DNA of 64,000 bases, taken from contig NZ_JAAMPU010000100.1 of assembly GCF_012911565.1 (NCBI RefSeq), positions 1 through 64,000 of the forward strand, given 5' to 3'. The translations under genes were made by a program, and so were the position numbers. Position 1 is the first letter of the stretch. Each line of letters opens with the position of its first letter. Positions 1-64,000 of the stretch are shown piece after piece. This DNA comes from Flavobacterium silvaticum (GTDB taxonomy: Bacteria > Bacteroidota > Bacteroidia > Flavobacteriales > Flavobacteriaceae). A model generated the notes under the pieces. The model was given only the letters and a program-made list of their open reading frames with translations, was not told where the DNA came from and did not search any database.

Positions 1-3000
1 CACCGAGTTGATGGCCGCAAGGGTGATGCCGCACTGTGCGTTGATCACGTTGGAAAGCAGCTGGAAGCCTTCGTCGAGGTTGCCGTCGCAGTTGTCGTCG
101 ACACCGTTGTACAGTACCTCGGCATGGCCAGGGTTGATGGCTGCGGCCGCGTCGTCGCAATCCGTATTATTCAAAGAATAGCCTGATGGTGGCGTAATGG
201 CATTCGCAGCACAAACCATAGCGGTAGTGGTTGATCCGTAGGTGTCGAAATCGGAATCAACAAAGAATTCAAACTCGCTGGTCAATTGGGCATTATCGTC
301 ATTACAATCAATACCGTTTGACGTGAGTGAATAACCGGTTGGGGTCGAAGTTCCGTAACAAACGGCAGAAGTGTTGTCTGAAGCCGTGTAACCGTCAGCA
401 TCAGCATCGGTGTAAAAATTCCCGAATTGCCATTTGGTCGCATCGGCATCGTTACAATCGCTGTGGTCAAAAGTATAACCCGCAGGTGGCGTAAGCGCAT
501 CTATGGCACAGGCAGCCACGAGTGAACCGGCACCAAACGTATCGCCATCGGCATCTGCATAGAATTCAAAGGTCTCATGTTTGAGCGGATCGGTATCGTC
601 ACAATCGTCGCCTATATATTCAAAGGTATATCCGTGTTCCGGTATCGTTTCCCCGATACACACGTTTTCTTCACCATTGGTGTATCCGTCATCATCTGAA
701 TCCACAAGTAACAGGAAGCTTTGATAGATTGATGCATCGTTATCATTACAGTCGAAATTGAGGTTGTTGAAAAGCACATAACCATCGGGTTGGATACACG
801 CTGTTTGGCTGATGTCGAAATTTCCATACGTGTCGCCATCAGCATCGGCATAATAGGTTTCCAGAGCGCCGGCAAATAAAACGACGGTATTGTTCGAGCC
901 CACGCCGATTGGTGATGAGGCAAGGTCGGTACGCTCAACCGAGGTGACTTCAAGCGTCAATCCATGCAATTCAGCCGAAAGGACAACACCGAAAGATGCC
1001 TGGCCTGAAGCATTGGCCACAAGTGTTACAGCCTGATCGGTTTCACCATTGATGCTGTACATAAGCTGCGTAGTTCCCGGATAAAGCAATCCGGTTACGT
1101 TGAAAGTAGCCGTTTCTCCCGCACAAACCGGGGCAGCCTGTGAAATGCCTCCAAAAGTTGCAGGAGCGACTATAGTGTGAACTGTTATTGTATTTGAATT
1201 GGCCGATGTACTGTTCGTGGAAACCGCACGTACCCGGTAATAATACGTTGTGTTTTCGGTCAGGCCGGAAACTACTTGTGAAGTTCCGTTCACCGTCAGG
1301 TTATCATAACCCGGAAGCATGGTCGATGCAGTCGTATTGGCAGTATGCGATCCGAGGTTTGAGAATGTATCGATAGCTAATTGTGTCCATTGGGATGCAT
1401 TGTAAGTTGCGGATGGACTAAGAACCGTTGGCTTGCGTACCAGTGTCATATCTGCTCCCCAGTTTGGAGAAACCTGGTTAAAGATGCCTACTTCATCGAT
1501 CTGCGTACCGTTTTTGAACAGGGCAACAGCATCATTTCCGTTGAATGTCAATGACCCGCTTCCTGTAGTCAGGTTTGCGGCAGATGTAATCGCAGTTGCA
1601 GTTGCCGCAGAATAGGCAATTACATATGTTTGGCCATTGGCAAGCGTTCCGGACAAGGCAAGGTCATTGGCATAAGCACCGGCTCCGTTGACCTGTTTTT
1701 TTATGGTGTATTGGGAGAGGTTCACTGCGGCACCAGTTCCGTTATATAGCTCAAGTACTTTGTTGTTGCTGCTTCCTTCCCCGTATTCAGAAATGATAAG
1801 GTCTGAAATAGTGCTGGTCGCCGTAAAGGCAGCTGTGGTGCTTACATCTAATTTATAGGATGATGCGCCGGCAACCGAATTCCAGTTGGCCGTAAAAGAA
1901 GTCGACCCGATTGGATCTGCCGCAATGGCAACTGGCGCAGTGATGGCGCCTGTGGTAAACGAAGCCTGATTTCCGTAATAGGTTCCGTTTCCATCTGTTC
2001 CATATGCTTTGAAATAATAAGTCGTTCCCGGTTCCAATGAAGATAGTGCTACGGAGAAACTTCCGGATGAAAGATTGCTTGCCGCAACGGGCGTTCCTGA
2101 ACCGTTGATGAATCCATTAGTCGTGCTGTAAGCTATTCCATAAGAACTGAAGGTACTGCACAAAGAAGACAATGATCCGGACAGTGTTGACCCATTGGCA
2201 GATACGCCGGAAGCGCTTCCGGTTGTTGCCGTTCCGGCCGGATTGATTCCGCTTCCGGTAATGTCAATATCAAAAGGAGCTGTCAGGCCACCACCAGTCA
2301 GGGTGATTTCCCCACTGTATGATTGGACTACAGTCGGAGAGAATTTAACCCAAACAACCTGGTTCGTGAATGAATCACCGGAATATGTAACATCCAATGT
2401 TTCAGTATACGTCCCGTTTTGGGATAGCGAATAGCCGAAACCGTTCAATGAAGCGATGTTGATTGCAGAACCGTCAAGATTCACCCCGCTGATTGCAAAG
2501 CTTGTAGTTCCTGATGTGCCTGTACAAAGACTTCCTAAAGCTGTCGGTGCAGTTGTCAAAGCGACGGCAGGTGAAGACAAACTTAGTGTCGTGCCAGATG
2601 CCTCACCGCTAAAAGCCGTTTCAATAGTGTCACCGTTACGGGCTTTTACCTTAAAGGTGTATAGTGTGTTCGATGCCAGCCCGGAAGCCGTTACCGTTCC
2701 CCATTGGACAGCTGTTCTCCATACGGCAGTCGCACCTAATGCACCTGAAGCCTGAATATATTGCCCGCCTGCTTCCTGTATTGCGAATTGGGTTGCTACC
2801 GGGTTGTTGTCAGAGTTGATTTCAATATCGAGTGTCGATGTCGTGGCATTTCCAACAGCCGGTGTTCCTGGCACATTGGCAAGGGTGTAAAAAGAAACTA
2901 CGTTACCGTTCACCGTAGTGGCGGAAGTTCCCACAGCACGAAAATAATATTGCGTATTCACAGCCAATGATGAAACCGAACCTGAAATGGAAGTATTGGA

Positions 3001-3813
3001 AGATCCGGTAGCAGTAGTGGGTGAAGAAGTTACGTTTGTAGCTGGTGTTGCCGTAGTTCCGAAAAGGAATTTAGCTGCCGTACTTGTACCGTTTGCATTT
3101 ATGGTTCCGCTTAAGTTGGCAGAAGAAGTTGTGATTCCTGAAGCAGTTCCTGTTGTAACGGTTGGCGGAGTGATTGAAGTTGCAGCCGTTACACTGATAG
3201 AGATATCATCAATTCTCCAGTTTGCAGTACTTGCGGCTGCATTGCCACTACCGTCAGATCCATAAATCCTTAACGTTAAAGCGGCTCCTGCAGCTCCTGC
3301 GAGAGCAGTAGGCGTAATGGTTTTTGACGACCATGAAGTGCCGTTTTGTATTACGGTGCTTCCATTGGTTATGGCCGTAGTATAACCGGCAACGTTGGAT
3401 CTTAAAGTACCATTGACCGGACCTGTTCCGGTAGATCGTGTACCAAATGTTATTGAATTTACGGTAATGGTCGTACCTGTGATTGGCGTGAATGTAATTT
3501 CAAAATAGGCACTTCCGCTTGCCGCAGTATTCAAGGCTCCTGTTCGGGCCGCAGCACCAAAGTTATTGCTCCCTGTTGCTCCGGTATATCCGCTGGATGC
3601 AGAAACCGTAGTCACCAAAGCTGTTGTACCGTTGTTGTTTCCCTGAGACCACGTTCCAACCGAAATGCTGGAATTGGTTCCCGATGTCGGTGTTGTTGCA
3701 GAGTCACAATTCCACGTATAAATGGTTGTTTGTGCTGACCCAATACCGTAAATCATACAGACGAAGACCCCGAGGAGCATTCGAAACCGATTACTTTGTA
3801 AAAATGAGTTCAT
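1..3813 (-). CDS. giant secreted LTD/fibronectin-like/metal-motif protein (partial)
   Basis: The minus strand is open from an ATG at 3811-3813 to the window edge, giving the N-terminal 1271 residues; the C-terminus is missing. Residues 1-28 form a signal peptide ending GIGSAQ. Serine/threonine/glycine-rich, fibronectin-III-like modules follow (repeated phrases such as LxxNTxYYFRAxGT). A lamin-tail-like domain sits near residues 665-790 (ISEYGEGSSNNKVLELYNG). From about residue 985 there are at least five acidic repeats of the type DADGDTYG or DSDDDGY, and NGVDDNCDGNLDEGF, as in the 'putative metal-binding' MopE-like motif. The family is typical of cell-surface or secreted Bacteroidota proteins that end in a T9SS sorting domain; that end lies outside the window, so T9SS export is inference. 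All plus-strand open frames here are antisense shadows. The substrate is unknown. Confidence 0.9.
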   Translation of the reverse strand, partial: MNSFLQSNRFRMLLGVFVCMIYGIGSAQTTIYTWNCDSATTPTSGTNSSISVGTWSQGNNNGTTALVTTVSASSGYTGATGSNNFGAAARTGALNTAASGSAYFEITFTPITGTTITVNSITFGTRSTGTGPVNGTLRSNVAGYTTAITNGSTVIQNGTSWSSKTITPTALAGAAGAALTLRIYGSDGSGNAAASTANWRIDDISISVTAATSITPPTVTTGTASGITTSSANLSGTINANGTSTAAKFLFGTTATPATNVTSSPTTATGSSNTSISGSVSSLAVNTQYYFRAVGTSATTVNGNVVSFYTLANVPGTPAVGNATTSTLDIEINSDNNPVATQFAIQEAGGQYIQASGALGATAVWRTAVQWGTVTASGLASNTLYTFKVKARNGDTIETAFSGEASGTTLSLSSPAVALTTAPTALGSLCTGTSGTTSFAISGVNLDGSAINIASLNGFGYSLSQNGTYTETLDVTYSGDSFTNQVVWVKFSPTVVQSYSGEITLTGGGLTAPFDIDITGSGINPAGTATTGSASGVSANGSTLSGSLSSLCSTFSSYGIAYSTTNGFINGSGTPVAASNLSSGSFSVALSSLEPGTTYYFKAYGTDGNGTYYGNQASFTTGAITAPVAIAADPIGSTSFTANWNSVAGASSYKLDVSTTAAFTATSTISDLIISEYGEGSSNNKVLELYNGTGAAVNLSQYTIKKQVNGAGAYANDLALSGTLANGQTYVIAYSAATATAITSAANLTTGSGSLTFNGNDAVALFKNGTQIDEVGIFNQVSPNWGADMTLVRKPTVLSPSATYNASQWTQLAIDTFSNLGSHTANTTASTMLPGYDNLTVNGTSQVVSGLTENTTYYYRVRAVSTNSTSANSNTITVHTIVAPATFGGISQAAPVCAGETATFNVTGLLYPGTTQLMYSINGETDQAVTLVANASGQASFGVVLSAELHGLTLEVTSVERTDLASSPIGVGSNNTVVLFAGALETYYADADGDTYGNFDISQTACIQPDGYVLFNNLNFDCNDNDASIYQSFLLLVDSDDDGYTNGEENVCIGETIPEHGYTFEYIGDDCDDTDPLKHETFEFYADADGDTFGAGSLVAACAIDALTPPAGYTFDHSDCNDADATKWQFGNFYTDADADGYTASDNTSAVCYGTSTPTGYSLTSNGIDCNDDNAQLTSEFEFFVDSDFDTYGSTTTAMVCAANAITPPSGYSLNNTDCDDAAAAINPGHAEVLYNGVDDNCDGNLDEGFQLLSNVINAQCGITLAAINSV

Positions 3814-3844
3814 GATAATGTTTGTTGTTTTTTTAGACAGACAA

Positions 3845-3852
3845 CAAATGTA
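3845..3852 (-). promoter_or_regulatory. candidate -7 element of the giant secreted protein gene
   Basis: On the minus strand the sequence reads TACATTTG, a perfect match to the Bacteroidota -7 consensus TAnnTTTG, 31 bases before the ATG at 3813. No clear TTG lies 17-19 bases upstream, so only the -7 half is supported. Confidence 0.45.
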
Positions 3853-4042
3853 TCATTGTAAAAATGCTTGTTTGTATGCTGATTATTAAGTGTTTATTAA
3901 CTAAATGCTTTTTGCGTTCCCAAAACGGCTCTGGCGTTATCGTGACGTTAACGCTTTGGAAAATGTTCCTATGTCATCTTACAGGACATAAAAAAACACC
4001 CGTAAAGGGCGTTTGATGATTTTGACAGGAAAAATGGGAAGT

Positions 4043-4789
4043 TTATTTTTTGCCTTCTTTTTCAATTGGCTTTTTCGTCTTATATAATGGAATGAAATAA
4101 CTCACTGTGTAATTGAAACCAGCCCCGAATTTCCCTTCATACGTCCGGTTGAATCCCGGAATGTAGAGGTTCGCGAAGTTCTGTGGTTCGGTTTGGGATA
4201 TAAGGTAATTGATCCGGACACTGAAGCCGACAAAAATATTGTGCAATACTTCGGCTTTCAATCCGGCCACGAGCTCGATCCAGCCTGCGGTAAGCCCGTC
4301 GAATTTATCTCCCGATGGGACTATTTGCTCTTCCCCGAAGTACGGGTTCGGATTGTATATTTTGTAACTGTTGCGTGTCTGTGAAAATGTACTGAAACCG
4401 TATCGGGCGCCAACATTGATGATGTTTTCCATATTGAGCCAGTTCTGGTAGGTGTTATAATCGAACCCGGCCTTGATATAGGAACCTTTGGTGGTGTAGT
4501 CTATACGGTCTTTGTCGTCAGTCTTATTTTCATTTCCAATTTCGGCCGCGATATAATAGCTGGGTGAAATCCGGTAATCGGCGACAAGTTCCAGTCCTTT
4601 GTAATCTTTATCGTAAAGACCTCGTGTAAGACGGTATAAGTCGACACCAATCCGAAGCCCGTATCGTCTTTCCTTGATCGTAACGGAATCGGTCGGTTTG
4701 TCCGCTTCTTTTTGCTCGGTTTTTTGTGCCGATGCTGTCAGGAAGCAAAGCACAAACAACAGGCTACCATAAAACCCTGATATGCGCAT
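4043..4789 (-). CDS. DUF6048 family outer-membrane-like protein
   Basis: A 248-residue protein with an N-terminal signal peptide (MRISGFYGSLLFVLCFLTASAQ-like, cleavage after about residue 22). Its alternating aromatic and polar strands (GSYIKAGFDYNTYQNW, GVRINYL-like segments) and a lysine-rich end suggest a small outer-membrane beta barrel. From memory of the family, DUF6048 genes sit next to DUF6452 and rlmD in flavobacteria, which matches here. An upstream in-frame ATG at 4816 would add nine residues; I chose 4789 because it gives a conventional signal peptide. It overlaps the end of the DUF6452 gene by 26 bases, so the two are probably co-translated. No function is established. Confidence 0.8.
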   Translation of the reverse strand: MRISGFYGSLLFVLCFLTASAQKTEQKEADKPTDSVTIKERRYGLRIGVDLYRLTRGLYDKDYKGLELVADYRISPSYYIAAEIGNENKTDDKDRIDYTTKGSYIKAGFDYNTYQNWLNMENIINVGARYGFSTFSQTRNSYKIYNPNPYFGEEQIVPSGDKFDGLTAGWIELVAGLKAEVLHNIFVGFSVRINYLISQTEPQNFANLYIPGFNRTYEGKFGAGFNYTVSYFIPLYKTKKPIEKEGKK

Positions 4790-5279
4790 CGGTTTCAAAT
4801 TCAATGTTATAATCATCTACTATAATGGTTCGCATCCAGGCGAGTGGAGGAAGTGGCGTACGTTGATAGCCAGGAGCGGGGCCGCCATTGCCGTTTAACG
4901 TGAAAACGGTTTTATATCCGCAGGCACGTGAAACGTAAACATTGTTGCGGGTATAGTTAAAGATAATCGTGTCTGTCCGAATCAGGTTCGGATCTGAACT
5001 TTCCGGATTTATGGTAAAAATCCAGGTAACGGTATCGGCATCTGTCTTTAGCGGTACATATACTTTGCTTTGGGCTGTCACGCGCAAGGTATCGTCAGAA
5101 TTGATTTCCCGCATGTCCAGCGTCACCGGTTTCAAATCTGCAGTCACATCGATATTATGGAATTCCATAAAAAGGCGCGGAGTTGTGGGCGTGGATTCGC
5201 TGCAAAGATCGTCGCGTTCACAATTCGCCGAACCAAGCGCCATAAAGGCCAAAGCAATCAAGGCCGGTATTTTTTTCAT
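4764..5279 (-). CDS. DUF6452 family lipoprotein
   Basis: A 171-residue predicted lipoprotein. The signal sequence ends in the lipobox LGSANC near residue 20, followed by charged residues (ERDDLC). The rest is beta-rich with no transmembrane segment. The start is placed at the ATG giving MKKIPALIALAF; an upstream in-frame start at 5288 would overlap rlmD. It lies 5 bases after the rlmD stop and overlaps the DUF6048 gene, so rlmD-DUF6452-DUF6048 reads as one operon. The DUF6452/DUF6048 pairing suggests a lipoprotein and barrel working together in the envelope; that is inference. Confidence 0.8.
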   Translation of the reverse strand: MKKIPALIALAFMALGSANCERDDLCSESTPTTPRLFMEFHNIDVTADLKPVTLDMREINSDDTLRVTAQSKVYVPLKTDADTVTWIFTINPESSDPNLIRTDTIIFNYTRNNVYVSRACGYKTVFTLNGNGGPAPGYQRTPLPPLAWMRTIIVDDYNIEFETDAHIRVLW

Positions 5280-5284
5280 AGCAA

Positions 5285-6700
5285 TCACTGGCGTTTTTCC
5301 AAAAGTACGACATTTTCTACGTGATGCGTCTGCGGGAACATATCTACCGGACGCACACGCACGACTTTGTACGTTTCGTCCATAAGTGCGAGATCTCTCG
5401 CCTGTGTCGCCGAGTTACAGCTTACATAGACCACTTTTTCCGGGGCGATCTTGAGAATCATATCCACGACATCTTTGTGCATGCCGTCGCGCGGCGGATC
5501 GGTGATCAAAACATCAGGAACACCGTGTTGGGCGATGAAGGTGTCGTTGAATACAGTTTTCATGTCGCCCACGAAGAACTCACAGTTGTCAATGTTGTTG
5601 CGTCTGGCGTTTTCTTTGGCTTCGGCAATAGCATCGGGCACGCTTTCCACCCCGATTACTTTCTTTGCCTTTTTGGAGACGAATTGGGCGATAGTTCCGG
5701 TTCCGGTGTATAAATCATAAACCAGCTCGTTTCCGGTCAATCCGGCAAAATCGCGCGTCACCTTATATAGTTCGTAGGCTTGCTGCGGATTGGTCTGGTA
5801 AAACGATTTGGCGTTGATGGCGAATTTCAAACCTTCCATTTCCTCAAAGATATGGTCGCGGCCTTTGTATAATTGGATGTCCTGATCATACAGCGTGTCG
5901 TTCGCCTTTTGGTTGACTACATATAATAAGGATGTGATTTGCGGGAATCGTTCCGACAGGAAATCAAGGATCAGTTCACGTTCCGTCTGATTGTCGTCGA
6001 AGAATTGGATCAAAACCATGACTTCGCCCGTAGTCGCCGTTCGGATCATAAGCGTACGCAGCAAACCTTCGTGTTCACGCGGATTGAAAAACGCCAGATT
6101 ATTTTCTATGGCAAAACGACGCACCTCGTTGCGGATATCGTTTGACGGATCCGGCTGCAGCCAGCATTTTTCGATGTCGAGGATTTTGTCCCACATTCTC
6201 GGGATATGGAAACCGAGTGCGTTTCGGTCATTGACTTCGCCTTCGGTGGAAATTTCTTTTTCGGTGAGCCAACGCGCGTTCGAAAAAGAGAATTCCATTT
6301 TGTTACGGTAGAAATATTGCTCTTCCGAACCTAAAATGGGTTCGAATTCCGGCAATTCCACTTTCCCGATGCGCTTCAAATGGTTGAACACTTCGTTCTG
6401 TTTGTAATATAACTGCCTGTCGTATTCCATGTTCTGCCATTTGCAGCCGCCGCATGAGCCAAAATGCTGGCACACGGGTTCGGTCCGGAATTCCGAATAG
6501 GAATTTATTTTGATTGCCTTGCCTTCATAATAGGCTTTGCGCTTCTTGAATGTCTGTACGTCTATGTTGTCGCCGGGGACGACGTTGGGAACGAAGATCA
6601 CTTTTCCGTCGGGTGCTTTTGCAACACAGACGCCTTTTGCACCTGCATCGAGTACGTCTACATTCTGGAAAATAATCTTATCGGTGGTTTTTCTTGCCAT
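5285..6700 (-). CDS. rlmD: 23S rRNA (uracil-C5)-methyltransferase RlmD
   Basis: This 471-residue cytoplasmic enzyme methylates a uracil at C5 in 23S rRNA using SAM. In order it has an N-terminal TRAM-like OB fold (residues about 5-60), the iron-sulfur cluster motif CxxFGSCGGCKWQ, and a C-terminal Rossmann methyltransferase domain with DLYTGTGTIAQF (SAM binding), ITDPPRDGM and the catalytic-cysteine motif VSCNSATQARDL. Length fits the RumA/RlmD family. The start is the ATG giving MARKTTDK; the longer frame would need a TTG at 6715. It is the first gene of the apparent operon with DUF6452 and DUF6048. The exact target base (U1939 in E. coli) is assumed from homology. Confidence 0.93.
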   Translation of the reverse strand: MARKTTDKIIFQNVDVLDAGAKGVCVAKAPDGKVIFVPNVVPGDNIDVQTFKKRKAYYEGKAIKINSYSEFRTEPVCQHFGSCGGCKWQNMEYDRQLYYKQNEVFNHLKRIGKVELPEFEPILGSEEQYFYRNKMEFSFSNARWLTEKEISTEGEVNDRNALGFHIPRMWDKILDIEKCWLQPDPSNDIRNEVRRFAIENNLAFFNPREHEGLLRTLMIRTATTGEVMVLIQFFDDNQTERELILDFLSERFPQITSLLYVVNQKANDTLYDQDIQLYKGRDHIFEEMEGLKFAINAKSFYQTNPQQAYELYKVTRDFAGLTGNELVYDLYTGTGTIAQFVSKKAKKVIGVESVPDAIAEAKENARRNNIDNCEFFVGDMKTVFNDTFIAQHGVPDVLITDPPRDGMHKDVVDMILKIAPEKVVYVSCNSATQARDLALMDETYKVVRVRPVDMFPQTHHVENVVLLEKRQ

Positions 6701-6711
6701 GGCGCGAAGGT

Positions 6712-6748
6712 ACAATTAACGATTAACAATTAATAATGAATAATTGGT
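6712..6748 (-). repeat. AT-rich leader repeat, copy 1 (before rlmD)
   Basis: Read in the rlmD direction, the leader contains CCAATTATTCATTATTAATT followed by GTTAATCGTTAATTG, ending about 12 bases before the ATG. The same words recur at 18884-18910 (before padR) and 29183-29227 (before lpdA), each in the same orientation as the following gene. Confidence 0.55.
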
Positions 6749-7414
6749 TTACGCTAAGTACGTGCGACGATCCGGGGTAGACTTTTTTACGGTTCGATCG
6801 AAGCTAAAGGAAAGATGATAATGAACAATGAAATGGATTGTGTTGCTTAAATTACAATGGTCAAGATAGATCGGAGATAATTATTATAAAACAGCTGTTG
6901 GTAACGGCATATAAAAATTTAACACCCGAGGCTTTAGCCGAACTGAGCGAAGCTAAAAAAATACATAAAAATGTATCTGACTAAAATTTCGATTATGTAG
7001 GGAACACCATTGACCCCTTCCCAATGCAAAATAACTCTTCCCGAAATTATATGGGTACATATAAATTGCCGGAAAAGTTAAATTTTACTACATCGACAGG
7101 TTGATTGTTCAACCACTTAAAAATTGGTGCAAATACTTTCATCCTGCATTTTGTTTAAATCTCTAAGTGCAAAAGTCTTCAGGCTTTGCCAAACTGTTCC
7201 TGCTACACTTGCGTTGCGCATGAATCAAACTGTGGCAATCTGATGTGTGGATTTTTAAAAAGCCACAACTATAATCGCCACAAATTTATAAGCCGGACAT
7301 ATGGCAGGCCCCACCAAAATAAGAGATGCAGCCGAGCCATACGAAGCTTGAATAAATAATAACAATAACAATAAATAATAACCCTTAACTTTAAGGAAAT
7401 TAAAATAACAACAC
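6749..7414. other. gene-free intergenic region with possible gene debris
   Basis: I find no convincing gene. The stretch is AT-rich and contains an AACAGCTGTT palindrome near 6890. On the minus strand a 34-codon open frame (7117-7221) begins MRNASVAGTVWQSLK and stops after TNF. It looks coding-like but has no partner and no clear start signal, so it may be debris of a lost gene. The last 70 bases are A-rich and form the osmC leader, with a weak TAACTTTA (-7-like) at 7386-7393. Confidence 0.4.
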
Positions 7415-7825
7415 ATGAAAAGACAGGCAACAGCCGTTTGGCAAGGTACGATCAAAGAAGGTTCGGGGAAACTGACCACTCAGAGCAAAACGCTCGACGG
7501 AACGCAATATTCATTCAAAAGCCGTTTCGAAGAAGGCGTGGGGACAAATCCGGAAGAATTGGTAGCGGCGGCCCACGCGGGCTGTTTTACCATGCAGCTC
7601 GATGCCTTCCTCTCTGAAACCGGCCACCGTATTGAATTCATTGAAACGACTTGCAAGATTGATCTGACCGATGGAACCATTGTGTCGTCGGAACTTGAGG
7701 TCAGTGCCAAAATAGAAGGGATTTCAGATGAGGAATTTCAGGAACTTGTCACCAAAGCTGAGAAAAATTGCCCGATTTCCAAATTATTGAACGCGAAGAT
7801 TACGTCGAATGCGAAGTTAGTTTGA
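7415..7825 (+). CDS. OsmC family peroxiredoxin
   Basis: A 136-residue cytoplasmic protein of the OsmC/Ohr family, which reduces organic hydroperoxides through two cysteines. The family cysteines are visible in AAAHAGCFTMQL (about residue 55) and KNCPISKLLNA near the C-terminus. The N-terminal segment ATAVWQGTIKEGSGKL and the GTNPEELVAAAHAGC signature place it in the OsmC branch rather than Ohr. It is monocistronic: a long gap lies upstream and an intrinsic terminator downstream at 7867-7891. Role in peroxide or osmotic stress is inferred from the family. Confidence 0.9.
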   Translation: MKRQATAVWQGTIKEGSGKLTTQSKTLDGTQYSFKSRFEEGVGTNPEELVAAAHAGCFTMQLDAFLSETGHRIEFIETTCKIDLTDGTIVSSELEVSAKIEGISDEEFQELVTKAEKNCPISKLLNAKITSNAKLV

Positions 7826-7860
7826 AGGTCGGAAGTTCGGGAGTTCGGAAGTTCGGAAGA
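7826..7860. repeat. GGAAGTTCGG-type decamer repeat, copy 1
   Basis: Directly after the osmC stop come about three and a half imperfect ~10-base units (GGTCGGAAGTTCGGGAGTTC and on). The same units form a 220-base array at 33409-33631 and shorter tracts at 27720-27766 (reverse orientation) and 63516-63597. Confidence 0.7.
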
Positions 7861-7866
7861 ATTGAA

Positions 7867-7891
7867 AAGCTGCCTTAATGGTGGCTTTTTT
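7867..7891 (+). terminator. intrinsic terminator after osmC
   Basis: Stem AAGCTGCC / GGTGGCTT (with G-T wobbles) around a TTAAT loop, followed by TTTT; 41 bases after the osmC stop. Confidence 0.75.
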
Positions 7892-7929
7892 ATTTATGAA
7901 CAGATTACGAAATCGATACCTGTGTTGAA

Positions 7930-7937
7930 TACTTTTG
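7930..7937 (+). promoter_or_regulatory. candidate -7 element of rocD
   Basis: TACTTTTG matches the Bacteroidota -7 consensus TAnnTTTG, about 75 bases before the rocD ATG. There is no convincing TTG 17-19 bases upstream. Confidence 0.35.
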
Positions 7938-8012
7938 ATTATTTTTGCCATTAACCGGATGATTTCTCTCCATAAGAAGGAATAATCGCTTTTTAATTAA
8001 AATATCTTCAAT

Positions 8013-9257
8013 ATGTCGGTTTTATCTACATCCACATCTGAAGCTCTTATGGCACTCGAAGATCAGTTCGGTGCCCACAATTACCATCCGCTTCCCGTTG
8101 TACTTTCAAAAGGTGAAGGCGTTTACGTTTGGGACAGCGAAGGGAAACGGTATTATGATTTTCTATCGGCTTATTCTGCGGTGAATCAGGGGCATTGCCA
8201 TCCGAAAATCATTTCTGCCCTGATCAACCAGGCACAAACACTGACGTTGACATCACGAGCTTTTTATAATGACAAGCTTGGTGAATATGAACAGTTCATG
8301 TCGCATTATTTCGGGTTCGATAAAATGCTGCCAATGAATACAGGTGCAGAAGCTGTAGAAACCGCTGTCAAGATTTGCCGTAAATGGGCTTATGAAGTAA
8401 AAGGGCTTTCTGAAAATCAGGCGAAAATCATTGTGTGTGATGGGAATTTCCACGGACGCACCACGACAATCATTTCGTTTTCGAACGATGCCAATGCACG
8501 CAGGAATTTCGGGCCATATACAGATGGATTCGTTTCAATTCCATACAACCACATCGAAGCTCTTGAAAATGTACTGTCAGCCTCGAATGAGATTGCCGGT
8601 TTTTTGGTAGAGCCAATCCAGGGTGAAGCCGGGGTTTTTGTTCCGTCTGATGATTATCTGTCAAAAGCGAAAGCTTTATGCGAAAAATACAACGTCCTTT
8701 TTATTGCCGATGAAGTCCAGACCGGCATAGCCAGGACAGGAAAACGACTGGCCGTCGACCATGAAAACGTGCGTCCCGATATACTGATTCTGGGGAAAGC
8801 ACTTTCTGGCGGAGTTTATCCGGTGTCGGCTGTTTTGGCTGATAATGAAATCATGAATGTCATCAAACCCGGACAACACGGTTCCACGTTTGGCGGAAAT
8901 CCGTTGGCTGCCGCAGTAGCTATGGCTGCGCTTCAGGTTGTTACCGAAGAATCGCTTGCGGAAAACGCAGAATATCTGGGCCGGATTTTCCGTGAGAAAA
9001 TAGGCGAGTACATAAAAACGTCTGGTATTGCAACGCTAGTACGCGGTAAAGGATTGCTCAATGCCATTGTAATCAATGATTCTGAAGATGGCGATACGGC
9101 ATGGAATATTTGCCTGCGCCTGCGCGATAATGGTCTTTTGGCAAAACCGACACATGGGAACATCATTCGTTTTGCGCCACCTTTGGTGATGAACAAAGAA
9201 CAGTTGCTCGATTGTATCACGATTATCATAAGGACGCTCAGTGAGTTCGAAAAATAA
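8013..9257 (+). CDS. rocD: ornithine--oxo-acid aminotransferase
   Basis: A 414-residue PLP-dependent class III aminotransferase that converts ornithine and 2-oxoglutarate to glutamate semialdehyde and glutamate in arginine/proline catabolism. Visible motifs are [19 protein letters not shown] at the N-terminus, [17 protein letters not shown] (PLP phosphate binding), [12 protein letters not shown] (Asp for the PLP ring nitrogen), [15 protein letters not shown] (Schiff-base lysine) and [15 protein letters not shown]. These are diagnostic of ornithine aminotransferase rather than acetylornithine aminotransferase. Length is normal. It is monocistronic, with a candidate promoter at 7930 and a terminator directly after the stop. 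Confidence 0.95.
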
Positions 9258-9260
9258 AAA

Positions 9261-9283
9261 AATCCGCCGGTTAAAGGCGGATT
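9261..9283. terminator. bidirectional terminator between rocD and CCC-motif gene
   Basis: Perfect stem AATCCGCC / GGCGGATT around GGTTAAA. T-rich on the plus side (CTTTATTTA) and a strong T tract on the minus side (A-rich 9249-9260). It lies between the convergent rocD and 9303-9614 genes. Confidence 0.85.
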
Positions 9284-9302
9284 CTTTATTTAAGAGAGGC
9301 TG

Positions 9303-9614
9303 TTATCTTCCCTGACGCTCCATTTCCCGCCTGAATTCGGTCATAAATTCATCACTACTGAATATGATGATGCAGTATATGATGGCTGCGGCACTAAGGA
9401 TAATTCCCACAATAGACAATATTTTTCCGGTATTTGAAGTGGAAAAGTTGCCGTATACTTCCGGATCTGCCATATAGGTAGCTCTGTCTTTTTGTCCCAA
9501 TACAAGGCCAATGATTCCGAGTATTATTCCCGAGCCGCAACAACAGCTTCCCAAAATGGAGAGGATTCCAAGCACTAAAGTCGCTGTGGCATTAGGTAAT
9601 TTTTGTTTTTCCAT
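9303..9614 (-). CDS. CCC-motif membrane protein
   Basis: A 103-residue inner-membrane protein with two hydrophobic segments: about residues 10-40, containing the CCC triplet in LGSCCCGSGIILGIIGLVLG, and about 62-88. The end is charged (FRREMERQGR). From memory this matches the Bacteroidota 'CCC motif membrane protein' family, related to DUF4190 proteins. It lies upstream of no other minus gene and downstream of the DUF2752 gene by 26 bases, so the two are likely co-transcribed. Biochemical function is unknown. Confidence 0.8.
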   Translation of the reverse strand: MEKQKLPNATATLVLGILSILGSCCCGSGIILGIIGLVLGQKDRATYMADPEVYGNFSTSNTGKILSIVGIILSAAAIIYCIIIFSSDEFMTEFRREMERQGR

Positions 9615-9640
9615 GTTGTTTGTTTAAATATTGATTGAAA

Positions 9641-9922
9641 TCAGGTAAAAAAAATCATTTTATAAATATAGGCAATCATCATGATTACGGCATTGGCCAC
9701 GCCAAGATAGAGCACACCTTTGAGGTAATTGTGTGATTTGTCTATAAAATGGAGGCTTACGAAAATGGCAAAGAGAATTGTGGTGTAAATAGCCGGAAAC
9801 ATATGGAAAGCCGCTATAAATTCACCTTTGAACAGCAAAACCACCGAACGTTGTGCGCCGCATCCGGGACAATCTATCCCGAATATGCTCTTCAAAAAAC
9901 ACGGCAACATATATTTTTCCAT
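9641..9922 (-). CDS. DUF2752 membrane protein
   Basis: A 93-residue predicted membrane protein carrying the DUF2752 signature FGIDCPGCGAQRS near residue 12, then two or three hydrophobic segments. I start it at the ATG giving MEKYMLPCFLKSIF. An in-frame ATG at 9967 would add 15 residues (MTLHQILYYCSAFEL) that do not look like family sequence. It pairs with the CCC-motif gene downstream, an arrangement I recall from other flavobacteria. The CxxC could bind metal or form a disulfide; function is unknown. Confidence 0.78.
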   Translation of the reverse strand: MEKYMLPCFLKSIFGIDCPGCGAQRSVVLLFKGEFIAAFHMFPAIYTTILFAIFVSLHFIDKSHNYLKGVLYLGVANAVIMMIAYIYKMIFFT

Positions 9923-10011
9923 AAGTTCAAATGCAGAACAATAATACAAAATTTGGTGCAACGTCATTATTAAAGTTATTCACTTCGTACTTTTGAGGCA
10001 AAGCATTTACA

Positions 10012-10197
10012 ATGAAGAAATTTGTGTATCCGGTTATGCTGATTGCTGTCGGAATTGCATTTTATGAACAGTCGCTCAATCATCCGGACCAAATCATTAC
10101 CGCCATTTCGTTTGTGATTTTTATGGTTTGCCTGATGTTTCTCGGATCAAAAATCCCAAGCAAAAATCCTGATAGCGAAGATGAAACCGGGAGATAA
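10012..10197 (+). CDS. small two-helix membrane protein
   Basis: A 61-residue protein with two hydrophobic helices (about residues 5-20 and 28-48) and a polar acidic tail (NPDSEDETGR). It overlaps the following Smr-domain gene by 17 bases in another frame, so translation is likely coupled. I do not recognise the family. The overlap with a conserved gene and the start 45 bases from the divergent DUF2752 frame support a real gene. Confidence 0.65.
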   Translation: MKKFVYPVMLIAVGIAFYEQSLNHPDQIITAISFVIFMVCLMFLGSKIPSKNPDSEDETGR

Positions 10198-10720
10198 AGT
10201 TGCCGTACTGGATGATACATTCACAGGTGTGGTATTGTCTGTGGAAAAAGATAAGGTATTTATAGAAACCACCGACGGGTTTCAAATGACTTATTTTGTC
10301 AATGAATTGGTCAAAATTTTAAATTCCAGCGAGTTATATAAATCGACCGGAATTCATAATATAAATAAAATCAAACAGGAAAAAGCAGATGATTCGCCGT
10401 CAAGAAAACCCGAAACCAAACGTGTAAAAGGAGAGATTCCGCCAGCCGAATACGATCTGCACATTGAAAAACTGGTCAAAAACCACAGTCGTATGGATCA
10501 GTCGGAAATACTTGAATTGCAGCTTTCGAATGCACGCTACCAAATTGAATCGGCTATTAAGAAAAGAGCTCCGAAAATCATTTTGATCCACGGTGTTGGT
10601 GAAGGAATCCTGAAGTCCGAACTTGGTTATTTATTGCGCAGATACGATAACGTCACCTATCGCGAAGCTGCTTATAACAAATACGGCCTAGGTGCCATGG
10701 AAGTATCTTTCCGGTATTAA
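10181..10720 (+). CDS. Smr/MutS-domain protein (DUF2027-like)
   Basis: A 179-residue cytoplasmic protein. The N-terminal 45 residues (KPGDKVAVLDDTFTGVVLSV) resemble the SH3-like DUF2027 region. A charged linker follows, then a C-terminal Smr domain with EYDLHIEKLV (family DLHG-like motif, Gly not conserved) and IILIHGVGEGILKSEL (the HGxG motif). Smr domains nick or bind branched nucleic acids or act on ribosomes; which applies here is unknown. It is convergent with the lipoprotein gene and overlaps its end by four bases. Confidence 0.85.
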   Translation: MKPGDKVAVLDDTFTGVVLSVEKDKVFIETTDGFQMTYFVNELVKILNSSELYKSTGIHNINKIKQEKADDSPSRKPETKRVKGEIPPAEYDLHIEKLVKNHSRMDQSEILELQLSNARYQIESAIKKRAPKIILIHGVGEGILKSELGYLLRRYDNVTYREAAYNKYGLGAMEVSFRY

Positions 10721-11709
10721 ATGATGATTTCACCAAACAGGTAATCGGTTGCCAAAAGAAATTCAAAGGTTCCGAACTTCAGGGTTACATTCTTAAGGTG
10801 TATCACATGTTTCACGTGACCGGGTACATCGTTCGTCGTGGTTACGACTACCTGGCCGGTTAAATCGGCCTGAACGCCGTCTGCACCTCTCCATTCCTGG
10901 GTTGAGACGGCTCCAAAAAGATCGGAACACCCGTCCGTTGTTGCCAAATCAATCAAGTCAAGATCGACGCCTGTAGGATAATTGCGGAAAATTACCAAAA
11001 CATCGGTGCCTATGTAGTCTGTTTTTTCCTGATTAAGGATTGTCGGATCAAGCAGCATGGTGGATAATTTCACTGCAAACAATGAAACCGAACCGCGATT
11101 GAAAACCAAATTGCCGTCACAAATTTCCAATGTCGAATTAGGCGATGGAATCTGCGGGTGTGCAAAAGTGCCCTCTGCATAAACGCCATATGCAGTGCCG
11201 TCTTCTGGAAAAGGCGCATAAGTCTGGGTTCCGACACTTGTCTGAAAAGTAACGTTTGGAATCCGGATGGTATGTTCCAAATGATTGATTATCTCGCCGC
11301 CTTCGAATCCATCTGTTCCATTAGCGGTCTTTATGGCAACTGTTTCAACGGTCATTTGGCCATTGAGGGCTGTCCATTCGTCATCAACTATTGGCGTTGC
11401 TGGAGGGATCGATGCGCAAATGTTGTTTACGCTGACCGTACCATTGTAATGTCTGTATACCAATCGGTTAGTTGCTCCAATAGTTATGTTCAAAGGAGTG
11501 CCGGCAACTGTAGGTTGAATGGGCAAGGCTGCAGCCACATCGGGTAAGTTGATGATGAACGCCTGGTCGGCTCCCGTCTTATAAAGAATCGTGTTGTTGC
11601 ATTCTTTGATGTCGGAAGAATCAAAATCCAGGTCTTCATACACCAAATCCCCGTCATCACATGAACTCAACAACGCCAGCATCAAACCGGCAAACAGATA
11701 CTTTTTCAT
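10717..11709 (-). CDS. hypothetical lipoprotein
   Basis: A 330-residue secreted protein with a lipoprotein signal: MKKYLFAGLMLALLSSC, lipobox LSSC at residues 14-17, then acidic DDGDLVYEDLDFD, which fits a Bacteroidota lipoprotein export signal. The mature part is rich in beta-forming and Thr/Val/Asn residues, with six or more cysteines (SDIKECNNT, VNNICAS, LEICDGN, TDGCSD) that might pair as disulfides. No catalytic motif is recognisable. It is monocistronic and divergent from the GH97 gene. Confidence 0.8.
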   Translation of the reverse strand: MKKYLFAGLMLALLSSCDDGDLVYEDLDFDSSDIKECNNTILYKTGADQAFIINLPDVAAALPIQPTVAGTPLNITIGATNRLVYRHYNGTVSVNNICASIPPATPIVDDEWTALNGQMTVETVAIKTANGTDGFEGGEIINHLEHTIRIPNVTFQTSVGTQTYAPFPEDGTAYGVYAEGTFAHPQIPSPNSTLEICDGNLVFNRGSVSLFAVKLSTMLLDPTILNQEKTDYIGTDVLVIFRNYPTGVDLDLIDLATTDGCSDLFGAVSTQEWRGADGVQADLTGQVVVTTTNDVPGHVKHVIHLKNVTLKFGTFEFLLATDYLFGEIII

Positions 11710-11859
11710 AAAGGCAATTTTAGCTGCATCCCATCAGATTGCGGATACAGGATGACAAAAATACATTTTTTCCCAGTCGGCTCAGCCGGAATTTCACAGT
11801 TTACAAACGCTTCATTCGTTATATTTGCATTCTTTGAATCCATTGACCCGATTAGAATC

Positions 11860-13980
11860 ATGCGAAATTTCTTTCTGATGCTGGTTTTTGCCGCAGCATT
11901 CATTGTCCAAGGGCAGACACAAGACAAATCTCAATTTCTTTCACCATCCAAAAACCTGCGACTCGAATTTAAACTTCTGGAAAACGGCGCACCCGTTTAC
12001 TCCCTGTTCTACAAAGGAAAACCGGTTGTCCTCGAAAGCAAATTAGGGTTGCAACTCCAGGAAAACCAGTCGCTCCAGAGTGATTTTAAAATCACCCAAT
12101 CAGGCAGCCGGTCTTCAGATTCTTCATGGAAGCCGGTTATGGGGGAAGTAGCCCAGATTCGCGACAATTACAACGAATTCGGTTTCCGGATGATCCAGAC
12201 TACCACCGAGAGAAAGATGGACATTGTGTTCCGATTGTATGATACAGGACTTGCTTTCAGATATGAATTCCCGGATCAATTCAATTGGGATTACTTTCAG
12301 GTTACCAGAGAGTTGACGCAATTTAAAATGACGGGCGATCACAAAGCGTTCTGGATTCCGGGAGATTTTGACAGCCAGGAATATGTGTATTATGAAACAC
12401 CTCTTTCGGGAATCAATACTGATGGCCTTGACCTGAATAACGGCATAGGTTTTAAAGGGCCAATGACAAAATATCGGGTACAGTCTCCGCTGATGATGAA
12501 GACAAAAGACAATCTGTACATCAACATTTTTGAAGCTGCCGTAATCAATTATCCGGTAATGCAACTTGATCTGGATCCAAAGTCGTTTACTTTTTCTGCA
12601 GATCTGGCTCCGAACGCCCTTGGGACGCTTGCCTATCTGCAAACACCATGTAAACTTCCGTGGCGTACGGTAATGGTCAGCGACGACGCACGTGATATAC
12701 TCAACGGGTCACAAATAATCCTGAATCTGAACGAACCTTCTAAAATTGACGACACATCCTGGATCAAGCCAATGAAATATGTAGGGATTTGGTGGGAAAT
12801 GCATGTTGATAAGACAACCTGGGATTATGCAGGGGCAGGAAATGCTGCTAAAAAAGATTCGAAAGGCAACCTGATCCCGACCGGAAAACATGGGGCGACT
12901 ACCCAAAACGCCAAACGGTATATTGACTTTGCTGCCAAAAACGGATTCGACGGTGTGCTTATCGAAGGCTGGGATGTAGGTTGGGAAGATTGGTTCGGCA
13001 AATGGAAAGAGGAAGTTTTTGATTTTGTGACACCTTATCCCGATTTCAATGTAAAGGAAGTCACCGATTATGCCAAAGCCAAAAAAATTGAGCTTATCAT
13101 GCACCACGAAACGTCCGCATCGGTTTCAAATTATGAAAGACGACTCGACCGGGCCTTCGATTTCATGCAGAAATATGGGTATAAAGCTGTAAAGACAGGC
13201 TACGTGGGCCGCATCATTCCAAGAGGCGAGTGGCACGACGGGCAGGAAATGGTCAATCATTTCAATTATGTGGTACAGCGTGCCGCCGAGAGAAAGATCA
13301 TGGTCAATTCTCACGAATCGTCACATCCGACAGGTGTCAGCCGAACCTGGCCAAACTATGTAGCCGCCGAAGCCGCGCGAGGAACCGAATTTAATGCCTG
13401 GAGCACCGGAAATCCGCCGGCACACGAAACAATTCTTCCGTTTACAAGACTTTTGGGCGGGCCGATGGATTACACACCAGGGATTTTTGAAACCAAGATG
13501 AGTTTTTACAATCCGGCCAAAACGGCATCGGTGCATACGACTTTGGTAAAGCAGCTTGCGCTATACGTTACTATGTATTCGCCAATCCAGATGGCAGCCG
13601 ATTTGCCTGAGAATTACGAGCGTTACCCAGATGCCTTCCAGTTCATCAAGGATGTGGCGGTAGATTGGGACGACACGAAAATCCTCGAAGCCGAACCGGG
13701 CGATTACATCACCGAAGTACGAAAAGCCAAAGGAAAAGAAAGTTGGTTTCTCGGGGCGATCACCGATGAAAATCCACGAACATCATCTGTAACACTGAGC
13801 TTCCTTACACCGGGCAAAAAATACAAAGCTACTTTATACGAAGATGGTAAAGATGCTCATTACGACAAAAATCCAAAGTCATACACGGTCAAAACCATGA
13901 CTGTGGACAGTAAAACCAAACTGACGCTGAATCTTGCTGCCGGCGGTGGTGCAGCCATCAGTTTTGTCCCGGAGAATTAA
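11860..13980 (+). CDS. GH97 alpha-glucosidase, SusB type (inverting)
   Basis: A 706-residue exported glycoside hydrolase, signal peptide ending FIVQGQTQ. It closely resembles Bacteroides SusB: GGPMDYTPGIFE, QLALYVTMYSPIQMAADLPENYER and the C-terminal LTPGKKYKATLYEDGKDA. Catalytic glutamates are E417 (MHHETSASVSNYE) and E486 (VNSHESSHPTG), spaced 69 residues apart as I recall for SusB E439/E508. It reads VKTGYVGRIIPRGE where retaining GH97 members have an aspartate nucleophile, so an inverting alpha-glucosidase is expected. The in-frame start at 11752 adds 36 residues without a signal and is rejected. No susC/susD pair is adjacent. The cysteine desulfurase starts one base after its stop. Confidence 0.92.
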   Translation: MRNFFLMLVFAAAFIVQGQTQDKSQFLSPSKNLRLEFKLLENGAPVYSLFYKGKPVVLESKLGLQLQENQSLQSDFKITQSGSRSSDSSWKPVMGEVAQIRDNYNEFGFRMIQTTTERKMDIVFRLYDTGLAFRYEFPDQFNWDYFQVTRELTQFKMTGDHKAFWIPGDFDSQEYVYYETPLSGINTDGLDLNNGIGFKGPMTKYRVQSPLMMKTKDNLYINIFEAAVINYPVMQLDLDPKSFTFSADLAPNALGTLAYLQTPCKLPWRTVMVSDDARDILNGSQIILNLNEPSKIDDTSWIKPMKYVGIWWEMHVDKTTWDYAGAGNAAKKDSKGNLIPTGKHGATTQNAKRYIDFAAKNGFDGVLIEGWDVGWEDWFGKWKEEVFDFVTPYPDFNVKEVTDYAKAKKIELIMHHETSASVSNYERRLDRAFDFMQKYGYKAVKTGYVGRIIPRGEWHDGQEMVNHFNYVVQRAAERKIMVNSHESSHPTGVSRTWPNYVAAEAARGTEFNAWSTGNPPAHETILPFTRLLGGPMDYTPGIFETKMSFYNPAKTASVHTTLVKQLALYVTMYSPIQMAADLPENYERYPDAFQFIKDVAVDWDDTKILEAEPGDYITEVRKAKGKESWFLGAITDENPRTSSVTLSFLTPGKKYKATLYEDGKDAHYDKNPKSYTVKTMTVDSKTKLTLNLAAGGGAAISFVPEN

Positions 13981-13981
13981 T

Positions 13982-15118
13982 ATGGATATCGTTTATCTCG
14001 ACAATGCGGCCACGACAGCCGTCCGACCGGAAGTAGTTGCAGATATGGGCAACGTGCTTCTCGAAACCTATGGAAATCCGTCCTCGACACACGCAGTCGG
14101 ACGTCAGGCAAAGGCCGTGATTGAAACGGCGCGAAAGTCTATTGCGGCAAATTTGGGCTGTTCGGCCCAGGAAATCCTTTTTACATCGGGTGCTACCGAA
14201 GCCAATAACTGGATCATTCGCAGCGCTATCATCGACTTTAAGGTGGAACGTATCATCACTTCGAAAATCGAGCATCATGCGGTTTTACATACGGCCGAGA
14301 AATATGCATCGGTGTTTTCAAAAGATCTGGCCTTTGTAAAAGTCAATCCAGATGGCACTATAGATTTGGATCATCTGGAAGAATTGCTGGCGGAAGATGT
14401 CCCGACGCTGGTTTCGCTGATGCATGTAAACAACGAAATCGGCACCGTTCTCGATTTGAAGACGGTTGGTGAAATGTGCCGGAAATACAACGCACTTTTT
14501 CATTCCGATACAGTGCAATCGATTGGAAAAACCGAAATCAATTTCCATGAACTTCCGATAGATTTTGCAGTGGCGAGTGCCCATAAATTTCATGGGCCAA
14601 AAGGAATCGGTTTCGCATACATCCGCAAAGGATTATTTGTCAATCCGATGCTTTTCGGAGGCGAACAGGAAAAAGGAATTCGTCCAGGGACAGAAGCCAC
14701 ACATCAAATTTCGGGTATGGCCAAGGCACTTTCCATTTCTTATACCAATCTGGAAAGTGAACGTAATCAAATAACTGGTTTGAAGAACTTTGCGATTCAG
14801 TCGTTGCGGGCTAAATTTCCAAATGTAAAAATCAACGGAAGCGCGGAAAATGGTTTTTACAACCTGCTTAATGTGTGTTTGCCGATGGACGAGCAAAAGA
14901 CCATCATGATCTTGTTTCACCTCGATATGAAAGGTATTTGCGTATCACGCGGAAGTGCGTGTCAGTCGGGAAGTGTGAAGCCTTCGCATGTACTTGCCGA
15001 AATGTTGTCTGATGACGATATCCGCAAACCGTCGCTACGTATTTCGTTTAGCCATTACAATACGGAGGCCGATGTGGAAAAACTGGTTGAGGCACTTCGG
15101 GCTTTGGATGCGCAATAA
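13982..15118 (+). CDS. cysteine desulfurase (NifS/IscS-like)
   Basis: A 378-residue PLP-dependent class V aminotransferase that removes sulfur from cysteine for Fe-S clusters or thio-modification. Visible features are YLDNAATTAVRPEV at the N-terminus, the PLP lysine K202 in SAHKFHGPKG, the RPGTEATHQISGMA segment, and the catalytic persulfide C327 in SRGSACQSGS. The GSACxSG loop resembles class I (IscS/NifS) enzymes. The ATG at 13982 follows the GH97 stop by one base, giving possible read-in; an upstream in-frame start at 13934 lies inside GH97. The metabolic partner is not visible nearby. Confidence 0.92.
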   Translation: MDIVYLDNAATTAVRPEVVADMGNVLLETYGNPSSTHAVGRQAKAVIETARKSIAANLGCSAQEILFTSGATEANNWIIRSAIIDFKVERIITSKIEHHAVLHTAEKYASVFSKDLAFVKVNPDGTIDLDHLEELLAEDVPTLVSLMHVNNEIGTVLDLKTVGEMCRKYNALFHSDTVQSIGKTEINFHELPIDFAVASAHKFHGPKGIGFAYIRKGLFVNPMLFGGEQEKGIRPGTEATHQISGMAKALSISYTNLESERNQITGLKNFAIQSLRAKFPNVKINGSAENGFYNLLNVCLPMDEQKTIMILFHLDMKGICVSRGSACQSGSVKPSHVLAEMLSDDDIRKPSLRISFSHYNTEADVEKLVEALRALDAQ

Positions 15119-15142
15119 TTCCTCAAAGTGGGTTTCGGAGAC

Positions 15143-15242
15143 GAGTGCCCGCGGTAGCGATGCGAGCGGTTATCCTTTTGCCTTTTTGCAAAAGATAGGA
15201 GCGGGCAGCGCGACGGCTGCCTTACATAACAAGGCAAAGCCG
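15143..15242. repeat. two-hairpin structured intergenic element
   Basis: Outer stem TGCCCGC (15146-15152) with GCGGGCA (15201-15207) encloses CTTTTGC (15175-15181) with GCAAAAG (15188-15194). A second hairpin follows: CGGCTGCCTT (15214-15223) with AAGGCAAAGCCG (15231-15242). The text GCGGTAGCGATGCGAGCGG-TATCCTTTTGC resembles, from memory, a repeat common between genes in flavobacterial genomes. The spot between cysteine desulfurase and GNAT has no gene. There is no long T tract, so it is not a standard terminator. Confidence 0.55.
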
Positions 15243-15274
15243 TAGCTTATGTTGGCTGGCGGACCGCCCAAAAA

Positions 15275-15748
15275 ATGAACAAAATGGTTCCTCAAATTGA
15301 AATAATTGCTTTTTCGGATGCATATCGTGAGATTTTCAAGAAATTGAATTACGACTGGATCGAAAGATATTTTAGAATAGAAAAAGGCGATGAACTTTCG
15401 CTCTCCAATCCCGAAACTGAAATTTTAGGCAAAGGCGGTTTTATATTTTTTGCAAAAATCGGTGGGGAAGTTTTGGGAACGGTTGCGTTACTCAAAAAAA
15501 GCGATACGGTCTTTGAATTGAGCAAAATGGCTGTCGGTGATTCGGCTCAGGGGAAAGGTGTTGGAAATGAATTGATTGCGCATTGTGTTTCGTTTGCGAG
15601 CGAATTGAATATCGAGAAGCTTGTCCTTTATTCGAATACATCCCTTAAACCGGCAATCCATTTATACAAAAAGTTCGGTTTTCAGGAAATCGAACTCGAA
15701 GACGGCGTTTACGACAGGGCCGATATCAAAATGGAGAAAATCCTTTAA
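15275..15748 (+). CDS. GNAT family N-acetyltransferase
   Basis: A 157-residue cytoplasmic acetyltransferase using acetyl-CoA; the substrate is unknown. The GNAT fold is visible: FELSKMAVGDSAQGKGVGNELIAHC (motif A, acetyl-CoA pyrophosphate loop Q/RxxGxG/A at about 91-97) and NTSLKPAIHLYKKFGFQEIE (motif B). An alternative ATG gives MVPQIEII three residues later. It is convergent with xseB, overlapping its end by four bases. Confidence 0.88.
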   Translation: MNKMVPQIEIIAFSDAYREIFKKLNYDWIERYFRIEKGDELSLSNPETEILGKGGFIFFAKIGGEVLGTVALLKKSDTVFELSKMAVGDSAQGKGVGNELIAHCVSFASELNIEKLVLYSNTSLKPAIHLYKKFGFQEIELEDGVYDRADIKMEKIL

Positions 15749-15942
15749 CCTTCCAGTTCTTTTAAAATCGTATTGACATCTTCTTCTGTCGTAGTCAGTT
15801 TCGCTTTGCAGATTTTGATCAGTTCGGTGGCCCGTTTTACTTTTTCGGATAGTTCGTCCACCGATATTTCGCCCCGTTCGATTTCGGTGACAATCTGCTG
15901 TAATTCTTCGAAAGCCTTGGTATAGCTGTTATTCTTTTCCAT
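15745..15942 (-). CDS. xseB: exodeoxyribonuclease VII small subunit
   Basis: A 65-residue subunit of exonuclease VII, which degrades single-stranded DNA in repair. Family motifs are YTKAFEELQQIVTEIERGEIS and SVDELSEKVKRATELIKICKAKL, typical helical XseB. It follows xseA directly, with a 14-base overlap that suggests coupled translation and matched stoichiometry. Length is slightly shorter than many XseB (about 70-80), which is normal for Bacteroidota. Confidence 0.93.
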   Translation of the reverse strand: MEKNNSYTKAFEELQQIVTEIERGEISVDELSEKVKRATELIKICKAKLTTTEEDVNTILKELEG

Positions 15943-17335
15943 CAGTCATTTCAATTTGGGTTACGGAACTTGAAATGGTTCCGTTGTATGTTTGGGTTTT
16001 GAGGATTTGTCCTGTTTTAAGATTGGATACATCGGTGACTGCCTTCCCGTTGATTCGCGTAATGCTGAAGCCGCGTTTGAGCACATTTACGGGATCGAGG
16101 TTGCTGACATTCCGCTGCAGGTTTTCAATTTCGAGTTCGTCGCGTTTTACTTTGAGCAATGCCTGAAGATTGAGCCTTTCCTTTGTTTGGTTAAGTGCCG
16201 ATTTGCTTTGGTTGAGGTTCAGGTTTGCCGAACTGAAAATACGGTCTTTACATGAAGCCACCTGATTTTTTTCGTTCCGAAAGATAAATGCCGCCTGGGT
16301 TGAAATGGTGTTTTTTGAATTTTCTATGGCATTCTGATTCCGGACGACGATATTCTCTGTGACCGACCGGAACAATTTGACTTTCTGTTGCAGGTTGTTT
16401 TTCTCATCTGATAATAGCCGACGCGACCGTTCGATAATGAATTCGCTCGCGCGTTCCACCGGAACCGAAAAATTATGGAATTTCTGGATCAGGAATTCAG
16501 CTATTTTGGTCGGAGTGATGGCATTTTGATACGAAACCATTTCTGAAACCGTTTCATTCGTCGCATGACCGATTCCTGTAATGATTGGGATTGGGAACGT
16601 AGCGATTGCTTTTGCCAGTTCGAAATTATTGTAGACCGATAGACCTACATCGCCACCGCCGCCGCGAATTATAGCCACGACGTCAAAATGGGATGTTACT
16701 TTTTTAATCTGATTCAACTGTCCGATGATTCCAGGGACGGCTTTTTCACCTTGCAATAGAGACGGAAACAGCATATGGAAGAACTTGTAATGCCACGGAT
16801 TCTCTTCTAGCACTTTGAGGAAATCGGCATAGCCTTTACTGGTTTCGACTGAAATGATCGCGACACGCTGCGGTAAAATAGGTAGCGACAGTTTTTTATT
16901 GCTGTCGAAAATTCCTTCATCTTTTAACCTTGCGATGCTTTGCTGTTTCTCGAGTTCCAGATCGCCCAGGGTATAATTCGGGTCAATGTCGAGAATATGG
17001 AGCGACAATCCGTGAACCGGATCGAAAATAATCTTGGCAAGGAACAGGATTTTGATCCCGTCCTTTAGAGGTTCTCTTAGCGTCCGAAGGAAATTATTGT
17101 TGATGTTGACATAATCGGCTCGCCATAAAATGGACTTGATCTGGGCGATTACCTGGCCGTTGCTTTTCTCGACAAGTTCAGGATAGCTGTGTCCGGAATG
17201 GCTGTAATGATTGAGTTTGTTCATTTCGGCCTTCACCCAAAACGCGGTTTGGTAACGCTCATTCAACGTTTTCTGGACGCTTCGGGTCACATCGAGAAGC
17301 GAGAATATTTTACGGTCGTTGCTAATTTCTGCCAT
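15929..17335 (-). CDS. xseA: exodeoxyribonuclease VII large subunit
   Basis: A 468-residue catalytic subunit of exonuclease VII. The N-terminal OB fold (residues about 5-110, FWVKAEMNKLNHYSHSGHSY) is followed by the XseA nuclease core (LPILPQRVAIISVETSKGYADF; DVVAIIRGGGGDVGLSVYNN; ITGIGHATNETVSEMVSYQNAITPTKIAEFL). A long coiled-coil region (about 280-400) comes next and the end contains DPVNVLKRGFSITRING. It pairs with xseB in a two-gene operon. The GH13 gene upstream ends at 17340, four bases before the xseA start, so read-through from it is plausible. Confidence 0.94.
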   Translation of the reverse strand: MAEISNDRKIFSLLDVTRSVQKTLNERYQTAFWVKAEMNKLNHYSHSGHSYPELVEKSNGQVIAQIKSILWRADYVNINNNFLRTLREPLKDGIKILFLAKIIFDPVHGLSLHILDIDPNYTLGDLELEKQQSIARLKDEGIFDSNKKLSLPILPQRVAIISVETSKGYADFLKVLEENPWHYKFFHMLFPSLLQGEKAVPGIIGQLNQIKKVTSHFDVVAIIRGGGGDVGLSVYNNFELAKAIATFPIPIITGIGHATNETVSEMVSYQNAITPTKIAEFLIQKFHNFSVPVERASEFIIERSRRLLSDEKNNLQQKVKLFRSVTENIVVRNQNAIENSKNTISTQAAFIFRNEKNQVASCKDRIFSSANLNLNQSKSALNQTKERLNLQALLKVKRDELEIENLQRNVSNLDPVNVLKRGFSITRINGKAVTDVSNLKTGQILKTQTYNGTISSSVTQIEMTDGKE

Positions 17336-17339
17336 TGCT

Positions 17340-18722
17340 TTATTTCACAAGGACAAGATATTCCCACGGTTTCATTTCAAAGGTGTCGTCTCCGTTGAGA
17401 ACGATGGTTTTGCCAGAGAATAATTCCGTGTACGTTCCTTTCTGATACTTCGAATCCAATTTTACTTTTGTCGGTTCTTTACTGTAATTTACAATCGTGA
17501 CCACGCGATCATTGTCCATCGTCCTTGAGAATGAAACCACCTGGTTCATTTTGTCGTTAAAAATCCGGATCATTACGCCTCCGTTCCTGCCGTTCCACAA
17601 TGCTTTGTTCCGATGTTTGAGGTCGAACAATTTTTTGTACAGCGGTGCATAGTTGAGATTGCTCCAATCGATTTCGTCTTTATCGAAGAACTTGAGTGAC
17701 TTGTCCAATCCGGCTTCCTGCCCGCCGTAAACCAAAGGCATTCCGTTGACTGTTCCGCACAAAACCATAGAAGCTTCAAGGCCGTCGCCAAAGTTCGAGA
17801 CCATATTTCCTTCCCAGGAATTTTTGTCGTGGTTATCGGTAAATGTCATTCTGTAGGCATCTCTCGGGAACGTGCTGACATCGTGCGCCATATATTCAAC
17901 CAATTGTCCTATGCTTTTACCATCTTTGGTCACGGCAGTCATCGCATTCCAGAAACTCCACGAATACGTGGCATCAAATGCATATTCATGTAAATCGCGA
18001 GATTCCCATTCGCCGAGCATGAAAACCGGTTTTACAGCATCCATTTCGGCTCTGGCATTGTTCCAGAAATCGGTCGGGATAAAGCCGGCGGTGTCGCATC
18101 TGTATCCGTCGATATTGAAATCCTTTACCCAATAGACGAGGGCAGAAGTCATGTATTTGCGCAATTCGGGCTTGTCGTAATCAAAATCGATCACATCGTC
18201 CCAATCATACCACGGAGTCGGTTGGAAATGACCTTCGGGCGTTTTGGAATACCAGTCCGGATGTTGTTTGGCCAGCGGATTGTCCCAGGCGGAATGGTTC
18301 GCGACCCAATCGATGATGATATGCATTCCCATTTCATGGACTTTGTCGACGAGATGCTTGAAGTCCTGCTTGGTTCCGAATTCCGGATTGACATCGAAGT
18401 AGTCTTTGACCGAATATTCGCTTCCGAGCGTGCCTTTTCGTTTTTCGTTTCCTATCGGATGGATCGGCATCAGCCAGACAATATCGACGCCCATTTCTTT
18501 TAGCCTTGGCAAATGGGTTTCGAAGGCCTTGAACGTTCCTTCCGGCGTAAACTGACGGATGTTCGCTTCATATATCGTGGCATTTTTGCTCCAGTCCGGA
18601 TGCTTGACTTTGACGTATTCTATTGGTTTGTATCGGTCATCATCTGGCTTGTTATCGATTTTGACAGAAGTATTACAGCCAAAAAACAAAGCTGACAGTG
18701 CAAGAATTGTAAATTTTTTCAT
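17340..18722 (-). CDS. GH13 alpha-amylase family lipoprotein
   Basis: A 460-residue secreted glycoside hydrolase. The signal MKKFTILALSALFFGC has a lipobox cysteine at residue 16, so it is predicted membrane-anchored. GH13 regions are all visible: DWVANH (region I), nucleophile D210 in DGYRCDTAG, acid/base E238 in MLGEWES, and transition-state D299 in FTDNHDKN. The barrel starts with KNATIYEANIRQFTPEG and a C-terminal beta domain follows. The start at 18767 adds a 15-residue non-signal extension and is rejected. Likely substrate is starch, maltodextrin or glycogen; specificity cannot be read from sequence. It is divergent from padR across 191 bases that hold a strong palindrome. Confidence 0.92.
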   Translation of the reverse strand: MKKFTILALSALFFGCNTSVKIDNKPDDDRYKPIEYVKVKHPDWSKNATIYEANIRQFTPEGTFKAFETHLPRLKEMGVDIVWLMPIHPIGNEKRKGTLGSEYSVKDYFDVNPEFGTKQDFKHLVDKVHEMGMHIIIDWVANHSAWDNPLAKQHPDWYSKTPEGHFQPTPWYDWDDVIDFDYDKPELRKYMTSALVYWVKDFNIDGYRCDTAGFIPTDFWNNARAEMDAVKPVFMLGEWESRDLHEYAFDATYSWSFWNAMTAVTKDGKSIGQLVEYMAHDVSTFPRDAYRMTFTDNHDKNSWEGNMVSNFGDGLEASMVLCGTVNGMPLVYGGQEAGLDKSLKFFDKDEIDWSNLNYAPLYKKLFDLKHRNKALWNGRNGGVMIRIFNDKMNQVVSFSRTMDNDRVVTIVNYSKEPTKVKLDSKYQKGTYTELFSGKTIVLNGDDTFEMKPWEYLVLVK

Positions 18723-18807
18723 CAAAATGAATTTGTATAAAAGTAAGTGATAGCTTGGAATTCGCAATGTTTTTAAGGGGTTGAATAATTAACAATCAGA
18801 AAATAAG

Positions 18808-18845
18808 TATACATAATTTATGGATACATAATAATCTTATGTATA
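18808..18845. promoter_or_regulatory. candidate PadR-type operator
   Basis: ATACATAA (18824-18831) and TTATGTAT (18837-18844) form a perfect 8+8 inverted repeat with a 5-base spacer. A second TATACATAA copy at 18808-18816 forms a nine-base inverted pair with TTATGTATA (18837-18845). PadR family operators are typically inverted ATGT-N-ACAT repeats near the padR gene, which starts 69 bases downstream. It may also control the divergent GH13 gene. Confidence 0.6.
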
Positions 18846-18883
18846 TTGCGTTCATGAAAAATAAACAAGAGCTATTTTAATCC

Positions 18884-18910
18884 TTCATTGTTAATCGTTA
18901 ATTATTAATT
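18884..18910 (+). repeat. AT-rich leader repeat, copy 2 (before padR)
   Basis: TTCATTGTTAATCGTTAATT then ATTAATTGAA ends three bases before the padR ATG. It shares TTCATTrTTAAT and GTTAATCGTTAATT with the copies before rlmD and lpdA. Confidence 0.55.
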
Positions 18911-18913
18911 GAA

Positions 18914-19255
18914 ATGATTTTTTCATCGGAACTTATAAAAGGCACCTTAAAGACAATCGTCCTCAAGCAACTCGAATCCAATAAACGTATGTACGGGTAC
19001 GAAATTACCCAACGCGTAAAGGAGCTTACCAAGGACAGGATCCAGATTACCGAAGGCGCGCTTTACCCAACATTGCATGCACTTGAAGCCGACGGATTGG
19101 TCACGACCGAAACGGAATTCATCGGCAAACGCGTGCGTAAATATTACAGCCTGAGTCCGAAAGGAAAAACGAAAATAGAAGAGAAGCTAAGTGAAATGGC
19201 GGAATTCATGGAAACGATGAAATTCCTGCTCGATATCAACCCAACAACTGCGTGA
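18914..19255 (+). CDS. PadR family transcriptional regulator
   Basis: A 113-residue DNA-binding repressor with a PadR winged helix: KGTLKTIVLKQLESNKRMYGYEI (helix 1), VKELTKDRIQITEGALYPTL (recognition helix region) and the wing EADGLVTTETEFIGKRVRKYYSLSPKGK. A short C-terminal helix serves dimerisation. It is first in an apparent operon with two membrane-protein genes (gaps of one base each). The upstream palindrome suggests autoregulation. PadR regulators often sense phenolics or drugs; the ligand here is unknown. Confidence 0.9.
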   Translation: MIFSSELIKGTLKTIVLKQLESNKRMYGYEITQRVKELTKDRIQITEGALYPTLHALEADGLVTTETEFIGKRVRKYYSLSPKGKTKIEEKLSEMAEFMETMKFLLDINPTTA

Positions 19256-19256
19256 T

Positions 19257-20315
19257 ATGAATCCGGAAAAACAAACCACTTTTCTGCATAAATTATTTTT
19301 ATGTGGACTTTGCGCTTTTCTTGGGGCACAGGCTTGCATTGAATTATTGGGGCCTGACAGATTGACGAGCATTCCGTCTTCTATTTCGGGTACGCTTGCG
19401 GTGATCTTGATTTTTTCGTTTCCGGTTTTGGCGTCAGGATGGCACTTTTTCCAAAAGAAGGTTGACAACGTACGAATCGTTTTTTATTTGGAAGAATCCA
19501 TCGTGTTCCTGACAGCTTTGATTTTCGCGTTGTTCGGTTGGCTCAAGCTGCTGCATATGCATATGAACAATTCGTTGGTATATGACGATTTCCGTGCCGG
19601 GGCATTGAACGGCCCCGCTCTTATGGATTACTTTTTCGGCCGCGTCCCGCAATTAAAGATTATCATAGGAACATTGCAGGTTATTGGGGCAATATTGCTG
19701 GTGACTAAGCGAACCCGGCTTTTGGGAATCTTCATCTTGTTGCCTATAGTCTTAAACATCGTTTTGATGGATGTTTTTTTCGACATTGGGCTTGCCATCA
19801 GTCTATTGGCTGCCGGGCTGAACATTTCGCTTGCCTATTCGTTATGGCAGGACCGGAAAAGATTCAGGGCTTTTCTGTTTCCGTTGACCGCAATGTCTTC
19901 AAACAGGATTATTGCCTTTCGGCTGACTGCCGTTGCCCTTCCGCTACTTTTGCTTTACAGCATACGCATTCCCAGATTGAACGAAGAGCTTAACGGCAAA
20001 TATGTGGTGGTATCCGCAAATGGGGAAAAAACGGTAACCGATGGACTGACGGCCATTTATTTCGATCAGAACGATGCCTGTGTCTTTAGCTATGGTGATT
20101 TTGACCGGATCAAGGCAGGACATGTCATTTGGGATAAAGCGACTAAAAAAATACACATCGATTGGAAATTTCCTGAAAAACTGACCAATGATGTTTCAGC
20201 TAAGCTGTCAGGTGTAGGTACTGATAAATTGTTGCTTGCGGGCAGAATTGGAGATAAACCTTTGATTCTGGAACTCAAACTTGAGCCATTGCCGCGGCCA
20301 AAAAATCGAAGATAA
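19257..20315 (+). CDS. DoxX-like multi-pass membrane protein
   Basis: A 352-residue protein with roughly seven hydrophobic helices in the first 240 residues (e.g. FLCGLCAFLGAQACIELL, ESIVFLTALIFALFGWLKLL, LLGIFILLPIVLNIVLM). The C-terminal, probably extracytoplasmic region of about 110 residues has the pattern GKYVVVSANGEKTVTDGLTA. The helix-glycine pattern recalls DoxX/DoxD families, but I am not sure of membership. It starts two bases after the padR stop and ends one base before the next gene, so it is in the PadR operon and likely regulated by PadR. Confidence 0.7.
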   Translation: MNPEKQTTFLHKLFLCGLCAFLGAQACIELLGPDRLTSIPSSISGTLAVILIFSFPVLASGWHFFQKKVDNVRIVFYLEESIVFLTALIFALFGWLKLLHMHMNNSLVYDDFRAGALNGPALMDYFFGRVPQLKIIIGTLQVIGAILLVTKRTRLLGIFILLPIVLNIVLMDVFFDIGLAISLLAAGLNISLAYSLWQDRKRFRAFLFPLTAMSSNRIIAFRLTAVALPLLLLYSIRIPRLNEELNGKYVVVSANGEKTVTDGLTAIYFDQNDACVFSYGDFDRIKAGHVIWDKATKKIHIDWKFPEKLTNDVSAKLSGVGTDKLLLAGRIGDKPLILELKLEPLPRPKNRR

Positions 20316-20316
20316 A

Positions 20317-21462
20317 ATGTATACACTAACAGATACACAAATTGAGTTCATCCAAAACGACATTCGTGCACGTGGCGTTTTGATGGTCGGCCTGCAGCAA
20401 GACCTGTTGGACCATATTTGCTGTGTGATAGAGCAGGAGCTCGACCCCGATGGCAACTTCGACGATTTCTACCAGCACAGGATCCGGACATTCTACAAAA
20501 CCGACCTGAGTGAAATTGAACAGGAAACCATCCAATTACTAACCTTTAAAAACTATTATGTCATGAAAAAAATCATGTTGTTTGCAGGCGCATTTTCGGT
20601 ACTTACCATGACTGCCGGCCTGTTTTTCAAATTCTTTCACATGCCTGGAGCGTCGTTCCTGATTGCGGTCGGCATTATATTATTGAGTCTCGTTTTTCTC
20701 CCGTTACTTTTTACGCTCAAGATCCGGGAAAACAGTTCATCGCGAGATAAAATCATCACCGGTGTAGGGACATTCGCGGGAATTCTTATCAGCGTTGGTA
20801 CGATGTTTAAAATTTTCCATTGGCCCGGAGCGAATATCATTGGTATTCTAGCACTTTCGATTATGTTATTGGTATTCCTTCCGGTTTATTTTTTCAGCGG
20901 GATCCGGAATCCGGAAACCAAGGTCAATACTATAGTTTCATCGATTTTTATTTTTTACGGATGCGCATTGATTTTGATGATGGTTCGGTCTTCGGCGGCT
21001 TCAAACCAATTGATGCGTGAAAATGCGGAGATGGTTCTTCGCAACGAGAATATGCTGTCGGAACAACAAAAGCTTACGGCGGCGTTGGTTTCACAATCCC
21101 GGATTGACAATCCATCGGCCCAAAGCACGAAGCTGGAAAACGAACAAGCCGGACAAATTGGTCTGTTGGCGAATCAGCTGAAGCAATTCCTTATCGCTTC
21201 TGAAACCGGAAAGGCGCAACTGGGAAGTGGCGATATGTTGTCCGATATGGATGCCGGTCATTATATCAGTGATTCTCCAAAAGCCGAAGCTCAATTGAAA
21301 AATCTCACCGGTAAGATTCAATCTTTCAATAAAACATCGGGCGGAAATATCCCGGAAATTTCCGGAATCGAAAACCGGAAATTATCCCAGTCGATAAACG
21401 ACCTGATCCTTGTGGAAATGGCCGTGCTCCAAAACGAATCGGCTGTCGCATTACAGAAATAA
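20317..21462 (+). CDS. membrane protein with GldL-like FKxFHxPGA repeats
   Basis: A 381-residue protein. A soluble N-terminus (about 1-80, QQDLLDHICCVIEQEL) is followed by four hydrophobic segments carrying two similar motifs, FKFFHMPGASF and FKIFHWPGANI. A polar C-terminal region of about 180 residues follows, with predicted helices and Gln/Ser-rich stretches. The F-K-x-x-H-x-P-G-A motif occurs in many Bacteroidota membrane proteins, some annotated GldL-like; this is not the gliding motor GldL itself. The upstream in-frame start at 20281 lies inside the previous gene, so ATG 20317 is preferred. Last gene of the PadR operon. Confidence 0.7.
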   Translation: MYTLTDTQIEFIQNDIRARGVLMVGLQQDLLDHICCVIEQELDPDGNFDDFYQHRIRTFYKTDLSEIEQETIQLLTFKNYYVMKKIMLFAGAFSVLTMTAGLFFKFFHMPGASFLIAVGIILLSLVFLPLLFTLKIRENSSSRDKIITGVGTFAGILISVGTMFKIFHWPGANIIGILALSIMLLVFLPVYFFSGIRNPETKVNTIVSSIFIFYGCALILMMVRSSAASNQLMRENAEMVLRNENMLSEQQKLTAALVSQSRIDNPSAQSTKLENEQAGQIGLLANQLKQFLIASETGKAQLGSGDMLSDMDAGHYISDSPKAEAQLKNLTGKIQSFNKTSGGNIPEISGIENRKLSQSINDLILVEMAVLQNESAVALQK

Positions 21463-21503
21463 ATTCAGGCAATGACCGCGGATGCTTATCGAACCATCCG
21501 CGG

Positions 21504-24092
21504 TTACCATTGAAACCGTATCGAAGCCATCACATAAGCCCGCATGAGATTGAAAGAATTATAGGTTCTTGAAATTTCATTGATATTGGAATTTGTGAAC
21601 GTTTTATGGTTCAGCAGATTATTCGCGATTAAGGAATACGTCAGGCCTTTTGGCGAATCATAGGTTACGGATGCATCTGCAAAACAATAGGCATTTGGTT
21701 TTGACAGATCCGGGTAATAGAATTTTCCTTTTGCTTCCGCCCGCCATTTGTCGACTATTTTGTAAACAATACGTAATTCATCTTCGAGTCCTGAAAAATC
21801 AAACCCTGATATTCCTTCCAATCCCGAATGATTAAAATTATAAGATGCATTATTCTCGACGAAAGCTGCTGCTTTCGGACGATTCCTGATGGTGAGTTTA
21901 AGCGTCATTGATTGCAAACGGCTTTTTACCAAATCAAAGCTATTTACATTCGACCGCGAATGTGTGTCGGAATAACCGGCATTGATTTCATAGGTTAATT
22001 TTAAAGGAGAGAAATAATTCCTCAACGAAAAATCAACGTTATAGGTTGTCATCGGTTCAGCCAGCAAACGACCCGAAATATAAGACAGTTGTTCTGAGAC
22101 AAAATTTCCTGAGAAATAATTTTTATCGGTTTTGGTTACCGACAGGCGGACATCCCAGGTTGGAAGATTTAAAATGCTTCCGTGGGCAAAACGCAGGTCG
22201 GCTACATGGACAGGCATAAGAGCCAATTCAGGAATATTGGAACGCAGCGTCCGGAAATTAGTTGTGATGTTTTGCCTGAACAGAAAATCGATAGTCGGTT
22301 CTTTGGTTTGACTCGCATAACCGGCCGTGATAGAATTGGCTGAATTTAACAGGTACATGAATCGTATTGACGGATTCAGTACAAATTTTTTCAGAGCCTG
22401 TTGTGTCGTGTCGGTTTGTCTTAATCCTAAATCAAAATAAGTTGCTTTGAGTCCGGTCCTGAACGCAAAAGATTTGAACTTGTATGCGACTGATGCAGAA
22501 AAATAAGGAACAGAATGTTTGTAAGTGTCATCATTTCTATTGTCAGGAATATCAGAGGAATCACTTTTGAGATTACTTCTCAATTTGTCTCTTTCAAAAT
22601 TACAGCCCGCATCTGCCTGCCATTTTAACTGTTTCCGTGTGCCGGAAAGCGTGGTTTTCGATTCGATTTTTTGGGTTTGTATCTGAGCGAATTGAAAATC
22701 TGTGACAGACGATGCAAATACTCCCGGATACAGGAAAAATTCCTGTGGCGACTTTCCATCATAATGAATCACCGAAGACTCCATTCCGACTGAATCTGCA
22801 AGGCGTGCGATTATTTTTACTTCCTGTCGCAAAAACTCTTTTCGGCCTTCGAGTTCATTGTGCTGCAACGTTCCATTGTTATCTATTTTGGCCGTTGTTG
22901 ACGATTGTTCACGCTGAACATTTACGTTGTATTCCAGATAAAGTTTTTTTGAAAGATCGGATTTTAATTCTGTCGAAACATCGAGTCTTTTTGGGGATTT
23001 CCAACTATTTTCTGTGGTATTGAACATAATTTGCCCTGGACCTTGAATGGTTGTCTGGTTTTCGGTTTGTCTCAGAAATCTGTCCGAAGAATAATTTCCG
23101 GCGAGCCTCAGATTTGTTTTTGGAGTCAGTTTAAGCACAGAATGCGTACCTGAGAGAAAATTCTTTTTGACTTGTGCATATTTATCATCAATGACATATT
23201 GTGAAGTTTCATCAAAAATCAATGTTTTTGGCGCATTCTCTATACGTTTTTGCATGCCGTTGGTTCCATAATCAATATTGGTGTTATTATACCCGGTAAC
23301 ATTGAAAATCGTAAATCCTTTGTACAAAAACAACGAATTGAATCGGGTATTCCATACATCCTTATGTCCCGCACCCAATTCGAGGCCGCCGGATACATCA
23401 CCTTTGTCTTTTTTGAGTTTGATGTTGAGTGCCACATCGTCCTCAGAATCGGTGATGCCCTTAAGTTGAATATGTTCATTATAGTTTTTATAGGCTTCCA
23501 CAGATTCAATCATATCTGAATTGATATTCTTTGTACCCATGGAGTAAGCCTCATTGAAAAGATCGTCTCCATTGAATAGCAGTTTTTTGATTTGCTTTCC
23601 ATTATAGGTGACCTGTCCGTTGTTGTCGATTTTTACTCCAGGTAATTTTTTAAGGATGTCTTCGATGACTTTTTCAGATCCATCCCTGAATTTATCGACA
23701 TTGTACACTACAGTATCTTTTTTTTGCTGAATGGCGGGTTTTTGGCTGACAACAACTTCTTTGAGTTCGAATGGTTTTTCCGTAAGGGCAATAGATACTT
23801 TTAATGTAGTCTCGTTTTTGGGCCAGTCGTACGTTTGTTGGAAAAACTCGTGGTTCATGGATCGGATTTCGACGATAACTTTTTGAGGAGTAGTCTGTAA
23901 ATCGATCATAAATGAACCGTCAGGGCGTGTTCCTGAAAAACCTAAAATAATATCTGGATTTTCAACCGACTTGATATAGGCTATGGCTTCGGTAACAGCC
24001 TTGCCGTCAGATTTTATGAAACCGGATACAGATTGAGATTTACAAAAAAAAGGAATCAGCAAAAACAACCATAGAAATCCATTATTCAACAT
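21504..24092 (-). CDS. TonB-dependent-receptor-like outer membrane barrel
   Basis: An 862-residue outer-membrane protein. In order: signal peptide (LLIPFFCKSQS), a carboxypeptidase-regulatory-like Ig domain (about 20-110, VSGFIKSDGKAVTEAIAYI), a plug-like segment (DGSEKVIEDILKKLPGVKID...GKQIKKLLFNGDDLF, about 130-210), and a long beta-barrel ending in aromatic W (MASIRFQW). It overlaps the GLPGLI gene by 11 bases and probably follows it in one transcript. GLPGLI/barrel pairs recur in Bacteroidota; cargo is unknown. No classical TonB box was identified, so TonB dependence is inference. Confidence 0.85.
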   Translation of the reverse strand: MLNNGFLWLFLLIPFFCKSQSVSGFIKSDGKAVTEAIAYIKSVENPDIILGFSGTRPDGSFMIDLQTTPQKVIVEIRSMNHEFFQQTYDWPKNETTLKVSIALTEKPFELKEVVVSQKPAIQQKKDTVVYNVDKFRDGSEKVIEDILKKLPGVKIDNNGQVTYNGKQIKKLLFNGDDLFNEAYSMGTKNINSDMIESVEAYKNYNEHIQLKGITDSEDDVALNIKLKKDKGDVSGGLELGAGHKDVWNTRFNSLFLYKGFTIFNVTGYNNTNIDYGTNGMQKRIENAPKTLIFDETSQYVIDDKYAQVKKNFLSGTHSVLKLTPKTNLRLAGNYSSDRFLRQTENQTTIQGPGQIMFNTTENSWKSPKRLDVSTELKSDLSKKLYLEYNVNVQREQSSTTAKIDNNGTLQHNELEGRKEFLRQEVKIIARLADSVGMESSVIHYDGKSPQEFFLYPGVFASSVTDFQFAQIQTQKIESKTTLSGTRKQLKWQADAGCNFERDKLRSNLKSDSSDIPDNRNDDTYKHSVPYFSASVAYKFKSFAFRTGLKATYFDLGLRQTDTTQQALKKFVLNPSIRFMYLLNSANSITAGYASQTKEPTIDFLFRQNITTNFRTLRSNIPELALMPVHVADLRFAHGSILNLPTWDVRLSVTKTDKNYFSGNFVSEQLSYISGRLLAEPMTTYNVDFSLRNYFSPLKLTYEINAGYSDTHSRSNVNSFDLVKSRLQSMTLKLTIRNRPKAAAFVENNASYNFNHSGLEGISGFDFSGLEDELRIVYKIVDKWRAEAKGKFYYPDLSKPNAYCFADASVTYDSPKGLTYSLIANNLLNHKTFTNSNINEISRTYNSFNLMRAYVMASIRFQW

Positions 24093-24789
24093 AAGTTTCT
24101 ATATATCTTTTGGGAATGGTCTGGGTAGTATGTTCACCAAGAGACAGATTTCTGAAATCTTCGAACTTCTTTTTATAAAGTTTAAGAAATTCCTGCCAGG
24201 AAATCGTTTGTTTTTCCGAGAATGGATTTGTTATTTTTTCTTCTGTTCTGGTTATTGCCCGGGCTATTATCCTGACTTCTTTATCTTCGGAATTTATTTC
24301 CAATATGATTCCGGGAAGGCCATCAAATTTATAAGGGCCACTTGAAATGGGAATATCCGGAGTATAGAAAGCTGTATAAGATCTGCCTCTCCATTGGCAA
24401 ACGGCTTGATTGCAGTGATAACCCAAAAGGGTTTTTGTTTCTTTTCCGATTTGCCAGTTAATTTTATAATCGGTATCCTTAACAGGATTCTTGTGAACAG
24501 ATTGTCCAAAATAACAGGCTTCTTGTGTTTTGAGCTTTTTGTATAAAAAAAACGGATCTGATTTTTTACTCGAATATTCGCCTGAATCGAGAATAGTGAA
24601 TACCGTATCCTTTGTTGTGGAGATATATAAAGCTTCATTGGTATCGGTGATTAAATCTGCGGAAATTATATTGATTCCGCCGAATTCGTCCTTCAGGTCG
24701 ATCAAATAGCTGTCATAATGAACTTTTACTTTTTGGGCGTGAAGAAAAGCATGAAGTAACAGCAGTACAAATAAAATTTTTTCTTTCAT
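24082..24789 (-). CDS. GLPGLI family protein
   Basis: A 235-residue exported protein with signal peptide MKEKILFVLLLLHAFLHAQ and the name-giving signature SGPYKFDGLPGIILEI at about residue 150. Around it are GYHCNQAVCQWRGRSYTAFYTPDIP and a C-terminal charged segment. GLPGLI proteins are periplasmic or surface proteins of unknown function, often next to TonB-dependent-like receptors, as here (11-base overlap). A strong hairpin separates it from the peptide gene upstream. Confidence 0.88.
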   Translation of the reverse strand: MKEKILFVLLLLHAFLHAQKVKVHYDSYLIDLKDEFGGINIISADLITDTNEALYISTTKDTVFTILDSGEYSSKKSDPFFLYKKLKTQEACYFGQSVHKNPVKDTDYKINWQIGKETKTLLGYHCNQAVCQWRGRSYTAFYTPDIPISSGPYKFDGLPGIILEINSEDKEVRIIARAITRTEEKITNPFSEKQTISWQEFLKLYKKKFEDFRNLSLGEHTTQTIPKRYIETYVE

Positions 24790-24805
24790 GATTCTGGATT
24801 TTTTA

Positions 24806-24828
24806 AAGGCCCGGGAATTCCGGGCCTT
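24806..24828 (-). promoter_or_regulatory. strong intercistronic hairpin (peptide / GLPGLI)
   Basis: Perfect 9-bp stem AAGGCCCGG / CCGGGCCTT around AATTC on the minus strand, 10 bases after the peptide stop and 17 bases before the GLPGLI ATG. What follows is TAAAAAATCC, not a T tract, so it is more likely an RNA-stabilising or attenuating hairpin than a full terminator. Confidence 0.6.
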
Positions 24829-24838
24829 GTTGGAAATT

Positions 24839-25132
24839 TTAGGTTTTTTTGATCAATACCAAAGCTTGTTGTGCAAGATTGGCGGCATTACCGCAGGCGA
24901 TTCCCATAGCTACATTGTAATTATCAGCTCCTGAATAAGATATACAGTCCGTAACGGATACGGATTGCCCTGTGCCGTCACTCGCGGTTCTACGGCAACA
25001 TGCCTGTGCAATGCTGGCTTCAGCTGTTGATTTTGAGCTTTTTTTCTGTTCACTAACTGGCTTTGATTCGTGTGGATTGGCAAAAGCTCCCATTCCACAA
25101 ACAAGCAACGTGGCAACGAATACATTTTTCAT
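24839..25132 (-). CDS. small secreted Cys-containing peptide
   Basis: A 97-residue precursor with signal peptide MKNVFVATLLVCGMGAFA, then a charged linker (SEQKKSSKSTAEAS). The mature region of about 50 residues contains four cysteines: QACCRRTASDG, VTDCISYSG and GIACGNAANLAQQAL. No family is recognised. It is first in the peptide / GLPGLI / barrel cluster and separated from GLPGLI by a hairpin. I infer an exported peptide that the downstream envelope pair may handle or sense. A weak upstream promoter cannot be assigned. Confidence 0.65.
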   Translation of the reverse strand: MKNVFVATLLVCGMGAFANPHESKPVSEQKKSSKSTAEASIAQACCRRTASDGTGQSVSVTDCISYSGADNYNVAMGIACGNAANLAQQALVLIKKT

Positions 25133-25325
25133 ACGTTAAATATTTAAAGATTAATACTGTAGCTAAATTATCGGGAAGGTGAAAAGGTTGGATACAGTTT
25201 TTCTGTATCAATTGTTAAAGTTTTGCCTGTATCAATAACTAATGGAATTGATAAAGCTGTGTATTGTTGTAGAATCCGGGGCTAACCTTCGTATCTTTAA
25301 TATCCAAACCACTAAATTGATAACA

Positions 25326-25754
25326 ATGAACCCTACCTTACGCAATATCCTTGCTGTCATAGCCGGTGCTTTTTCCGGAAGTATCGTAAATGGCGCGTTA
25401 ATTACCATCAGTCCGTATCTTTTCCCTCCGCCTGAAGGATATGATTTTACAAACATGGAAGGGCTCAAAGCTGCATTGGATCTTGGGCTGATGACCCCGA
25501 AATATTTCATAATGCCGTTTCTTGCCCACGCTTTAGGAACTTTTTTCGGTGCCTGGGTCGCGGTAAAAATTGGCCCCAAAACCATGCGTCCGGCTTACAT
25601 AGTCGGATTTCTATTTCTTCTCGGAGGCATCGCAAACTGTTTCATGATTCCGGCGCCCGCCTGGTTCATGGCAATCGATCTATTGCTTGCGTATATCCCT
25701 ATGGCATATCTTGGAGGTAAACTGGCCATGGGAAAACCTGTTGAAGTTGTTTAA
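25326..25754 (+). CDS. hypothetical four-helix membrane protein
   Basis: A 142-residue protein with four hydrophobic helices (e.g. ILAVIAGAFSGSIVNGALI, FLAHALGTFFGAWVAVKI, IVGFLFLLGGIANCFMI, IDLLLAYIPMAYLGGKLA). The start is the ATG giving MNPTLRNILAV; the longer frame from 25242 has no signal or helix. Family not recognised. The aldo/keto reductase follows after 11 bases, so co-transcription is likely. Confidence 0.75.
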   Translation: MNPTLRNILAVIAGAFSGSIVNGALITISPYLFPPPEGYDFTNMEGLKAALDLGLMTPKYFIMPFLAHALGTFFGAWVAVKIGPKTMRPAYIVGFLFLLGGIANCFMIPAPAWFMAIDLLLAYIPMAYLGGKLAMGKPVEVV

Positions 25755-25765
25755 GTTTTAATAAG

Positions 25766-26761
25766 ATGAAATACAGAAAAATAGCCGATTCAGATTTGAA
25801 CCTGTCGGCAATAGCTTTCGGTGCCTGGGCCGCAGGTGGCTGGATGTGGGGCGGAACGGAGCAAAACGATTCTATTCGGGCAATCGAGGCTGCGTTCGAC
25901 AATGGAATCAACGCCATAGACACGGCTCCGATATATGGTCAGGGCGTGTCCGAAGAAATAGTGGGAGAGGCCTTGCTTGGAATTCCACGTGACAAAGTAT
26001 ACATCCTTACCAAATACGGAATGCGTTGGGACTTGGCCAAAGGTGATTTTGCCATGCATTCGCAGGATAACCGGGGAAGGCCGATCGATGTCTACAAATA
26101 TGCCGGTGCAGAAAGCATCATCAAGGAATGTGAAGACAGCCTTCGTCGGTTGCGGACAGATTACATCGACCTCTACCAGATTCATTGGCCCGATTCGACA
26201 ACGTCCATAGAGGAAAGCATGAAAGCTGTGGAATCGCTTGTCAAGTCTGGTAAAATCAGGTATGCGGGCGTCTGCAATTACAATAGGGCAAAGTTGGAAG
26301 AAGCCATGAAATTTGCGCCTGTCGTTTCCAACCAGGTTCCTTACAGTATGGTTCGGCGTGATATAGAAAACGAACTGGTTCCGTTTTGCATCCAAAATAA
26401 AAAGTCGATCCTTGCCTATAGTCCTATGGAGCGTGGGCTTCTGACGGGTAAGATGAAACCCGGGCATGAGTTTGGAACCGGAGATCACCGGGCTTCACAT
26501 CCGGCTTTTAAAGAAGAAAACCTCAGGCGGGTCAATAAGTTCCTGGATTCTGTCAGATATATTGCCCAGGCGCATAAACTCTCGTTGGGCCAGCTTGTGT
26601 TGAACTGGACAGTCCATCAGCCGGGAATCACTATTGCCCTTGCCGGTGCACGGACTCCGGAACAATCCATCCAGAATGCAAAAGCACTCAACGTTATGCT
26701 CGGCCATGACGAGTTGGATTTTATTACGGAGGGACTTCAAAATTTACAGCTCGTCAGGTAA
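25766..26761 (+). CDS. aldo/keto reductase
   Basis: A 331-residue cytoplasmic NADPH-dependent oxidoreductase of the AKR family. Family features are AFGAWAAGG near the start, NAIDTAPIYGQGVSEEIVGEAL (catalytic Asp and Tyr), VYILTKYG (Lys), IDLYQIHWPDSTTSIEESM (His) and the C-terminal GARTPEQSIQNAKAL cofactor motif. The catalytic tetrad is therefore complete. The substrate is unknown. It lies 11 bases after the small membrane protein gene. Confidence 0.93.
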   Translation: MKYRKIADSDLNLSAIAFGAWAAGGWMWGGTEQNDSIRAIEAAFDNGINAIDTAPIYGQGVSEEIVGEALLGIPRDKVYILTKYGMRWDLAKGDFAMHSQDNRGRPIDVYKYAGAESIIKECEDSLRRLRTDYIDLYQIHWPDSTTSIEESMKAVESLVKSGKIRYAGVCNYNRAKLEEAMKFAPVVSNQVPYSMVRRDIENELVPFCIQNKKSILAYSPMERGLLTGKMKPGHEFGTGDHRASHPAFKEENLRRVNKFLDSVRYIAQAHKLSLGQLVLNWTVHQPGITIALAGARTPEQSIQNAKALNVMLGHDELDFITEGLQNLQLVR

Positions 26762-26992
26762 TTTTGTGTCGGACACAGGTATAACTATTTACTTTTCAAC
26801 CCTAATGTAGTAGTAGGAAAAGACGTACAGGCAGTTTGTGGTGAAATTTACGGTAACGTTGTAGTTAATGTATTCTTGTTATTAGGTCAGGAATAATTAT
26901 AAAAATATCTTAAAAAACCGAGCAATCGTTATGGTTTCCCGTAGTCTGTGATAAAATTACGCTACATTTGAGATTCCAAAAATACACTTACC

Positions 26993-27571
26993 ATGATTAG
27001 ACTTTTCCCTGGGGAAGAGTTCAGAGAGGTGCATTTCGCCATAAAACCACGTATGCGATATGCTGTTTCCAATCGGGGACGAATCCTGAGCTTTTCTGAC
27101 AATTTGGAGAATGGTGCACTCATAAAAGGTTCGACGATGAACGGTTACCGGATGATCCGGTTCAAGAAGGTCATTGAAGGCAAAATGCACAATATCCAAT
27201 CGTTTGTTTACAAATTCGTCGCCGAACATTTCTTACCACAACCGGACGAAGTACAAAAGCACCTTATCCATCTTGACCATGATTTATCGAACGATCGCGT
27301 CGAAAACCTTAAATGGGTCGATGCAGATGCAAGGATGGAGCACTACAAAAAAAGCCCTAACGTTATTGCCGGACGCAAACGCATGCTGGAAAAGCGAAAA
27401 TCTTCCAACGGTCATAAACTGACATTGATGGAAGTGATACGGCTCAAAAAAATGGTTCTCGATCCGAACCGTAAAACCCGAATGAAAATATTAGCCAAGC
27501 AATTCGGCATTAGTGAAATGCAGTTGTTCCGAATCAAAAGCGGAGAAAACTGGGGCCACATCAAAGTATAG
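26993..27571 (+). CDS. NUMOD4/HNH-like DNA-binding protein
   Basis: A 192-residue protein. Residues about 12-60 form a NUMOD4-like segment (YAVSNRGRILSF, NGYRMIRFKK). Residues about 65-110 carry an HNH_3-like core (VYKFVAEHFLPQP, HLIHLDHDLSNDRVENLKWVD). The C-terminus is a helix-turn-helix-like region (MKILAKQFGISEMQLFRIKSG). These domains occur in free-standing homing endonucleases, but no intron, intein or phage gene surrounds it. I think it is a host-domesticated DNA-binding or nuclease protein. It is monocistronic, followed by two terminators. Confidence 0.7.
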   Translation: MIRLFPGEEFREVHFAIKPRMRYAVSNRGRILSFSDNLENGALIKGSTMNGYRMIRFKKVIEGKMHNIQSFVYKFVAEHFLPQPDEVQKHLIHLDHDLSNDRVENLKWVDADARMEHYKKSPNVIAGRKRMLEKRKSSNGHKLTLMEVIRLKKMVLDPNRKTRMKILAKQFGISEMQLFRIKSGENWGHIKV

Positions 27572-27596
27572 TTACTGCTTGATCATAAGCAAGAAG

Positions 27597-27622
27597 ATCC
27601 GTCAGAAATGGCGGATTTTTTT
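27597..27622 (+). terminator. terminator after NUMOD4/HNH-like gene
   Basis: Stem ATCCGTC / GGCGGAT (one G-T pair) around AGAAAT, followed by TTTTTT, 26 bases after the stop codon. Confidence 0.75.
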
Positions 27623-27665
27623 GTTTGCCGACTGTAGTTTTTTAGTTACGGGGAGCCATAAAAAA

Positions 27666-27689
27666 ATCCGTCCCAATCAAGGAACGGAT
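27666..27689. terminator. second, bidirectional terminator
   Basis: Stem ATCCGT / ACGGAT with a 12-base loop containing an inner CC/GG; T-rich on the plus side (TTTTAT) and seven As upstream that give a T tract on the minus strand, so it can also end lpdA transcripts. Confidence 0.75.
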
Positions 27690-27719
27690 TTTTATAAAAT
27701 TGATATTAGAATTTTTTCT

Positions 27720-27766
27720 TCCAATCTCCCGATCTTCCGATCTTTTGATTTTCCGAACTTTTGATC
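27720..27766. repeat. GGAAGTTCGG-type decamer repeat, copy 2 (reverse)
   Basis: CCAATCTCCCGATCTTCCGA and on, the reverse complement of the GGAAGATCGG/GGAAGTTCGG units, about five imperfect units, ending at the lpdA stop (convergent side). Confidence 0.65.
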
Positions 27767-29155
27767 TTACAAGTGAATCACCTCACCATACGCATCAGCA
27801 GCAGCTTCCATCACAGCCTCGCTCATAGTCGGGTGCGGGTGGACAGATTTGATGATTTCGTGGCCTGTGGTTTCCAGTTTACGCGCTACGACGGCCTCGG
27901 CGATCATATCGGTGACACCCGCGCCAATCATGTGGCAACCGAGCCATTCTCCGTATTTGGCATCGAAAATCACTTTCACGAAACCGTCAGGCGTTCCGGC
28001 TGCTTTTGCCTTTCCGGAAGCCGTGAACGGGAATTTCCCGATTTTGAGTTCGTATCCTTTTTCACGTGCCTGCTTTTCCGTAAGGCCGACAGAAGCGATT
28101 TCCGGAGACGCATACGTACAACCCGGAATGTTTCCGTAGTCGATTTTATCCACGTGAAGCCCGGCGATTTTCTCGACGCAGGTAATCCCTTCGGCCGATG
28201 CCACGTGGGCCAACGCCTGTCCCGGAACGACATCACCGATTGCGTAATAGCCCGGAATGTTCGTCTGATACCAGTCGTTTACTAAAATTTTATCTCTGTC
28301 GGTTGCGATTCCGACCGATTCGAGCCCGATGTTTTCGATATTCGTTTTGATCCCAACAGCAGATAAAAGGATGTCAGCTTCAAGCACTTCTTCACCTTTA
28401 GCCGTCTTGACGAAAGCTTTCACACCGTTTCCGGTCGTGTCGATACGTTCCACAGATGAACTCGTCATGACTTTGATGCCGTTCTTTTTAAGCGAACGCT
28501 CGAATTGTTTCGAAATGTCTTCGTCTTCCACAGGAACTACGTTCGGAAGGAATTCAACAATAGTCACCTCAGTTCCCATAGAATTATAAAAATGGGCGAA
28601 TTCAACGCCTATCGCACCTGAACCAACAACGATCATGGATTTCGGCTGCTCCGGCAAGTTCATCGCCTGGCGGTAACCGATCACTTTTTTACCATCCTGG
28701 GGCAAATTCGGCAATTCGCGTGAACGTGCGCCGGTTGCGATGATGATATGGTCTGCGGAATATTCTGTGGTTGCTCCGTCTTCGGCCTTGACATCAATTT
28801 TTTTACCCGGTTTGATGGTTCCGTATCCTTTGATGACATCGATTTTATTTTTCTTCATCAGGAAGTCGATGCCTTTGCTCATTCCTTCGGCAACACCTCT
28901 GGAACGTTTGATCACGGCAGGGAAATCTTTGTCGAAAGCGGTTACCGTCAATCCGTAATCTGAAGCGTGCTTTAGATAATCGAATACCTGTGCCGATTTG
29001 AGCAATGCTTTTGTCGGGATGCAACCCCAGTTAAGGCAAATGCCACCCAGGCTTTCTTTTTCGACAATTGCGGTCTTGAAACCCAGTTGCGATGCTCTGA
29101 TTGCAGTGACATATCCGCCCGGGCCGCTTCCTAAAACTATAATATCGTATTTCAT
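27767..29155 (-). CDS. lpdA: dihydrolipoyl dehydrogenase
   Basis: A 462-residue FAD flavoprotein, the E3 component of 2-oxo acid dehydrogenase complexes. It oxidises dihydrolipoamide with NAD. Visible features are the FAD motif DIIVLGSGPGGYVTAIRA, the redox-active disulfide C40/C45 in GGICLNWGCIPTKALLK, the NAD motif MIVVGSGAIGVEFAHFY, YYAIGDVVPGQALAHVA and the C-terminal catalytic dyad HPHPTMSEAVMEA. Length is normal. No other 2-oxo acid dehydrogenase subunits are adjacent. The leader holds a candidate promoter (29178-29185) and a shared AT-rich repeat. Confidence 0.96.
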   Translation of the reverse strand: MKYDIIVLGSGPGGYVTAIRASQLGFKTAIVEKESLGGICLNWGCIPTKALLKSAQVFDYLKHASDYGLTVTAFDKDFPAVIKRSRGVAEGMSKGIDFLMKKNKIDVIKGYGTIKPGKKIDVKAEDGATTEYSADHIIIATGARSRELPNLPQDGKKVIGYRQAMNLPEQPKSMIVVGSGAIGVEFAHFYNSMGTEVTIVEFLPNVVPVEDEDISKQFERSLKKNGIKVMTSSSVERIDTTGNGVKAFVKTAKGEEVLEADILLSAVGIKTNIENIGLESVGIATDRDKILVNDWYQTNIPGYYAIGDVVPGQALAHVASAEGITCVEKIAGLHVDKIDYGNIPGCTYASPEIASVGLTEKQAREKGYELKIGKFPFTASGKAKAAGTPDGFVKVIFDAKYGEWLGCHMIGAGVTDMIAEAVVARKLETTGHEIIKSVHPHPTMSEAVMEAAADAYGEVIHL

Positions 29156-29177
29156 ATCTCTATTTAAATGTGCTTGA

Positions 29178-29185
29178 CAAAATTA
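29178..29185 (-). promoter_or_regulatory. candidate -7 element of lpdA
   Basis: TAATTTTG on the minus strand, perfect to TAnnTTTG, 22 bases before the lpdA ATG. A TTG at the canonical distance is not clear. Confidence 0.45.
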
Positions 29186-29227
29186 CAATTAACAATGAAT
29201 AATTAATAATTAACAATGGAGAATTGG
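29183..29227 (-). repeat. AT-rich leader repeat, copy 3 (before lpdA)
   Basis: In the lpdA direction: CCAATTCTCCATTGTTAATT then ATTAATTATTCATTGTTAAT and TG. It shares CCAATTnTyCATTrTTAATT with copy 1 (rlmD) and TTCATTGTTAAT with copy 2 (padR). It overlaps the -7 element by three bases. Confidence 0.55.
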
Positions 29228-29252
29228 TTCTCAATACTTACTGTTCAAAGAA

Positions 29253-31016
29253 TCAATTGGCTTTTTCTTCTGATAAAAACTGGGAATCGTATAAATTCCG
29301 GTAGTAGCCGTCGCTTCTTCCGAGTAATTCGGCATGTGTTCCTTCTTCCACGATCAGGCCTTTGTCCATGACCACGATCTTATCGGCGTTGATTACGGTT
29401 GCCAAACGGTGTGCTATAACAATCGAAGTACGTCCGCTGGTCAGCGTTTCGGTCGCGTGCTGGATCATTTCCTCGGTGTGGGTATCGACAGATGAGGTCG
29501 CTTCATCAAGTACAAGAATTGATGGATTGCTCACATAAGCACGCAAAAAAGCTATCAACTGACGTTGGCCCGACGATAACATCGCGCCCCTTTCCTTCAC
29601 ATTATAATCGTATCCGTCCGGAAGGCTTTGGATGAATTCGTGTATGCCGATTTTTTTGGCGGCCGAAATTACTTCTTCGCGTGAAATGGCCGGATTGTGA
29701 AGCGTGATGTTGTGGAAAATACTATCTGCAAAAAGAAAAACATCCTGCAACACGACGGCAATCTGCTTTCTGAGCGAATCGAGTTTATAGTTGACGATGT
29801 TCTGTCCGTCGATTAAAATCTCACCGGAATCTATTTCATAGAACCGATTGAGCAAATTGATGATCGTCGACTTTCCGGCTCCCGTCGAACCAACGATCGC
29901 TACCATCTGTCCGGCTTTTACAGAAAGGTCTATTCCTTTGATGACTTCTTCTTTTCCGGTGTAGCTGAAATGGACGTCGCGGAAAAGAATTTCCCCGTTG
30001 AACGATGGTGCTTCGATCGAACCATTTTGCTGCACCTGGTCTTCGGTATCCAGAATCTCGAACACGCGATTGGCAGAAATCATCCCGAGCTGCATTTCGT
30101 TGAACTTATCGGCAATCTGCCGCAACGGGTTGAACAACATGCCAATGTACATGGTATAGGTGAACAAATCCCCGAACGTCGTGTTGAGATTGCCGCCAAG
30201 TATCAGGCTACATCCGTACCAAACCACTAAGCCCAACGTAACCGAGGAAATGATATCGGCGATAGGGAAGAAGATGGAGTTGTATAAAATGGTCTTGACC
30301 CAGGCGTGACGGTGTTTGTGGTTGATGTCACGGAATTTTTCGGCTTCGATGTCTTCCCGGTTGAACAACTGGACGATTTTCATTCCGGTCACGCGTTCCT
30401 GTACAAACGTATTCATATTGGCCACCTGTAGCCGCACTTCTTCAAAAGCCACCTGCATCTTGCGCTGGAAAATACGGGTAATGTAAACCAGTACAGGCAT
30501 CGCCAGGGTTGCAATCCACGCCAGTTTCCAGTTCATCCAGAACATAAAGATCAATACGGCCACCATTTTCAGCAGGTCGCTGAAGATCATGAACAAGCCC
30601 TGGCTGAAGATACGGGCGATGGATTCAATGTCCGATACAGAACGCGTAATCAATTGTCCCACAGGAGCCATGTCGAAATACCGCATCTTGAAACTGAGCA
30701 AGTGGCGGAACAGTTTCATGCGGATATCTTTTACAATGTCCTGTCCGAGCACATTGGCCCAAAGCACAAAATAAAATTGCGACAATACCTCGAGCATCAG
30801 CACAAAACCCATGAGCGAGATGTATAGCAGCAGACCGTGTGCGTCGTGTGTCTTGATGTAATCGTCCACCGTACTTTTGAGCAGGTACGGACGCAACGCC
30901 GAGAAAATGGCAAGCCCTACCGCCGATGCAATCACACCGTAAAACAGCAGTCTGTAAGGTTTTGTATATTGAAGGATGCGCTTGAAAAGGCGCGTGTCGA
31001 ATGCTTTTGCTTTCAT
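29253..31016 (-). CDS. ABC exporter, fused membrane and ATPase domains
   Basis: A 587-residue half-transporter that forms homodimers or heterodimers in the inner membrane. Residues about 1-300 form six transmembrane helices. The C-terminal ATPase has Walker A VGSTGAGKSTIINLL, Q-loop AVVLQDVFLFADS, signature MLSSGQRQLIAF, Walker B ILVLDEATSSVD and H-loop IVIAHRLATVI. Its closest general class is lipid A/multidrug exporters (MsbA-like); the cargo is unknown. It starts at the ATG giving MKAKAFDTRLF, four residues after the first possible start. Confidence 0.93.
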   Translation of the reverse strand: MKAKAFDTRLFKRILQYTKPYRLLFYGVIASAVGLAIFSALRPYLLKSTVDDYIKTHDAHGLLLYISLMGFVLMLEVLSQFYFVLWANVLGQDIVKDIRMKLFRHLLSFKMRYFDMAPVGQLITRSVSDIESIARIFSQGLFMIFSDLLKMVAVLIFMFWMNWKLAWIATLAMPVLVYITRIFQRKMQVAFEEVRLQVANMNTFVQERVTGMKIVQLFNREDIEAEKFRDINHKHRHAWVKTILYNSIFFPIADIISSVTLGLVVWYGCSLILGGNLNTTFGDLFTYTMYIGMLFNPLRQIADKFNEMQLGMISANRVFEILDTEDQVQQNGSIEAPSFNGEILFRDVHFSYTGKEEVIKGIDLSVKAGQMVAIVGSTGAGKSTIINLLNRFYEIDSGEILIDGQNIVNYKLDSLRKQIAVVLQDVFLFADSIFHNITLHNPAISREEVISAAKKIGIHEFIQSLPDGYDYNVKERGAMLSSGQRQLIAFLRAYVSNPSILVLDEATSSVDTHTEEMIQHATETLTSGRTSIVIAHRLATVINADKIVVMDKGLIVEEGTHAELLGRSDGYYRNLYDSQFLSEEKAN

Positions 31017-31337
31017 TATTGGAGTCAACGGTCAACACGTAACGGTTAACGGTGTACAAAAATAGGGCATAATCGGCAATAACCAATATCCGTAAGCAGA
31101 GTCGGCAATAAAAAGTGATAACAAACCCGGGGCGCAACCGGACTGTGTGGAGTGCAGCGCAATAAAAATAAATAATAATGAGCCAATCCCGCCGCCGCTC
31201 CTAGTTGCTTTGTGCTATTTGTTTTCCAACTCGCGCCAGGAACTTCTGTTACGTGATTTGGCGTTTCGGGAAAATTACGGGGCAAAGGCAGCAAGCTTTA
31301 TGCTCTATCGGGGCTAGGGCTGCTGTGTTAATTGGAA
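31017..31337. other. gene-free intergenic region with repeat fragments
   Basis: No gene supported. It contains tandem CGTAACGGTTAACGG-type words near 31030, a GC-rich stretch around 31130-31200, a 22-base word (31244-31265) repeated with 19/22 identity at 32476-32497, and on the minus strand AGCCCTAGCCCCGATAGAGC near 31306-31320. That last phrase resembles, from memory, the start of an intergenic repeat frequent in flavobacteria. Confidence 0.4.
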
Positions 31338-32447
31338 TCATTTTACTGAATTTTTACGGTAATGGTTTTTGACTTGGTTCAAGTAATCCAAAGTCAGTTT
31401 TCGTTTCGATTTGTCTTTGAGACATGCTTTTAGGGTGGAATGATACGAATTGATAAATACCAGTTCGTTGTCGGAAAGATAATAGGATACGGTTTGCGGT
31501 TCGGTAATGTCGCTCTTTTCATAATCGCCCACAAGCGTCTTTGAATTTTCATTCCAGGAATACCGGACAAAAGTCGAATCGTCAATAATCCTGGCTTCGT
31601 TGCCAATAGAATCATACAATTCCTGGTAATATACCATCTTCAACGTTAAAGGAGAAGTCTTTTTCACGAATGTCTCAAGCCAATACATGCGTAAGCCCCA
31701 TGGCCTTTGCAGATTGCCGTTTTCAAGTACGTTCAGTATCGGAATGAGTTGGTCATCGTAATATTTGTAGAAATAAAAATTGTATTGCCATATTCCGGTT
31801 CCGGTTCCAAAATTCTGTTTGTAGTAAATGATCGTTTTTCCGTCGGCGTCTTTGTAATGTTCCAGCTCGAGTCCGTAATGATGCTCGATGTTGTGTTCGG
31901 CCACGATTTTATTCTGCTTAAAGAAATAGATCCTGCAATTCCAGCCTGCATCCGGATAAGTCGGGCAAATGGCGTATTCATTCAAATCGGTTGTGCTTTT
32001 ATCGAACGAAAACACCGTAATCGGAATTTTCCCGTTAACAATATAAGAGCTGTCATCTTGAATTTTCCCGAAAATGTTTTTTGCGGACTTCAAATCAAGA
32101 AACTTCTCAGTTCCTTTTACCTGTATGGCTTTCTTCAGTTTCAAAAAATCAGATTGAGCGATGGTTTTTTGAGGCTGTATTTGATTTTTAAAGGTAGAAT
32201 CGGCTTTGAAAGATGCTTTCTGAATTAAATCAGAAGCAGGCAATCCTCCAACGCTGTCGAGAAATTTTTCGAGCTGGCTATCAGAATATCGTATGTCCTT
32301 TTTCCTGTCCGTTTCAGTCTTTTCAGCTTTGATTGAAGTAGAGGCGGAAGGAATCGCGCTATTTTGTTCCCGTTTCTTTCCACAACCTGACAAGATCATG
32401 ACTAGGAGGTAACAGCATATGACTTTCAGTTTCAATTTATGGGTCAT
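31338..32447 (-). CDS. hypothetical lipoprotein
   Basis: A 369-residue predicted lipoprotein: MTHKLKLKVICCYLLVMILSGCG, lipobox cysteine about residue 22, then a charged linker (GKKREQNSAIPSAST). The mature part contains YxxYICPTYPDAGW-like Trp/Tyr-rich segments and paired cysteines (GWNCRIYF, AICPTY). No family recognised. It stands alone on the minus strand, with a 201-base gap to truA that holds a short inverted repeat set (GTTACGC / GCGTAAC). Confidence 0.75.
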   Translation of the reverse strand: MTHKLKLKVICCYLLVMILSGCGKKREQNSAIPSASTSIKAEKTETDRKKDIRYSDSQLEKFLDSVGGLPASDLIQKASFKADSTFKNQIQPQKTIAQSDFLKLKKAIQVKGTEKFLDLKSAKNIFGKIQDDSSYIVNGKIPITVFSFDKSTTDLNEYAICPTYPDAGWNCRIYFFKQNKIVAEHNIEHHYGLELEHYKDADGKTIIYYKQNFGTGTGIWQYNFYFYKYYDDQLIPILNVLENGNLQRPWGLRMYWLETFVKKTSPLTLKMVYYQELYDSIGNEARIIDDSTFVRYSWNENSKTLVGDYEKSDITEPQTVSYYLSDNELVFINSYHSTLKACLKDKSKRKLTLDYLNQVKNHYRKNSVK

Positions 32448-32648
32448 GAACTATTTTTCGTCTCTGGATAAACTTTTCTGTTACGCGATTTCCCGTTACG
32501 CTATTTTAAGTAACACAAAATTGCGTAACAAATTGTATATATCTAAAACCTTGAAGCCGCATTCAGGATAATCTGAAATTAAAGACGTACTTAGTGTCCT
32601 GTTGTAGAAAAATAGGAATTCTGAACATAGAAAAGGACTACTGACAAA
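32448..32648. other. intergenic region with GTTACGC/GCGTAAC inverted repeats
   Basis: Contains GTTACGC twice (32480-32486 and 32495-32501), GTAAC at 32510-32514 and the inverse GCGTAAC near 32522-32528, in an AT-rich setting. Together with a similar word at 31244-31265 this looks like a small inverted-repeat family. Nothing coding was found. Confidence 0.35.
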
Positions 32649-33389
32649 TCAGCCTACATAATCATAAGCGACCTTTGTCAGGTACAATCCTCTTGCAGGT
32701 ACCGAAAATCCGGCCTTTGAACGATTCCGGCTTTCAATGATCGCCACGAATTCTTCAATCGTAGTCTTTCCCAAACCAACCTGTATCAGTGTACCCACTA
32801 TTGCGCGTACCATATTCCTGAGGAATCTGTCGGCAGCTATCGTAAAAACCAACCGGTCGCCATGCCGAACCCATTCCGCATGGGAAATATGGCAGATGAA
32901 CGTATGCACATCTGTATTGGTCTTTGAAAAACATTCAAAATCTTCATGAAGCAATAGCTGTCGTGCCGCAAGGTTCATCACTTCCACATCGAGCTTGCGG
33001 AAATAATACAGGCTCATGTTTTCAAGGAATACTTCTTTTTGGGTGTGTATGTGGTATTCGTAGGTTCGTTGGCGCGCATCAAAACGGGCATGGGCATCAT
33101 CGGCAACCGCAAAAATGGAATGGATGGCAATATCCTGGGGTAAAAAAGAATTGAGTCTGTGGATCAGTTTTTTGGTCTCGAACAATCCGTCAAAATCAAA
33201 ATGGGCGAACATCTGTCTTGCGTGTACGCCTGAATCGGTGCGACCGGCGCCAACAAGTTCCACCTCGGAACGCAACAAAAGAGAAACGGCGGTCTGTAAG
33301 GTTTCCTGAACGGTTTTGGGTGTGTCGGGTTGGGCCTGCCAGCCGAGGTAGTTTGTTCCGTTGTATGAAAATTCGATGAAGTAGCGCAT
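32649..33389 (-). CDS. truA: tRNA pseudouridine synthase A
   Basis: A 246-residue enzyme that isomerises uridines 38-40 in the tRNA anticodon stem. The catalytic aspartate D52 lies in VGAGRTDSGVHARQMFAHF. FDARQRTYEYHIHTQ and FLRNMVRAIVGTLIQVGLGKTTIEEF are further TruA signatures. Start is the ATG giving MRYFIEFSYNG; a methionine three residues upstream (MHPM) is less likely. It is followed, on the upstream side, by the 220-base decamer repeat array. Confidence 0.95.
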   Translation of the reverse strand: MRYFIEFSYNGTNYLGWQAQPDTPKTVQETLQTAVSLLLRSEVELVGAGRTDSGVHARQMFAHFDFDGLFETKKLIHRLNSFLPQDIAIHSIFAVADDAHARFDARQRTYEYHIHTQKEVFLENMSLYYFRKLDVEVMNLAARQLLLHEDFECFSKTNTDVHTFICHISHAEWVRHGDRLVFTIAADRFLRNMVRAIVGTLIQVGLGKTTIEEFVAIIESRNRSKAGFSVPARGLYLTKVAYDYVG

Positions 33390-33408
33390 GGGGTGCAAAG
33401 GTAGTTGA

Positions 33409-33631
33409 AAAGTCTGGGAGTTCGGAAGTTGGGAAGATCGGAAGATCGGAAGTCGGGAAAGTCGGGAAAGTTGGGAAAGTCGGGAAAGTTGGGAAAGTTG
33501 GAAGTTCGGGAGTTCGGAAGATCGGAAGTTGGGAAAGTCGGGAAAGTCGGGAAAGTCTGGGAGTTTGAGAGTTAGGAAGTTAAGAAGTTTGGAAGATTGG
33601 AAGTTTGGAAGATCGGAAAGTTGGGAAGTTT
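33409..33631. repeat. long GGAAGTTCGG-type decamer array
   Basis: About 22 imperfect units of nine to ten bases, alternating GGAAGTTCGG, GGAAGATCGG, GGGAAAGTCG and GGGAAAGTTG, between the truA start and the phosphodiesterase gene. Variation within units looks like slippage with drift. It has no open frame of note and does not fit a CRISPR, which needs long conserved repeats and unrelated spacers. Shorter relatives occur at 7826-7860, 27720-27766 and 63516-63597. Confidence 0.85.
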
Positions 33632-33677
33632 GTAATAGGAAAATACTAATTTAGCTTTTGATGATCCAGTAATCGAC

Positions 33678-34178
33678 ATGCCTGTCAAAATCCTTCTTCT
33701 TTCAGATACACACGGCCACATTGATGATGTCATCCTCAACTATGTTTCCCAGGCCGATGAAGTCTGGCATGCCGGAGACATTGGGAATTTATCGGTTACC
33801 GATTCCATAAAGGCATTGAAACCATTGCGCGCAGTTTATGGGAACATCGATGGAGCTGCGGCCAGGCTCGAATATCCGTTGGACAATACTTTCAAATGTG
33901 AAGGAATGTCCGTGCGGATCACTCATATTGGCGGTTATCCGGGAAATTACGCACCTGGAATCACAAAGGAACTCGCCGCCGAAAAACCGGATATTTTCAT
34001 CAGCGGCCATTCACATATATTAAAAGTGATGTTCGACAAAAAGCTGGATTTACTTCACTTGAATCCCGGCGCTGCAGGTAAAAGCGGATTTCATCAGGTT
34101 CGTACGATGCTTCGGTTTGTGATCGATGGAAAGGACATCCGCGATATGGAAATCATCGAATTAGGAAAGCGGGGCTAG
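33678..34178 (+). CDS. metallophosphoesterase (YfcE/MJ0936 type)
   Basis: A 166-residue cytoplasmic calcineurin-like phosphodiesterase. Metal-binding motifs in order: LLSDTHGHIDD (D-x-H), WHAGDIGNL (GD), VYGNIDGA (GN-D), ITHIGGYPGN and FISGHSHILKV (GH-H), followed by HLNPGAAG. Length is typical of this branch. The natural substrate is not known. It is convergent with the histidine kinase, overlapping its C-terminal end by 18 bases. Confidence 0.92.
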   Translation: MPVKILLLSDTHGHIDDVILNYVSQADEVWHAGDIGNLSVTDSIKALKPLRAVYGNIDGAAARLEYPLDNTFKCEGMSVRITHIGGYPGNYAPGITKELAAEKPDIFISGHSHILKVMFDKKLDLLHLNPGAAGKSGFHQVRTMLRFVIDGKDIRDMEIIELGKRG

Positions 34179-35894
34179 CGGTATCGGCAATGAGATATGT
34201 ATCGAGGTTCCTGCACCCGGTTTGGAATCGATATTGATTTTTCCTTTCATGGCCGCGACCCTGGCTTTGATTTGGGTCAACCCGAAGCCGTCCGATGAAG
34301 TATCTGAACTGAAACCGTTCCCATTGTCGGAAATAACAACGGAAAGCTGGCCTTCGTCAGCCCCGATTTTTACAAACGCTTCCGTGGCCTTACTGTGCTT
34401 TACGACATTGTTGATCAGTTCTGATGTGATGAAAAACACCTTCATTTCAAATTCGGCATCGAATCTTTTTTGGGCTTCCTGCGCCATTTGGGCCTTTATG
34501 GAAAGGGTATCGGTGGAATTGCGTTCACTCAAATCGTTGACAGCATAAGCAAGACCGAATTTGGAAAGCAGTACCGGCACAAGCTCGTGCGATAATTCCC
34601 TTACGGTTTCATGCGCCATCCCTATTATTTCGCGAACCTTTGAAACACCGGCCGATTTATCCGGATTGCCAGCCGAGAAAGCGCTCAACTGTAAAGACGC
34701 CGAACTCAGCATAGCACTGATGTTGTCGTGGAGCACGCCCGCTATTTTGTGTCGCTCGGTTTCCTGTCCGTCAAGCGTAGCACCGAGAATCTGCTGCTGG
34801 GTTTCGTTTTGGAGCAACTGCAGCTTGTTCTTTTGCTTGAGGCGGGTGTTCTGCATGTAGAAATAGAAAAGGATCAGCGTGAGGATGAGCACTGCAAGGA
34901 TGATAAGCATGATCTTATTCTTTTTGGCAAATCCGTCTTCTATTTTCTTGATTTTGTATTTGCTTTCGATGTTCCACACCAATCGATCCCTATCGGCGGC
35001 ATATGCTTTTTCTTTGATAGCGATCGCTTTATTGAGATAGGTTATGGCTTCATCAGGATGACCTGTTTTTTCAAGGATTTCAGAATAGGTATGATAAAAA
35101 TTTGCCATGGCCGAAGAAGTCGTATCGGAAGCGTGATCCTGGAAATATTTATCATAAATTTTTTTAGCGGCAGCATAATTCTTAAAGGGCTTAACGTAAA
35201 ATGCCGCCGCATTCATTGATGCATCTTCTATAATTTGCGGATTAGCGGTTCGGTTAGCATAATAGACAGAGGAATCAAGATATTTTTTACCGATATCATA
35301 TTCCTCGAATTCAAAATAATAGGCGCATATATTGGTATGGGCGCGATGGAATTCTGAATTATCCTTTGTCTTTTTCGCATATTTATAGATTCGGTCAGAA
35401 AAATATTTTGAGCTGTCCCGTACATGCATCATAAGATAGCTGTAGAAAATACTTTGCTCACATCGCGAAATCAGGCTGTCGTTATGCGTCTGCAAGCTTA
35501 ATTGCCAGGCAGAGCGCATATATTTCATAGATGCCCTGTAACTTTCGGATTTTGCAAATATGGCCCCGATTCGGTTTCGAATCATAACCTGGGGAACCAG
35601 CAAATTTGCCTGTTCGACTTTCCTTAGGCCTTCGAATAATAATTTGTGGGAAGCTTCCGGATCATTTACAAGTACATACATTTCCGCATGCGCTATAAGG
35701 CATTTTGTGTAGGAAAGATATTCTTTGTTCCTCCAGGCTTTTTCGCAGAATCGGTTGGCAAAATTTCTTGCACCTACATAATCATACTTGTCTATGTATA
35801 TCTGAAGCGAATCTGGTGAAGATGTCGCGTGACAGGGTAATGCCAATGAAATCAAAAGGCATTGTAATACTAGTATGACAGAGGTTCGCCCCAA
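34161..35894 (-). CDS. TPR sensor histidine kinase
   Basis: A 577-residue HisKA_3-type kinase. A signal peptide (VLQCLLISLALPCHA) leads to a periplasmic helical-repeat (TPR-like) region (about 25-320), one transmembrane helix (about 327-350, IMLIILAVLILTLILFYFYM), then the H-box ERHKIAGVLHDNISAMLSSA (about 390) and an HATPase with NNVVKHSKA, DNGNGFSS and DGFGLTQIKARV. Start is unusual: the frame begins with TTG, two bases after the stop of the small protein gene, so it is likely translationally coupled. The LuxR-type regulator is encoded upstream in the same operon. The ligand is unknown. Confidence 0.9.
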   Translation of the reverse strand: MGRTSVILVLQCLLISLALPCHATSSPDSLQIYIDKYDYVGARNFANRFCEKAWRNKEYLSYTKCLIAHAEMYVLVNDPEASHKLLFEGLRKVEQANLLVPQVMIRNRIGAIFAKSESYRASMKYMRSAWQLSLQTHNDSLISRCEQSIFYSYLMMHVRDSSKYFSDRIYKYAKKTKDNSEFHRAHTNICAYYFEFEEYDIGKKYLDSSVYYANRTANPQIIEDASMNAAAFYVKPFKNYAAAKKIYDKYFQDHASDTTSSAMANFYHTYSEILEKTGHPDEAITYLNKAIAIKEKAYAADRDRLVWNIESKYKIKKIEDGFAKKNKIMLIILAVLILTLILFYFYMQNTRLKQKNKLQLLQNETQQQILGATLDGQETERHKIAGVLHDNISAMLSSASLQLSAFSAGNPDKSAGVSKVREIIGMAHETVRELSHELVPVLLSKFGLAYAVNDLSERNSTDTLSIKAQMAQEAQKRFDAEFEMKVFFITSELINNVVKHSKATEAFVKIGADEGQLSVVISDNGNGFSSDTSSDGFGLTQIKARVAAMKGKINIDSKPGAGTSIHISLPIPLAPLS

Positions 35895-35896
35895 GA

Positions 35897-36172
35897 TTAT
35901 ATCGTGACCACCATGGTTGGTTTTTTATAACTTATCCCATTGCAAATCTGGTCAAAACCTACTTCAATGCCCGTAGCGGTACCGGTAAAAGTGAGTTGTT
36001 TGGTTATCATTGTGGGAGAAGGTACCTGGCCGCTCGGAAGCGTAACTTCTATAGTGTTTTTACCAACGCCGGTTATTTTTTTGCACGTGCAATTGTTAGG
36101 CATGTCAAATTCCACCAAATAGTCATATCCTGAGTTTTGGTAGCTGATACTGTAATTTGTGATTAGGTTCAT
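35897..36172 (-). CDS. small beta-rich protein between regulator and kinase
   Basis: A 91-residue protein without a signal peptide or transmembrane helix. It contains cysteines in NNCTCKKITG and DQICNGI, and alternating hydrophobic residues suggesting a beta sandwich (TFTGTATGIEVGFDQ). It is embedded in a two-component operon: 11 bases after the response regulator stop and two bases before the kinase TTG. Family not recognised. It may tune the kinase/regulator pair, but that is inference. Confidence 0.7.
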   Translation of the reverse strand: MNLITNYSISYQNSGYDYLVEFDMPNNCTCKKITGVGKNTIEVTLPSGQVPSPTMITKQLTFTGTATGIEVGFDQICNGISYKKPTMVVTI

Positions 36173-36183
36173 AATGTTTGGTT

Positions 36184-36846
36184 TTAGGGGTTGATCAATT
36201 GGTGTTTTATTGCATATTTTACAAGGCCGACTGTAGACTTTACATTGATTTTCTTCAATAGGTTCTTGCGATGGCTTTCGACAGTATGGAAACTGATGAA
36301 CAGGAATTCACTTATCTGTTTTCCGCTGTATTCCAACGATAGCAATTTCAGTATTTCAATTTCACGTTCGGTAAGAGGCAGGTTGTAGTTAGGACCAGAA
36401 GAGTTGATTTTCGGATTATTTCCTGCAAACGAGTTGAATATTTTTTCACGTACGGTCTTGCAGAAATATTCTTCGCCACGTTGAACCGCCTCAACTGCTT
36501 CGATGATATTTTCGCCTGCGCATTGTTTGGTCAGGTAACTACTGGCTCCCAGTTTCATTACCTCTCGGATAAGCTTGATTTCGTCATAACTTGAAAGGAC
36601 AATGATGCGGAAAGGCTGGGGCAGGGCGGCAAATTCCTTTAATACTTCTATTCCGTCGCGCACAGGCATATTGATATCCATCACAAGTATGTCTGCGTTG
36701 GAAGCTGTCGCTTTTTGGATCAGGTCTTCGCCATTCATGGCTGTGCCGACAATTTCGAACTCAGGTGAGTTGCCTAAAACTGCTACTAAGCCATCAAGCA
36801 ACAACTGATGGTCGTCGGCCAGGTAAATTTTGATTTTGGAATGCAT
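36184..36846 (-). CDS. LuxR-type (NarL/FixJ) response regulator
   Basis: A 220-residue transcription factor: an N-terminal receiver domain (phospho-acceptor D57 in DILVMDINMP; the acidic pair in YLADDHQ; K in SSYLTKQ) and a C-terminal GerE/LuxR HTH (LPLTEREIEILKLLSLEYSGKQISEFLF). Start at the ATG giving MHSKIKIYLADDHQ; the longer frame adds ten residues that do not resemble a receiver start. It is the first gene of a three-gene operon with the small protein and the kinase. Targets are unknown. Confidence 0.93.
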   Translation of the reverse strand: MHSKIKIYLADDHQLLLDGLVAVLGNSPEFEIVGTAMNGEDLIQKATASNADILVMDINMPVRDGIEVLKEFAALPQPFRIIVLSSYDEIKLIREVMKLGASSYLTKQCAGENIIEAVEAVQRGEEYFCKTVREKIFNSFAGNNPKINSSGPNYNLPLTEREIEILKLLSLEYSGKQISEFLFISFHTVESHRKNLLKKINVKSTVGLVKYAIKHQLINP

Positions 36847-36925
36847 GTGGTGTTTGTTCCCTTCAAATCTAAACAATTTAATGCTGTTTATGTATCCCTA
36901 TATTCAGGGATATTTCAACAAAAAA

Positions 36926-36950
36926 ACCCGGAATTTACATCCGGGTTTTC
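36926..36950 (-). terminator. terminator after DUF4293 gene
   Basis: Stem ACCCGGA / TCCGGGT, loop ATTTACA; seven As (36919-36926) provide a T tract on the minus strand. It is placed between the end of the DUF4293 gene and the response regulator start. Confidence 0.7.
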
Positions 36951-36979
36951 TTCGCACTAATAAACTAAGTTTCATTGGA

Positions 36980-37390
36980 TTATCTCAATCTGTCAACAGA
37001 TTTTACGAGATCTTCATCCTTTTTTATGGCGCGGTTTGCCAAAACAAGCAAAACGATGGAAATAAAAGGAAGGAACATCCCAATACCTTTCTCTGAAACG
37101 TTAGCCGCTTCTCCAGATAGATTTAGTGACCGATACAGAAACAATCCCAACAAAATTAAATTTAATATGATATTCAGCCTGTCAATGACAAACTGATGCT
37201 GTCTTTTTTGATAGAACAATAACGCCAGAAGCGCCAATGTTGCTGATAATCCGAATAATGAAGAATACGTGAGGGAAGAGGCGAAATAAAAATCCTTTCC
37301 GTCAGTTTTCCAAAGCGGGAACACAAAAGGTAAAACTCCGGCCACAAGGAGGACCAAAAAAAGATAAACCGTTTGTATGCGTTGTATCAT
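36980..37390 (-). CDS. DUF4293 membrane protein
   Basis: A 136-residue inner-membrane protein with about four hydrophobic helices (VYLFLVLLVAGVLPFVFPLW, SLFGLSATLALLALLFY, NIILNLILLGLFLYRSL, FISIVLLVLANRAIKK). The beginning MIQRIQTVYLFLVL is typical of DUF4293. The gene is divergent from rho, an arrangement conserved in flavobacteria as I recall. Function is unknown. A terminator follows. Confidence 0.88.
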   Translation of the reverse strand: MIQRIQTVYLFLVLLVAGVLPFVFPLWKTDGKDFYFASSLTYSSLFGLSATLALLALLFYQKRQHQFVIDRLNIILNLILLGLFLYRSLNLSGEAANVSEKGIGMFLPFISIVLLVLANRAIKKDEDLVKSVDRLR

Positions 37391-37439
37391 TACCTGAATT
37401 ATGATCGCAAAAATAATTTTTCTTTTTTTATAATTCTAG

Positions 37440-37467
37440 TTGCAAATCAAATTTATTTGTAATATTG
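37440..37467 (+). promoter_or_regulatory. candidate rho promoter
   Basis: TTG (37440-37442), 17 bases, then TAATATTG (37460-37467), one mismatch from TAnnTTTG. The transcript would carry a leader of about 88 bases before the rho ATG. Confidence 0.5.
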
Positions 37468-37561
37468 CAGTAAGGAAGCCGAAAGTACTTCACCATGCGG
37501 CAACCTTTTAATACTCACCTTGTATTTTACACTCCTTTCAAATTAACCCCATCTTTTTTTG

Positions 37562-39292
37562 ATGTTAGATAGTTCCGTACTAAAAGAAATGAAGCTGCCA
37601 GAGCTTCAGGATCTTGCCAAGCAACGCCGTATTAAATTCAATGGCGTCAAAAAGGAAACCCTTATAAACCAGATTCTGGACCATGATGCTTCGGCTTCAT
37701 CAAACGGATCTGAAAAAAACGCCGAAACACGACAAAAACGGGCGAGAATCACGTCTGATAAAAACCAGTCTCCAACTCCCGAACCTGTTGTCGCTGAGCA
37801 AACTTTGCCATTTCCTGAACCAAATCAGGCTCCGGAAGAAAACCAGCAAAAAAAGCGCGGTCGCAAGCCCGGTTTCAAACTGAATAAAAATCAGCCGCAG
37901 GAAGTCAGGGTAGAAGCTGCTGCACCTATTTCGGTTCCTGAAGAAAAAGCTCCGGAAGTTGTTGCTTCACAATCGCCTGAAACACCTGTCGAAAAACCTC
38001 AGCAGAAATTCCAAAAGCAACAGCAACAACAACGTCATCAGCATAATAACCAAAACCAGAATAACAACGGAAACGGAAATGGACAACAAAACGTCCAGAA
38101 TCCTGGAAATCCGGGCTTTCAATATCAGAAGTTCAAGGATAAGAAAACCACAAATTACCGCGATTCAGATTATGAATTCGACGGAATCATAGAAAGTGAA
38201 GGCGTACTTGAGATGATGCCGGACGGATATGGTTTTTTACGTTCGTCCGATTATAACTATCTCGCATCTCCGGATGATATTTATCTTTCAACGTCACAAA
38301 TCCGCTTGTTCGGATTGAAAACCGGCGATACCGTGAAAGGTGTAGTTCGTCCGCCGAAAGAAGGAGAAAAATTCTTTCCGTTGGTTCGTGTCCTCAAAAT
38401 CAACGGGCATGATCCGCAAGTGGTTCGCGACAGGATATCGTTCGAGCACCTGACTCCGGTTTTCCCTACCGAAAAATTCAAGTTAGCCGAAAAACAAAGC
38501 ACTATATCCACACGTATCATTGACTTGTTTTCCCCAATCGGGAAAGGCCAGCGCGGTATGATTGTCGCCCAGCCCAAAACGGGTAAAACCATGCTTTTGA
38601 AGGATGTAGCCAATGCGATCGCGGCGAATCATCCGGAGGCATATCTGCTTGTACTCCTTATAGATGAACGCCCGGAAGAAGTCACCGACATGCAGCGTAG
38701 TGTCCGTGGAGAAGTTATCGCCTCAACGTTTGACCGCGAACCACAGGAACACGTAAAAATTGCCAATATCGTCCTTGAAAAAGCGAAGAGACTTGTGGAA
38801 TGCGGGCACGATGTCGTTATCCTTCTCGATTCGATCACACGTCTGGCCAGGGCATACAATACCGTTCAGCCTGCATCCGGAAAAGTACTTTCAGGTGGTG
38901 TCGATGCCAACGCGCTACAAAAACCGAAACGTTTCTTCGGGGCTGCACGGAATGTTGAAAATGGCGGTTCATTGAGTATCATCGCGACCGCACTTACAGA
39001 TACGGGCTCCAAAATGGACGAAGTGATCTTCGAGGAATTCAAAGGAACAGGTAACATGGAGCTACAGCTCGACCGTAAAATTGCTAACAAACGTATTTTC
39101 CCGGCTATCGATCTTATGTCTTCGAGTACCAGACGCGATGATTTATTACTTGATGATACTACGTTACAGCGTATGTGGATCATGCGTAAGTATCTGTCTG
39201 ATATGAATCCGGTGGAAGCGATGGATTTCATTAACGACAGATTTAAGAAGACCCGTAATAATGAAGAATTCCTGATTTCGATGAATGATTGA
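37562..39292 (+). CDS. rho: transcription termination factor Rho
   Basis: A 576-residue hexameric RNA helicase that ends transcripts. The N-terminal helix bundle (about 1-45, [15 protein letters not shown]) is followed by a long low-complexity Q/N-, P- and E-rich region (about 46-198), then the cold-shock RNA-binding domain ([24 protein letters not shown] from about 201) and the ATPase core with Walker A PKTGKT (about 336), RPEEVTDM and [10 protein letters not shown]. Start is the ATG; a TTG one codon earlier is unlikely. The Q/N-rich insertion is long for the family, though Bacteroidota Rho proteins are known to carry such insertions. It is divergent from DUF4293 and followed by a strong terminator. 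Confidence 0.97.
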
Positions 39293-39317
39293 TAATCTTC
39301 TGAAGCAACCATAAAAA

Positions 39318-39350
39318 ATCCCGGAATCATTCAGGTTCCGGGATTTTTTA
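39318..39350. terminator. bidirectional terminator after rho
   Basis: Nine-base stem ATCCCGGAA / TTCCGGGAT with T tract after and A tract before; serves rho and the convergent endonuclease gene. Confidence 0.9.
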
Positions 39351-39368
39351 TTCCTGATATTTTCAGAT

Positions 39369-40463
39369 TTAGTTGACGATGACTTTCCGGACAACTTCTG
39401 AACCTGAAGCTTTCAATTGCATCAGGTAAAACCCTTTTGGCAGATTTCCGACAGAAAACACATGGTTGGAAAACACCGGATTTTCAAAGGATTGGATTAA
39501 TTGTCCGTTCACGGAAAATATCTTTATGTTTTCCACGTCAATCTCACTGCTGATATTTACGATTCCATTTGAAGGGTTCGGAAATACGGAAACCGATTGT
39601 GTCCAACTTAAATCCTGTGTTCCAAGGAAAGGCCAGCGATTCTGTGCGACAGGTCCGCCCCAAATCAATGTTGCCAGGTATGGATTATCGATAAACGGAT
39701 TGCGGTTGCCTTGTCCGTAGGTATTATTGGCATTTCCAAGATAGGTGTTTCTGGCATCTTCATACACCGATACCGGATCTTCGGCATTCCATTGAAGAAA
39801 CAGTTCGGGCATATTATTGTCTGTAGAAACGGTTGATCCTACACCCACATTGGTCGGAAGGCATTGGGTGCCATATCTGAGATACATATACATGATGATA
39901 CGCGCCACATCGCCTTTCCATTCATCACCCGGATACCAATTGGTCCCGGTTTCGAATGAATTTCCGCTTCCGGCAAAGAATTTATCGTTGTCGCGGTCGG
40001 CATTGCGTTTTTTGTCGCAGGCACGCAGGTTGTGCGCATCGCCTCCGGGACCCGTGGTTCCCAAATCCGGGTTTCCGAGTGCTTTTGGGAATGTATGTTC
40101 CCGATTCCATAAACACGATGCTGCGGTTCCATCGTCTTCCATATCCGTGTTACGCGTGCGGTGGTCTTTGTCATCGGATGAAGATGTCGGACAGGTGTTC
40201 GGACTGAATCCGTATAGCAACAATAAATTGGTATGTGTCGGATCTGTCGGATCGAGGTCGGTCACTTTGAGCGCACTTTTTGCCTGTGCGTAAGTGAGTT
40301 CATGGGTGTGGGTCGTTGTAATCTTCGTCGCCAGAGCCGATTTGAGAGGCATACCGGTCTGGGTGAAGTCAAAACCATTGTAATACGGAGATGCCGGGGC
40401 GCCATCCTGCGCAAAAGCGACCTGGACTATTGCCCAAACCGCAAGGGTAAATTTCAATTTCAT
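39369..40463 (-). CDS. secreted endonuclease I with T9SS sorting domain
   Basis: A 364-residue exported nuclease. Signal peptide (MKLKFTLAVWAIVQVAFAQ), an Endonuclease_1 domain with the characteristic NREHTFPKAL and GDAHNLRACDKKRNADRDN motifs, and a C-terminal ~80-residue T9SS type A sorting domain (VSVFPNPSNGIVNIS, GFYLMQLKASG, VVRKVIVN). It likely degrades extracellular DNA or RNA for nutrients. The substrate is inferred from the domain. It is last in a minus-strand run and convergent with rho. The RsmB/NOP gene ends eight bases upstream of its start. Confidence 0.93.
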   Translation of the reverse strand: MKLKFTLAVWAIVQVAFAQDGAPASPYYNGFDFTQTGMPLKSALATKITTTHTHELTYAQAKSALKVTDLDPTDPTHTNLLLLYGFSPNTCPTSSSDDKDHRTRNTDMEDDGTAASCLWNREHTFPKALGNPDLGTTGPGGDAHNLRACDKKRNADRDNDKFFAGSGNSFETGTNWYPGDEWKGDVARIIMYMYLRYGTQCLPTNVGVGSTVSTDNNMPELFLQWNAEDPVSVYEDARNTYLGNANNTYGQGNRNPFIDNPYLATLIWGGPVAQNRWPFLGTQDLSWTQSVSVFPNPSNGIVNISSEIDVENIKIFSVNGQLIQSFENPVFSNHVFSVGNLPKGFYLMQLKASGSEVVRKVIVN

Positions 40464-40471
40464 GAAAAGGA

Positions 40472-41689
40472 TTATGAGTTTTTTTTATGTAAGAGTGCCA
40501 TGTAGAACCCGTCGAAACCGGATTCGGACGCCAGGATGCTTCGATCCTGTATCAATTCGAAGTTTTTACCGGCATCTGTGGCCAGAAAACGGCTAACCTG
40601 TTCCTGATTCTCAGATGGGAGAACCGAACATGTAGCATAAACCAATTTGCCTCCCGGTTTGACCATTCGGCTGTAACTTTCAAGCACGTCTGCTTGTACT
40701 TTTCTGATGTTGTCTATGAATTCAGGCTGGAGTTTCCATTTGGCATCGGGGTTTCTTTTTAAGACACCCAAGCCGCTGCATGGCGCATCAATCAATACCC
40801 TGTCGGCTTTTTCCTGAAGTTTCTTGATGACTTTGGTTGAATCAATGATTCGGTATTCAATATTAAAAGCGCTGTTTCTTTTAGCGCGGAGTTTCAGTTG
40901 CTTGAGCTTGCTTTCGTACAGATCCATAGCTATCAACTGGCCCTTGTTCTGCATTAGCGAAGCCAAGTGAAGCGTTTTTCCTCCCGCACCCGCACATGCA
41001 TCGACGACCCGCATTCCGGGCTGTACGTCAAGCAATGGTGCTACGAGTTGGGAACTTGCATCCTGTACTTCAAAAAGACCTTCTTTGAACGCATCGGTAA
41101 GGAACACGTTCGCGCGTTCTTTGAGAACTAAAGCATCAGGTTGATTGTCGAGGAATTCTGTTTCGATGTTCAGATCCATCAATAGGGCCCGAAGCTTTTC
41201 ACGGGTCGTTTTAAGCGTATTGACACGTAAAATTACTTTAGCAGGCTGATTCTGGGCTGCGATTTCCCTGTTCCAGGTTTCTTCACCCAATTCGCTGATC
41301 CCCACTTCGTCAATCCAATCGGGAATCGACTCACGAAATTTGCGGATTTTGCTCAGTTCATCGAACCGGCCTTTGATTTTTCTTTCCGGCGTTCCCTGAA
41401 GTTGTGTCCAATCCGGAATCGGGTAACCCCTCAAAACGGCCCACACCCCGAACATACGCCACAGGTTTTCCCGGTTGAACGGTTCTTTGACCTCGGCAAT
41501 TTCAGCATAAAGACGCTTCCACCGGACAATCTCATAAATGGTTTCTGCTACAAACTTACGGTCGGCGCTTCCCCACCGCTTGTCCTTTTTAAGGGCGCGG
41601 GCAACTACTTTATCGGCGTATTCACCTTCATTGAAGATGGCGTTGAGTGAGTCGATCGTAGTGTAAACAAGGTTGCGGTGAAGTCTCAT
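40472..41689 (-). CDS. RsmB/NOP family rRNA cytosine methyltransferase
   Basis: A 405-residue SAM-dependent RNA methyltransferase. The N-terminal NusB-like helical domain (to about 150) precedes the Rossmann domain with VVDACAGAGGKTLHLAS (SAM motif I), VLIDAPCSGLGVLKRNPDAKW (PC motif) and LVYATCSVLPSENQEQV (TC motif with the catalytic cysteine). This makes it an m5C methyltransferase; the exact rRNA site is not deducible. An alternative for this class is RsmF. It sits between kup and the secreted endonuclease on the minus strand. Confidence 0.92.
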   Translation of the reverse strand: MRLHRNLVYTTIDSLNAIFNEGEYADKVVARALKKDKRWGSADRKFVAETIYEIVRWKRLYAEIAEVKEPFNRENLWRMFGVWAVLRGYPIPDWTQLQGTPERKIKGRFDELSKIRKFRESIPDWIDEVGISELGEETWNREIAAQNQPAKVILRVNTLKTTREKLRALLMDLNIETEFLDNQPDALVLKERANVFLTDAFKEGLFEVQDASSQLVAPLLDVQPGMRVVDACAGAGGKTLHLASLMQNKGQLIAMDLYESKLKQLKLRAKRNSAFNIEYRIIDSTKVIKKLQEKADRVLIDAPCSGLGVLKRNPDAKWKLQPEFIDNIRKVQADVLESYSRMVKPGGKLVYATCSVLPSENQEQVSRFLATDAGKNFELIQDRSILASESGFDGFYMALLHKKNS

Positions 41690-41749
41690 GTGCTAAATTG
41701 GGACGGCAAAGATAGTTAATATTCTATCTTGAACATTATCTGTACGTTA

Positions 41750-43732
41750 TTAATGTTCCTGCTTGGAATTGCTGTAAACCCGTGTCAATGAAATTTTTTC
41801 GGGCGGATGCAGCACCAACGGGAACTTTTCTACTTTTACCGAACTACTGTCAAGACCGAAAGCTTTTTCTTCGGACAGGCTCAGCTTCTTAAATAAGAAG
41901 TAGGTGTTCATAATGACTTTTTCGTCAAAACGGAGATCGCTGTCGTTCGAAAGGAATTTTTCAGACAGGACGAACTTGAAATCACCAATGATATTGTTTT
42001 TGTTCAATGATTCATATCGGCTGGTAACATCGACTTCGCCTTTTTGCACCATATCGCGCAACACCTCACGGAACATCATGCTGATTTTGGTCGATTCACG
42101 GAAACCGATGTTGAAATCGATGCGGAACAAGTCGTCTTTGATGACTTCGGTTACTTTATATTCGGTCCGATACGGTTCATTGAGGATATTTACGTGGACA
42201 AACCAATAAATATCGGCTCGTTTCGGGCGTTTCTGTAAAATCGAAATCATTACTTTTTCTTCGATTTCATCAGTCCGGCTCGCATTGGTCATGTATACCA
42301 AGTGCGTAGCATATTTTGGGATAGACAAATCGACGCTGAGTTCCGCCATGACCTTTTTGTAATGCTCGATCTTGACGAATTTGGTATAATTCTTAGAAAT
42401 TTTCTTGGCACGGAACCAGGTTGCCATGATTCCTATGAGTACACAGGTAATGAAAAGCGACACATAACCACCGTGTGCAAATTTGTTCAGGTTTGCAAAA
42501 AGGAAACAGAATTCAATGACCAGGTAAACCGTGATTATAGGGGAGAAAACATACCACGGAAGCCGCTTCATTATCATATAATAATTGAGCAAAATGGTCG
42601 TCATTATCATACATAAGACAATTGCCAAACCGTAAGCCGCTTCCATATTACTCGATTCACGGAAATGCAACACTACGCCGACACAGCCAGCCAGTAATAA
42701 CCAGTTGATCGATGGAATATAAAGTTGGCCTTTGAGTTCCGTAGGGTATTTGATTTTGACTTTTGGCCAGAAACTCAGTCGCATGGCCTCATTGATAAGT
42801 GTGAAAGAACCTGAAATCAACGCTTGGGAAGCAATTACTGCAGCCATTGTAGCTATGATGATCCCAGCGGGCTGGAACCAATCTGCCATTATGAGATAAA
42901 ATGGATTTCCGTAATCACCTCCAAGAGATTGAAGTGTTTCACCTTCGTGTTGTATTAGCCAGGCAGCTTGTCCGAAGTAGTTCAGTACCAACATCGCTTT
43001 TACAAAAATCCAGCTGATGCGGATGTTCTTGCGTCCACAGTGACCCATGTCTGAATATAACGCTTCAGCTCCTGTGGTACAAAGAAAAACGAACCCGAGT
43101 ACGTAAAAGCCATCGGGATGTATCTGTAATAAATGTATGGCATAATACGGGTTCAGTGCTTTAAAAACAGCTAAATGTCCCGTGATTTGTATAACGCCCA
43201 AAACACCAAGCATCACAAACCAGATGAGCATCATAGGGGCAAAGAACTTACCGACAAGCTTGGTTCCGAATTGCTGTATAGTGAACAAAATCACCAGAAT
43301 TGCAATAACTATCGGGACAGTATTTATCTCCGGATAGAATGTCCGTATACCTTCGACTGCCGAAGAAACCGAGATGGGAGGTGTAATGATTCCGTCTGCC
43401 AGTAATGCGCTTCCTCCAATGACAGCAGGAATGATAAGCCATTTGACCTTGGTACGCCTTACTAATGCGTATAAGGCAAAGATTCCACCTTCGCCATGGT
43501 TATCGGCGCTTAGGGTAATGATTACGTATTTGATTGTGGTTTGAAGTGTCAGTGTCCAGAATATGCAGGAAATTCCTCCTAGAACTACATCTGCATTTAT
43601 GGGGTGATCGCCTACAATGGCTTTCATAACATAGAGGGGAGAAGTGCCTATGTCACCGTAAATGATCCCCAAAGTAATCAATAAACCTGCAAAAGTCAGT
43701 TTATTGTGGAGACCGCTGTGTTGTGCATTCAT
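41750..43732 (-). CDS. kup: KUP family potassium transporter
   Basis: A 660-residue inner-membrane K+/H+ symporter. About twelve transmembrane helices occupy residues 10-450, with GIIYGDIGTSPLYVMKAI (KUP signature), LADGIITPPISVSSAVEGI and GHCGRKNIRISW among the diagnostic segments. The C-terminal ~200 residues are a cytoplasmic regulatory domain. Length matches Kup. The ATG at 43730-43732 follows a candidate -7 box at 43757-43764. No potassium regulators are adjacent. Confidence 0.95.
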   Translation of the reverse strand: MNAQHSGLHNKLTFAGLLITLGIIYGDIGTSPLYVMKAIVGDHPINADVVLGGISCIFWTLTLQTTIKYVIITLSADNHGEGGIFALYALVRRTKVKWLIIPAVIGGSALLADGIITPPISVSSAVEGIRTFYPEINTVPIVIAILVILFTIQQFGTKLVGKFFAPMMLIWFVMLGVLGVIQITGHLAVFKALNPYYAIHLLQIHPDGFYVLGFVFLCTTGAEALYSDMGHCGRKNIRISWIFVKAMLVLNYFGQAAWLIQHEGETLQSLGGDYGNPFYLIMADWFQPAGIIIATMAAVIASQALISGSFTLINEAMRLSFWPKVKIKYPTELKGQLYIPSINWLLLAGCVGVVLHFRESSNMEAAYGLAIVLCMIMTTILLNYYMIMKRLPWYVFSPIITVYLVIEFCFLFANLNKFAHGGYVSLFITCVLIGIMATWFRAKKISKNYTKFVKIEHYKKVMAELSVDLSIPKYATHLVYMTNASRTDEIEEKVMISILQKRPKRADIYWFVHVNILNEPYRTEYKVTEVIKDDLFRIDFNIGFRESTKISMMFREVLRDMVQKGEVDVTSRYESLNKNNIIGDFKFVLSEKFLSNDSDLRFDEKVIMNTYFLFKKLSLSEEKAFGLDSSSVKVEKFPLVLHPPEKISLTRVYSNSKQEH

Positions 43733-43756
43733 TTATCTTTCCGTCGAATTACGATG

Positions 43757-43764
43757 CAAATTTA
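43757..43764 (-). promoter_or_regulatory. candidate -7 element of kup
   Basis: TAAATTTG on the minus strand is a perfect TAnnTTTG, 24 bases before the kup ATG. A TTG occurs only 12 bases upstream, shorter than the usual spacing. Confidence 0.4.
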
Positions 43765-43820
43765 TGACTATTAGGGCAATGTTATTCTGTAAATGCCCCT
43801 TTTTTGAAAAAGCATAAAAA

Positions 43821-43842
43821 AAGCACCCTGTTACGGATGCTT
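43821..43842 (-). terminator. terminator after the secreted low-complexity gene
   Basis: On the minus strand: stem AAGCATCC / GGGTGCTT (one T-G pair), loop GTAACA, followed by TTTTT; it starts 15 bases after the stop of the 43857-45113 gene. Confidence 0.8.
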
Positions 43843-43856
43843 TGATTTTCGAGGTT

Positions 43857-45113
43857 TTATCTTCTTCTTCCACCACCTTCATTACCACTTTGCCTTTGGG
43901 GAGCGGCCGATTGTTGCTGAACCGGGGCTGAACGTTGCGGGCTGCTCACCTGTGTACGCTGTGGCTGTTGTACTGCCGGAGCCGAACGTTGCGGGCTACT
44001 GACACTTCTTTGTTGTGTAGGAGCTGAATAAGAACGCGGAGTACTTTGATTCGGGACCGATTGTCTTGTGTTTTCACGCGGTGTGCTTACAGGTTGGCTA
44101 ACGGTTGACCGAACCGGAGCAGATTGTGGGATTTTGGTTTCATTTCGCACGGAACGATTCGGTTGTAAATCCTGGTTTCTGACAGATGTATTATCACGTG
44201 CTCCGGTATTTTTAACTGTTGCAGACGGTGTTTTTGTCCTGCTTACTGTAGTCGACAAATTGGATTTTCTTGTATTTCCGACAGATGCTGAATTGTTTCG
44301 TTGTGAATTCCTTCCGTTTACATTGGCAGTCGTGTTTCTTCCGGATGGAGCAGATAGCGTGTTGCGGGAATTTCCCCGGGAACGATCCAAATCATGACGA
44401 TTGGTCATACCTGCATTCCTGGTTTCAAAACCACGTCCGGGATTTCTGGTTTCCCAGCCGTTTCCACGATACGGTCTTGTAATTGCGGCCACATTACGCA
44501 CATTCCTGACATTGACATAGTTGTATGTGTTGTGGATATTTATGTGGTTGTGAACGTGGTTGTGGTATCTGTAAACGGGAATCGGAGCCCAATAATGATA
44601 GTATGACGGATAGTAACCCCAGTACCAGCTTGAAATATATGGTCTGTAACCAATCACCCAAAAAGAAGAGTAAATGTAGGGAGTAGTGACGTAAACCGGT
44701 TGGTAGATATAATTAGGTCCGTACAGATAAGAATCACCTACAACCTGAACCTGGATATCAGAACCCGTCTTTTCGACTTCTACGGTTGCAACGTCCTGAT
44801 AGACATCTTTGTCAAGTACCGATTGGATAATCACAACGTGGATATTGTTCTCTGTAGATTCAATAACCCGCAGGTAATCGACCTGGTTGTCGCCATTAAG
44901 GTCAAGATTGGAGATTTGGAGGGAAGGATCGTTCAGCTTTTGTTCAAATTCTTCCAGATTTCTGGATTCCCCAAAGAGGGAAGCGACAGCGCGCAAGTCT
45001 AAGTTATCGCTGATATCGTAATTCTTTGCCGTTACCGTAGTACGGTCCTGGGCAAAAAGTTGGCCTGAACTTAGGATCAGAGCCAGTGCGAAGGTAAAAA
45101 TCGAAGTTTTCAT
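43857..45113 (-). CDS. secreted protein with Ser/Gln/Arg-rich repeat tail
   Basis: A 418-residue exported protein. Signal peptide MKTSIFTFALALILSSGQLFAQ. Residues about 25-105 form a folded region (NLDLRAVASLFGESRNLEEFEQKL, DLNGDNQVDYLRVIE). A Tyr/Trp-rich patch follows (YISSWYWGYYPSYYHYW), then about 230 residues of low complexity with Asn, Ser, Arg and Gln. The end repeats SSPQRSAP-type units about three times and finishes GNEGGGRRR. No catalytic motif. The in-frame start at 45161 is not a signal peptide and is rejected. Probably an envelope protein. Confidence 0.75.
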   Translation of the reverse strand: MKTSIFTFALALILSSGQLFAQDRTTVTAKNYDISDNLDLRAVASLFGESRNLEEFEQKLNDPSLQISNLDLNGDNQVDYLRVIESTENNIHVVIIQSVLDKDVYQDVATVEVEKTGSDIQVQVVGDSYLYGPNYIYQPVYVTTPYIYSSFWVIGYRPYISSWYWGYYPSYYHYWAPIPVYRYHNHVHNHINIHNTYNYVNVRNVRNVAAITRPYRGNGWETRNPGRGFETRNAGMTNRHDLDRSRGNSRNTLSAPSGRNTTANVNGRNSQRNNSASVGNTRKSNLSTTVSRTKTPSATVKNTGARDNTSVRNQDLQPNRSVRNETKIPQSAPVRSTVSQPVSTPRENTRQSVPNQSTPRSYSAPTQQRSVSSPQRSAPAVQQPQRTQVSSPQRSAPVQQQSAAPQRQSGNEGGGRRR

Positions 45114-45222
45114 AATGGTATTGGTTATTTCTTGAAGTGCCGATTCCAAACACTGTGCCACCGGATTTAAAATTGCGACTCACATGGCCCAGATGCGTAT
45201 CTTTATGATTTATTTAGCTTTT

Positions 45223-46263
45223 ATGAGATTTTTGATACTAGCGGCTGTTTGGCTGTCAATGCTTATTCCTATTAAGGAAAACCCATCATTTGAACTGGAT
45301 CAGTCGGTTCAGGTCGATACAATTTTCAAAGGCAATTTCGGATGCCGTGCTTTGGCCCTCGACGGAAACAGACTGTGGTTTGCAGCAACGGGTTCGAGAT
45401 ATGGTTTCATCGATCTGGATAAAAATATCAGCAGTGAAAACAAATTGGAACCCGACACACTTGATCTGCGAAGCATCGCCATAACCAAAAACAGTGTATT
45501 CCTTTTAAACGCAGGAAGTCCTGCATTTCTTTTTGAGGTCGGGAAAGACGGAAAGCAGAAAGCCCAGCGTCATTCAGATTCGAATAAGAAAACATTCTAC
45601 GACAGCATGAAATTCTGGAACGACCGCGAAGGAATTGCCATTGGCGATCCGGTTGAAAATTGCCTGTCCATATTGATTACAAGAGATTCAGGTAAAAACT
45701 GGCATAAGATCGATTGTAGTTTGTTGCCCAAAATAAACAATGGAGAAGCCGCATTTGCATCGAGCAACACCAACATTTCGATTCACGGAAACAATGCGTG
45801 GGTCGTGAGCGGAGGCAGTCATTCACGTATTTTCCACACCTCAGATAAAGGCAAAACCTGGAAAGTATTCGATACGCCAATTGTAAAAGGAGAAAGAATG
45901 ACTGGGATTTTCACCTCTGATTTTTACGATTCCAAAACCGGCTTTGTTGCTGGTGGCGATTATTCCAAACCCACAAGTAACGTCAATAACAAAGCCATGA
46001 CTCTTGATGGTGGGAAAACCTGGAAAGTCATGGCTCAGGATAAACCTTTCGGGTATGCTTCGTGTATTCAATATGTTCCGGGAAGCATGGGCAAAAAACT
46101 ATGGAGCGTGGGGGCAACGGGATTGTTTTATTCTGAAGATTCAGGCGAAACATGGAAATTGATGCTCAACGATTATACGCTTTACACCCTTGTCGTCAAA
46201 GACCAAACTACTTTGTTTGCTGCGGGAAAGAACAAAATTGTAAAAATCACGTTGAAACCTTGA
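45223..46263 (+). CDS. secreted BNR/YCF48-like beta-propeller protein
   Basis: A 346-residue exported protein with a signal peptide (RFLILAAVWLSMLI) and repeated blades such as ITRDSGKNWHKID, HTSDKGKTWKVFD, LDGGKTWKVMA and SEDSGETWKLM (Asp-box/BNR repeats). These resemble photosystem-II stability factor YCF48-like and sialidase-type propellers, but no sialidase catalytic residues are evident. Such proteins are often annotated 'oxidoreductase' in flavobacteria without evidence. I placed the start at the ATG giving MRFLILAAV; earlier in-frame ATGs (45184, 45193, 45205) are possible. Convergent with the Spy-like gene. Confidence 0.75.
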   Translation: MRFLILAAVWLSMLIPIKENPSFELDQSVQVDTIFKGNFGCRALALDGNRLWFAATGSRYGFIDLDKNISSENKLEPDTLDLRSIAITKNSVFLLNAGSPAFLFEVGKDGKQKAQRHSDSNKKTFYDSMKFWNDREGIAIGDPVENCLSILITRDSGKNWHKIDCSLLPKINNGEAAFASSNTNISIHGNNAWVVSGGSHSRIFHTSDKGKTWKVFDTPIVKGERMTGIFTSDFYDSKTGFVAGGDYSKPTSNVNNKAMTLDGGKTWKVMAQDKPFGYASCIQYVPGSMGKKLWSVGATGLFYSEDSGETWKLMLNDYTLYTLVVKDQTTLFAAGKNKIVKITLKP

Positions 46264-46722
46264 TCATTTATCGCGTTTCTTTCGGTATTGCTGTAAAAGC
46301 TTGCGGTTAAAATCTTCCTCGGCCTTTTTAAGAAGGATTATCTTTTTTGCCGGAATGATGGTTTTCAAATCGGCGATAAGCTTTTTCTTGAGCTGATATA
46401 AATCGGCTTCCGTTTCTTCCATCTGGCCCAACATAGTCACCGCTTCTTTTTCGGTCATTGTTTCCAGAGAACCGTCGTTCATCCGGTCTTTATAAGCTTC
46501 CATTTTTTGCTGACGCAGTGCGAATTGATCGTCTTCGAATTTATTATAGACAGGCCAGAATTTCTGGGCTTCGGCAGTCGTGAGGTCAAGTGCATCGGTA
46601 ATGAATGCCACCTTGACCGATTTGAGTTCTTCTTTTTTCTCCTTCAGCAAACGGCCGCCCTGGGCGAAAAGGGCAGAGGAGAACAACAGACAGAGTACTG
46701 GGATTAAAATTTTAGTTTTCAT
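46264..46722 (-). CDS. Spy/CpxP-like periplasmic protein
   Basis: A 152-residue exported helical protein. Signal peptide ending SSALFAQGG, then a charged helix-rich chain with LTTAEAQKFWPVYNKFEDDQ, an LTxxQ-like periplasmic chaperone pattern. The family senses or buffers misfolded envelope proteins (CpxP/Spy). It follows the putative anti-sigma gene by five bases, the last gene of a sigma / anti-sigma / sensor operon. Whether it feeds signals to the anti-sigma factor is inference. Confidence 0.75.
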   Translation of the reverse strand: MKTKILIPVLCLLFSSALFAQGGRLLKEKKEELKSVKVAFITDALDLTTAEAQKFWPVYNKFEDDQFALRQQKMEAYKDRMNDGSLETMTEKEAVTMLGQMEETEADLYQLKKKLIADLKTIIPAKKIILLKKAEEDFNRKLLQQYRKKRDK

Positions 46723-46727
46723 ATAGG

Positions 46728-47147
46728 CTATTCTGTTAATATAGGTTCAAAATCGGGATTGTCAGAAATGAATGCTTCGATGTCTTTGTCTTCTACGGGA
46801 AGTTCTGTCTGAATGGCACGGATGTCTTCGGTATCAAGAACATTGAGCAAATCGAATTGATTGAGCGAAGTCTGATAAGCCAGATAGTTTTCAAGGACTT
46901 CATGGTCCGGAACATCATCGACCGATTTCTCAAGGAAAAAAGCGGTTCCGAGTGCGATGACTATCATCGCCGCCGTTGCATACATCCATATTTTGCGGCG
47001 ATACAAGGGAATAATGCGTGTTTCTTTTGCTTCCGGCAGTTCGTTTATGCGTTGCATGATACGGTCTTCAAGCGAATCGAAGTAACCTTCGGGTGTCTTA
47101 AAACCGATGTTTATTTTTTTGGTTTCGTCAAGTTTAAATTCTTTCAT
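46728..47147 (-). CDS. putative single-pass anti-sigma factor
   Basis: A 139-residue protein. The cytoplasmic N-terminus (about 1-50, IGFKTPEGYFDSLEDRIMQRIN) precedes one transmembrane helix (about 53-72, MYATAAMIVIALGTAFFL) and an acidic outside region (PVEDKDIEAFISDNPDFEPIL). This layout and its place two bases after the ECF sigma gene fit a membrane anti-sigma factor. No ZAS cysteine-histidine motif is visible, so it would be a non-zinc type. Start is the ATG; a TTG two codons earlier is ignored. Confidence 0.7.
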   Translation of the reverse strand: MKEFKLDETKKINIGFKTPEGYFDSLEDRIMQRINELPEAKETRIIPLYRRKIWMYATAAMIVIALGTAFFLEKSVDDVPDHEVLENYLAYQTSLNQFDLLNVLDTEDIRAIQTELPVEDKDIEAFISDNPDFEPILTE

Positions 47148-47149
47148 GG

Positions 47150-47701
47150 TCAATTGCGTTCACGTGTGACATAATCTTCTATTTTTTTTACGGCGTGATG
47201 GTAAGATGCTTTCAAAGCACCAACCGATGTGCCAAGTATTTCCGACATCTCTTCGTATTTCAGTTCCTCGAAATATTTCATCCGGAAGACGAGTTTCTGT
47301 TTATCGGGCAGCTTTTCGACTGCTTCAAGCAGTTTTGTCTGGATTTCATCGCCATCAAAATACGTATCGGCTTTTAAATTCTGGAAAGTCCTTTCGTGAG
47401 AAGCTTCATCTCCAATTCCGGTTTTCCTTTTCTTTTGCCTGATGAACGTCAGGGCTTCATTCGTCGCGATCCGATACACCCAGGAGAACAACCGGCTTTC
47501 GCCTTTAAATCCTTTGACGTGCTGGAAAACCTTTACGAATGTGTTCTGTAATACGTCATCGGCATCATCATGATCGATGACTATGGACCTGATATGGGAA
47601 TAAAGCGGCCGTTTATACTCACTGATGAGTTCACGGAAAGCCACGTCCTGTGTGGCCGGATCCAATAATTTCGCTACGATTTCCCTGTCTTCCAAAATCA
47701 T
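47150..47701 (-). CDS. ECF RNA polymerase sigma factor
   Basis: A 183-residue sigma-70 family group 4 (ECF) protein. Region 2 is about residues 25-90 (IDHDDADDVLQNTFVKVFQHVKGF, LFSWVYRIATNEALTFIR), a linker, then region 4 (about 125-180: LPDKQKLVFRMKYFEELKYEEMSEILGTSVGALKASYHHAVKKI). It lies at the head of a three-gene operon with the membrane protein and the Spy-like protein, so it probably controls envelope-stress genes; targets are not known. The two genes downstream are likely its regulators. Confidence 0.92.
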   Translation of the reverse strand: MILEDREIVAKLLDPATQDVAFRELISEYKRPLYSHIRSIVIDHDDADDVLQNTFVKVFQHVKGFKGESRLFSWVYRIATNEALTFIRQKKRKTGIGDEASHERTFQNLKADTYFDGDEIQTKLLEAVEKLPDKQKLVFRMKYFEELKYEEMSEILGTSVGALKASYHHAVKKIEDYVTRERN

Positions 47702-47755
47702 GATTCGCGGCCTTTGATACGGTTTGGAAAGAAAAGTTTAAATCATTCGGCTAAT

Positions 47756-48865
47756 TTATCTCGCAGTGTCGCGAACCGTAGCGGCTGGACGTTGGACTGG
47801 AAGTGTTGGAGTCTGGACCAAAGTTGAATCTGTTACGACATGTTCATCATACACGCCAACGGGATAATACAGTTCTGTAATCCATTGGGAAGGCCGGTTT
47901 GTTTGGTTGATTCCTTTTGTTATGACTTCTATCCAACGGTATTTTGGCAATGCAACTAAATTGTTCGCCGTAAGATATTCAGTGGCTTTCTTTCGTGCTT
48001 CGGGCAAATGTGATAAATCTCCGGTAAGGGTTACTTTGGCACAACTCATTTTTGGAATTTCGGCATATTGGATGTCGCTTCCGTCAGAAATGTGGACTTC
48101 TTCGGCAATGGGCATGCAGACAGAAAAACGGCAATGATTGTTAGGGCCGTCATATCTGTCATAAATCACAAACGGATTTCCGGCCGCTTCGAGCTTGTTC
48201 TTTTTGAAAAAATAATACATCTTGGCCAACATGATCCGGATATTCGATGGTGCGAGATCAATTTTACTTGAAATGGTTTGTTGCAGATAACCGACCGAAG
48301 CCAGGTCTTTGATTCCATTCGGGATAACCTTGAAAGTCGCTATTTCCTTTTGAAGTGTTTTGTCAAGGTCGATAAGGCTTTGTTCCGATAGTGCCGAAAT
48401 CAGTTTTTCAATCCCACCTTCCGCAACCGCCTTCACCTTATACATGAAGCTCATACGGCCTTTCCCACGCCAGGTCACTTTTGTCCCGCCGACCGTATCC
48501 TTGAATTTCCACGAAATGTCAGATAAAGCCCCGTTGAATTCCATGCGCTGGAAAAGACTGTCGTTTTCCTTTACGTATAACGTTTTTACTTTTCCGTCGC
48601 CTTCGGAAGATTCCCATGAATAGGATGCCCCTTTACCAGATGTCATTGCCGGATAATCGAACCTCGCTTCTTTTTTATTGATGGGCCACGTACCGAAATT
48701 TTCCCAGTTCCTGAAATCGCTGGCGTAAGAGAATACGACCGGTCTTGGTAAATTGATGATCCGGCTTCGTTCGACCGAAAATGTTCCCTTTGAAGTGGCG
48801 ACGAAAACACTGACCGAAATCAGGAAAAGCAGCAATAATAGAAACAGGTATTTCAGGATGCGCAT
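47756..48865 (-). CDS. SRPBCC protein fused to GyrI-like effector-binding domain
   Basis: A 369-residue protein. A short hydrophobic N-terminus (YLFLLLLLFLISVSVFVA) anchors or exports it. Residues about 30-175 form a START/SRPBCC-like polyketide-cyclase domain (SFSVERSRIINLPRPVVFSYAS, FSWKFKDTVGGTKVTWRGKGRM-type). About 195-345 resemble the AraC effector-binding/GyrI-like domain (ISSKIDLAPSNIRIMLAKMYYFF; YAEIPKMSCAKVTLTGDLSHLPEARKKA). Such proteins bind small molecules; ligand unknown. Monocistronic on the minus strand. Confidence 0.8.
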   Translation of the reverse strand: MRILKYLFLLLLLFLISVSVFVATSKGTFSVERSRIINLPRPVVFSYASDFRNWENFGTWPINKKEARFDYPAMTSGKGASYSWESSEGDGKVKTLYVKENDSLFQRMEFNGALSDISWKFKDTVGGTKVTWRGKGRMSFMYKVKAVAEGGIEKLISALSEQSLIDLDKTLQKEIATFKVIPNGIKDLASVGYLQQTISSKIDLAPSNIRIMLAKMYYFFKKNKLEAAGNPFVIYDRYDGPNNHCRFSVCMPIAEEVHISDGSDIQYAEIPKMSCAKVTLTGDLSHLPEARKKATEYLTANNLVALPKYRWIEVITKGINQTNRPSQWITELYYPVGVYDEHVVTDSTLVQTPTLPVQRPAATVRDTAR

Positions 48866-48930
48866 ATTGGCCGCCGGTTAAAGTTGTATGGTAAATGTAA
48901 GCAACGACAGATGAAAATCAAAGCCGATAA

Positions 48931-49119
48931 TCAGTGTTTCAGATAGCCTTTGATAAAAAATAAAAAAGCCACAAAAAGCAAAAATGCAATCAGCACCCGA
49001 TAGCTTCCTTTGTAAAAAGTCTTATGCAATGAGGCATCACGACGGTAAACCCAAATGGTCGCACCAACAAAGACGACAATAAAAACCAATGCGAAAATGA
49101 GTTGGCCCTCTGAAAACAT
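48931..49119 (-). CDS. small two-helix membrane protein
   Basis: A 62-residue protein with two transmembrane helices: QLIFALVFIVVFVGATIWVY (5-24) and YRVLIAFLLFVAFLFFIKGY (about 40-59). The loop is YRRDASLHKTFYKGS. Family not recognised. It lies alone, 65 bases upstream of the SRPBCC gene and divergent from MazG; the pattern is that of short conserved flavobacterial membrane proteins. Confidence 0.65.
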   Translation of the reverse strand: MFSEGQLIFALVFIVVFVGATIWVYRRDASLHKTFYKGSYRVLIAFLLFVAFLFFIKGYLKH

Positions 49120-49194
49120 TGTGTATAATTTTGGCGCAAAGGTACAGATTCACATAGATTTTACGGCTAATTTCACCACGTAAAAGTTATAATC

Positions 49195-49587
49195 ATGAAA
49201 AACCAGATAGATGCCGTAAAGGCTTTCCATACATCATTCGGATTAGGATATAAAGAAGCACCGACCTCTGAACTGACACCCGAAAAAGTCATGCTTCGGT
49301 TCAATTTGATGAAAGAGGAAAACGAAGAATATCTCGAAGCGGCACAAAACGGCGACCTTATAGAAATTGCCGATGCATTGGGTGACATGCTTTATATTTT
49401 GTGCGGAACCATAATCGAACACGGCCTGCAATACAAAATCGAGGAAGTTTTTGCCGAAATCCAACGCAGTAACATGAGCAAGCTCGGGGCAGATGGAAAA
49501 CCAATCTATCGCGAAGATGGAAAAGTGATGAAAGGGCCTGATTATTTCAAGCCCGATTTCACCAAAATATTGTTGTCTGAAAGCTAG
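49195..49587 (+). CDS. MazG-like nucleotide pyrophosphohydrolase
   Basis: A 130-residue all-alpha NTP pyrophosphatase, which hydrolyses (d)NTPs to monophosphate, a house-cleaning role. The metal-binding motif is KEENEEYLEAAQNGD followed by EIADALGDMLYILCG (ExxE...ExxD). The C-terminal RSNMSKLGADGKPIYREDGKV matches the family that ends in a substrate-facing loop. Substrate preference is unknown. Convergent with ilvE, overlapping by four bases. Confidence 0.88.
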   Translation: MKNQIDAVKAFHTSFGLGYKEAPTSELTPEKVMLRFNLMKEENEEYLEAAQNGDLIEIADALGDMLYILCGTIIEHGLQYKIEEVFAEIQRSNMSKLGADGKPIYREDGKVMKGPDYFKPDFTKILLSES

Positions 49588-50651
49588 ACTTTAACTGTCC
49601 AGCCAAAAGGATCTGAATCGATTTTGTATTGAATGTCCGTAAGTTTTTCCTTTAGCATTGCGGCAAAGGAATTTTCGAGTTTCGGAAGTTCGTAATACAT
49701 ATCGGCATAACTAAAACCTACGATTGGATTGACTACGGCCGCAGTTCCGGCTCCGAATACTTCTTTCAGAGATCCGTCTTTTTGCGCATCGACAAGTTCC
49801 GTGACCAATACGGAGCGCTCCTCAACCTTTATGTCAAGGCTACGCGCGAGTTGTATAAGACTTTTTCTGGTGACACCGTCAAGGATACGCTCGCTCGTAG
49901 GTGCTGTGTAAAGTGTGTCGTTGATACGGAAGAAAACGTTCATGGTCCCTGCTTCTTCCAATTTGGTATGCGTGGCGTCATCGGTCCAGATGATTTGCTG
50001 GAAACCTTTTTCGTTAGCCAATTTGGTAGGGTAGAATTGAGCCGAATAATTACCGGCAGCTTTTGCAGCCCCAATCCCGCCATTTGCCGCACGGCTGAAA
50101 TGTTCGGCTATGATGACTTTGACTTCACCTGAATAATAAGATTTGGCAGGTGAAAGGATAATCATGAAGCGGTATTGCGTAGACGGAGCAGCGACGACTC
50201 CGGTTCCGATTGCAATCATAAAAGGCCGTATATATAAGGTATTGCCTTTTCCTTTTTTGACCCAATCGCGTTCGAGGTCTATGAGTTGCTTCATGCCCTC
50301 AAGGAACAAATCGTCCGGGACTTCCGGCATGGCCAAACGCACCGCCGATTTATTGAAGCGCTCGAGGTTTTGTTCGGGACGGAACAACCACACCTCGTCA
50401 TTGTCATCCTTATATGCTTTCATACCTTCAAAAATAGCCTGTCCGTAATGGAAAACTTTTGCCGAAGGATCGAGCAACATAGGCTCATACGGCTTTATGA
50501 TTGGCTTTTCCCAGGCACCGTTCCTAAAATCACAGCTCAACATATGATCGGTGAAAATGTTGCCAAAAACCAGGTTTTCAAAATCGACGGAACTAATCTT
50601 GGACGAGTCTGCCTTTAATACTTCAATAGCGTGTGTTGTGTTTGGGTTCAT
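49584..50651 (-). CDS. ilvE: branched-chain amino acid aminotransferase
   Basis: A 355-residue PLP class IV transaminase that makes or degrades leucine, isoleucine and valine with glutamate/2-oxoglutarate. Features: FHYGQAIFEGMKAYK (N-terminal), RPFMIAIGTGVVA, AKAAGNYSAQFYPTKLA (PLP lysine region), EEAGTMNVFFRI, ERILDGVTRKSLIQLA and EVFGAGTAAVVNPIVGFSY. These fit the type-II BCAT subgroup. Monocistronic. Start is the ATG giving MNPNTTHAIEVL. Confidence 0.95.
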   Translation of the reverse strand: MNPNTTHAIEVLKADSSKISSVDFENLVFGNIFTDHMLSCDFRNGAWEKPIIKPYEPMLLDPSAKVFHYGQAIFEGMKAYKDDNDEVWLFRPEQNLERFNKSAVRLAMPEVPDDLFLEGMKQLIDLERDWVKKGKGNTLYIRPFMIAIGTGVVAAPSTQYRFMIILSPAKSYYSGEVKVIIAEHFSRAANGGIGAAKAAGNYSAQFYPTKLANEKGFQQIIWTDDATHTKLEEAGTMNVFFRINDTLYTAPTSERILDGVTRKSLIQLARSLDIKVEERSVLVTELVDAQKDGSLKEVFGAGTAAVVNPIVGFSYADMYYELPKLENSFAAMLKEKLTDIQYKIDSDPFGWTVKV

Positions 50652-50911
50652 TCAAGTGGTATTATGACAAAACGAAGCTCACATTTCCATTCTGTCACTG
50701 AATTACAGACACTATTATCTGTCACGGGCTAAAATACTAAAAATCCTAAGATTGGGTAGGGCAGATGTCCAATAAATTTAACTTTTGGCGATGCTTCAAA
50801 AAACAATAATCATCTTATTTACTGGAATGCAGCCGTTAAACCAGATAAAAAATGTTTTAGGTTCAGCCAAACTCGTTATTTTTACGACCGAAAAATCTGA
50901 AAGATCGAAAT

Positions 50912-51496
50912 ATGAAAAAAATAGTATTTGCCTTGTTGCTTGGAACTGTAATCGTATCGTGTAAAAAAGAAAGTACGCCCGCTCCGGATCAGCCAATGCA
51001 GACGGAAGCCGACACCGTTAAAAAAGATACCGTTGCGTTAATGGAGAAGACTTCGGGTAAATTACTTGCCATGAACTTTCCGGTACAGGAACCGAAATAT
51101 GCTTCATTCGGTAAAAAGATCACCGCTGATAAGGCCTTGGATCAATCGGCTATGCTAAAAAAGTATGAAGGGTTGAAAAAAGGCGATACGATCCAGGTGA
51201 AATTCAAATCCAAAGTGACCAGCGTCTGCAAGAAAAAAGGCTGCTGGATGAAGATGGATCTGGCGAAAGGAAAGGAAACATTCGTTCGTTTTAAGGATTA
51301 TGAATTCTTTGTTCCGCTGAATTCAGATAATTCAACTGCAATCGTAAGTGGCAAAGCTTTTATTGATGTGGAAACTGTCGAGGAATTGAAGCATTACGCA
51401 AAAGACGGTGGCAAATCCCAGGCTGAAATCGATAAAATCACCCAGCCAAAAACTACCTATGCGTTCATGGCTGATGGCGTACTTATGCAGGAATAA
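50912..51496 (+). CDS. DUF4920 lipoprotein
   Basis: A 194-residue predicted lipoprotein: MKKIVFALLLGTVIVSC, lipobox cysteine residue 17, then a Lys/Thr/Pro linker. The mature domain includes FKSKVTSVCKKKGCWMKMDLAKGKETFVRFKDYEFF, typical of DUF4920, with a paired CxxxxxC. The TAATG junction (stop/start overlap, base 51496) couples it to the haem lipoprotein gene. Function is unknown; the domain resembles OB-fold-like metal or thiol proteins. Confidence 0.85.
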   Translation: MKKIVFALLLGTVIVSCKKESTPAPDQPMQTEADTVKKDTVALMEKTSGKLLAMNFPVQEPKYASFGKKITADKALDQSAMLKKYEGLKKGDTIQVKFKSKVTSVCKKKGCWMKMDLAKGKETFVRFKDYEFFVPLNSDNSTAIVSGKAFIDVETVEELKHYAKDGGKSQAEIDKITQPKTTYAFMADGVLMQE

Positions 51497-51930
51497 TGCG
51501 GATTACACTAGTACTTATCATTTCTTTTGACTTGCTGGCTTCCTGTTCTAAAAAAGCCGAAACTACACCAAAATCAAAAGAAATGAAGAGCAAATTCGAA
51601 ATGTACGAGATGAGTGAAATGTCTCTCGTCATGGAGCAGATGTTCGCAGATAACCAAAAGCTTCGCAACGAAATCATCGAAGGAAAAAAGCTTGGTGAAA
51701 TGCCGGTACATTTCCAAAAGATCCATAGTGCGGCTATGACTGACCCGTCTGAAAATGATGCTTTTTTCAAAACAAAGGCGAAGGTTTTTCTTGAGGCGCA
51801 GGCCCAAATCTATTCAGATACCGAAAATGCGAAAGAACATTTCAACGCATCGGTTACGGCCTGTATCGACTGCCATAAAGTAAAATGTATGGGGCCGGTT
51901 TCAAGGATCAAAAAACTGTACATCAAGTAG
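51496..51930 (+). CDS. c-type haem-binding lipoprotein (CxxCH)
   Basis: A 144-residue predicted lipoprotein: hydrophobic signal (LVLIISFDLLASC, lipobox cysteine residue 17). The helical middle (MYEMSEMSLVMEQMFADNQKL) is followed by a c-type haem motif C123-I-D-C126-H127 (TACIDCHKVKCMG). A single haem and a helical body recall monohaem cytochromes of the cytochrome-c' or 'cytochrome c prime-like' type, but I am not sure. It starts inside TAATG after DUF4920 and ends in TAGTG with mnmD. Axial ligand beyond His127 is not assigned. Confidence 0.8.
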   Translation: MRITLVLIISFDLLASCSKKAETTPKSKEMKSKFEMYEMSEMSLVMEQMFADNQKLRNEIIEGKKLGEMPVHFQKIHSAAMTDPSENDAFFKTKAKVFLEAQAQIYSDTENAKEHFNASVTACIDCHKVKCMGPVSRIKKLYIK

Positions 51931-52592
51931 TGAAGCGCGAAGTCATTACCACGGCGGACGGATCGGTAACATTGCGGCTGCCAGATTGGGATGAAACCTA
52001 TCATTCCAAACACGGAGCCATCCAGGAAGCAGTACACGTATTCATTTCCAAAGGATTGGATTTGTTCCAGGGTAAACCGGTCAGCATTCTGGAAATTGGT
52101 TTCGGAACCGGACTTAATTGTTTCCTGACATATCTGCACACCAAAGATTGGAACGTTCCTATTGATTATACCGGAATCGAAGCTTATCCCGTTTTGGAGT
52201 CGGAGGCTACATCACTGAATTATCCGGAACTTGTGGGAAATGGGCAATACGAAAGGCAATTTCAACTTATGCATGTATCAGATTGGGAAAAATCAGTCGA
52301 TATATCTGACACCTTTAAGTTGACAAAATTGCAGATGAAATTCGAAGACATACATCTTAAGGAGCAATTCGACCTGATTTATTTCGATGCTTTCGGATTC
52401 CGCGTGCAGCCTGAGCTCTGGAGTGAAAGTATATTCCAAACCATGTCCGAAGCCTTAAAAAAAGACGGCGTTTTAGTCACTTATGCGGCCCGGTCCGTTA
52501 TCCGTAGAAATCTTAAAGCAACAGGATTTTCTGTTGAAACGTTACCCGGCCCACCAGGAAAGCGAGAAATGACAAGAGCTGTAAAGCTTTAA
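51930..52592 (+). CDS. mnmD: tRNA 5-methylaminomethyl-2-thiouridine methyltransferase MnmD
   Basis: A 220-residue MnmD-type enzyme that methylates nm5s2U34 of tRNA with SAM. Family features: KREVITTADGS at the start, DETYHSKHGAIQEAVHVFI, EIGFGTGLNCFLTYL (SAM motif I), FDLIYFDAFGFRVQPELW and GFSVETLPGPPGKREMTRA. The correct start is a GTG at 51930 that shares its G with the stop of the previous gene (TAGTG). An ATG at 51885 would add 15 residues inside the previous gene that the family lacks. Confidence 0.92.
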   Translation: MKREVITTADGSVTLRLPDWDETYHSKHGAIQEAVHVFISKGLDLFQGKPVSILEIGFGTGLNCFLTYLHTKDWNVPIDYTGIEAYPVLESEATSLNYPELVGNGQYERQFQLMHVSDWEKSVDISDTFKLTKLQMKFEDIHLKEQFDLIYFDAFGFRVQPELWSESIFQTMSEALKKDGVLVTYAARSVIRRNLKATGFSVETLPGPPGKREMTRAVKL

Positions 52593-52768
52593 AAAATTAT
52601 ATTTTTTTTAACAATTTCATTTGTTATAATCGCACTGTTTGTGCGGTTTGGTAGAATTTAACGCAATCCAGCCTTGTTAATTAACGGAAACTCCACGTGT
52701 CATCGATTAATTTTTTAATTACATTTGGCTATCACGAAATCCAAACTCATTTAACCTGTATTGATCGT

Positions 52769-52966
52769 ATGAAAAAAACCATGATTGCTTACACTAAAGA
52801 GATTCTGGAAAGAGTCAGTTTTGATCCCGATCTTTTCCGTAAGGAATTGCAAAAAGCCCTCAAATCATTATTGCCATACGAAGTTGAACAGCTGAGAGAC
52901 TGGCTGTTGAATTTTACCCAAGGCAAACCCGAACTAAGGCAATGCCTGTTATATGTAAAGAAATAA
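52769..52966 (+). CDS. small helical protein, paralogue A
   Basis: A 65-residue cytoplasmic protein: AYTKEILERVSFDPDLF, then LQKALKSLLPYEVEQLRDWL and QGKPELRQCLLY. It is clearly homologous to the neighbouring 53160-53351 gene. The predicted structure is three helices. No signal or membrane segment. Start is the ATG giving MKKTMIAYTK; the frame open from 52697 has no support. An intrinsic terminator follows at 52973. Family not recognised; role unknown. Confidence 0.7.
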   Translation: MKKTMIAYTKEILERVSFDPDLFRKELQKALKSLLPYEVEQLRDWLLNFTQGKPELRQCLLYVKK

Positions 52967-52972
52967 ATTGAG

Positions 52973-52997
52973 AAGGAGTATAAAAGCTCCTTTTTCT
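52973..52997 (+). terminator. terminator after paralogue A
   Basis: Stem AAGGAG / CTCCTT around TATAAAAG, followed by TTTCTTTA, six bases after the stop. Confidence 0.7.
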
Positions 52998-53159
52998 TTA
53001 GTTCAATTTAATTTTGAAAGAAAAATCTTTCTTAAATTATTTATAAATGCATTTCGCCGATAAAAAATACATTTAATCGGTTAAAAGTGATATGTGTTAA
53101 AGAAAACTTATGTAGATTTATCTCACGTTCAACCAAAGAAACCCCAAAACCCTATCCAT

Positions 53160-53351
53160 ATGCCCCGAATGATCTACGATTACACCAAATCCAGACTCGA
53201 AAGGGCAAGTACAGATCCGGCAAGGTTCGTGAGAAAACTAAAAAACGCCGAGAAAGTCTTGTTGCCTTATGAGCTTGAAATGCTTAAGAAATGGCTTGAT
53301 TATTACACCAGCCAAAAACCAGAACTCAAAGATTTTGTCTTTGCACATTAA
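53160..53351 (+). CDS. small helical protein, paralogue B
   Basis: A 63-residue cytoplasmic protein aligned with paralogue A: DYTKSRLERASTDPARF, LKNAEKVLLPYELEMLKKWL and SQKPELKDFVF. Shared positions include YTK, LER, DP, F, LLPYE, L, WL, KPEL. It is separated from A by about 190 bases with A's terminator between, so the two are tandem but separately transcribed. The start is the ATG giving MPRMIYDY (alternatively MIYDY at 53169). A strong terminator follows. Role unknown. Confidence 0.7.
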   Translation: MPRMIYDYTKSRLERASTDPARFVRKLKNAEKVLLPYELEMLKKWLDYYTSQKPELKDFVFAH

Positions 53352-53356
53352 CTAAA

Positions 53357-53383
53357 AAAGAGGAGAACCTACGCTCCTCTTTT
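53357..53383. terminator. bidirectional terminator, paralogue B / oxyR
   Basis: Nine-base stem AAAGAGGAG / CTCCTCTTT, loop AACCTACG, followed by TTTATTTTT; As upstream give a minus-strand T tract for oxyR. Confidence 0.88.
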
Positions 53384-54325
53384 TTATTTTTTAGAAAGAG
53401 GGCTTATGATTTCGACATCATGAAAAGCAATCGCACCTTTTACAACACCATTGATTACAGATCGCAAAGCTTCAATAATGTGCAGTTTCAATTCCGATTT
53501 CGGGAAAATGAGACTGACTTCACGTGCCGGTTTCGGGTCGCGGAACTGACGCAGTTTTTCACGGTTTTTATCGTTTAAATCCAACGTATGTAAATAAGGA
53601 AGAAGCGTTATTCCCAAGCCTTCGTCGGCCAGTTTGATCAGGGTTTCAAAACTCCCGCTGGCAATCTCGAAAGCCGGCGGATGAATGTTGTCACGTCTTT
53701 GGCATAAATTCAAAATGCCATCACGGAAACAGTGTCCGTCCCGCAACAAAAGGATTTCATTGGGGTCGAGTTGATTCGGGTCGATTGTTTTCTGTGATGA
53801 AAATTCATGTTGTTCAGGTACGTAAACCACGAATGGTTCATAATAGAGAACGAGTTCCTTTATCTTTTCGTCTTCAAGCGGAGTCGCGGCAATGGCGGCG
53901 TCGAGGTGATTGTTGTGGAGTTTGGTCAATATTTCCTCCGTGTTCAGTTCTTCAATTATCAGGTTTACTTTCGGATATTTTTTGATGAAAGAATTCAGGA
54001 ACATCGGAAGCAACGTAGGCATAATCGTCGGGATGATGCCCAATCTGAATTCCCCGCCTATAAAACCTTTCTGCTGATCAACAATGTCTTTGATACGAAT
54101 TGATTCATTGACGATATTTTTTGCCTGGGTGACAATCTTGTTCCCAATTTCGGTCAGTTGGATGGGTTTTTTGCTGCGGTCAAAAATCAGGATTCCCAGT
54201 TCGTCCTCAATTTTCTGGATCTGCATGCTCAATGTGGGTTGGGTGACGAAACATTTTTCGGCGGCAAGCGTGAAATTGCGATGTTCCGCAACAGCGAGTA
54301 CATAGGTGAGCTGGGTGATTGTCAT
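53384..54325 (-). CDS. oxyR: OxyR hydrogen-peroxide-sensing LysR regulator
   Basis: A 313-residue LysR family transcription factor. N-terminal winged HTH (TITQLTYVLAVAEHRNFTLAA...VTQPTLSMQIQKIEDELG) and C-terminal sensing domain with cysteines C199 (RDGHCFRDG) and C208 (LNLCQR). These sit at exactly the positions known for E. coli OxyR's redox disulfide, which supports peroxide sensing rather than a generic LysR. It is divergent from dps, a classical OxyR target, across a 105-base spacer. Confidence 0.93.
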   Translation of the reverse strand: MTITQLTYVLAVAEHRNFTLAAEKCFVTQPTLSMQIQKIEDELGILIFDRSKKPIQLTEIGNKIVTQAKNIVNESIRIKDIVDQQKGFIGGEFRLGIIPTIMPTLLPMFLNSFIKKYPKVNLIIEELNTEEILTKLHNNHLDAAIAATPLEDEKIKELVLYYEPFVVYVPEQHEFSSQKTIDPNQLDPNEILLLRDGHCFRDGILNLCQRRDNIHPPAFEIASGSFETLIKLADEGLGITLLPYLHTLDLNDKNREKLRQFRDPKPAREVSLIFPKSELKLHIIEALRSVINGVVKGAIAFHDVEIISPLSKK

Positions 54326-54371
54326 GATTGTAAATTTTGGTTAAAAATAAGAAAACGATAGCTTTTATTTA

Positions 54372-54401
54372 TTGAAATGACCAATTATAATTGTAATTTT
54401 A
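54372..54401 (+). promoter_or_regulatory. candidate dps promoter with palindrome in its spacer
   Basis: TTG (54372-54374), 19 bases, then TAATTTTA (54394-54401), one mismatch to TAnnTTTG. The spacer contains the perfect 12-base palindrome CAATTATAATTG (54382-54393), a plausible operator for OxyR or a PerR-type repressor controlling dps. Confidence 0.55.
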
Positions 54402-54430
54402 GGTGCCGAAAAATCAAAAACAAAAGCAAC

Positions 54431-54910
54431 ATGAAAACCAATATGTTAGGCCTTCCGGTCAAAGAATCAGGTGTTATTGCAGATGAACTCAATACACTTT
54501 TAGCAAACTTCCAGGTGTATTACCAAAACCTCAGAGGCATTCACTGGAATATCCGCGGCAAGCGTTTCTTTGATCTTCACGTCAAATTCGAGGAATTATA
54601 CAATGATGCCCAACTCAAAATCGATTTGATAGCTGAACGTATCCTGACCATCGGTGGAAAGCCACTCCACACATTCGAAGATTACATCAAAGAAAACCAG
54701 CTTGAAATCGGGAAAAATATTTCAGAAGATGTCAAGGCAGTACATTTGGTCGTTTCGTCATTGACAGGATTACTTAAGATTGAGCGCCCTATTCTAGCTA
54801 AATCTGCGGAAATCAATGATGAAGGAACAAATTCCATGATTTCAGATTTCATCGTCGATCAGGAAAAAACAATCTGGATGATGAACGCTTGGCTCGAAGA
54901 ATCGCTTTAA
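54431..54910 (+). CDS. dps: Dps family DNA-binding ferritin-like protein
   Basis: A 159-residue Dps-type mini-ferritin that stores iron and protects DNA from peroxide. Helical ferritin fold with the inter-subunit ferroxidase pattern: NFQVYYQNLRGIHWNIRGKRFFDLHVKFEELYND (H, D, E ligands) and RILTIGGKPLHTFEDYI. Length and order fit. The ATG giving MKTNMLGLPVKES is preferred to the frame opening at 54377. The divergent oxyR suggests OxyR-dependent induction. Confidence 0.93.
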   Translation: MKTNMLGLPVKESGVIADELNTLLANFQVYYQNLRGIHWNIRGKRFFDLHVKFEELYNDAQLKIDLIAERILTIGGKPLHTFEDYIKENQLEIGKNISEDVKAVHLVVSSLTGLLKIERPILAKSAEINDEGTNSMISDFIVDQEKTIWMMNAWLEESL

Positions 54911-54944
54911 GCCGTTAATTTTACATTAAAACATACAAGAGGGC

Positions 54945-54974
54945 TTGGTTTGTAAGGTCGTTCCGCTATTTTTG
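54945..54974 (+). promoter_or_regulatory. promoter of the SulP/carbonic anhydrase operon
   Basis: TTG (54945-54947), 19 bases, TATTTTTG (54967-54974): an excellent Bacteroidota promoter. The expected start site (about seven bases later, near 54981) lies after the first ATG at 54980, so the downstream ATG at 55001 is the likely start of the first gene. Confidence 0.65.
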
Positions 54975-55000
54975 CAACTATGCTGCACGCGGTAAGACTT

Positions 55001-55270
55001 ATGACGGCCCTTTTTGTTTTCTTCCTGGCAACGCCAACACTTGTCAGCGTCATAAAAAAATCCTGCGATACTACTTGTTTCTTCAGCATGAACGAAGAAG
55101 AAATTGCATTAAAATCTTTCAATGAGCTTAAAGCCGATTTCCCGCAGCCTATACAATATGTTTTTTCTTTTTTTCCTAAGCAGGCACAACGCAGTGTATT
55201 CTGGTATCTGATCCAGGATTGCCTTACACTGCCGGCACAAATTTTATCTCCTCCACCAGAATTGGTCTGA
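55001..55270 (+). CDS. small hypothetical protein leading the SulP operon
   Basis: An 89-residue protein starting at ATG 55001 (MTALFVFFLATPTLVSVIKK), chosen because the mapped-looking promoter at 54945-54974 places transcription start near 54981. The first 18 residues are hydrophobic (signal or anchor). Two close cysteines follow (KSCDTTCFFS), then an amphipathic region (FPQPIQYVFSFFPKQAQRSVFWYLIQDC). No family recognised. It precedes the SulP gene by 70 bases, likely in the same transcript. The gene may be a small partner of the transporter; unproven. Confidence 0.55.
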   Translation: MTALFVFFLATPTLVSVIKKSCDTTCFFSMNEEEIALKSFNELKADFPQPIQYVFSFFPKQAQRSVFWYLIQDCLTLPAQILSPPPELV

Positions 55271-55340
55271 TTGTTACGTGTACGAATGCATGCTGCAGCC
55301 AAAGAGGTTGTGGCTTAAACTGTATTTTCAATCATCAGAC

Positions 55341-56990
55341 ATGACAAAAAAAATAAACATTTTTGGCCACCTGAATGCCGATTTCGCTTCAGGCCTTGTA
55401 GTATTCCTGGTCGCTTTGCCCTTATGCCTTGGTATTGCACTGGCATCCGGTGCGCCGCCTCTTTCAGGCATCATAGCCGGAATAATCGGAGGTATAATAG
55501 TTGGTTTCCTGAGTAAATCGCATTTAAGCGTTTCCGGGCCGGCAGCGGGATTGACCGCCATCGTACTTACTGCGATAACAGATTTTGGCGCCTTTGAGAT
55601 TTTCCTTTCGGCCGTATTGGTTGCCGGAGTGATCCAATTGATCCTTGGATTCGTCAAAGCCGGAACCATTTCGAATTATTTCCCGAACAATGTCATTGAA
55701 GGGATGTTGGCTGGAATCGGGATCATTATCATCCTAAAGCAATTGCCGCATGCCGTAGGCTACGATTCAGATTTTGAAGGAGACGAAAAATTTGTCGAAA
55801 CCGACGGATCGAATACCTTTTCAGCCATCATGCATGCATTCGATTATGTGCAGCTCGGCGCGATTATCATTACGTTGATTTCGATAGCCATACTGATTTC
55901 ATGGGACAAAATAGGTTTCCTCAAACGACTCAAACTGGTTCCAGGACCTTTGGTTGCGGTGGTGGTGGCCATTTTGCTCAATGAGTTCTTCAAGGCGAGT
56001 TTTCCAGGATTGGAAGTGTCCGGAAACCATTTGGTGAAACTACCGGTTCCGCAGAGTTTTGAAGATTTAAAGAATATTATCGTTTTGCCCGATTTTACGG
56101 CATTCGGAAATTCCAAAGTCTGGATAACAGGTGCAACCATTGCCGTCGTAGCCTCAATCGAAACCTTGCTTTGCATCGAAGCTGCCGACCGGATGGACGT
56201 CCAGAAGCGATATACCGATACCAATAACGAACTCAAGGCTCAGGGAATCGGGAATATTATCAGTGCCATGCTCGGCGGTTTGCCAATGACATCAGTTGTG
56301 GTACGTACCTCTGCGAACAATAACGCAGGAGCCAAAACCAAGATGTCGACAATAATCCACGGTGTTCTATTGCTGATTTGTGTATTGAGCATTCCGTTTG
56401 TTTTGAACCTGATTCCACTTGCAACGCTTGCCGCGGTCCTGATTCTCGTGGGTTACAGGCTTGCTAAACCGGCTATTTTCATGCACTTCTGGCATCAGGG
56501 GAAATACCAGTTCATTCCTTTCGTGGCCACGCTGATTGGGGTTGTGTTTACCGATTTATTGAAAGGTGTCGCACTCGGGATCATCATCAGCATCATTTTC
56601 CTCATCAAAGGAAATCTCAAACGGGCGTATAATTTCCGAAAAGAACAATATGAGGACGGTGATGTGATCCATATTGATCTGGCACAGGAAGTTTCGTTCC
56701 TTAATAAAGCTGCAATCAAGACCACATTGGGAGAAATTCCGGCGAATTCAAAAGTCATCATCGATGCATCTGATACCGTTTACATTGCCCACGATATCCT
56801 CGACCTGATAACCGAATTTAAAGATGTACGCGCCCCTGAAGAAAATATCAGGCTCAAATTAAAAGGATTCAAGAAGGCTTATAACCTCGAAAATTCAGAA
56901 AATACTTTTAATAATGTTACCTTGCAGCATAGATCGGAAGCTGTAAAACGCCTTCAGGAAAAAGAAGAAAAAGATAAATCCAAATTTTAA
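55341..56990 (+). CDS. SulP family anion transporter
   Basis: A 549-residue inner-membrane transporter. About 12-14 helices occupy residues 10-430 (PLCLGIALASGAPPLSGIIAGIIGGIIVGFLS; SVSGPAAGLTAIV is the SulP signature). A C-terminal STAS domain follows (about 450-540, VIDASDTVYIAHDILDLI). Start at the ATG giving MTKKINIFGHL; the frame opening at 55278 is not supported. A beta-carbonic anhydrase follows 26 bases later, so bicarbonate is the likely substrate (BicA-like); sulfate is the alternative. Confidence 0.92.
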   Translation: MTKKINIFGHLNADFASGLVVFLVALPLCLGIALASGAPPLSGIIAGIIGGIIVGFLSKSHLSVSGPAAGLTAIVLTAITDFGAFEIFLSAVLVAGVIQLILGFVKAGTISNYFPNNVIEGMLAGIGIIIILKQLPHAVGYDSDFEGDEKFVETDGSNTFSAIMHAFDYVQLGAIIITLISIAILISWDKIGFLKRLKLVPGPLVAVVVAILLNEFFKASFPGLEVSGNHLVKLPVPQSFEDLKNIIVLPDFTAFGNSKVWITGATIAVVASIETLLCIEAADRMDVQKRYTDTNNELKAQGIGNIISAMLGGLPMTSVVVRTSANNNAGAKTKMSTIIHGVLLLICVLSIPFVLNLIPLATLAAVLILVGYRLAKPAIFMHFWHQGKYQFIPFVATLIGVVFTDLLKGVALGIIISIIFLIKGNLKRAYNFRKEQYEDGDVIHIDLAQEVSFLNKAAIKTTLGEIPANSKVIIDASDTVYIAHDILDLITEFKDVRAPEENIRLKLKGFKKAYNLENSENTFNNVTLQHRSEAVKRLQEKEEKDKSKF

Positions 56991-57016
56991 ATTACATTAC
57001 AAACTATAATTAAATC

Positions 57017-57658
57017 ATGGAAGATTTCTATAAAAAAATACTGGACAACAATCAGGAATGGGTTCAAAAATCATTGGAAAAAGACCCGGAATATTTTACG
57101 CATCTCGCCAAGGAACAAAAGCCGCCGTTGTTGTGGATCGGATGTTCGGACAGCCGCGTGCCTGCAAATGAAATCATCGGTGCCAAGCCGGGCGATGTAT
57201 TCGTTCACAGGAATATTGCCAATATGGTCATCCATTCGGATATGAACATGCTCAGTGTGCTCGATTATGCTGTCAATGTGTTGAAAGTAAAACACGTTAT
57301 CGTATGCGGACACTACGGCTGCGGTGGTATCAAAGCGGCTATGGGCAACCAATCCATCGGCATCATCGACAACTGGATTCGCCATATCAAGGATATTTAC
57401 AGATTGCATCATCAGTACCTTGATTCCATCATAAACGAAGAAGACCGTTTCAAGGCTTTCGTGGAACTGAACGTTAAAGAGCAGGTTTTCGACCTTGCCA
57501 AAACATCCGTGGTACAAGGCGCGTGGGGCAGAGGACAGGAAGTCACGCTCCACGGTTGGGTTTACGGTCTCAATTCCGGGTATGTTACAGATCTTGACGT
57601 CAACCTGAGTTCACCTGACCAACTCGATAAAGTTTATCAGTTGCAATTCGCAAAGTAA
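57017..57658 (+). CDS. can: beta-carbonic anhydrase
   Basis: A 213-residue zinc enzyme interconverting CO2 and bicarbonate in the cytoplasm. The zinc ligands C43 (IGCSDSRVPANEI, with D45/R47), H99 and C102 (CGHYGCGGIKAA) are all visible. Length and order fit the Can/type-II beta class. It is the last gene of the SulP operon; together they would move and hydrate inorganic carbon. A terminator follows immediately. Confidence 0.95.
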   Translation: MEDFYKKILDNNQEWVQKSLEKDPEYFTHLAKEQKPPLLWIGCSDSRVPANEIIGAKPGDVFVHRNIANMVIHSDMNMLSVLDYAVNVLKVKHVIVCGHYGCGGIKAAMGNQSIGIIDNWIRHIKDIYRLHHQYLDSIINEEDRFKAFVELNVKEQVFDLAKTSVVQGAWGRGQEVTLHGWVYGLNSGYVTDLDVNLSSPDQLDKVYQLQFAK

Positions 57659-57662
57659 ATTC

Positions 57663-57690
57663 AAAACCGCTGTAACAGGCGGTTTTTTTA
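57663..57690 (+). terminator. terminator after carbonic anhydrase
   Basis: Stem AAAACCGC / GCGGTTTT, loop TGTAACAG, followed by TTTA, four bases after the stop. Confidence 0.88.
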
Positions 57691-58881
57691 TTCCGTTTCG
57701 CTGTTTTCGTTAAAAGCGGATGGAAGCAGTTGCGGTATGAATTTAATCAGGATCGGCATCAATAAACTTCCGCCGGGTAATAAAAATATGGTCAGTGACG
57801 GAATGCTTTTACAAATGTCGAGCAACTGTTTGCGTACTTTTTTCTTTTCCTTTTCATCCAAATCTCTTGTAGTGGAAGCCGCAAGCAATTTTACCAATTC
57901 CCCGCTCTGGCTGATTTCGCGTGCAAGGCGTTTTTTGTTCCGATTGATGAGTACCGTCACATTATCGCTCATGTGATCGTAAAAATGCTTGACCGGATTC
58001 GAATACCGGAAATACGAGATACGCGATTTATTTTCAGTTATGAAGGCATCTGAAGTTTTGAGGCTTTCGCGGATGTGATTTTCAGATAAGCCGATTGATT
58101 TGCCCAGCTGGAACAAAAAGATACTTTCCTGTGGTTCAACGACGGCATCGCTGTACAAAGCCAATCCAGCCATGTCCAGCAGGTAATACCGCTCGAGTTC
58201 CGAGGTGAAAAAATCAAGCGGAAGCGTATCTGGCGTGCGTTTCGAGATTTCAGAATAACTGCCGAACCGCAACGAAGAATCAAGCAATTTGATAAGCAGT
58301 TCATCATAACTCGATTTACCGGATTTGGTCTGGAGCGCAATAGAAACGATTGAAATAATAAGTTCTTCAGATCGTTTCAGGTATTTGGCCGGAAGTTGCT
58401 CGTGCTCGAGAAATTTCTGATAACCAAGAACGTCGAGAAACAACAACGCATTCGTTACAATATGCGAAAAGTTCTTGCTGACGATATTGTCATTGGTCTG
58501 GACACGGTCATCCAGGATGCGTTCCAGCTGTGCACTTTTATGATTTCCGGGAAGTATTTTATGAATGAAATTGAAACCTTTGGGATTCATTTCCCGGTAA
58601 TAAGAGACGGTCTTTGAGATAAATTCATCTGCAGTCGCATTCGGCCGGAAATACAAATGAAGCCGATACAATACAATCAATAAGGCCAGTTTTGACTTTT
58701 CATCGTCAAGCCAGCCCGAGGCATCGATATCTTTTTCGGTGTAAAAGGAAAGGATGTATCCGTATATAAAACCAGTTTTCCTTACATCGCTGTAAAATTC
58801 GCTGAGATTCGCCGACGGGCCATCTGTGCCTTCAAGTAGAAAGAATTTGTCGATCCAGCCATGTACCGATGGGTTTATCAT
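57688..58881 (-). CDS. LETM1-related biofilm-associated protein
   Basis: A 397-residue protein. The helical chain starts MINPSVHGWIDKFF and carries many Leu/Lys heptads. The C-terminal ~80 residues (EKKKVRKQLLDICKSIPSLTIFLLPGGSLLMPILIKF) carry a LETM1-like segment with one hydrophobic stretch. From memory this is the Bacteroidota family named 'LETM1-related biofilm-associated protein'. Start is the ATG giving MINPSVHGW; the frame from 58938 adds an uncharacteristic leader. Convergent with carbonic anhydrase. Mechanism unknown. Confidence 0.8.
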   Translation of the reverse strand: MINPSVHGWIDKFFLLEGTDGPSANLSEFYSDVRKTGFIYGYILSFYTEKDIDASGWLDDEKSKLALLIVLYRLHLYFRPNATADEFISKTVSYYREMNPKGFNFIHKILPGNHKSAQLERILDDRVQTNDNIVSKNFSHIVTNALLFLDVLGYQKFLEHEQLPAKYLKRSEELIISIVSIALQTKSGKSSYDELLIKLLDSSLRFGSYSEISKRTPDTLPLDFFTSELERYYLLDMAGLALYSDAVVEPQESIFLFQLGKSIGLSENHIRESLKTSDAFITENKSRISYFRYSNPVKHFYDHMSDNVTVLINRNKKRLAREISQSGELVKLLAASTTRDLDEKEKKKVRKQLLDICKSIPSLTIFLLPGGSLLMPILIKFIPQLLPSAFNENSETE

Positions 58882-58943
58882 GGCCACAAAGCTACGGCTT
58901 TCCTTTGCAAAAAAAAGGACCGCTGTTCGCGATCCCAATGTTA

Positions 58944-59480
58944 TTATTTGATGATTCCCGCACAGGCTACCCGTCCACCTGCATCTCCTGTAGGCTGGGT
59001 AACGTAATCGTCGGCTTTTTCGTGAACGATTAACCCTTTGCCAACAATGTTCTTTGTTTCGTCGTTACAACTGATACACCATTCGGAAGTAGTTAGCGTT
59101 ACTGTACCGTTTCCGTTTTCGTCTGCTGCAAAATTTCCTATATCGCCCTTGTGGTATTCACCCGAACCCCATTTTCCGTGTTTCTTGAAAGTCGGGTTCC
59201 AATGCCCGCCGGCCGAAGCGCCTTTGGGATCTGAACAATCTGCTTTTTCATGGATGTGGATGGCGTGGATTCCGGGTTTGAGGCCTGTGATGTTTGCTGT
59301 GAACGTGACTTGTCCGTCTTTTTCGGTGAATTTGGCGTCACCGGATACGTTACTACCGCTTTTCGGTTCGAGTTTGAGCGTAATTTCTTTCGAAGGTGTA
59401 GCTGACGATTTGTCCTTTGTGCCTGAATTGCAGCTTGTCAAAAGACCGATGGCGCAAGGTATGAGTAGCAGATATTTCAT
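58944..59480 (-). CDS. sodC: Cu/Zn superoxide dismutase
   Basis: A 178-residue lipoprotein (MKYLLLIPCAIGLLTSC, lipobox C17) with a Cu/Zn SOD beta barrel. Visible ligands: HAIHIHEKADC (Cu His pair), SAGGHWNPTFKKHG (bridging His and Zn His), EYHKGDIGNFAAD (Zn His and Asp) and GLIVHEKADD (Cu His). The end GDAGGRVACAGII carries the conserved disulfide Cys. It detoxifies superoxide at the envelope. It lies downstream of no oxidative-stress regulator; convergence with neighbours is none. Confidence 0.93.
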   Translation of the reverse strand: MKYLLLIPCAIGLLTSCNSGTKDKSSATPSKEITLKLEPKSGSNVSGDAKFTEKDGQVTFTANITGLKPGIHAIHIHEKADCSDPKGASAGGHWNPTFKKHGKWGSGEYHKGDIGNFAADENGNGTVTLTTSEWCISCNDETKNIVGKGLIVHEKADDYVTQPTGDAGGRVACAGIIK

Positions 59481-59604
59481 GATTTTGTTATTTAGTGTCT
59501 TCTCAAAAGTAACGAAATATACCGCTTGGCTTTGGTCGGCTTAACACGGCTTTAACGTGTCGGTCAATCAGCAAAGAGTACATTTAAGTATCAATACGCT
59601 TTAG

Positions 59605-60798
59605 ATGAAATTAAATTCAGGTTACCCTTTCTGGCTTATTCGCGACGGACTTCCGTTTACGTATCCCAAATTAGACAAAGACATTTCGTGCGACCTATTG
59701 ATTCTTGGCGGGGGCATTTCCGGCGCTTTGGTAAGATACAGTTTGATTCAGGCCGGCTTGGATCCCGTACTGATCGATGGAAGAACGATTGGCTTGGGAA
59801 GCACCTGCGCCAGTACAGCGCTGCTTCAATATGAAATCGATACACCGTTGCACCAGCTTCGCGAAATGATCGGAATCGAAAAAGCAGACCGGGCGTTTCA
59901 TTTGTGCAATCAGTCCATAACCGATATTGCATCCATCGCCAATAAAATAGGCCATTCAGATTTTGAATACAAGGACAGCCTGTATTTTGCAGCGTATAAA
60001 AAAGACGTCCCTTTTCTTAAAAAGGAATTTGAAGCCAGGAAACAGGCAGGTTTCAATGTGAAATGGATTGATGAAAAAGAGGTACGTGATGCATTTGGTT
60101 TTTCAAGTCCGGCTGCGATTTTGTCCCATCACGGCGCCCAACTCGATGCCTATGCGTTTGCCCATTCGCTGTTGCAACAATGCCCCGATTGCCGCATTTT
60201 TGACCGTACGCCTGTGGTTCAGGTCGACCATCATGACAAAGGCGTGACGCTGACGACAGCATCGGGAAACACCATAAAATGCAAGACGCTTATTTATGCC
60301 ACGGGTTATGAAGTGGAACAGATGCTAGGGCCTTCTGTCGTGAAATTATTATCAACCTATGCCGTGATTAGCGAACAATACAACAAATCCGATTTTTGGA
60401 ATGACGGCACATTGCTTTGGAACACAGCCGATCCGTATTTGTATTTAAGGACGACTTCTGATGGACGGATATTAATCGGCGGACGCGACGTAGACTTCTA
60501 CAATCCGGCCAAACGCGATAAGATGCTTCCGAAAAAAGTGCGTCAATTAACTTCGGATTTCCAAAAACTGTTTCCCGACAAAGCATTCATCCCCGAATTC
60601 AGTTGGACAGGAACATTCGGATCTACTAAAGATGGATTGCCTTACATCGGTAAGCATCCGGATTATAAAAACGCTTATTTCGCTTTGGGCTTTGGCGGAA
60701 ACGGAATTACGTTCAGCCAGGTCGCCGCGGTTATCCTTGCCGATATTTTAACCGGACGCGAAAATCCGGATGTCGATTTGTTTTCTTTTGGCAGGTGA
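59605..60798 (+). CDS. FAD-dependent oxidoreductase (DAO family)
   Basis: A 397-residue flavoprotein. N-terminal FAD motif DLLILGGGISGALVRYSLI (residues about 30-50). The remainder follows the glycine oxidase/DAO fold, with ILIGGRDVDFYN and PYIGKHPDYKNAYFALGFGGNGITFSQVAA at the C-terminus. Related enzymes often carry a Rieske domain at the C-terminus; this one ends at 397 and has none. Substrate unknown. Confidence 0.88.
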   Translation: MKLNSGYPFWLIRDGLPFTYPKLDKDISCDLLILGGGISGALVRYSLIQAGLDPVLIDGRTIGLGSTCASTALLQYEIDTPLHQLREMIGIEKADRAFHLCNQSITDIASIANKIGHSDFEYKDSLYFAAYKKDVPFLKKEFEARKQAGFNVKWIDEKEVRDAFGFSSPAAILSHHGAQLDAYAFAHSLLQQCPDCRIFDRTPVVQVDHHDKGVTLTTASGNTIKCKTLIYATGYEVEQMLGPSVVKLLSTYAVISEQYNKSDFWNDGTLLWNTADPYLYLRTTSDGRILIGGRDVDFYNPAKRDKMLPKKVRQLTSDFQKLFPDKAFIPEFSWTGTFGSTKDGLPYIGKHPDYKNAYFALGFGGNGITFSQVAAVILADILTGRENPDVDLFSFGR

Positions 60799-60801
60799 AT
60801 C

Positions 60802-61515
60802 TCAGCTGATGCGTTTTTTATTGATTGAAATGACCCATTCCCGTTTGCCGCAAGAAGGACAAATATGGGCATCGGTCGGCTTTATCTCTTCGGTGTGTCC
60901 GCAAAAACTGCACGAATAAATTCCTTTTGAAAGTATCTGCAAATGACGTTCGGCATACAATTCCGGCCAAATCGGAAGTCCGTACTTTACCTTTTCGTCT
61001 TCATAATAAAACAGGCTTATGTTGCCGGAGACTTCGATGATCGCTTTTTCGATCTGACCCAGATGCGAAACGCTGTTTTGTCGCATCTCTGCAAAAAATT
61101 CATCATAACCCAGCGGTTCTTTGTCAAAATTCGCAATCGAGAATTTTCCGTTGTCGATGAGGCATATGGATTCACCTTCTATCAGTTTTTCTATATATTC
61201 ATTCTTGAAAACCAAATAGGTGGTGAGTTTATACATGAGGATGATGACGAAAAACACCATGACCGCATTCAACAAGCCTACTTCTTTATAGAACATGGGA
61301 TCACCGGCTGCCGATCCGAAACTGATGATGATGACCAATTCAAAGACCGATAATTGTTTTACGCCCCTTTTTCCCAGAAAACGCAAAGCCGCAAGGATTA
61401 CCAGATACATAATCGCTGTCCGAATGACTATTTCCCAATGGAATGTCCAATCTTCATCTCCTTTGAACATTTTGAGGATATCTAAACCGGGATTTGACTG
61501 TAACGATAATGGCAT
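60802..61515 (-). CDS. DUF421 (YetF-like) membrane protein with zinc ribbon
   Basis: A 237-residue membrane protein. Three transmembrane helices (about 30-105, e.g. IVIRTAIMYLVILAALRFLGKRGVKQL) precede the DUF421/YetF domain (about 110-185, IEKLIEGESICLIDNGKFSI). A C-terminal zinc-ribbon-like tail has two CxxC pairs (CSFCGHTEE, CPSCGKREW). YetF proteins modulate spore or envelope stress in other bacteria; the role here is unknown. Convergent with the FAD gene (stops two bases apart) and divergent from the AraC-type gene. Confidence 0.85.
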   Translation of the reverse strand: MPLSLQSNPGLDILKMFKGDEDWTFHWEIVIRTAIMYLVILAALRFLGKRGVKQLSVFELVIIISFGSAAGDPMFYKEVGLLNAVMVFFVIILMYKLTTYLVFKNEYIEKLIEGESICLIDNGKFSIANFDKEPLGYDEFFAEMRQNSVSHLGQIEKAIIEVSGNISLFYYEDEKVKYGLPIWPELYAERHLQILSKGIYSCSFCGHTEEIKPTDAHICPSCGKREWVISINKKRIS

Positions 61516-61609
61516 AAAACGCTATCTTTAAATTGTTAAAAAAGTACGAGAAATTGTATTAAAGCACCTCGTCGAAATTTCACTTATATTTACATAAAAT
61601 CATTCCTCA

Positions 61610-62161
61610 ATGAAATTATACTTAAAATTTGACACCAACCATGCCTGCCGCGTTATTTTGCAGGAAAAGATGCAGGAATTCGGAATCGACTATGAACTCA
61701 AGGAATTGGGCGAAGTGGAAATCAAAGGTAATTTACCTGCCGATGTCCAGAAAAACCTTGAAGCTGCGCTCGAGCATTACGGCATCCGGATGGTCAACAA
61801 TCATAAGAATACGCTTATTGAAAAGACAAAGGACATTATCGTCGAAATGATTTATGAAAAGGAAAAACTGCCTAGCACGAATATCTCAACGTATCTGGCT
61901 GACAGGCTCAACCACAGCTACGGTTATATTTCAAACCTGTTTTCAGAAGTCACTTATTCTTCCATAGAAAACTTTATCATCATCCAGAAAATCGAGCGCG
62001 CCAAACAGCTTATCATAGATGGTGAATTTACATTGACAGAAATATCATATCAGCTCAATTACAGCAGTGTGGCCCACTTGTCGAATCAATTCAAGAAAAC
62101 AACGGGGCTTACACCGACTTCTTTCCAGCGTATCATAAAAAAGAGGGCCGACACGAAGTAA
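61610..62161 (+). CDS. AraC-type transcriptional regulator
   Basis: A 183-residue protein. The N-terminal ~60 residues are a small alpha/beta domain (LKFDTNHACRVILQEKMQEFGI, LPADVQKNLEAAL) not typical of sugar-binding cupins. The C-terminal ~100 residues are an AraC HTH pair (DRLNHSYGYISNLFSEVTYSSIENFIIIQKIERAKQLI; FTLTEISYQLNYSSVAHLSNQFKKTTGLTPTSFQ). It is followed after 36 bases by a receiver-domain protein and then the stress cassette. It may bind the TGTAA repeats at 62651-62711 and 63320-63380; inference. Confidence 0.9.
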   Translation: MKLYLKFDTNHACRVILQEKMQEFGIDYELKELGEVEIKGNLPADVQKNLEAALEHYGIRMVNNHKNTLIEKTKDIIVEMIYEKEKLPSTNISTYLADRLNHSYGYISNLFSEVTYSSIENFIIIQKIERAKQLIIDGEFTLTEISYQLNYSSVAHLSNQFKKTTGLTPTSFQRIIKKRADTK

Positions 62162-62197
62162 ATTTCTGTAAATTTAGTGCCTAACTATCAGGTACAA

Positions 62198-62638
62198 ATG
62201 TCTTTATCTAATTTACGGGTGCTTTTGGCAGATGACGATGAGGATGATCGTCTTTTTTTCTGTGATGCTATTCGCGAAATTGATTCGTCTGTAGACATAA
62301 CCTCTGTTTCCGACGGACAACGGCTGATGGATTTTTTATCAGTTTCTTCGGTTTCACTTCCCGATATTTTGTTCCTTGATATGAACATGCCTTGTGAAAA
62401 TGGCAAAGAATGTCTTAAGGAAATTCGCGAAGCGGCCCATTTAAAAAACTTGGTCGTCATTATTTACTCTACTTCAGGAGACGAGAATCAGGTTGCCGAC
62501 GCATTTGCAATCGGAGCTAACGGATACATCAAAAAGCCAAATGATTTTTCTTCGTTGAAACAGGTCGTGGCAGAAATGCTTCTGATAAATTGGAAATCAT
62601 CCGTAAAAAGCCAGCCAAAAATCATCCGTCTCAATTAA
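62198..62638 (+). CDS. stand-alone receiver-domain response regulator
   Basis: A 146-residue CheY-like receiver with no output domain: acidic pocket LLADDDEDDRLFF, phospho-acceptor D61 (LPDILFLDMNMPCENGK), switch S/T (VIIYSTSG) and K in NGYIKKPNDF (about 113). It resembles the single-domain 'response regulator, rcp1-like' type. Start at ATG 62198; the GTG at 62177 is weaker. The AraC-type gene upstream and the stress genes downstream suggest a local regulatory unit. The cognate kinase is not nearby. Confidence 0.92.
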   Translation: MSLSNLRVLLADDDEDDRLFFCDAIREIDSSVDITSVSDGQRLMDFLSVSSVSLPDILFLDMNMPCENGKECLKEIREAAHLKNLVVIIYSTSGDENQVADAFAIGANGYIKKPNDFSSLKQVVAEMLLINWKSSVKSQPKIIRLN

Positions 62639-62650
62639 ACAAGCAAAAAG

Positions 62651-62711
62651 TCTGTAAGGATTATCAGATATCCTGTAACGGATAGCGATGCAAAGAATCC
62701 CAATTTTGTAA
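62651..62711 (+). promoter_or_regulatory. shared triple-TGTAA promoter, copy A (before lmo0937-like gene)
   Basis: TCTGTAAG (62651-62658), then 16 bases, GTAAC (62675-62679), 19 bases, CCCAATTTTGTAA (62699-62711). The TGTAA words start at 62653, 62674 and 62707 (spacing 21 and 33). Copy B at 63320-63380 has identical spacing. CAATTTTG may be the -7 region. The 16-base gap holds an imperfect palindrome GGATTATCAGATATCC. Confidence 0.65.
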
Positions 62712-62775
62712 AAGAAGCTGGTCGCGAATCCGGCTTCCAGAAACAACACATCAATAACTAAATACAAAATTCATC

Positions 62776-62934
62776 ATGGGAAATCTATTGTACACCATCG
62801 CCGTAATTCTTGTCATTATTTGGGCAATTAGTTTTTTAGGCGGATTTTACACCGGTGGAATAATCCACATTTTACTTGTCATTGCGATTATAGTTGTATT
62901 GCTCAGAATCATTCAGGGCAAAAAACCACTTTAA
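62776..62934 (+). CDS. Lmo0937 family small membrane protein
   Basis: A 52-residue protein with two hydrophobic helices (NLLYTIAVILVIIWAISFL and IIHILLVIAIIVVLLRII) and the tail QGKKPL. It matches, from memory, the Lmo0937 family of small stress-associated membrane proteins. It is too short for most ORF cut-offs. The YtxH gene follows 34 bases later, so they likely form one transcript from promoter copy A. Function unknown; general or envelope stress by family association. Confidence 0.85.
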   Translation: MGNLLYTIAVILVIIWAISFLGGFYTGGIIHILLVIAIIVVLLRIIQGKKPL

Positions 62935-62968
62935 AAAGAAACATTCATTAATTTAATTCATAGAAATC

Positions 62969-63244
62969 ATGAGCAATCAAAAAGCACTTATAGGCCTGTT
63001 TGCAGGAGTTGCGATAGGAGCAGCGTTAGGCGTACTTTTCGCACCGGATAAAGGAAGCGCAACCCGCAAAAAAATCAAAGACAAAGGCAACGATCTCAAA
63101 AACGACGTTACGAGCAAATACGATGATATTGTAAGTGCGGCACAAGACAAACTTGACGCTGTAAAATCTAAATTCAACGATTATACTGGAAAAGCTGAAC
63201 GTGCCGTGCAAAACGGGGCTGATGCTGTAAAACAATCGGTATAA
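62969..63244 (+). CDS. YtxH domain protein
   Basis: A 91-residue protein with the YtxH signature: LIGLFAGVAIGAALGVLFAPDKGSATRKKI (one hydrophobic segment, then LFAPxxGxxTRxxI). A lysine-rich helical tail follows (VTSKYDDIVSAAQDKLDAVKSKFND, TGKAERAVQNGADAVKQS). The family is a general-stress envelope protein of unknown activity. A terminator follows at 63266. It is the second gene of the cassette with the Lmo0937-type gene. Confidence 0.92.
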   Translation: MSNQKALIGLFAGVAIGAALGVLFAPDKGSATRKKIKDKGNDLKNDVTSKYDDIVSAAQDKLDAVKSKFNDYTGKAERAVQNGADAVKQSV

Positions 63245-63265
63245 CCACAAAGCAAAATCGGGAAG

Positions 63266-63292
63266 ACCTGTCAGCAATGTCAGGTTTTTTTA
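63266..63292 (+). terminator. terminator after ytxH
   Basis: Stem ACCTG / CAGGT, ten-base loop, followed by TTTTTT; 22 bases after the stop. Confidence 0.7.
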
Positions 63293-63319
63293 TGCAATAA
63301 AATTGTCCCAGTTTAAAAT

Positions 63320-63380
63320 TCTGTAAGCATTCAAAAGAATGGTGTAACAAATGTGAACGCCAATCGACCCATCTTTGTAA
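63320..63380 (+). promoter_or_regulatory. shared triple-TGTAA promoter, copy B (before candidate sRNA)
   Basis: TCTGTAAG (63320-63327), 16 bases, GTAAC (63344-63348), 19 bases, CCCATCTTTGTAA (63368-63380). TGTAA words at 63322, 63343 and 63376 repeat the 21/33 spacing of copy A exactly. The 16-base gap contains the hairpin CATTC / GAATG. No gene with its own start lies directly downstream. Confidence 0.65.
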
Positions 63381-63384
63381 TGTA

Positions 63385-63500
63385 GATCATCAATATCTCA
63401 AAGGGACTACAATAAATGTTTGTTTGGTTTTTGCTGAAGCGTTGTCACTCAAAACACGTTTCGCAAGTAAAAGCGGCCACTTCCTCAAGGCCGCTTTTTT
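63385..63500 (+). ncRNA. candidate small RNA (stress-cassette co-regulated)
   Basis: The stretch runs from the expected start of promoter copy B to a strong intrinsic terminator (63470-63500), giving about 115 nt. Both open frames through it (from 63416 and 63424) continue past the terminator into repeat DNA, so no small protein is supported. The RNA carries no known family motif that I recognise. The shared promoter with the Lmo0937/YtxH genes suggests co-regulation. It could also be a transcribed remnant. Confidence 0.45.
63470..63500 (+). terminator. strong intrinsic terminator
   Basis: Nine-base perfect stem AAAGCGGCC / GGCCGCTTT, loop ACTTCCTCAA, followed by TTTATTTT. Confidence 0.9.
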
Positions 63501-63515
63501 ATTTTGTAAGTTTTT

Positions 63516-63597
63516 GGTTCGGAAGATCGGGAGTTCGGAAGAGACAGGAAAGACCGAAAAGTCGGGAAAGTCAGAAAAGACTGAAAAGCCTGGGAAA
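63516..63597. repeat. GGAAGTTCGG-type decamer repeat, copy 4
   Basis: GGTTCGGAAGATCGGGAGTT followed by CGGAAGAGAC, GGAAAGACCG, AAAAGTCGGG and further drifted ten-base units. Same family as the array at 33409-33631. It follows the terminator directly. Confidence 0.65.
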
Positions 63598-63715
63598 CAT
63601 CGGGTTAAATAATTTAATTCAGAAGCATGTTCCGGCCGGCCGCTTCAAGTTGTTTTCCACGCTTTTGTTTTTAGTCGGTTTTGCAAGAGCTTCCGTTGGT
63701 CGCTTTGCAAAAGCC

Positions 63716-63765
63716 GCTAAAAACAAAAAGCCCGGTGCAACAAGCTTTGCGCTTGCGTCCGGGCT
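63716..63765 (-). terminator. terminator of the right-edge minus gene
   Basis: On the minus strand: stem AGCCCGG / CCGGGCT around a 23-base region that itself pairs (GCAAGCGCAAAGCTTGTTGC), followed by TTTTTGTTTTT. It starts about 20 bases after the stop of the 63786 gene. Confidence 0.75.
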
Positions 63766-63785
63766 AGGCTTTGATGTATGTTGGA

Positions 63786-64000
63786 CTATTTCGATTTTTC
63801 GCCCACAAAGTAATCGCTCTGAAGTTTGAACAATACGTTGAAAGTAGTCAACGATCCATAAATCCGTGTGATATATTGTTGCAATTCAACCTTTTCAGAA
63901 TTATCCAAGTTGCTCGCATTGATCTTTTGTTCCATCACACGCAACCGGTCACGAACCATTACGATTTTATTGAAGAATGTGTCAATCGGCACATCTTTTC
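63786..64000 (-). CDS. hypothetical helical protein (partial, right edge)
   Basis: The minus-strand frame is open to the window edge, so the N-terminus is outside. The visible 71 residues read [20 protein letters not shown] and continue with [35 protein letters not shown] and end VGEKSK. A GTG at 63990-63992 could start a 68-residue protein, but the frame stays open upstream, so a longer gene is more likely. I do not recognise the family. It has its own terminator. Confidence 0.6.

Follow-up and report, generated by a model that had tools for sequence, protein, structure and literature searches.

The intergenic sites A and B in the window, the whole stretch of 64,000 nucleotides from Flavobacterium silvaticum analysed here (contig NZ_JAAMPU010000100.1), are probably two instances of a promoter module that recurs throughout the Bacteroidota and is likely to be bound and activated by the AraC-type protein encoded beside them, with small stress proteins as the output of site A and a predicted small RNA as the output of site B. 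The argument starts from the recurrence of the module, its intergenic position, its distance to start codons, its linkage to a subfamily of AraC genes and the conservation of the RNA segment, and from these observations we infer how the module would work. The features concerned are collected in Table 1.

Table 1. Features in the region of sites A and B (positions in the window)
Feature	Position	Strand	Basis or remark
AraC-type regulator gene, 183 aa	61610..62161	+	N-terminal 1-63 HMA/Atx1-like, C-terminal AraC HTH
Lone receiver (response regulator that lacks an output domain)	62198..62638	+	Pfam Response_reg, E 3.2e-18
Site A distal box TGTAAG	62653..62658	+	pattern and R1 model; predicted -60 to -55
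Site A proximal box TGTAAC	62674..62679	+	pattern and R1 model; predicted -39 to -34
Site A putative -7 element CCCAATTTTG	62699..62708	+	pattern; -7 placement after the promoter passages of PMC9723704
Lmo0937-type membrane protein (DUF5670)	62776..62934	+	Pfam DUF5670, E 2.3e-11; first gene after site A
YtxH-like protein	62969..63244	+	Pfam YtxH, E 1.8e-19
Terminator-like hairpin and T run after YtxH	63266..63291	+	by eye; absent from the terminator scan
Site B distal box TGTAAG	63322..63327	+	pattern and R1 model
Site B proximal box TGTAAC	63343..63348	+	pattern and R1 model
Site B putative -7 element CCCATCTTTG	63368..63377	+	pattern and R1 model
Predicted small RNA	63382..63500	+	start inferred; conservation, folding, model R2

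The first-pass annotation had described two copies of a pattern with words spaced 21 and 33 bases apart, A at 62651-62711 and B at 63320-63380, and both copies are indeed present at these positions and with this spacing. The window contains two mismatch-free copies of the pattern TCTGTAAG-N16-GTAAC-N19-CCCAnnTTTGTAA and no more (none expected from 100 shuffles), and across the 107 contigs of the genome (3.77 Mb) it is found only at these two sites even with up to three mismatches, the backwards control giving none. In agreement with the annotation, the copies are not recent duplicates, because only 18 of the 48 bases outside the named words are common to both. When 150 of the 1232 candidates in the genome were scored with the phylum-wide model R1, copy B was the stronger match (38.5 bits, E 2.7e-9) and copy A the weaker one (26.9 bits, E 1.1e-5), and among the candidates scored these two were the sole clear matches. 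A simple promoter and terminator scan of the window was uninformative, with 8 promoter-like sites against 8.7 expected.

The next R1 match in the genome (C101:165902-165946) is weak, with an E value of 0.056, and lies 31 nt upstream of a DUF2383 gene. The exact motif is also found upstream of a DUF2383 gene in a Flavobacterium metagenome-assembled genome (L066), and the gene on C101 is a possible third member of the regulon in the genome.

The search of related genomes proposed earlier failed for the literal form of the pattern and succeeded for a refined one. With up to two mismatches the literal pattern gave one match in 100 other genomes of the genus, compared to two in the backwards control. 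The half-pattern TGTAAC-N14-24-CCCAnnTTTG, which matched in 159 of 398 genus genomes, was rejected as a specific motif since among the matches listed the gap takes many further lengths, at one of which a single sequence recurs. Eight loci were read in context, namely the single literal match and seven loci with a 19-base gap that were chosen by eye for window-like endings, other matches with this gap (for example G013, G136 and G273) being left aside. In all eight, TGTAAC is preceded at a distance of 21 bp by T[GA]TAA[CGT] or TGCAAC, and the genes that follow code, as judged by eye, for CsbD, Lmo0937, YtxH, Dps, ferritin or outer-membrane proteins. The refined pattern T[AG]TAA[CG]-N15-TGTAAC-N19-CCCAnnTTTG has 87 exact sites in 86 stretches among 84,980 species genomes, for which about 2 matches in 257 Gb would be expected by chance (an estimate by simple arithmetic with equal base frequencies rather than by a backwards control). 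Among the 80 titles listed, 78 belong to Bacteroidota, one to Ca. Kapaibacterium and one is given as "bacterium"; the groups represented include Flavobacterium, Chryseobacterium, Pontibacter, Chitinophaga, Saprospiraceae and Bacteroidales.

We take these 87 sites as real because they are intergenic and because their free columns are conserved. None of them lies inside an open reading frame of more than 100 aa, compared to 6209 of 8600 (72%) random 56-base positions from the same loci. An open reading frame follows within 500 nt of the TTTG at 82 sites, with the start codon at a median distance of 43 nt and at 17-80 nt in 65 of the 82; four of the remaining five sites are at most 320 bases away from the end of the stretch. 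The intergenic bias, the refined pattern and its co-occurrence with an AraC subfamily (see below) argue against a random frequency at the scale of the phylum, the finding which according to the first-pass annotation would have spoken against the motif.

In the alignment of the 87 sites the conserved free columns are GTGTGAAT-A before box 1, AA[AG]TT before box 2, ACTT after box 2 and CC between CCCA and TTTG. The seeds of R1 were picked by pattern, so that its fixed columns prove nothing alone. The seven columns before box 1 resemble those before box 2 at a shift of 21 bp (r 0.68), neighbouring shifts reaching at most 0.28. For the five columns after box 1 this shift is not favoured (r 0.67 at 21, 0.56 at 22, 0.69 at 23 and 0.49 at 24). 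As the 5′ flanks of both boxes agree at the 21-bp shift, the repeat unit would thus be about AATTATGTAAC, present twice and two helical turns apart, which supports the tandem sites suggested earlier. In 37 loci that were anchored on the AraC gene and not selected by pattern, a 15-base gap between the words is the commonest but accounts for only four cases, and the reversed-word control reaches three at one gap. The third TGTAA, formerly counted as a further binding word, dissolves into the TTTG of the -7 box and a loosely kept TA (65% T and 66% A in the phylum-wide alignment).

Class II activators such as AraC and MarA have their proximal operator at the position of the -35/-33 element. For mapped promoters of F. 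psychrophilum, the passages of PMC9723704 on promoter motifs put TAnnTTTG, the -7 box of sigma-A, between -12 and -5. On this scale CAnnTTTG would be a -7 box with the T changed to C, and with the -7 box at -12 to -5 the two boxes would come to lie at the positions given in Table 1, a geometry that would fit a class II activator-dependent promoter. Of the motifs SM1-SM6 of F. psychrophilum, SM1-3 are variants of TAnnTTTG and have the TTTG core in common with sites A and B; unlike these sites, the motifs have neither tandem boxes nor a CCCA element in the passages of PMC9723704 that deal with them.

The activation of the two sites had originally been ascribed to an activator or to an alternative sigma factor. 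The second possibility would turn the module into a promoter of the ECF type with TGTAAC as -35 and CCCAnC as -10 element, and TGTAAC does resemble the -35 elements of ECF promoters, whose spacing is also close to the one found here; in addition, two of the first genes appear ECF-sigma-like by eye (L044, L081). We nevertheless regard this as very unlikely. For a sigma factor the second TGTAAC with its matching 5′ flank 21 bp upstream would be superfluous, and the TTTG that is kept is the core of the sigma-A -7 box. According to the same part of PMC9723704, the ECF motif mapped in F. psychrophilum carries CGT at its -10 region, whereas this place is occupied by CCCAATTTTG in site A and by CCCATCTTTG in site B, and CC is the majority at the two free positions in the alignment.

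A further argument against an ECF promoter comes from sites in front of metal genes. Such genes follow at least 7 of the 28 sites of the phylum sample (loci L134-L161): HMA chaperones (L139 by Pfam, L143 and L144 by eye), HMA-containing P-type ATPases (L142 by Pfam, L150 by eye), a GMTCxxC protein (L151, by eye) and an RND efflux protein (L160, by Pfam). The seven sites were found with the R1 model, itself built on CCCA-pattern sites, and not with the exact CCCA pattern. All of them keep both boxes, none has CCCA, and three (L139, L143 and L151) have TAnnTTTG. Because both boxes are retained where CCCA is missing, they would belong to the activator from the AraC family, whereas the main sigma factor would account for the -7 place; CCCAnnTTTG would be the form associated with the stress genes. 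Of the earlier proposal the activator thus appears to stand; the conserved TTTG and the TAnnTTTG at three of the seven metal-gene sites make the alternative sigma factor the less probable of the two options.

The candidate activator, the protein encoded immediately upstream of the receiver gene, matches Pfam HTH_18 with 55.1 bits (cutoff 33.6), has the double HTH of the AraC/XylS family and resembles the structures 6swi, 3oio and MarA (1bl0). Its N-terminal residues 1-63 are modelled as beta-alpha-beta-beta-alpha-beta, that is with an HMA/Atx1-like fold. The Pfam HMA family (PF00403) matches neither this protein at E ≤ 0.001 nor the MVCNRC paralog in L139. Unlike HMA chaperones of the Atx1/HAH1 type, the protein of the window has only the second cysteine (Cys13) of the MxCxxC metal site, along with the lack of a Pfam HMA match; in 33 alignment rows Cys13 is invariant and the first cysteine is missing in 30. 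The AraC gene beside the site can be different: a full MVCxRC motif is found in it in the metal-gene loci L139, L144 and L150 and also in L152. This motif is not exclusive to the metal branch, as it is also present in three alignment rows from loci with non-metal first genes (L115 and two in L116). Together with the AraC paralogs that have MVCxRC, the metal-gene sites may form a branch of this AraC family that responds to copper. A second HMA-like AraC paralog is encoded in the F. silvaticum genome itself (G000:C107:31893-32447; 211 bits compared to 267 for the protein of the window).

The AraC subfamily and the sites go together in the phylum. At E ≤ 1e-4 model R1 has matches in 20 of 148 phylum genomes. 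The subfamily (E ≤ 1e-30) is present in 71 of the 148, including all 20 with sites, and none of the 77 genomes free of it has a site (Fisher 8e-8), while 51 of the 71 AraC-bearing genomes are without an R1 site at this threshold. The distance between site and subfamily gene is at most 1 kb for 10 of 42 sites (0.06 expected) and at most 5 kb for 17 (0.24 expected). Of the 86 loci with the refined pattern, 27 hold an open reading frame of the subfamily (33 in total, phmmer E < 1e-18), with about 0.15 expected at a rate taken from a search with another threshold. In nine loci, five of them from Pontibacter, ten sites start exactly four bases after the TGA of the AraC gene, so that GTGTGA is stop codon and motif at once. 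A site directly upstream of the subfamily gene is found in L046 (49 nt), L116 (17 nt) and G424 (155 nt); upstream of the window's own AraC gene there is no site with a PWM score of 8 or more. This co-occurrence and linkage speak for the adjoining AraC protein, already named as candidate in the first-pass annotation, as the most likely regulator of sites A and B.

Another regulator might bind the boxes, for example the AraC paralog on C107, a LytTR-type protein or an unlinked factor, and the linkage to the AraC gene would then reflect co-regulation only. LytTR-type regulators bind direct repeats about 21 bp apart, and 25 of the 42 sites are located more than 5 kb away from any subfamily gene; the second paralog in the genome would also be at hand for such a role. 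This reading appears improbable to us, as it is weakened by the absence of sites from all 77 subfamily-free genomes, the tight linkage in several lineages and the stop codon of the AraC gene that is part of the site.

The lone receiver gene, for which an alternative GTG start upstream at 62177 is possible, belongs to a conserved cluster. In all 12 relatives compared, the AraC gene is followed by a receiver gene (148-151 aa in ten of them, shorter in L207 and L208 as called) and by a third gene of 589-606 aa, which in G361, the one relative tested, codes for a CHASE3-PAS histidine kinase by Pfam. The nearest three relatives G361, G241 and G349, whose AraC proteins are 80-87% identical to that of the window, have after the kinase position a lipoprotein-like gene of 191-201 aa and then, by sequence likeness, the DUF5670 and YtxH genes. 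The lipoprotein-like gene of G361 is a DUF4142 gene by Pfam. Sites precede the lipoprotein gene in G241 and G349, with none above threshold there in G361, and precede the RNA segment in all three. In the window the kinase and the DUF4142-type lipoprotein genes of these relatives (L200-L202) are absent between 62638 and 62651, leaving a receiver without neighbouring kinase, and site A starts 14 bases after the receiver stop. A full-length ortholog of the kinase was not found in the F. silvaticum genome, the best matches covering the kinase core or residues 209-593 at 36-46%.

Site A lies 67 nt (from TTTG to ATG) upstream of the DUF5670 gene. Across the phylum, Pfam placed the first genes (82 scanned, 69 families) most often in CsbD (13), Ice_binding (6) and OMP_b-brl (5), followed by YceI and YtxH (3 each) and receivers and AraC (2 each), and Dps is also among the genes downstream of motif sites. 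Many of the first-gene families occur only once or twice, so that the term stress fits the recurring families alone. The general stress regulons of sigma-B and sigma-S have overlapping kinds of targets (CsbD, YtxH, Dps), whereas the genes here are preceded by an AraC-linked operator and a sigma-A-like -7 box. At five Pontibacter sites (L063, L072, L076, L091, L110) about 250-390 nt without clear open reading frame follow the site; these are possible leaders or RNAs, and no common terminator is evident in them by eye.

Downstream of site B the first-pass annotation had seen a gene-free terminated segment, and comparison with relatives suggests that this segment is a conserved RNA. In G361, G241 and G349 the sequence that follows the second site can be aligned with 63378-63505 of the window. 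The segment contains an invariant 23-nt block ATAAATGTTTGTTTGGTTTTTGC (63412-63434), a hairpin whose foot is invariant and whose upper part varies between the four sequences, and a terminator (63470-63500) with the invariant CTTCCTCA in the loop. The fold z-scores of the four sequences are -3.4 (window), -3.1, -2.7 and -1.8. Both modelled helices are invariant in the four genomes, so that pair counts give no support by covariation. Model R2 scored its own four seed sequences with 102.8-109.3 bits and the next match, among 37 sources, with 24.0 bits. R2 had two matches in 299 genus genomes, F. silvaticum itself and G241 (G349 and G361 appear outside this sample), and the exact RNA pattern was present in F. 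silvaticum only among 199 genomes. Rfam gave no match in the window at gathering score, the best sub-threshold E value being 0.43. Given two matches in 299 genus genomes and no match in Rfam, the segment, seen in four genomes only, is therefore best described as a lineage-specific predicted RNA. Between it and the next gene is an inverted repeat (63663-63728) with perfect 12-base arms starting at 63663 and 63717.

Site B could also be a leftover promoter with a terminator, or could serve a short peptide starting with MFVWFL, and drive no RNA at all. An ATG does open inside the conserved block, the first six codons are common to the four sequences, and the frames of G361 and G241 stay alike further on. 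Yet after MFVWFL the frames diverge between the window, the pair G361/G241 and G349, where the frame stops after nine residues; moreover, conservation reaches upstream of the ATG, and hairpin and terminator are present in all four sequences. We thus hold either variant to be unlikely and keep the small RNA as the predicted product of site B.

Taken together, we suggest that two units of the AraC protein bind in head-to-tail arrangement, one on each 21-bp repeat. With the -7 box at -12 to -5, the proximal box would adjoin the place of the missing -33 element, and for this reason RNA polymerase carrying the main sigma factor would need the bound AraC protein, as in class II activation. The signal might be received by the HMA-like domain and its invariant cysteine, by the pair of kinase and receiver seen in the cluster of the relatives, or by both. 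Site A would give DUF5670 and YtxH as small stress proteins, and site B the predicted small RNA. The kind of system, activation by an AraC-type protein on tandem sites, is known: AraC at araI1-I2 and MarA, SoxS and Rob at class II promoters of E. coli are likewise AraC/XylS activators on tandem sites. These proteins, however, have a sugar-binding N-terminal domain or none instead of an HMA-like one, and the system of the window differs further in the adjoining lone receiver, the CHASE3 kinase (in relatives) and the -7 box of the Bacteroidota. Earlier descriptions of this family, of its operator and regulon or of the RNA were not found in the library searched; in the open-access literature (titles and beginnings of abstracts, subscription papers and preprints being outside this scope) no paper about the motif or the regulon was found.

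Bacteroidota are not known to have sigma-B or sigma-S. We tentatively propose, as an idea that may well turn out otherwise, a stress regulon throughout the Bacteroidota without a stress sigma factor, in which an AraC protein with a metallochaperone-derived sensor, a detached receiver and a CHASE3 kinase would act through the 21-bp tandem boxes on CsbD, YtxH, Lmo0937, Dps and others, joined by a dedicated small RNA in one Flavobacterium lineage. For the control of stress in Bacteroidota the analysis names a candidate regulator and its putative target genes, provides a usable consensus for the operator and predicts a small RNA. In addition, the results suggest that one kind of operator may be used for metal genes and stress genes alike by AraC regulators whose N-terminal domain is metal-chaperone-like.
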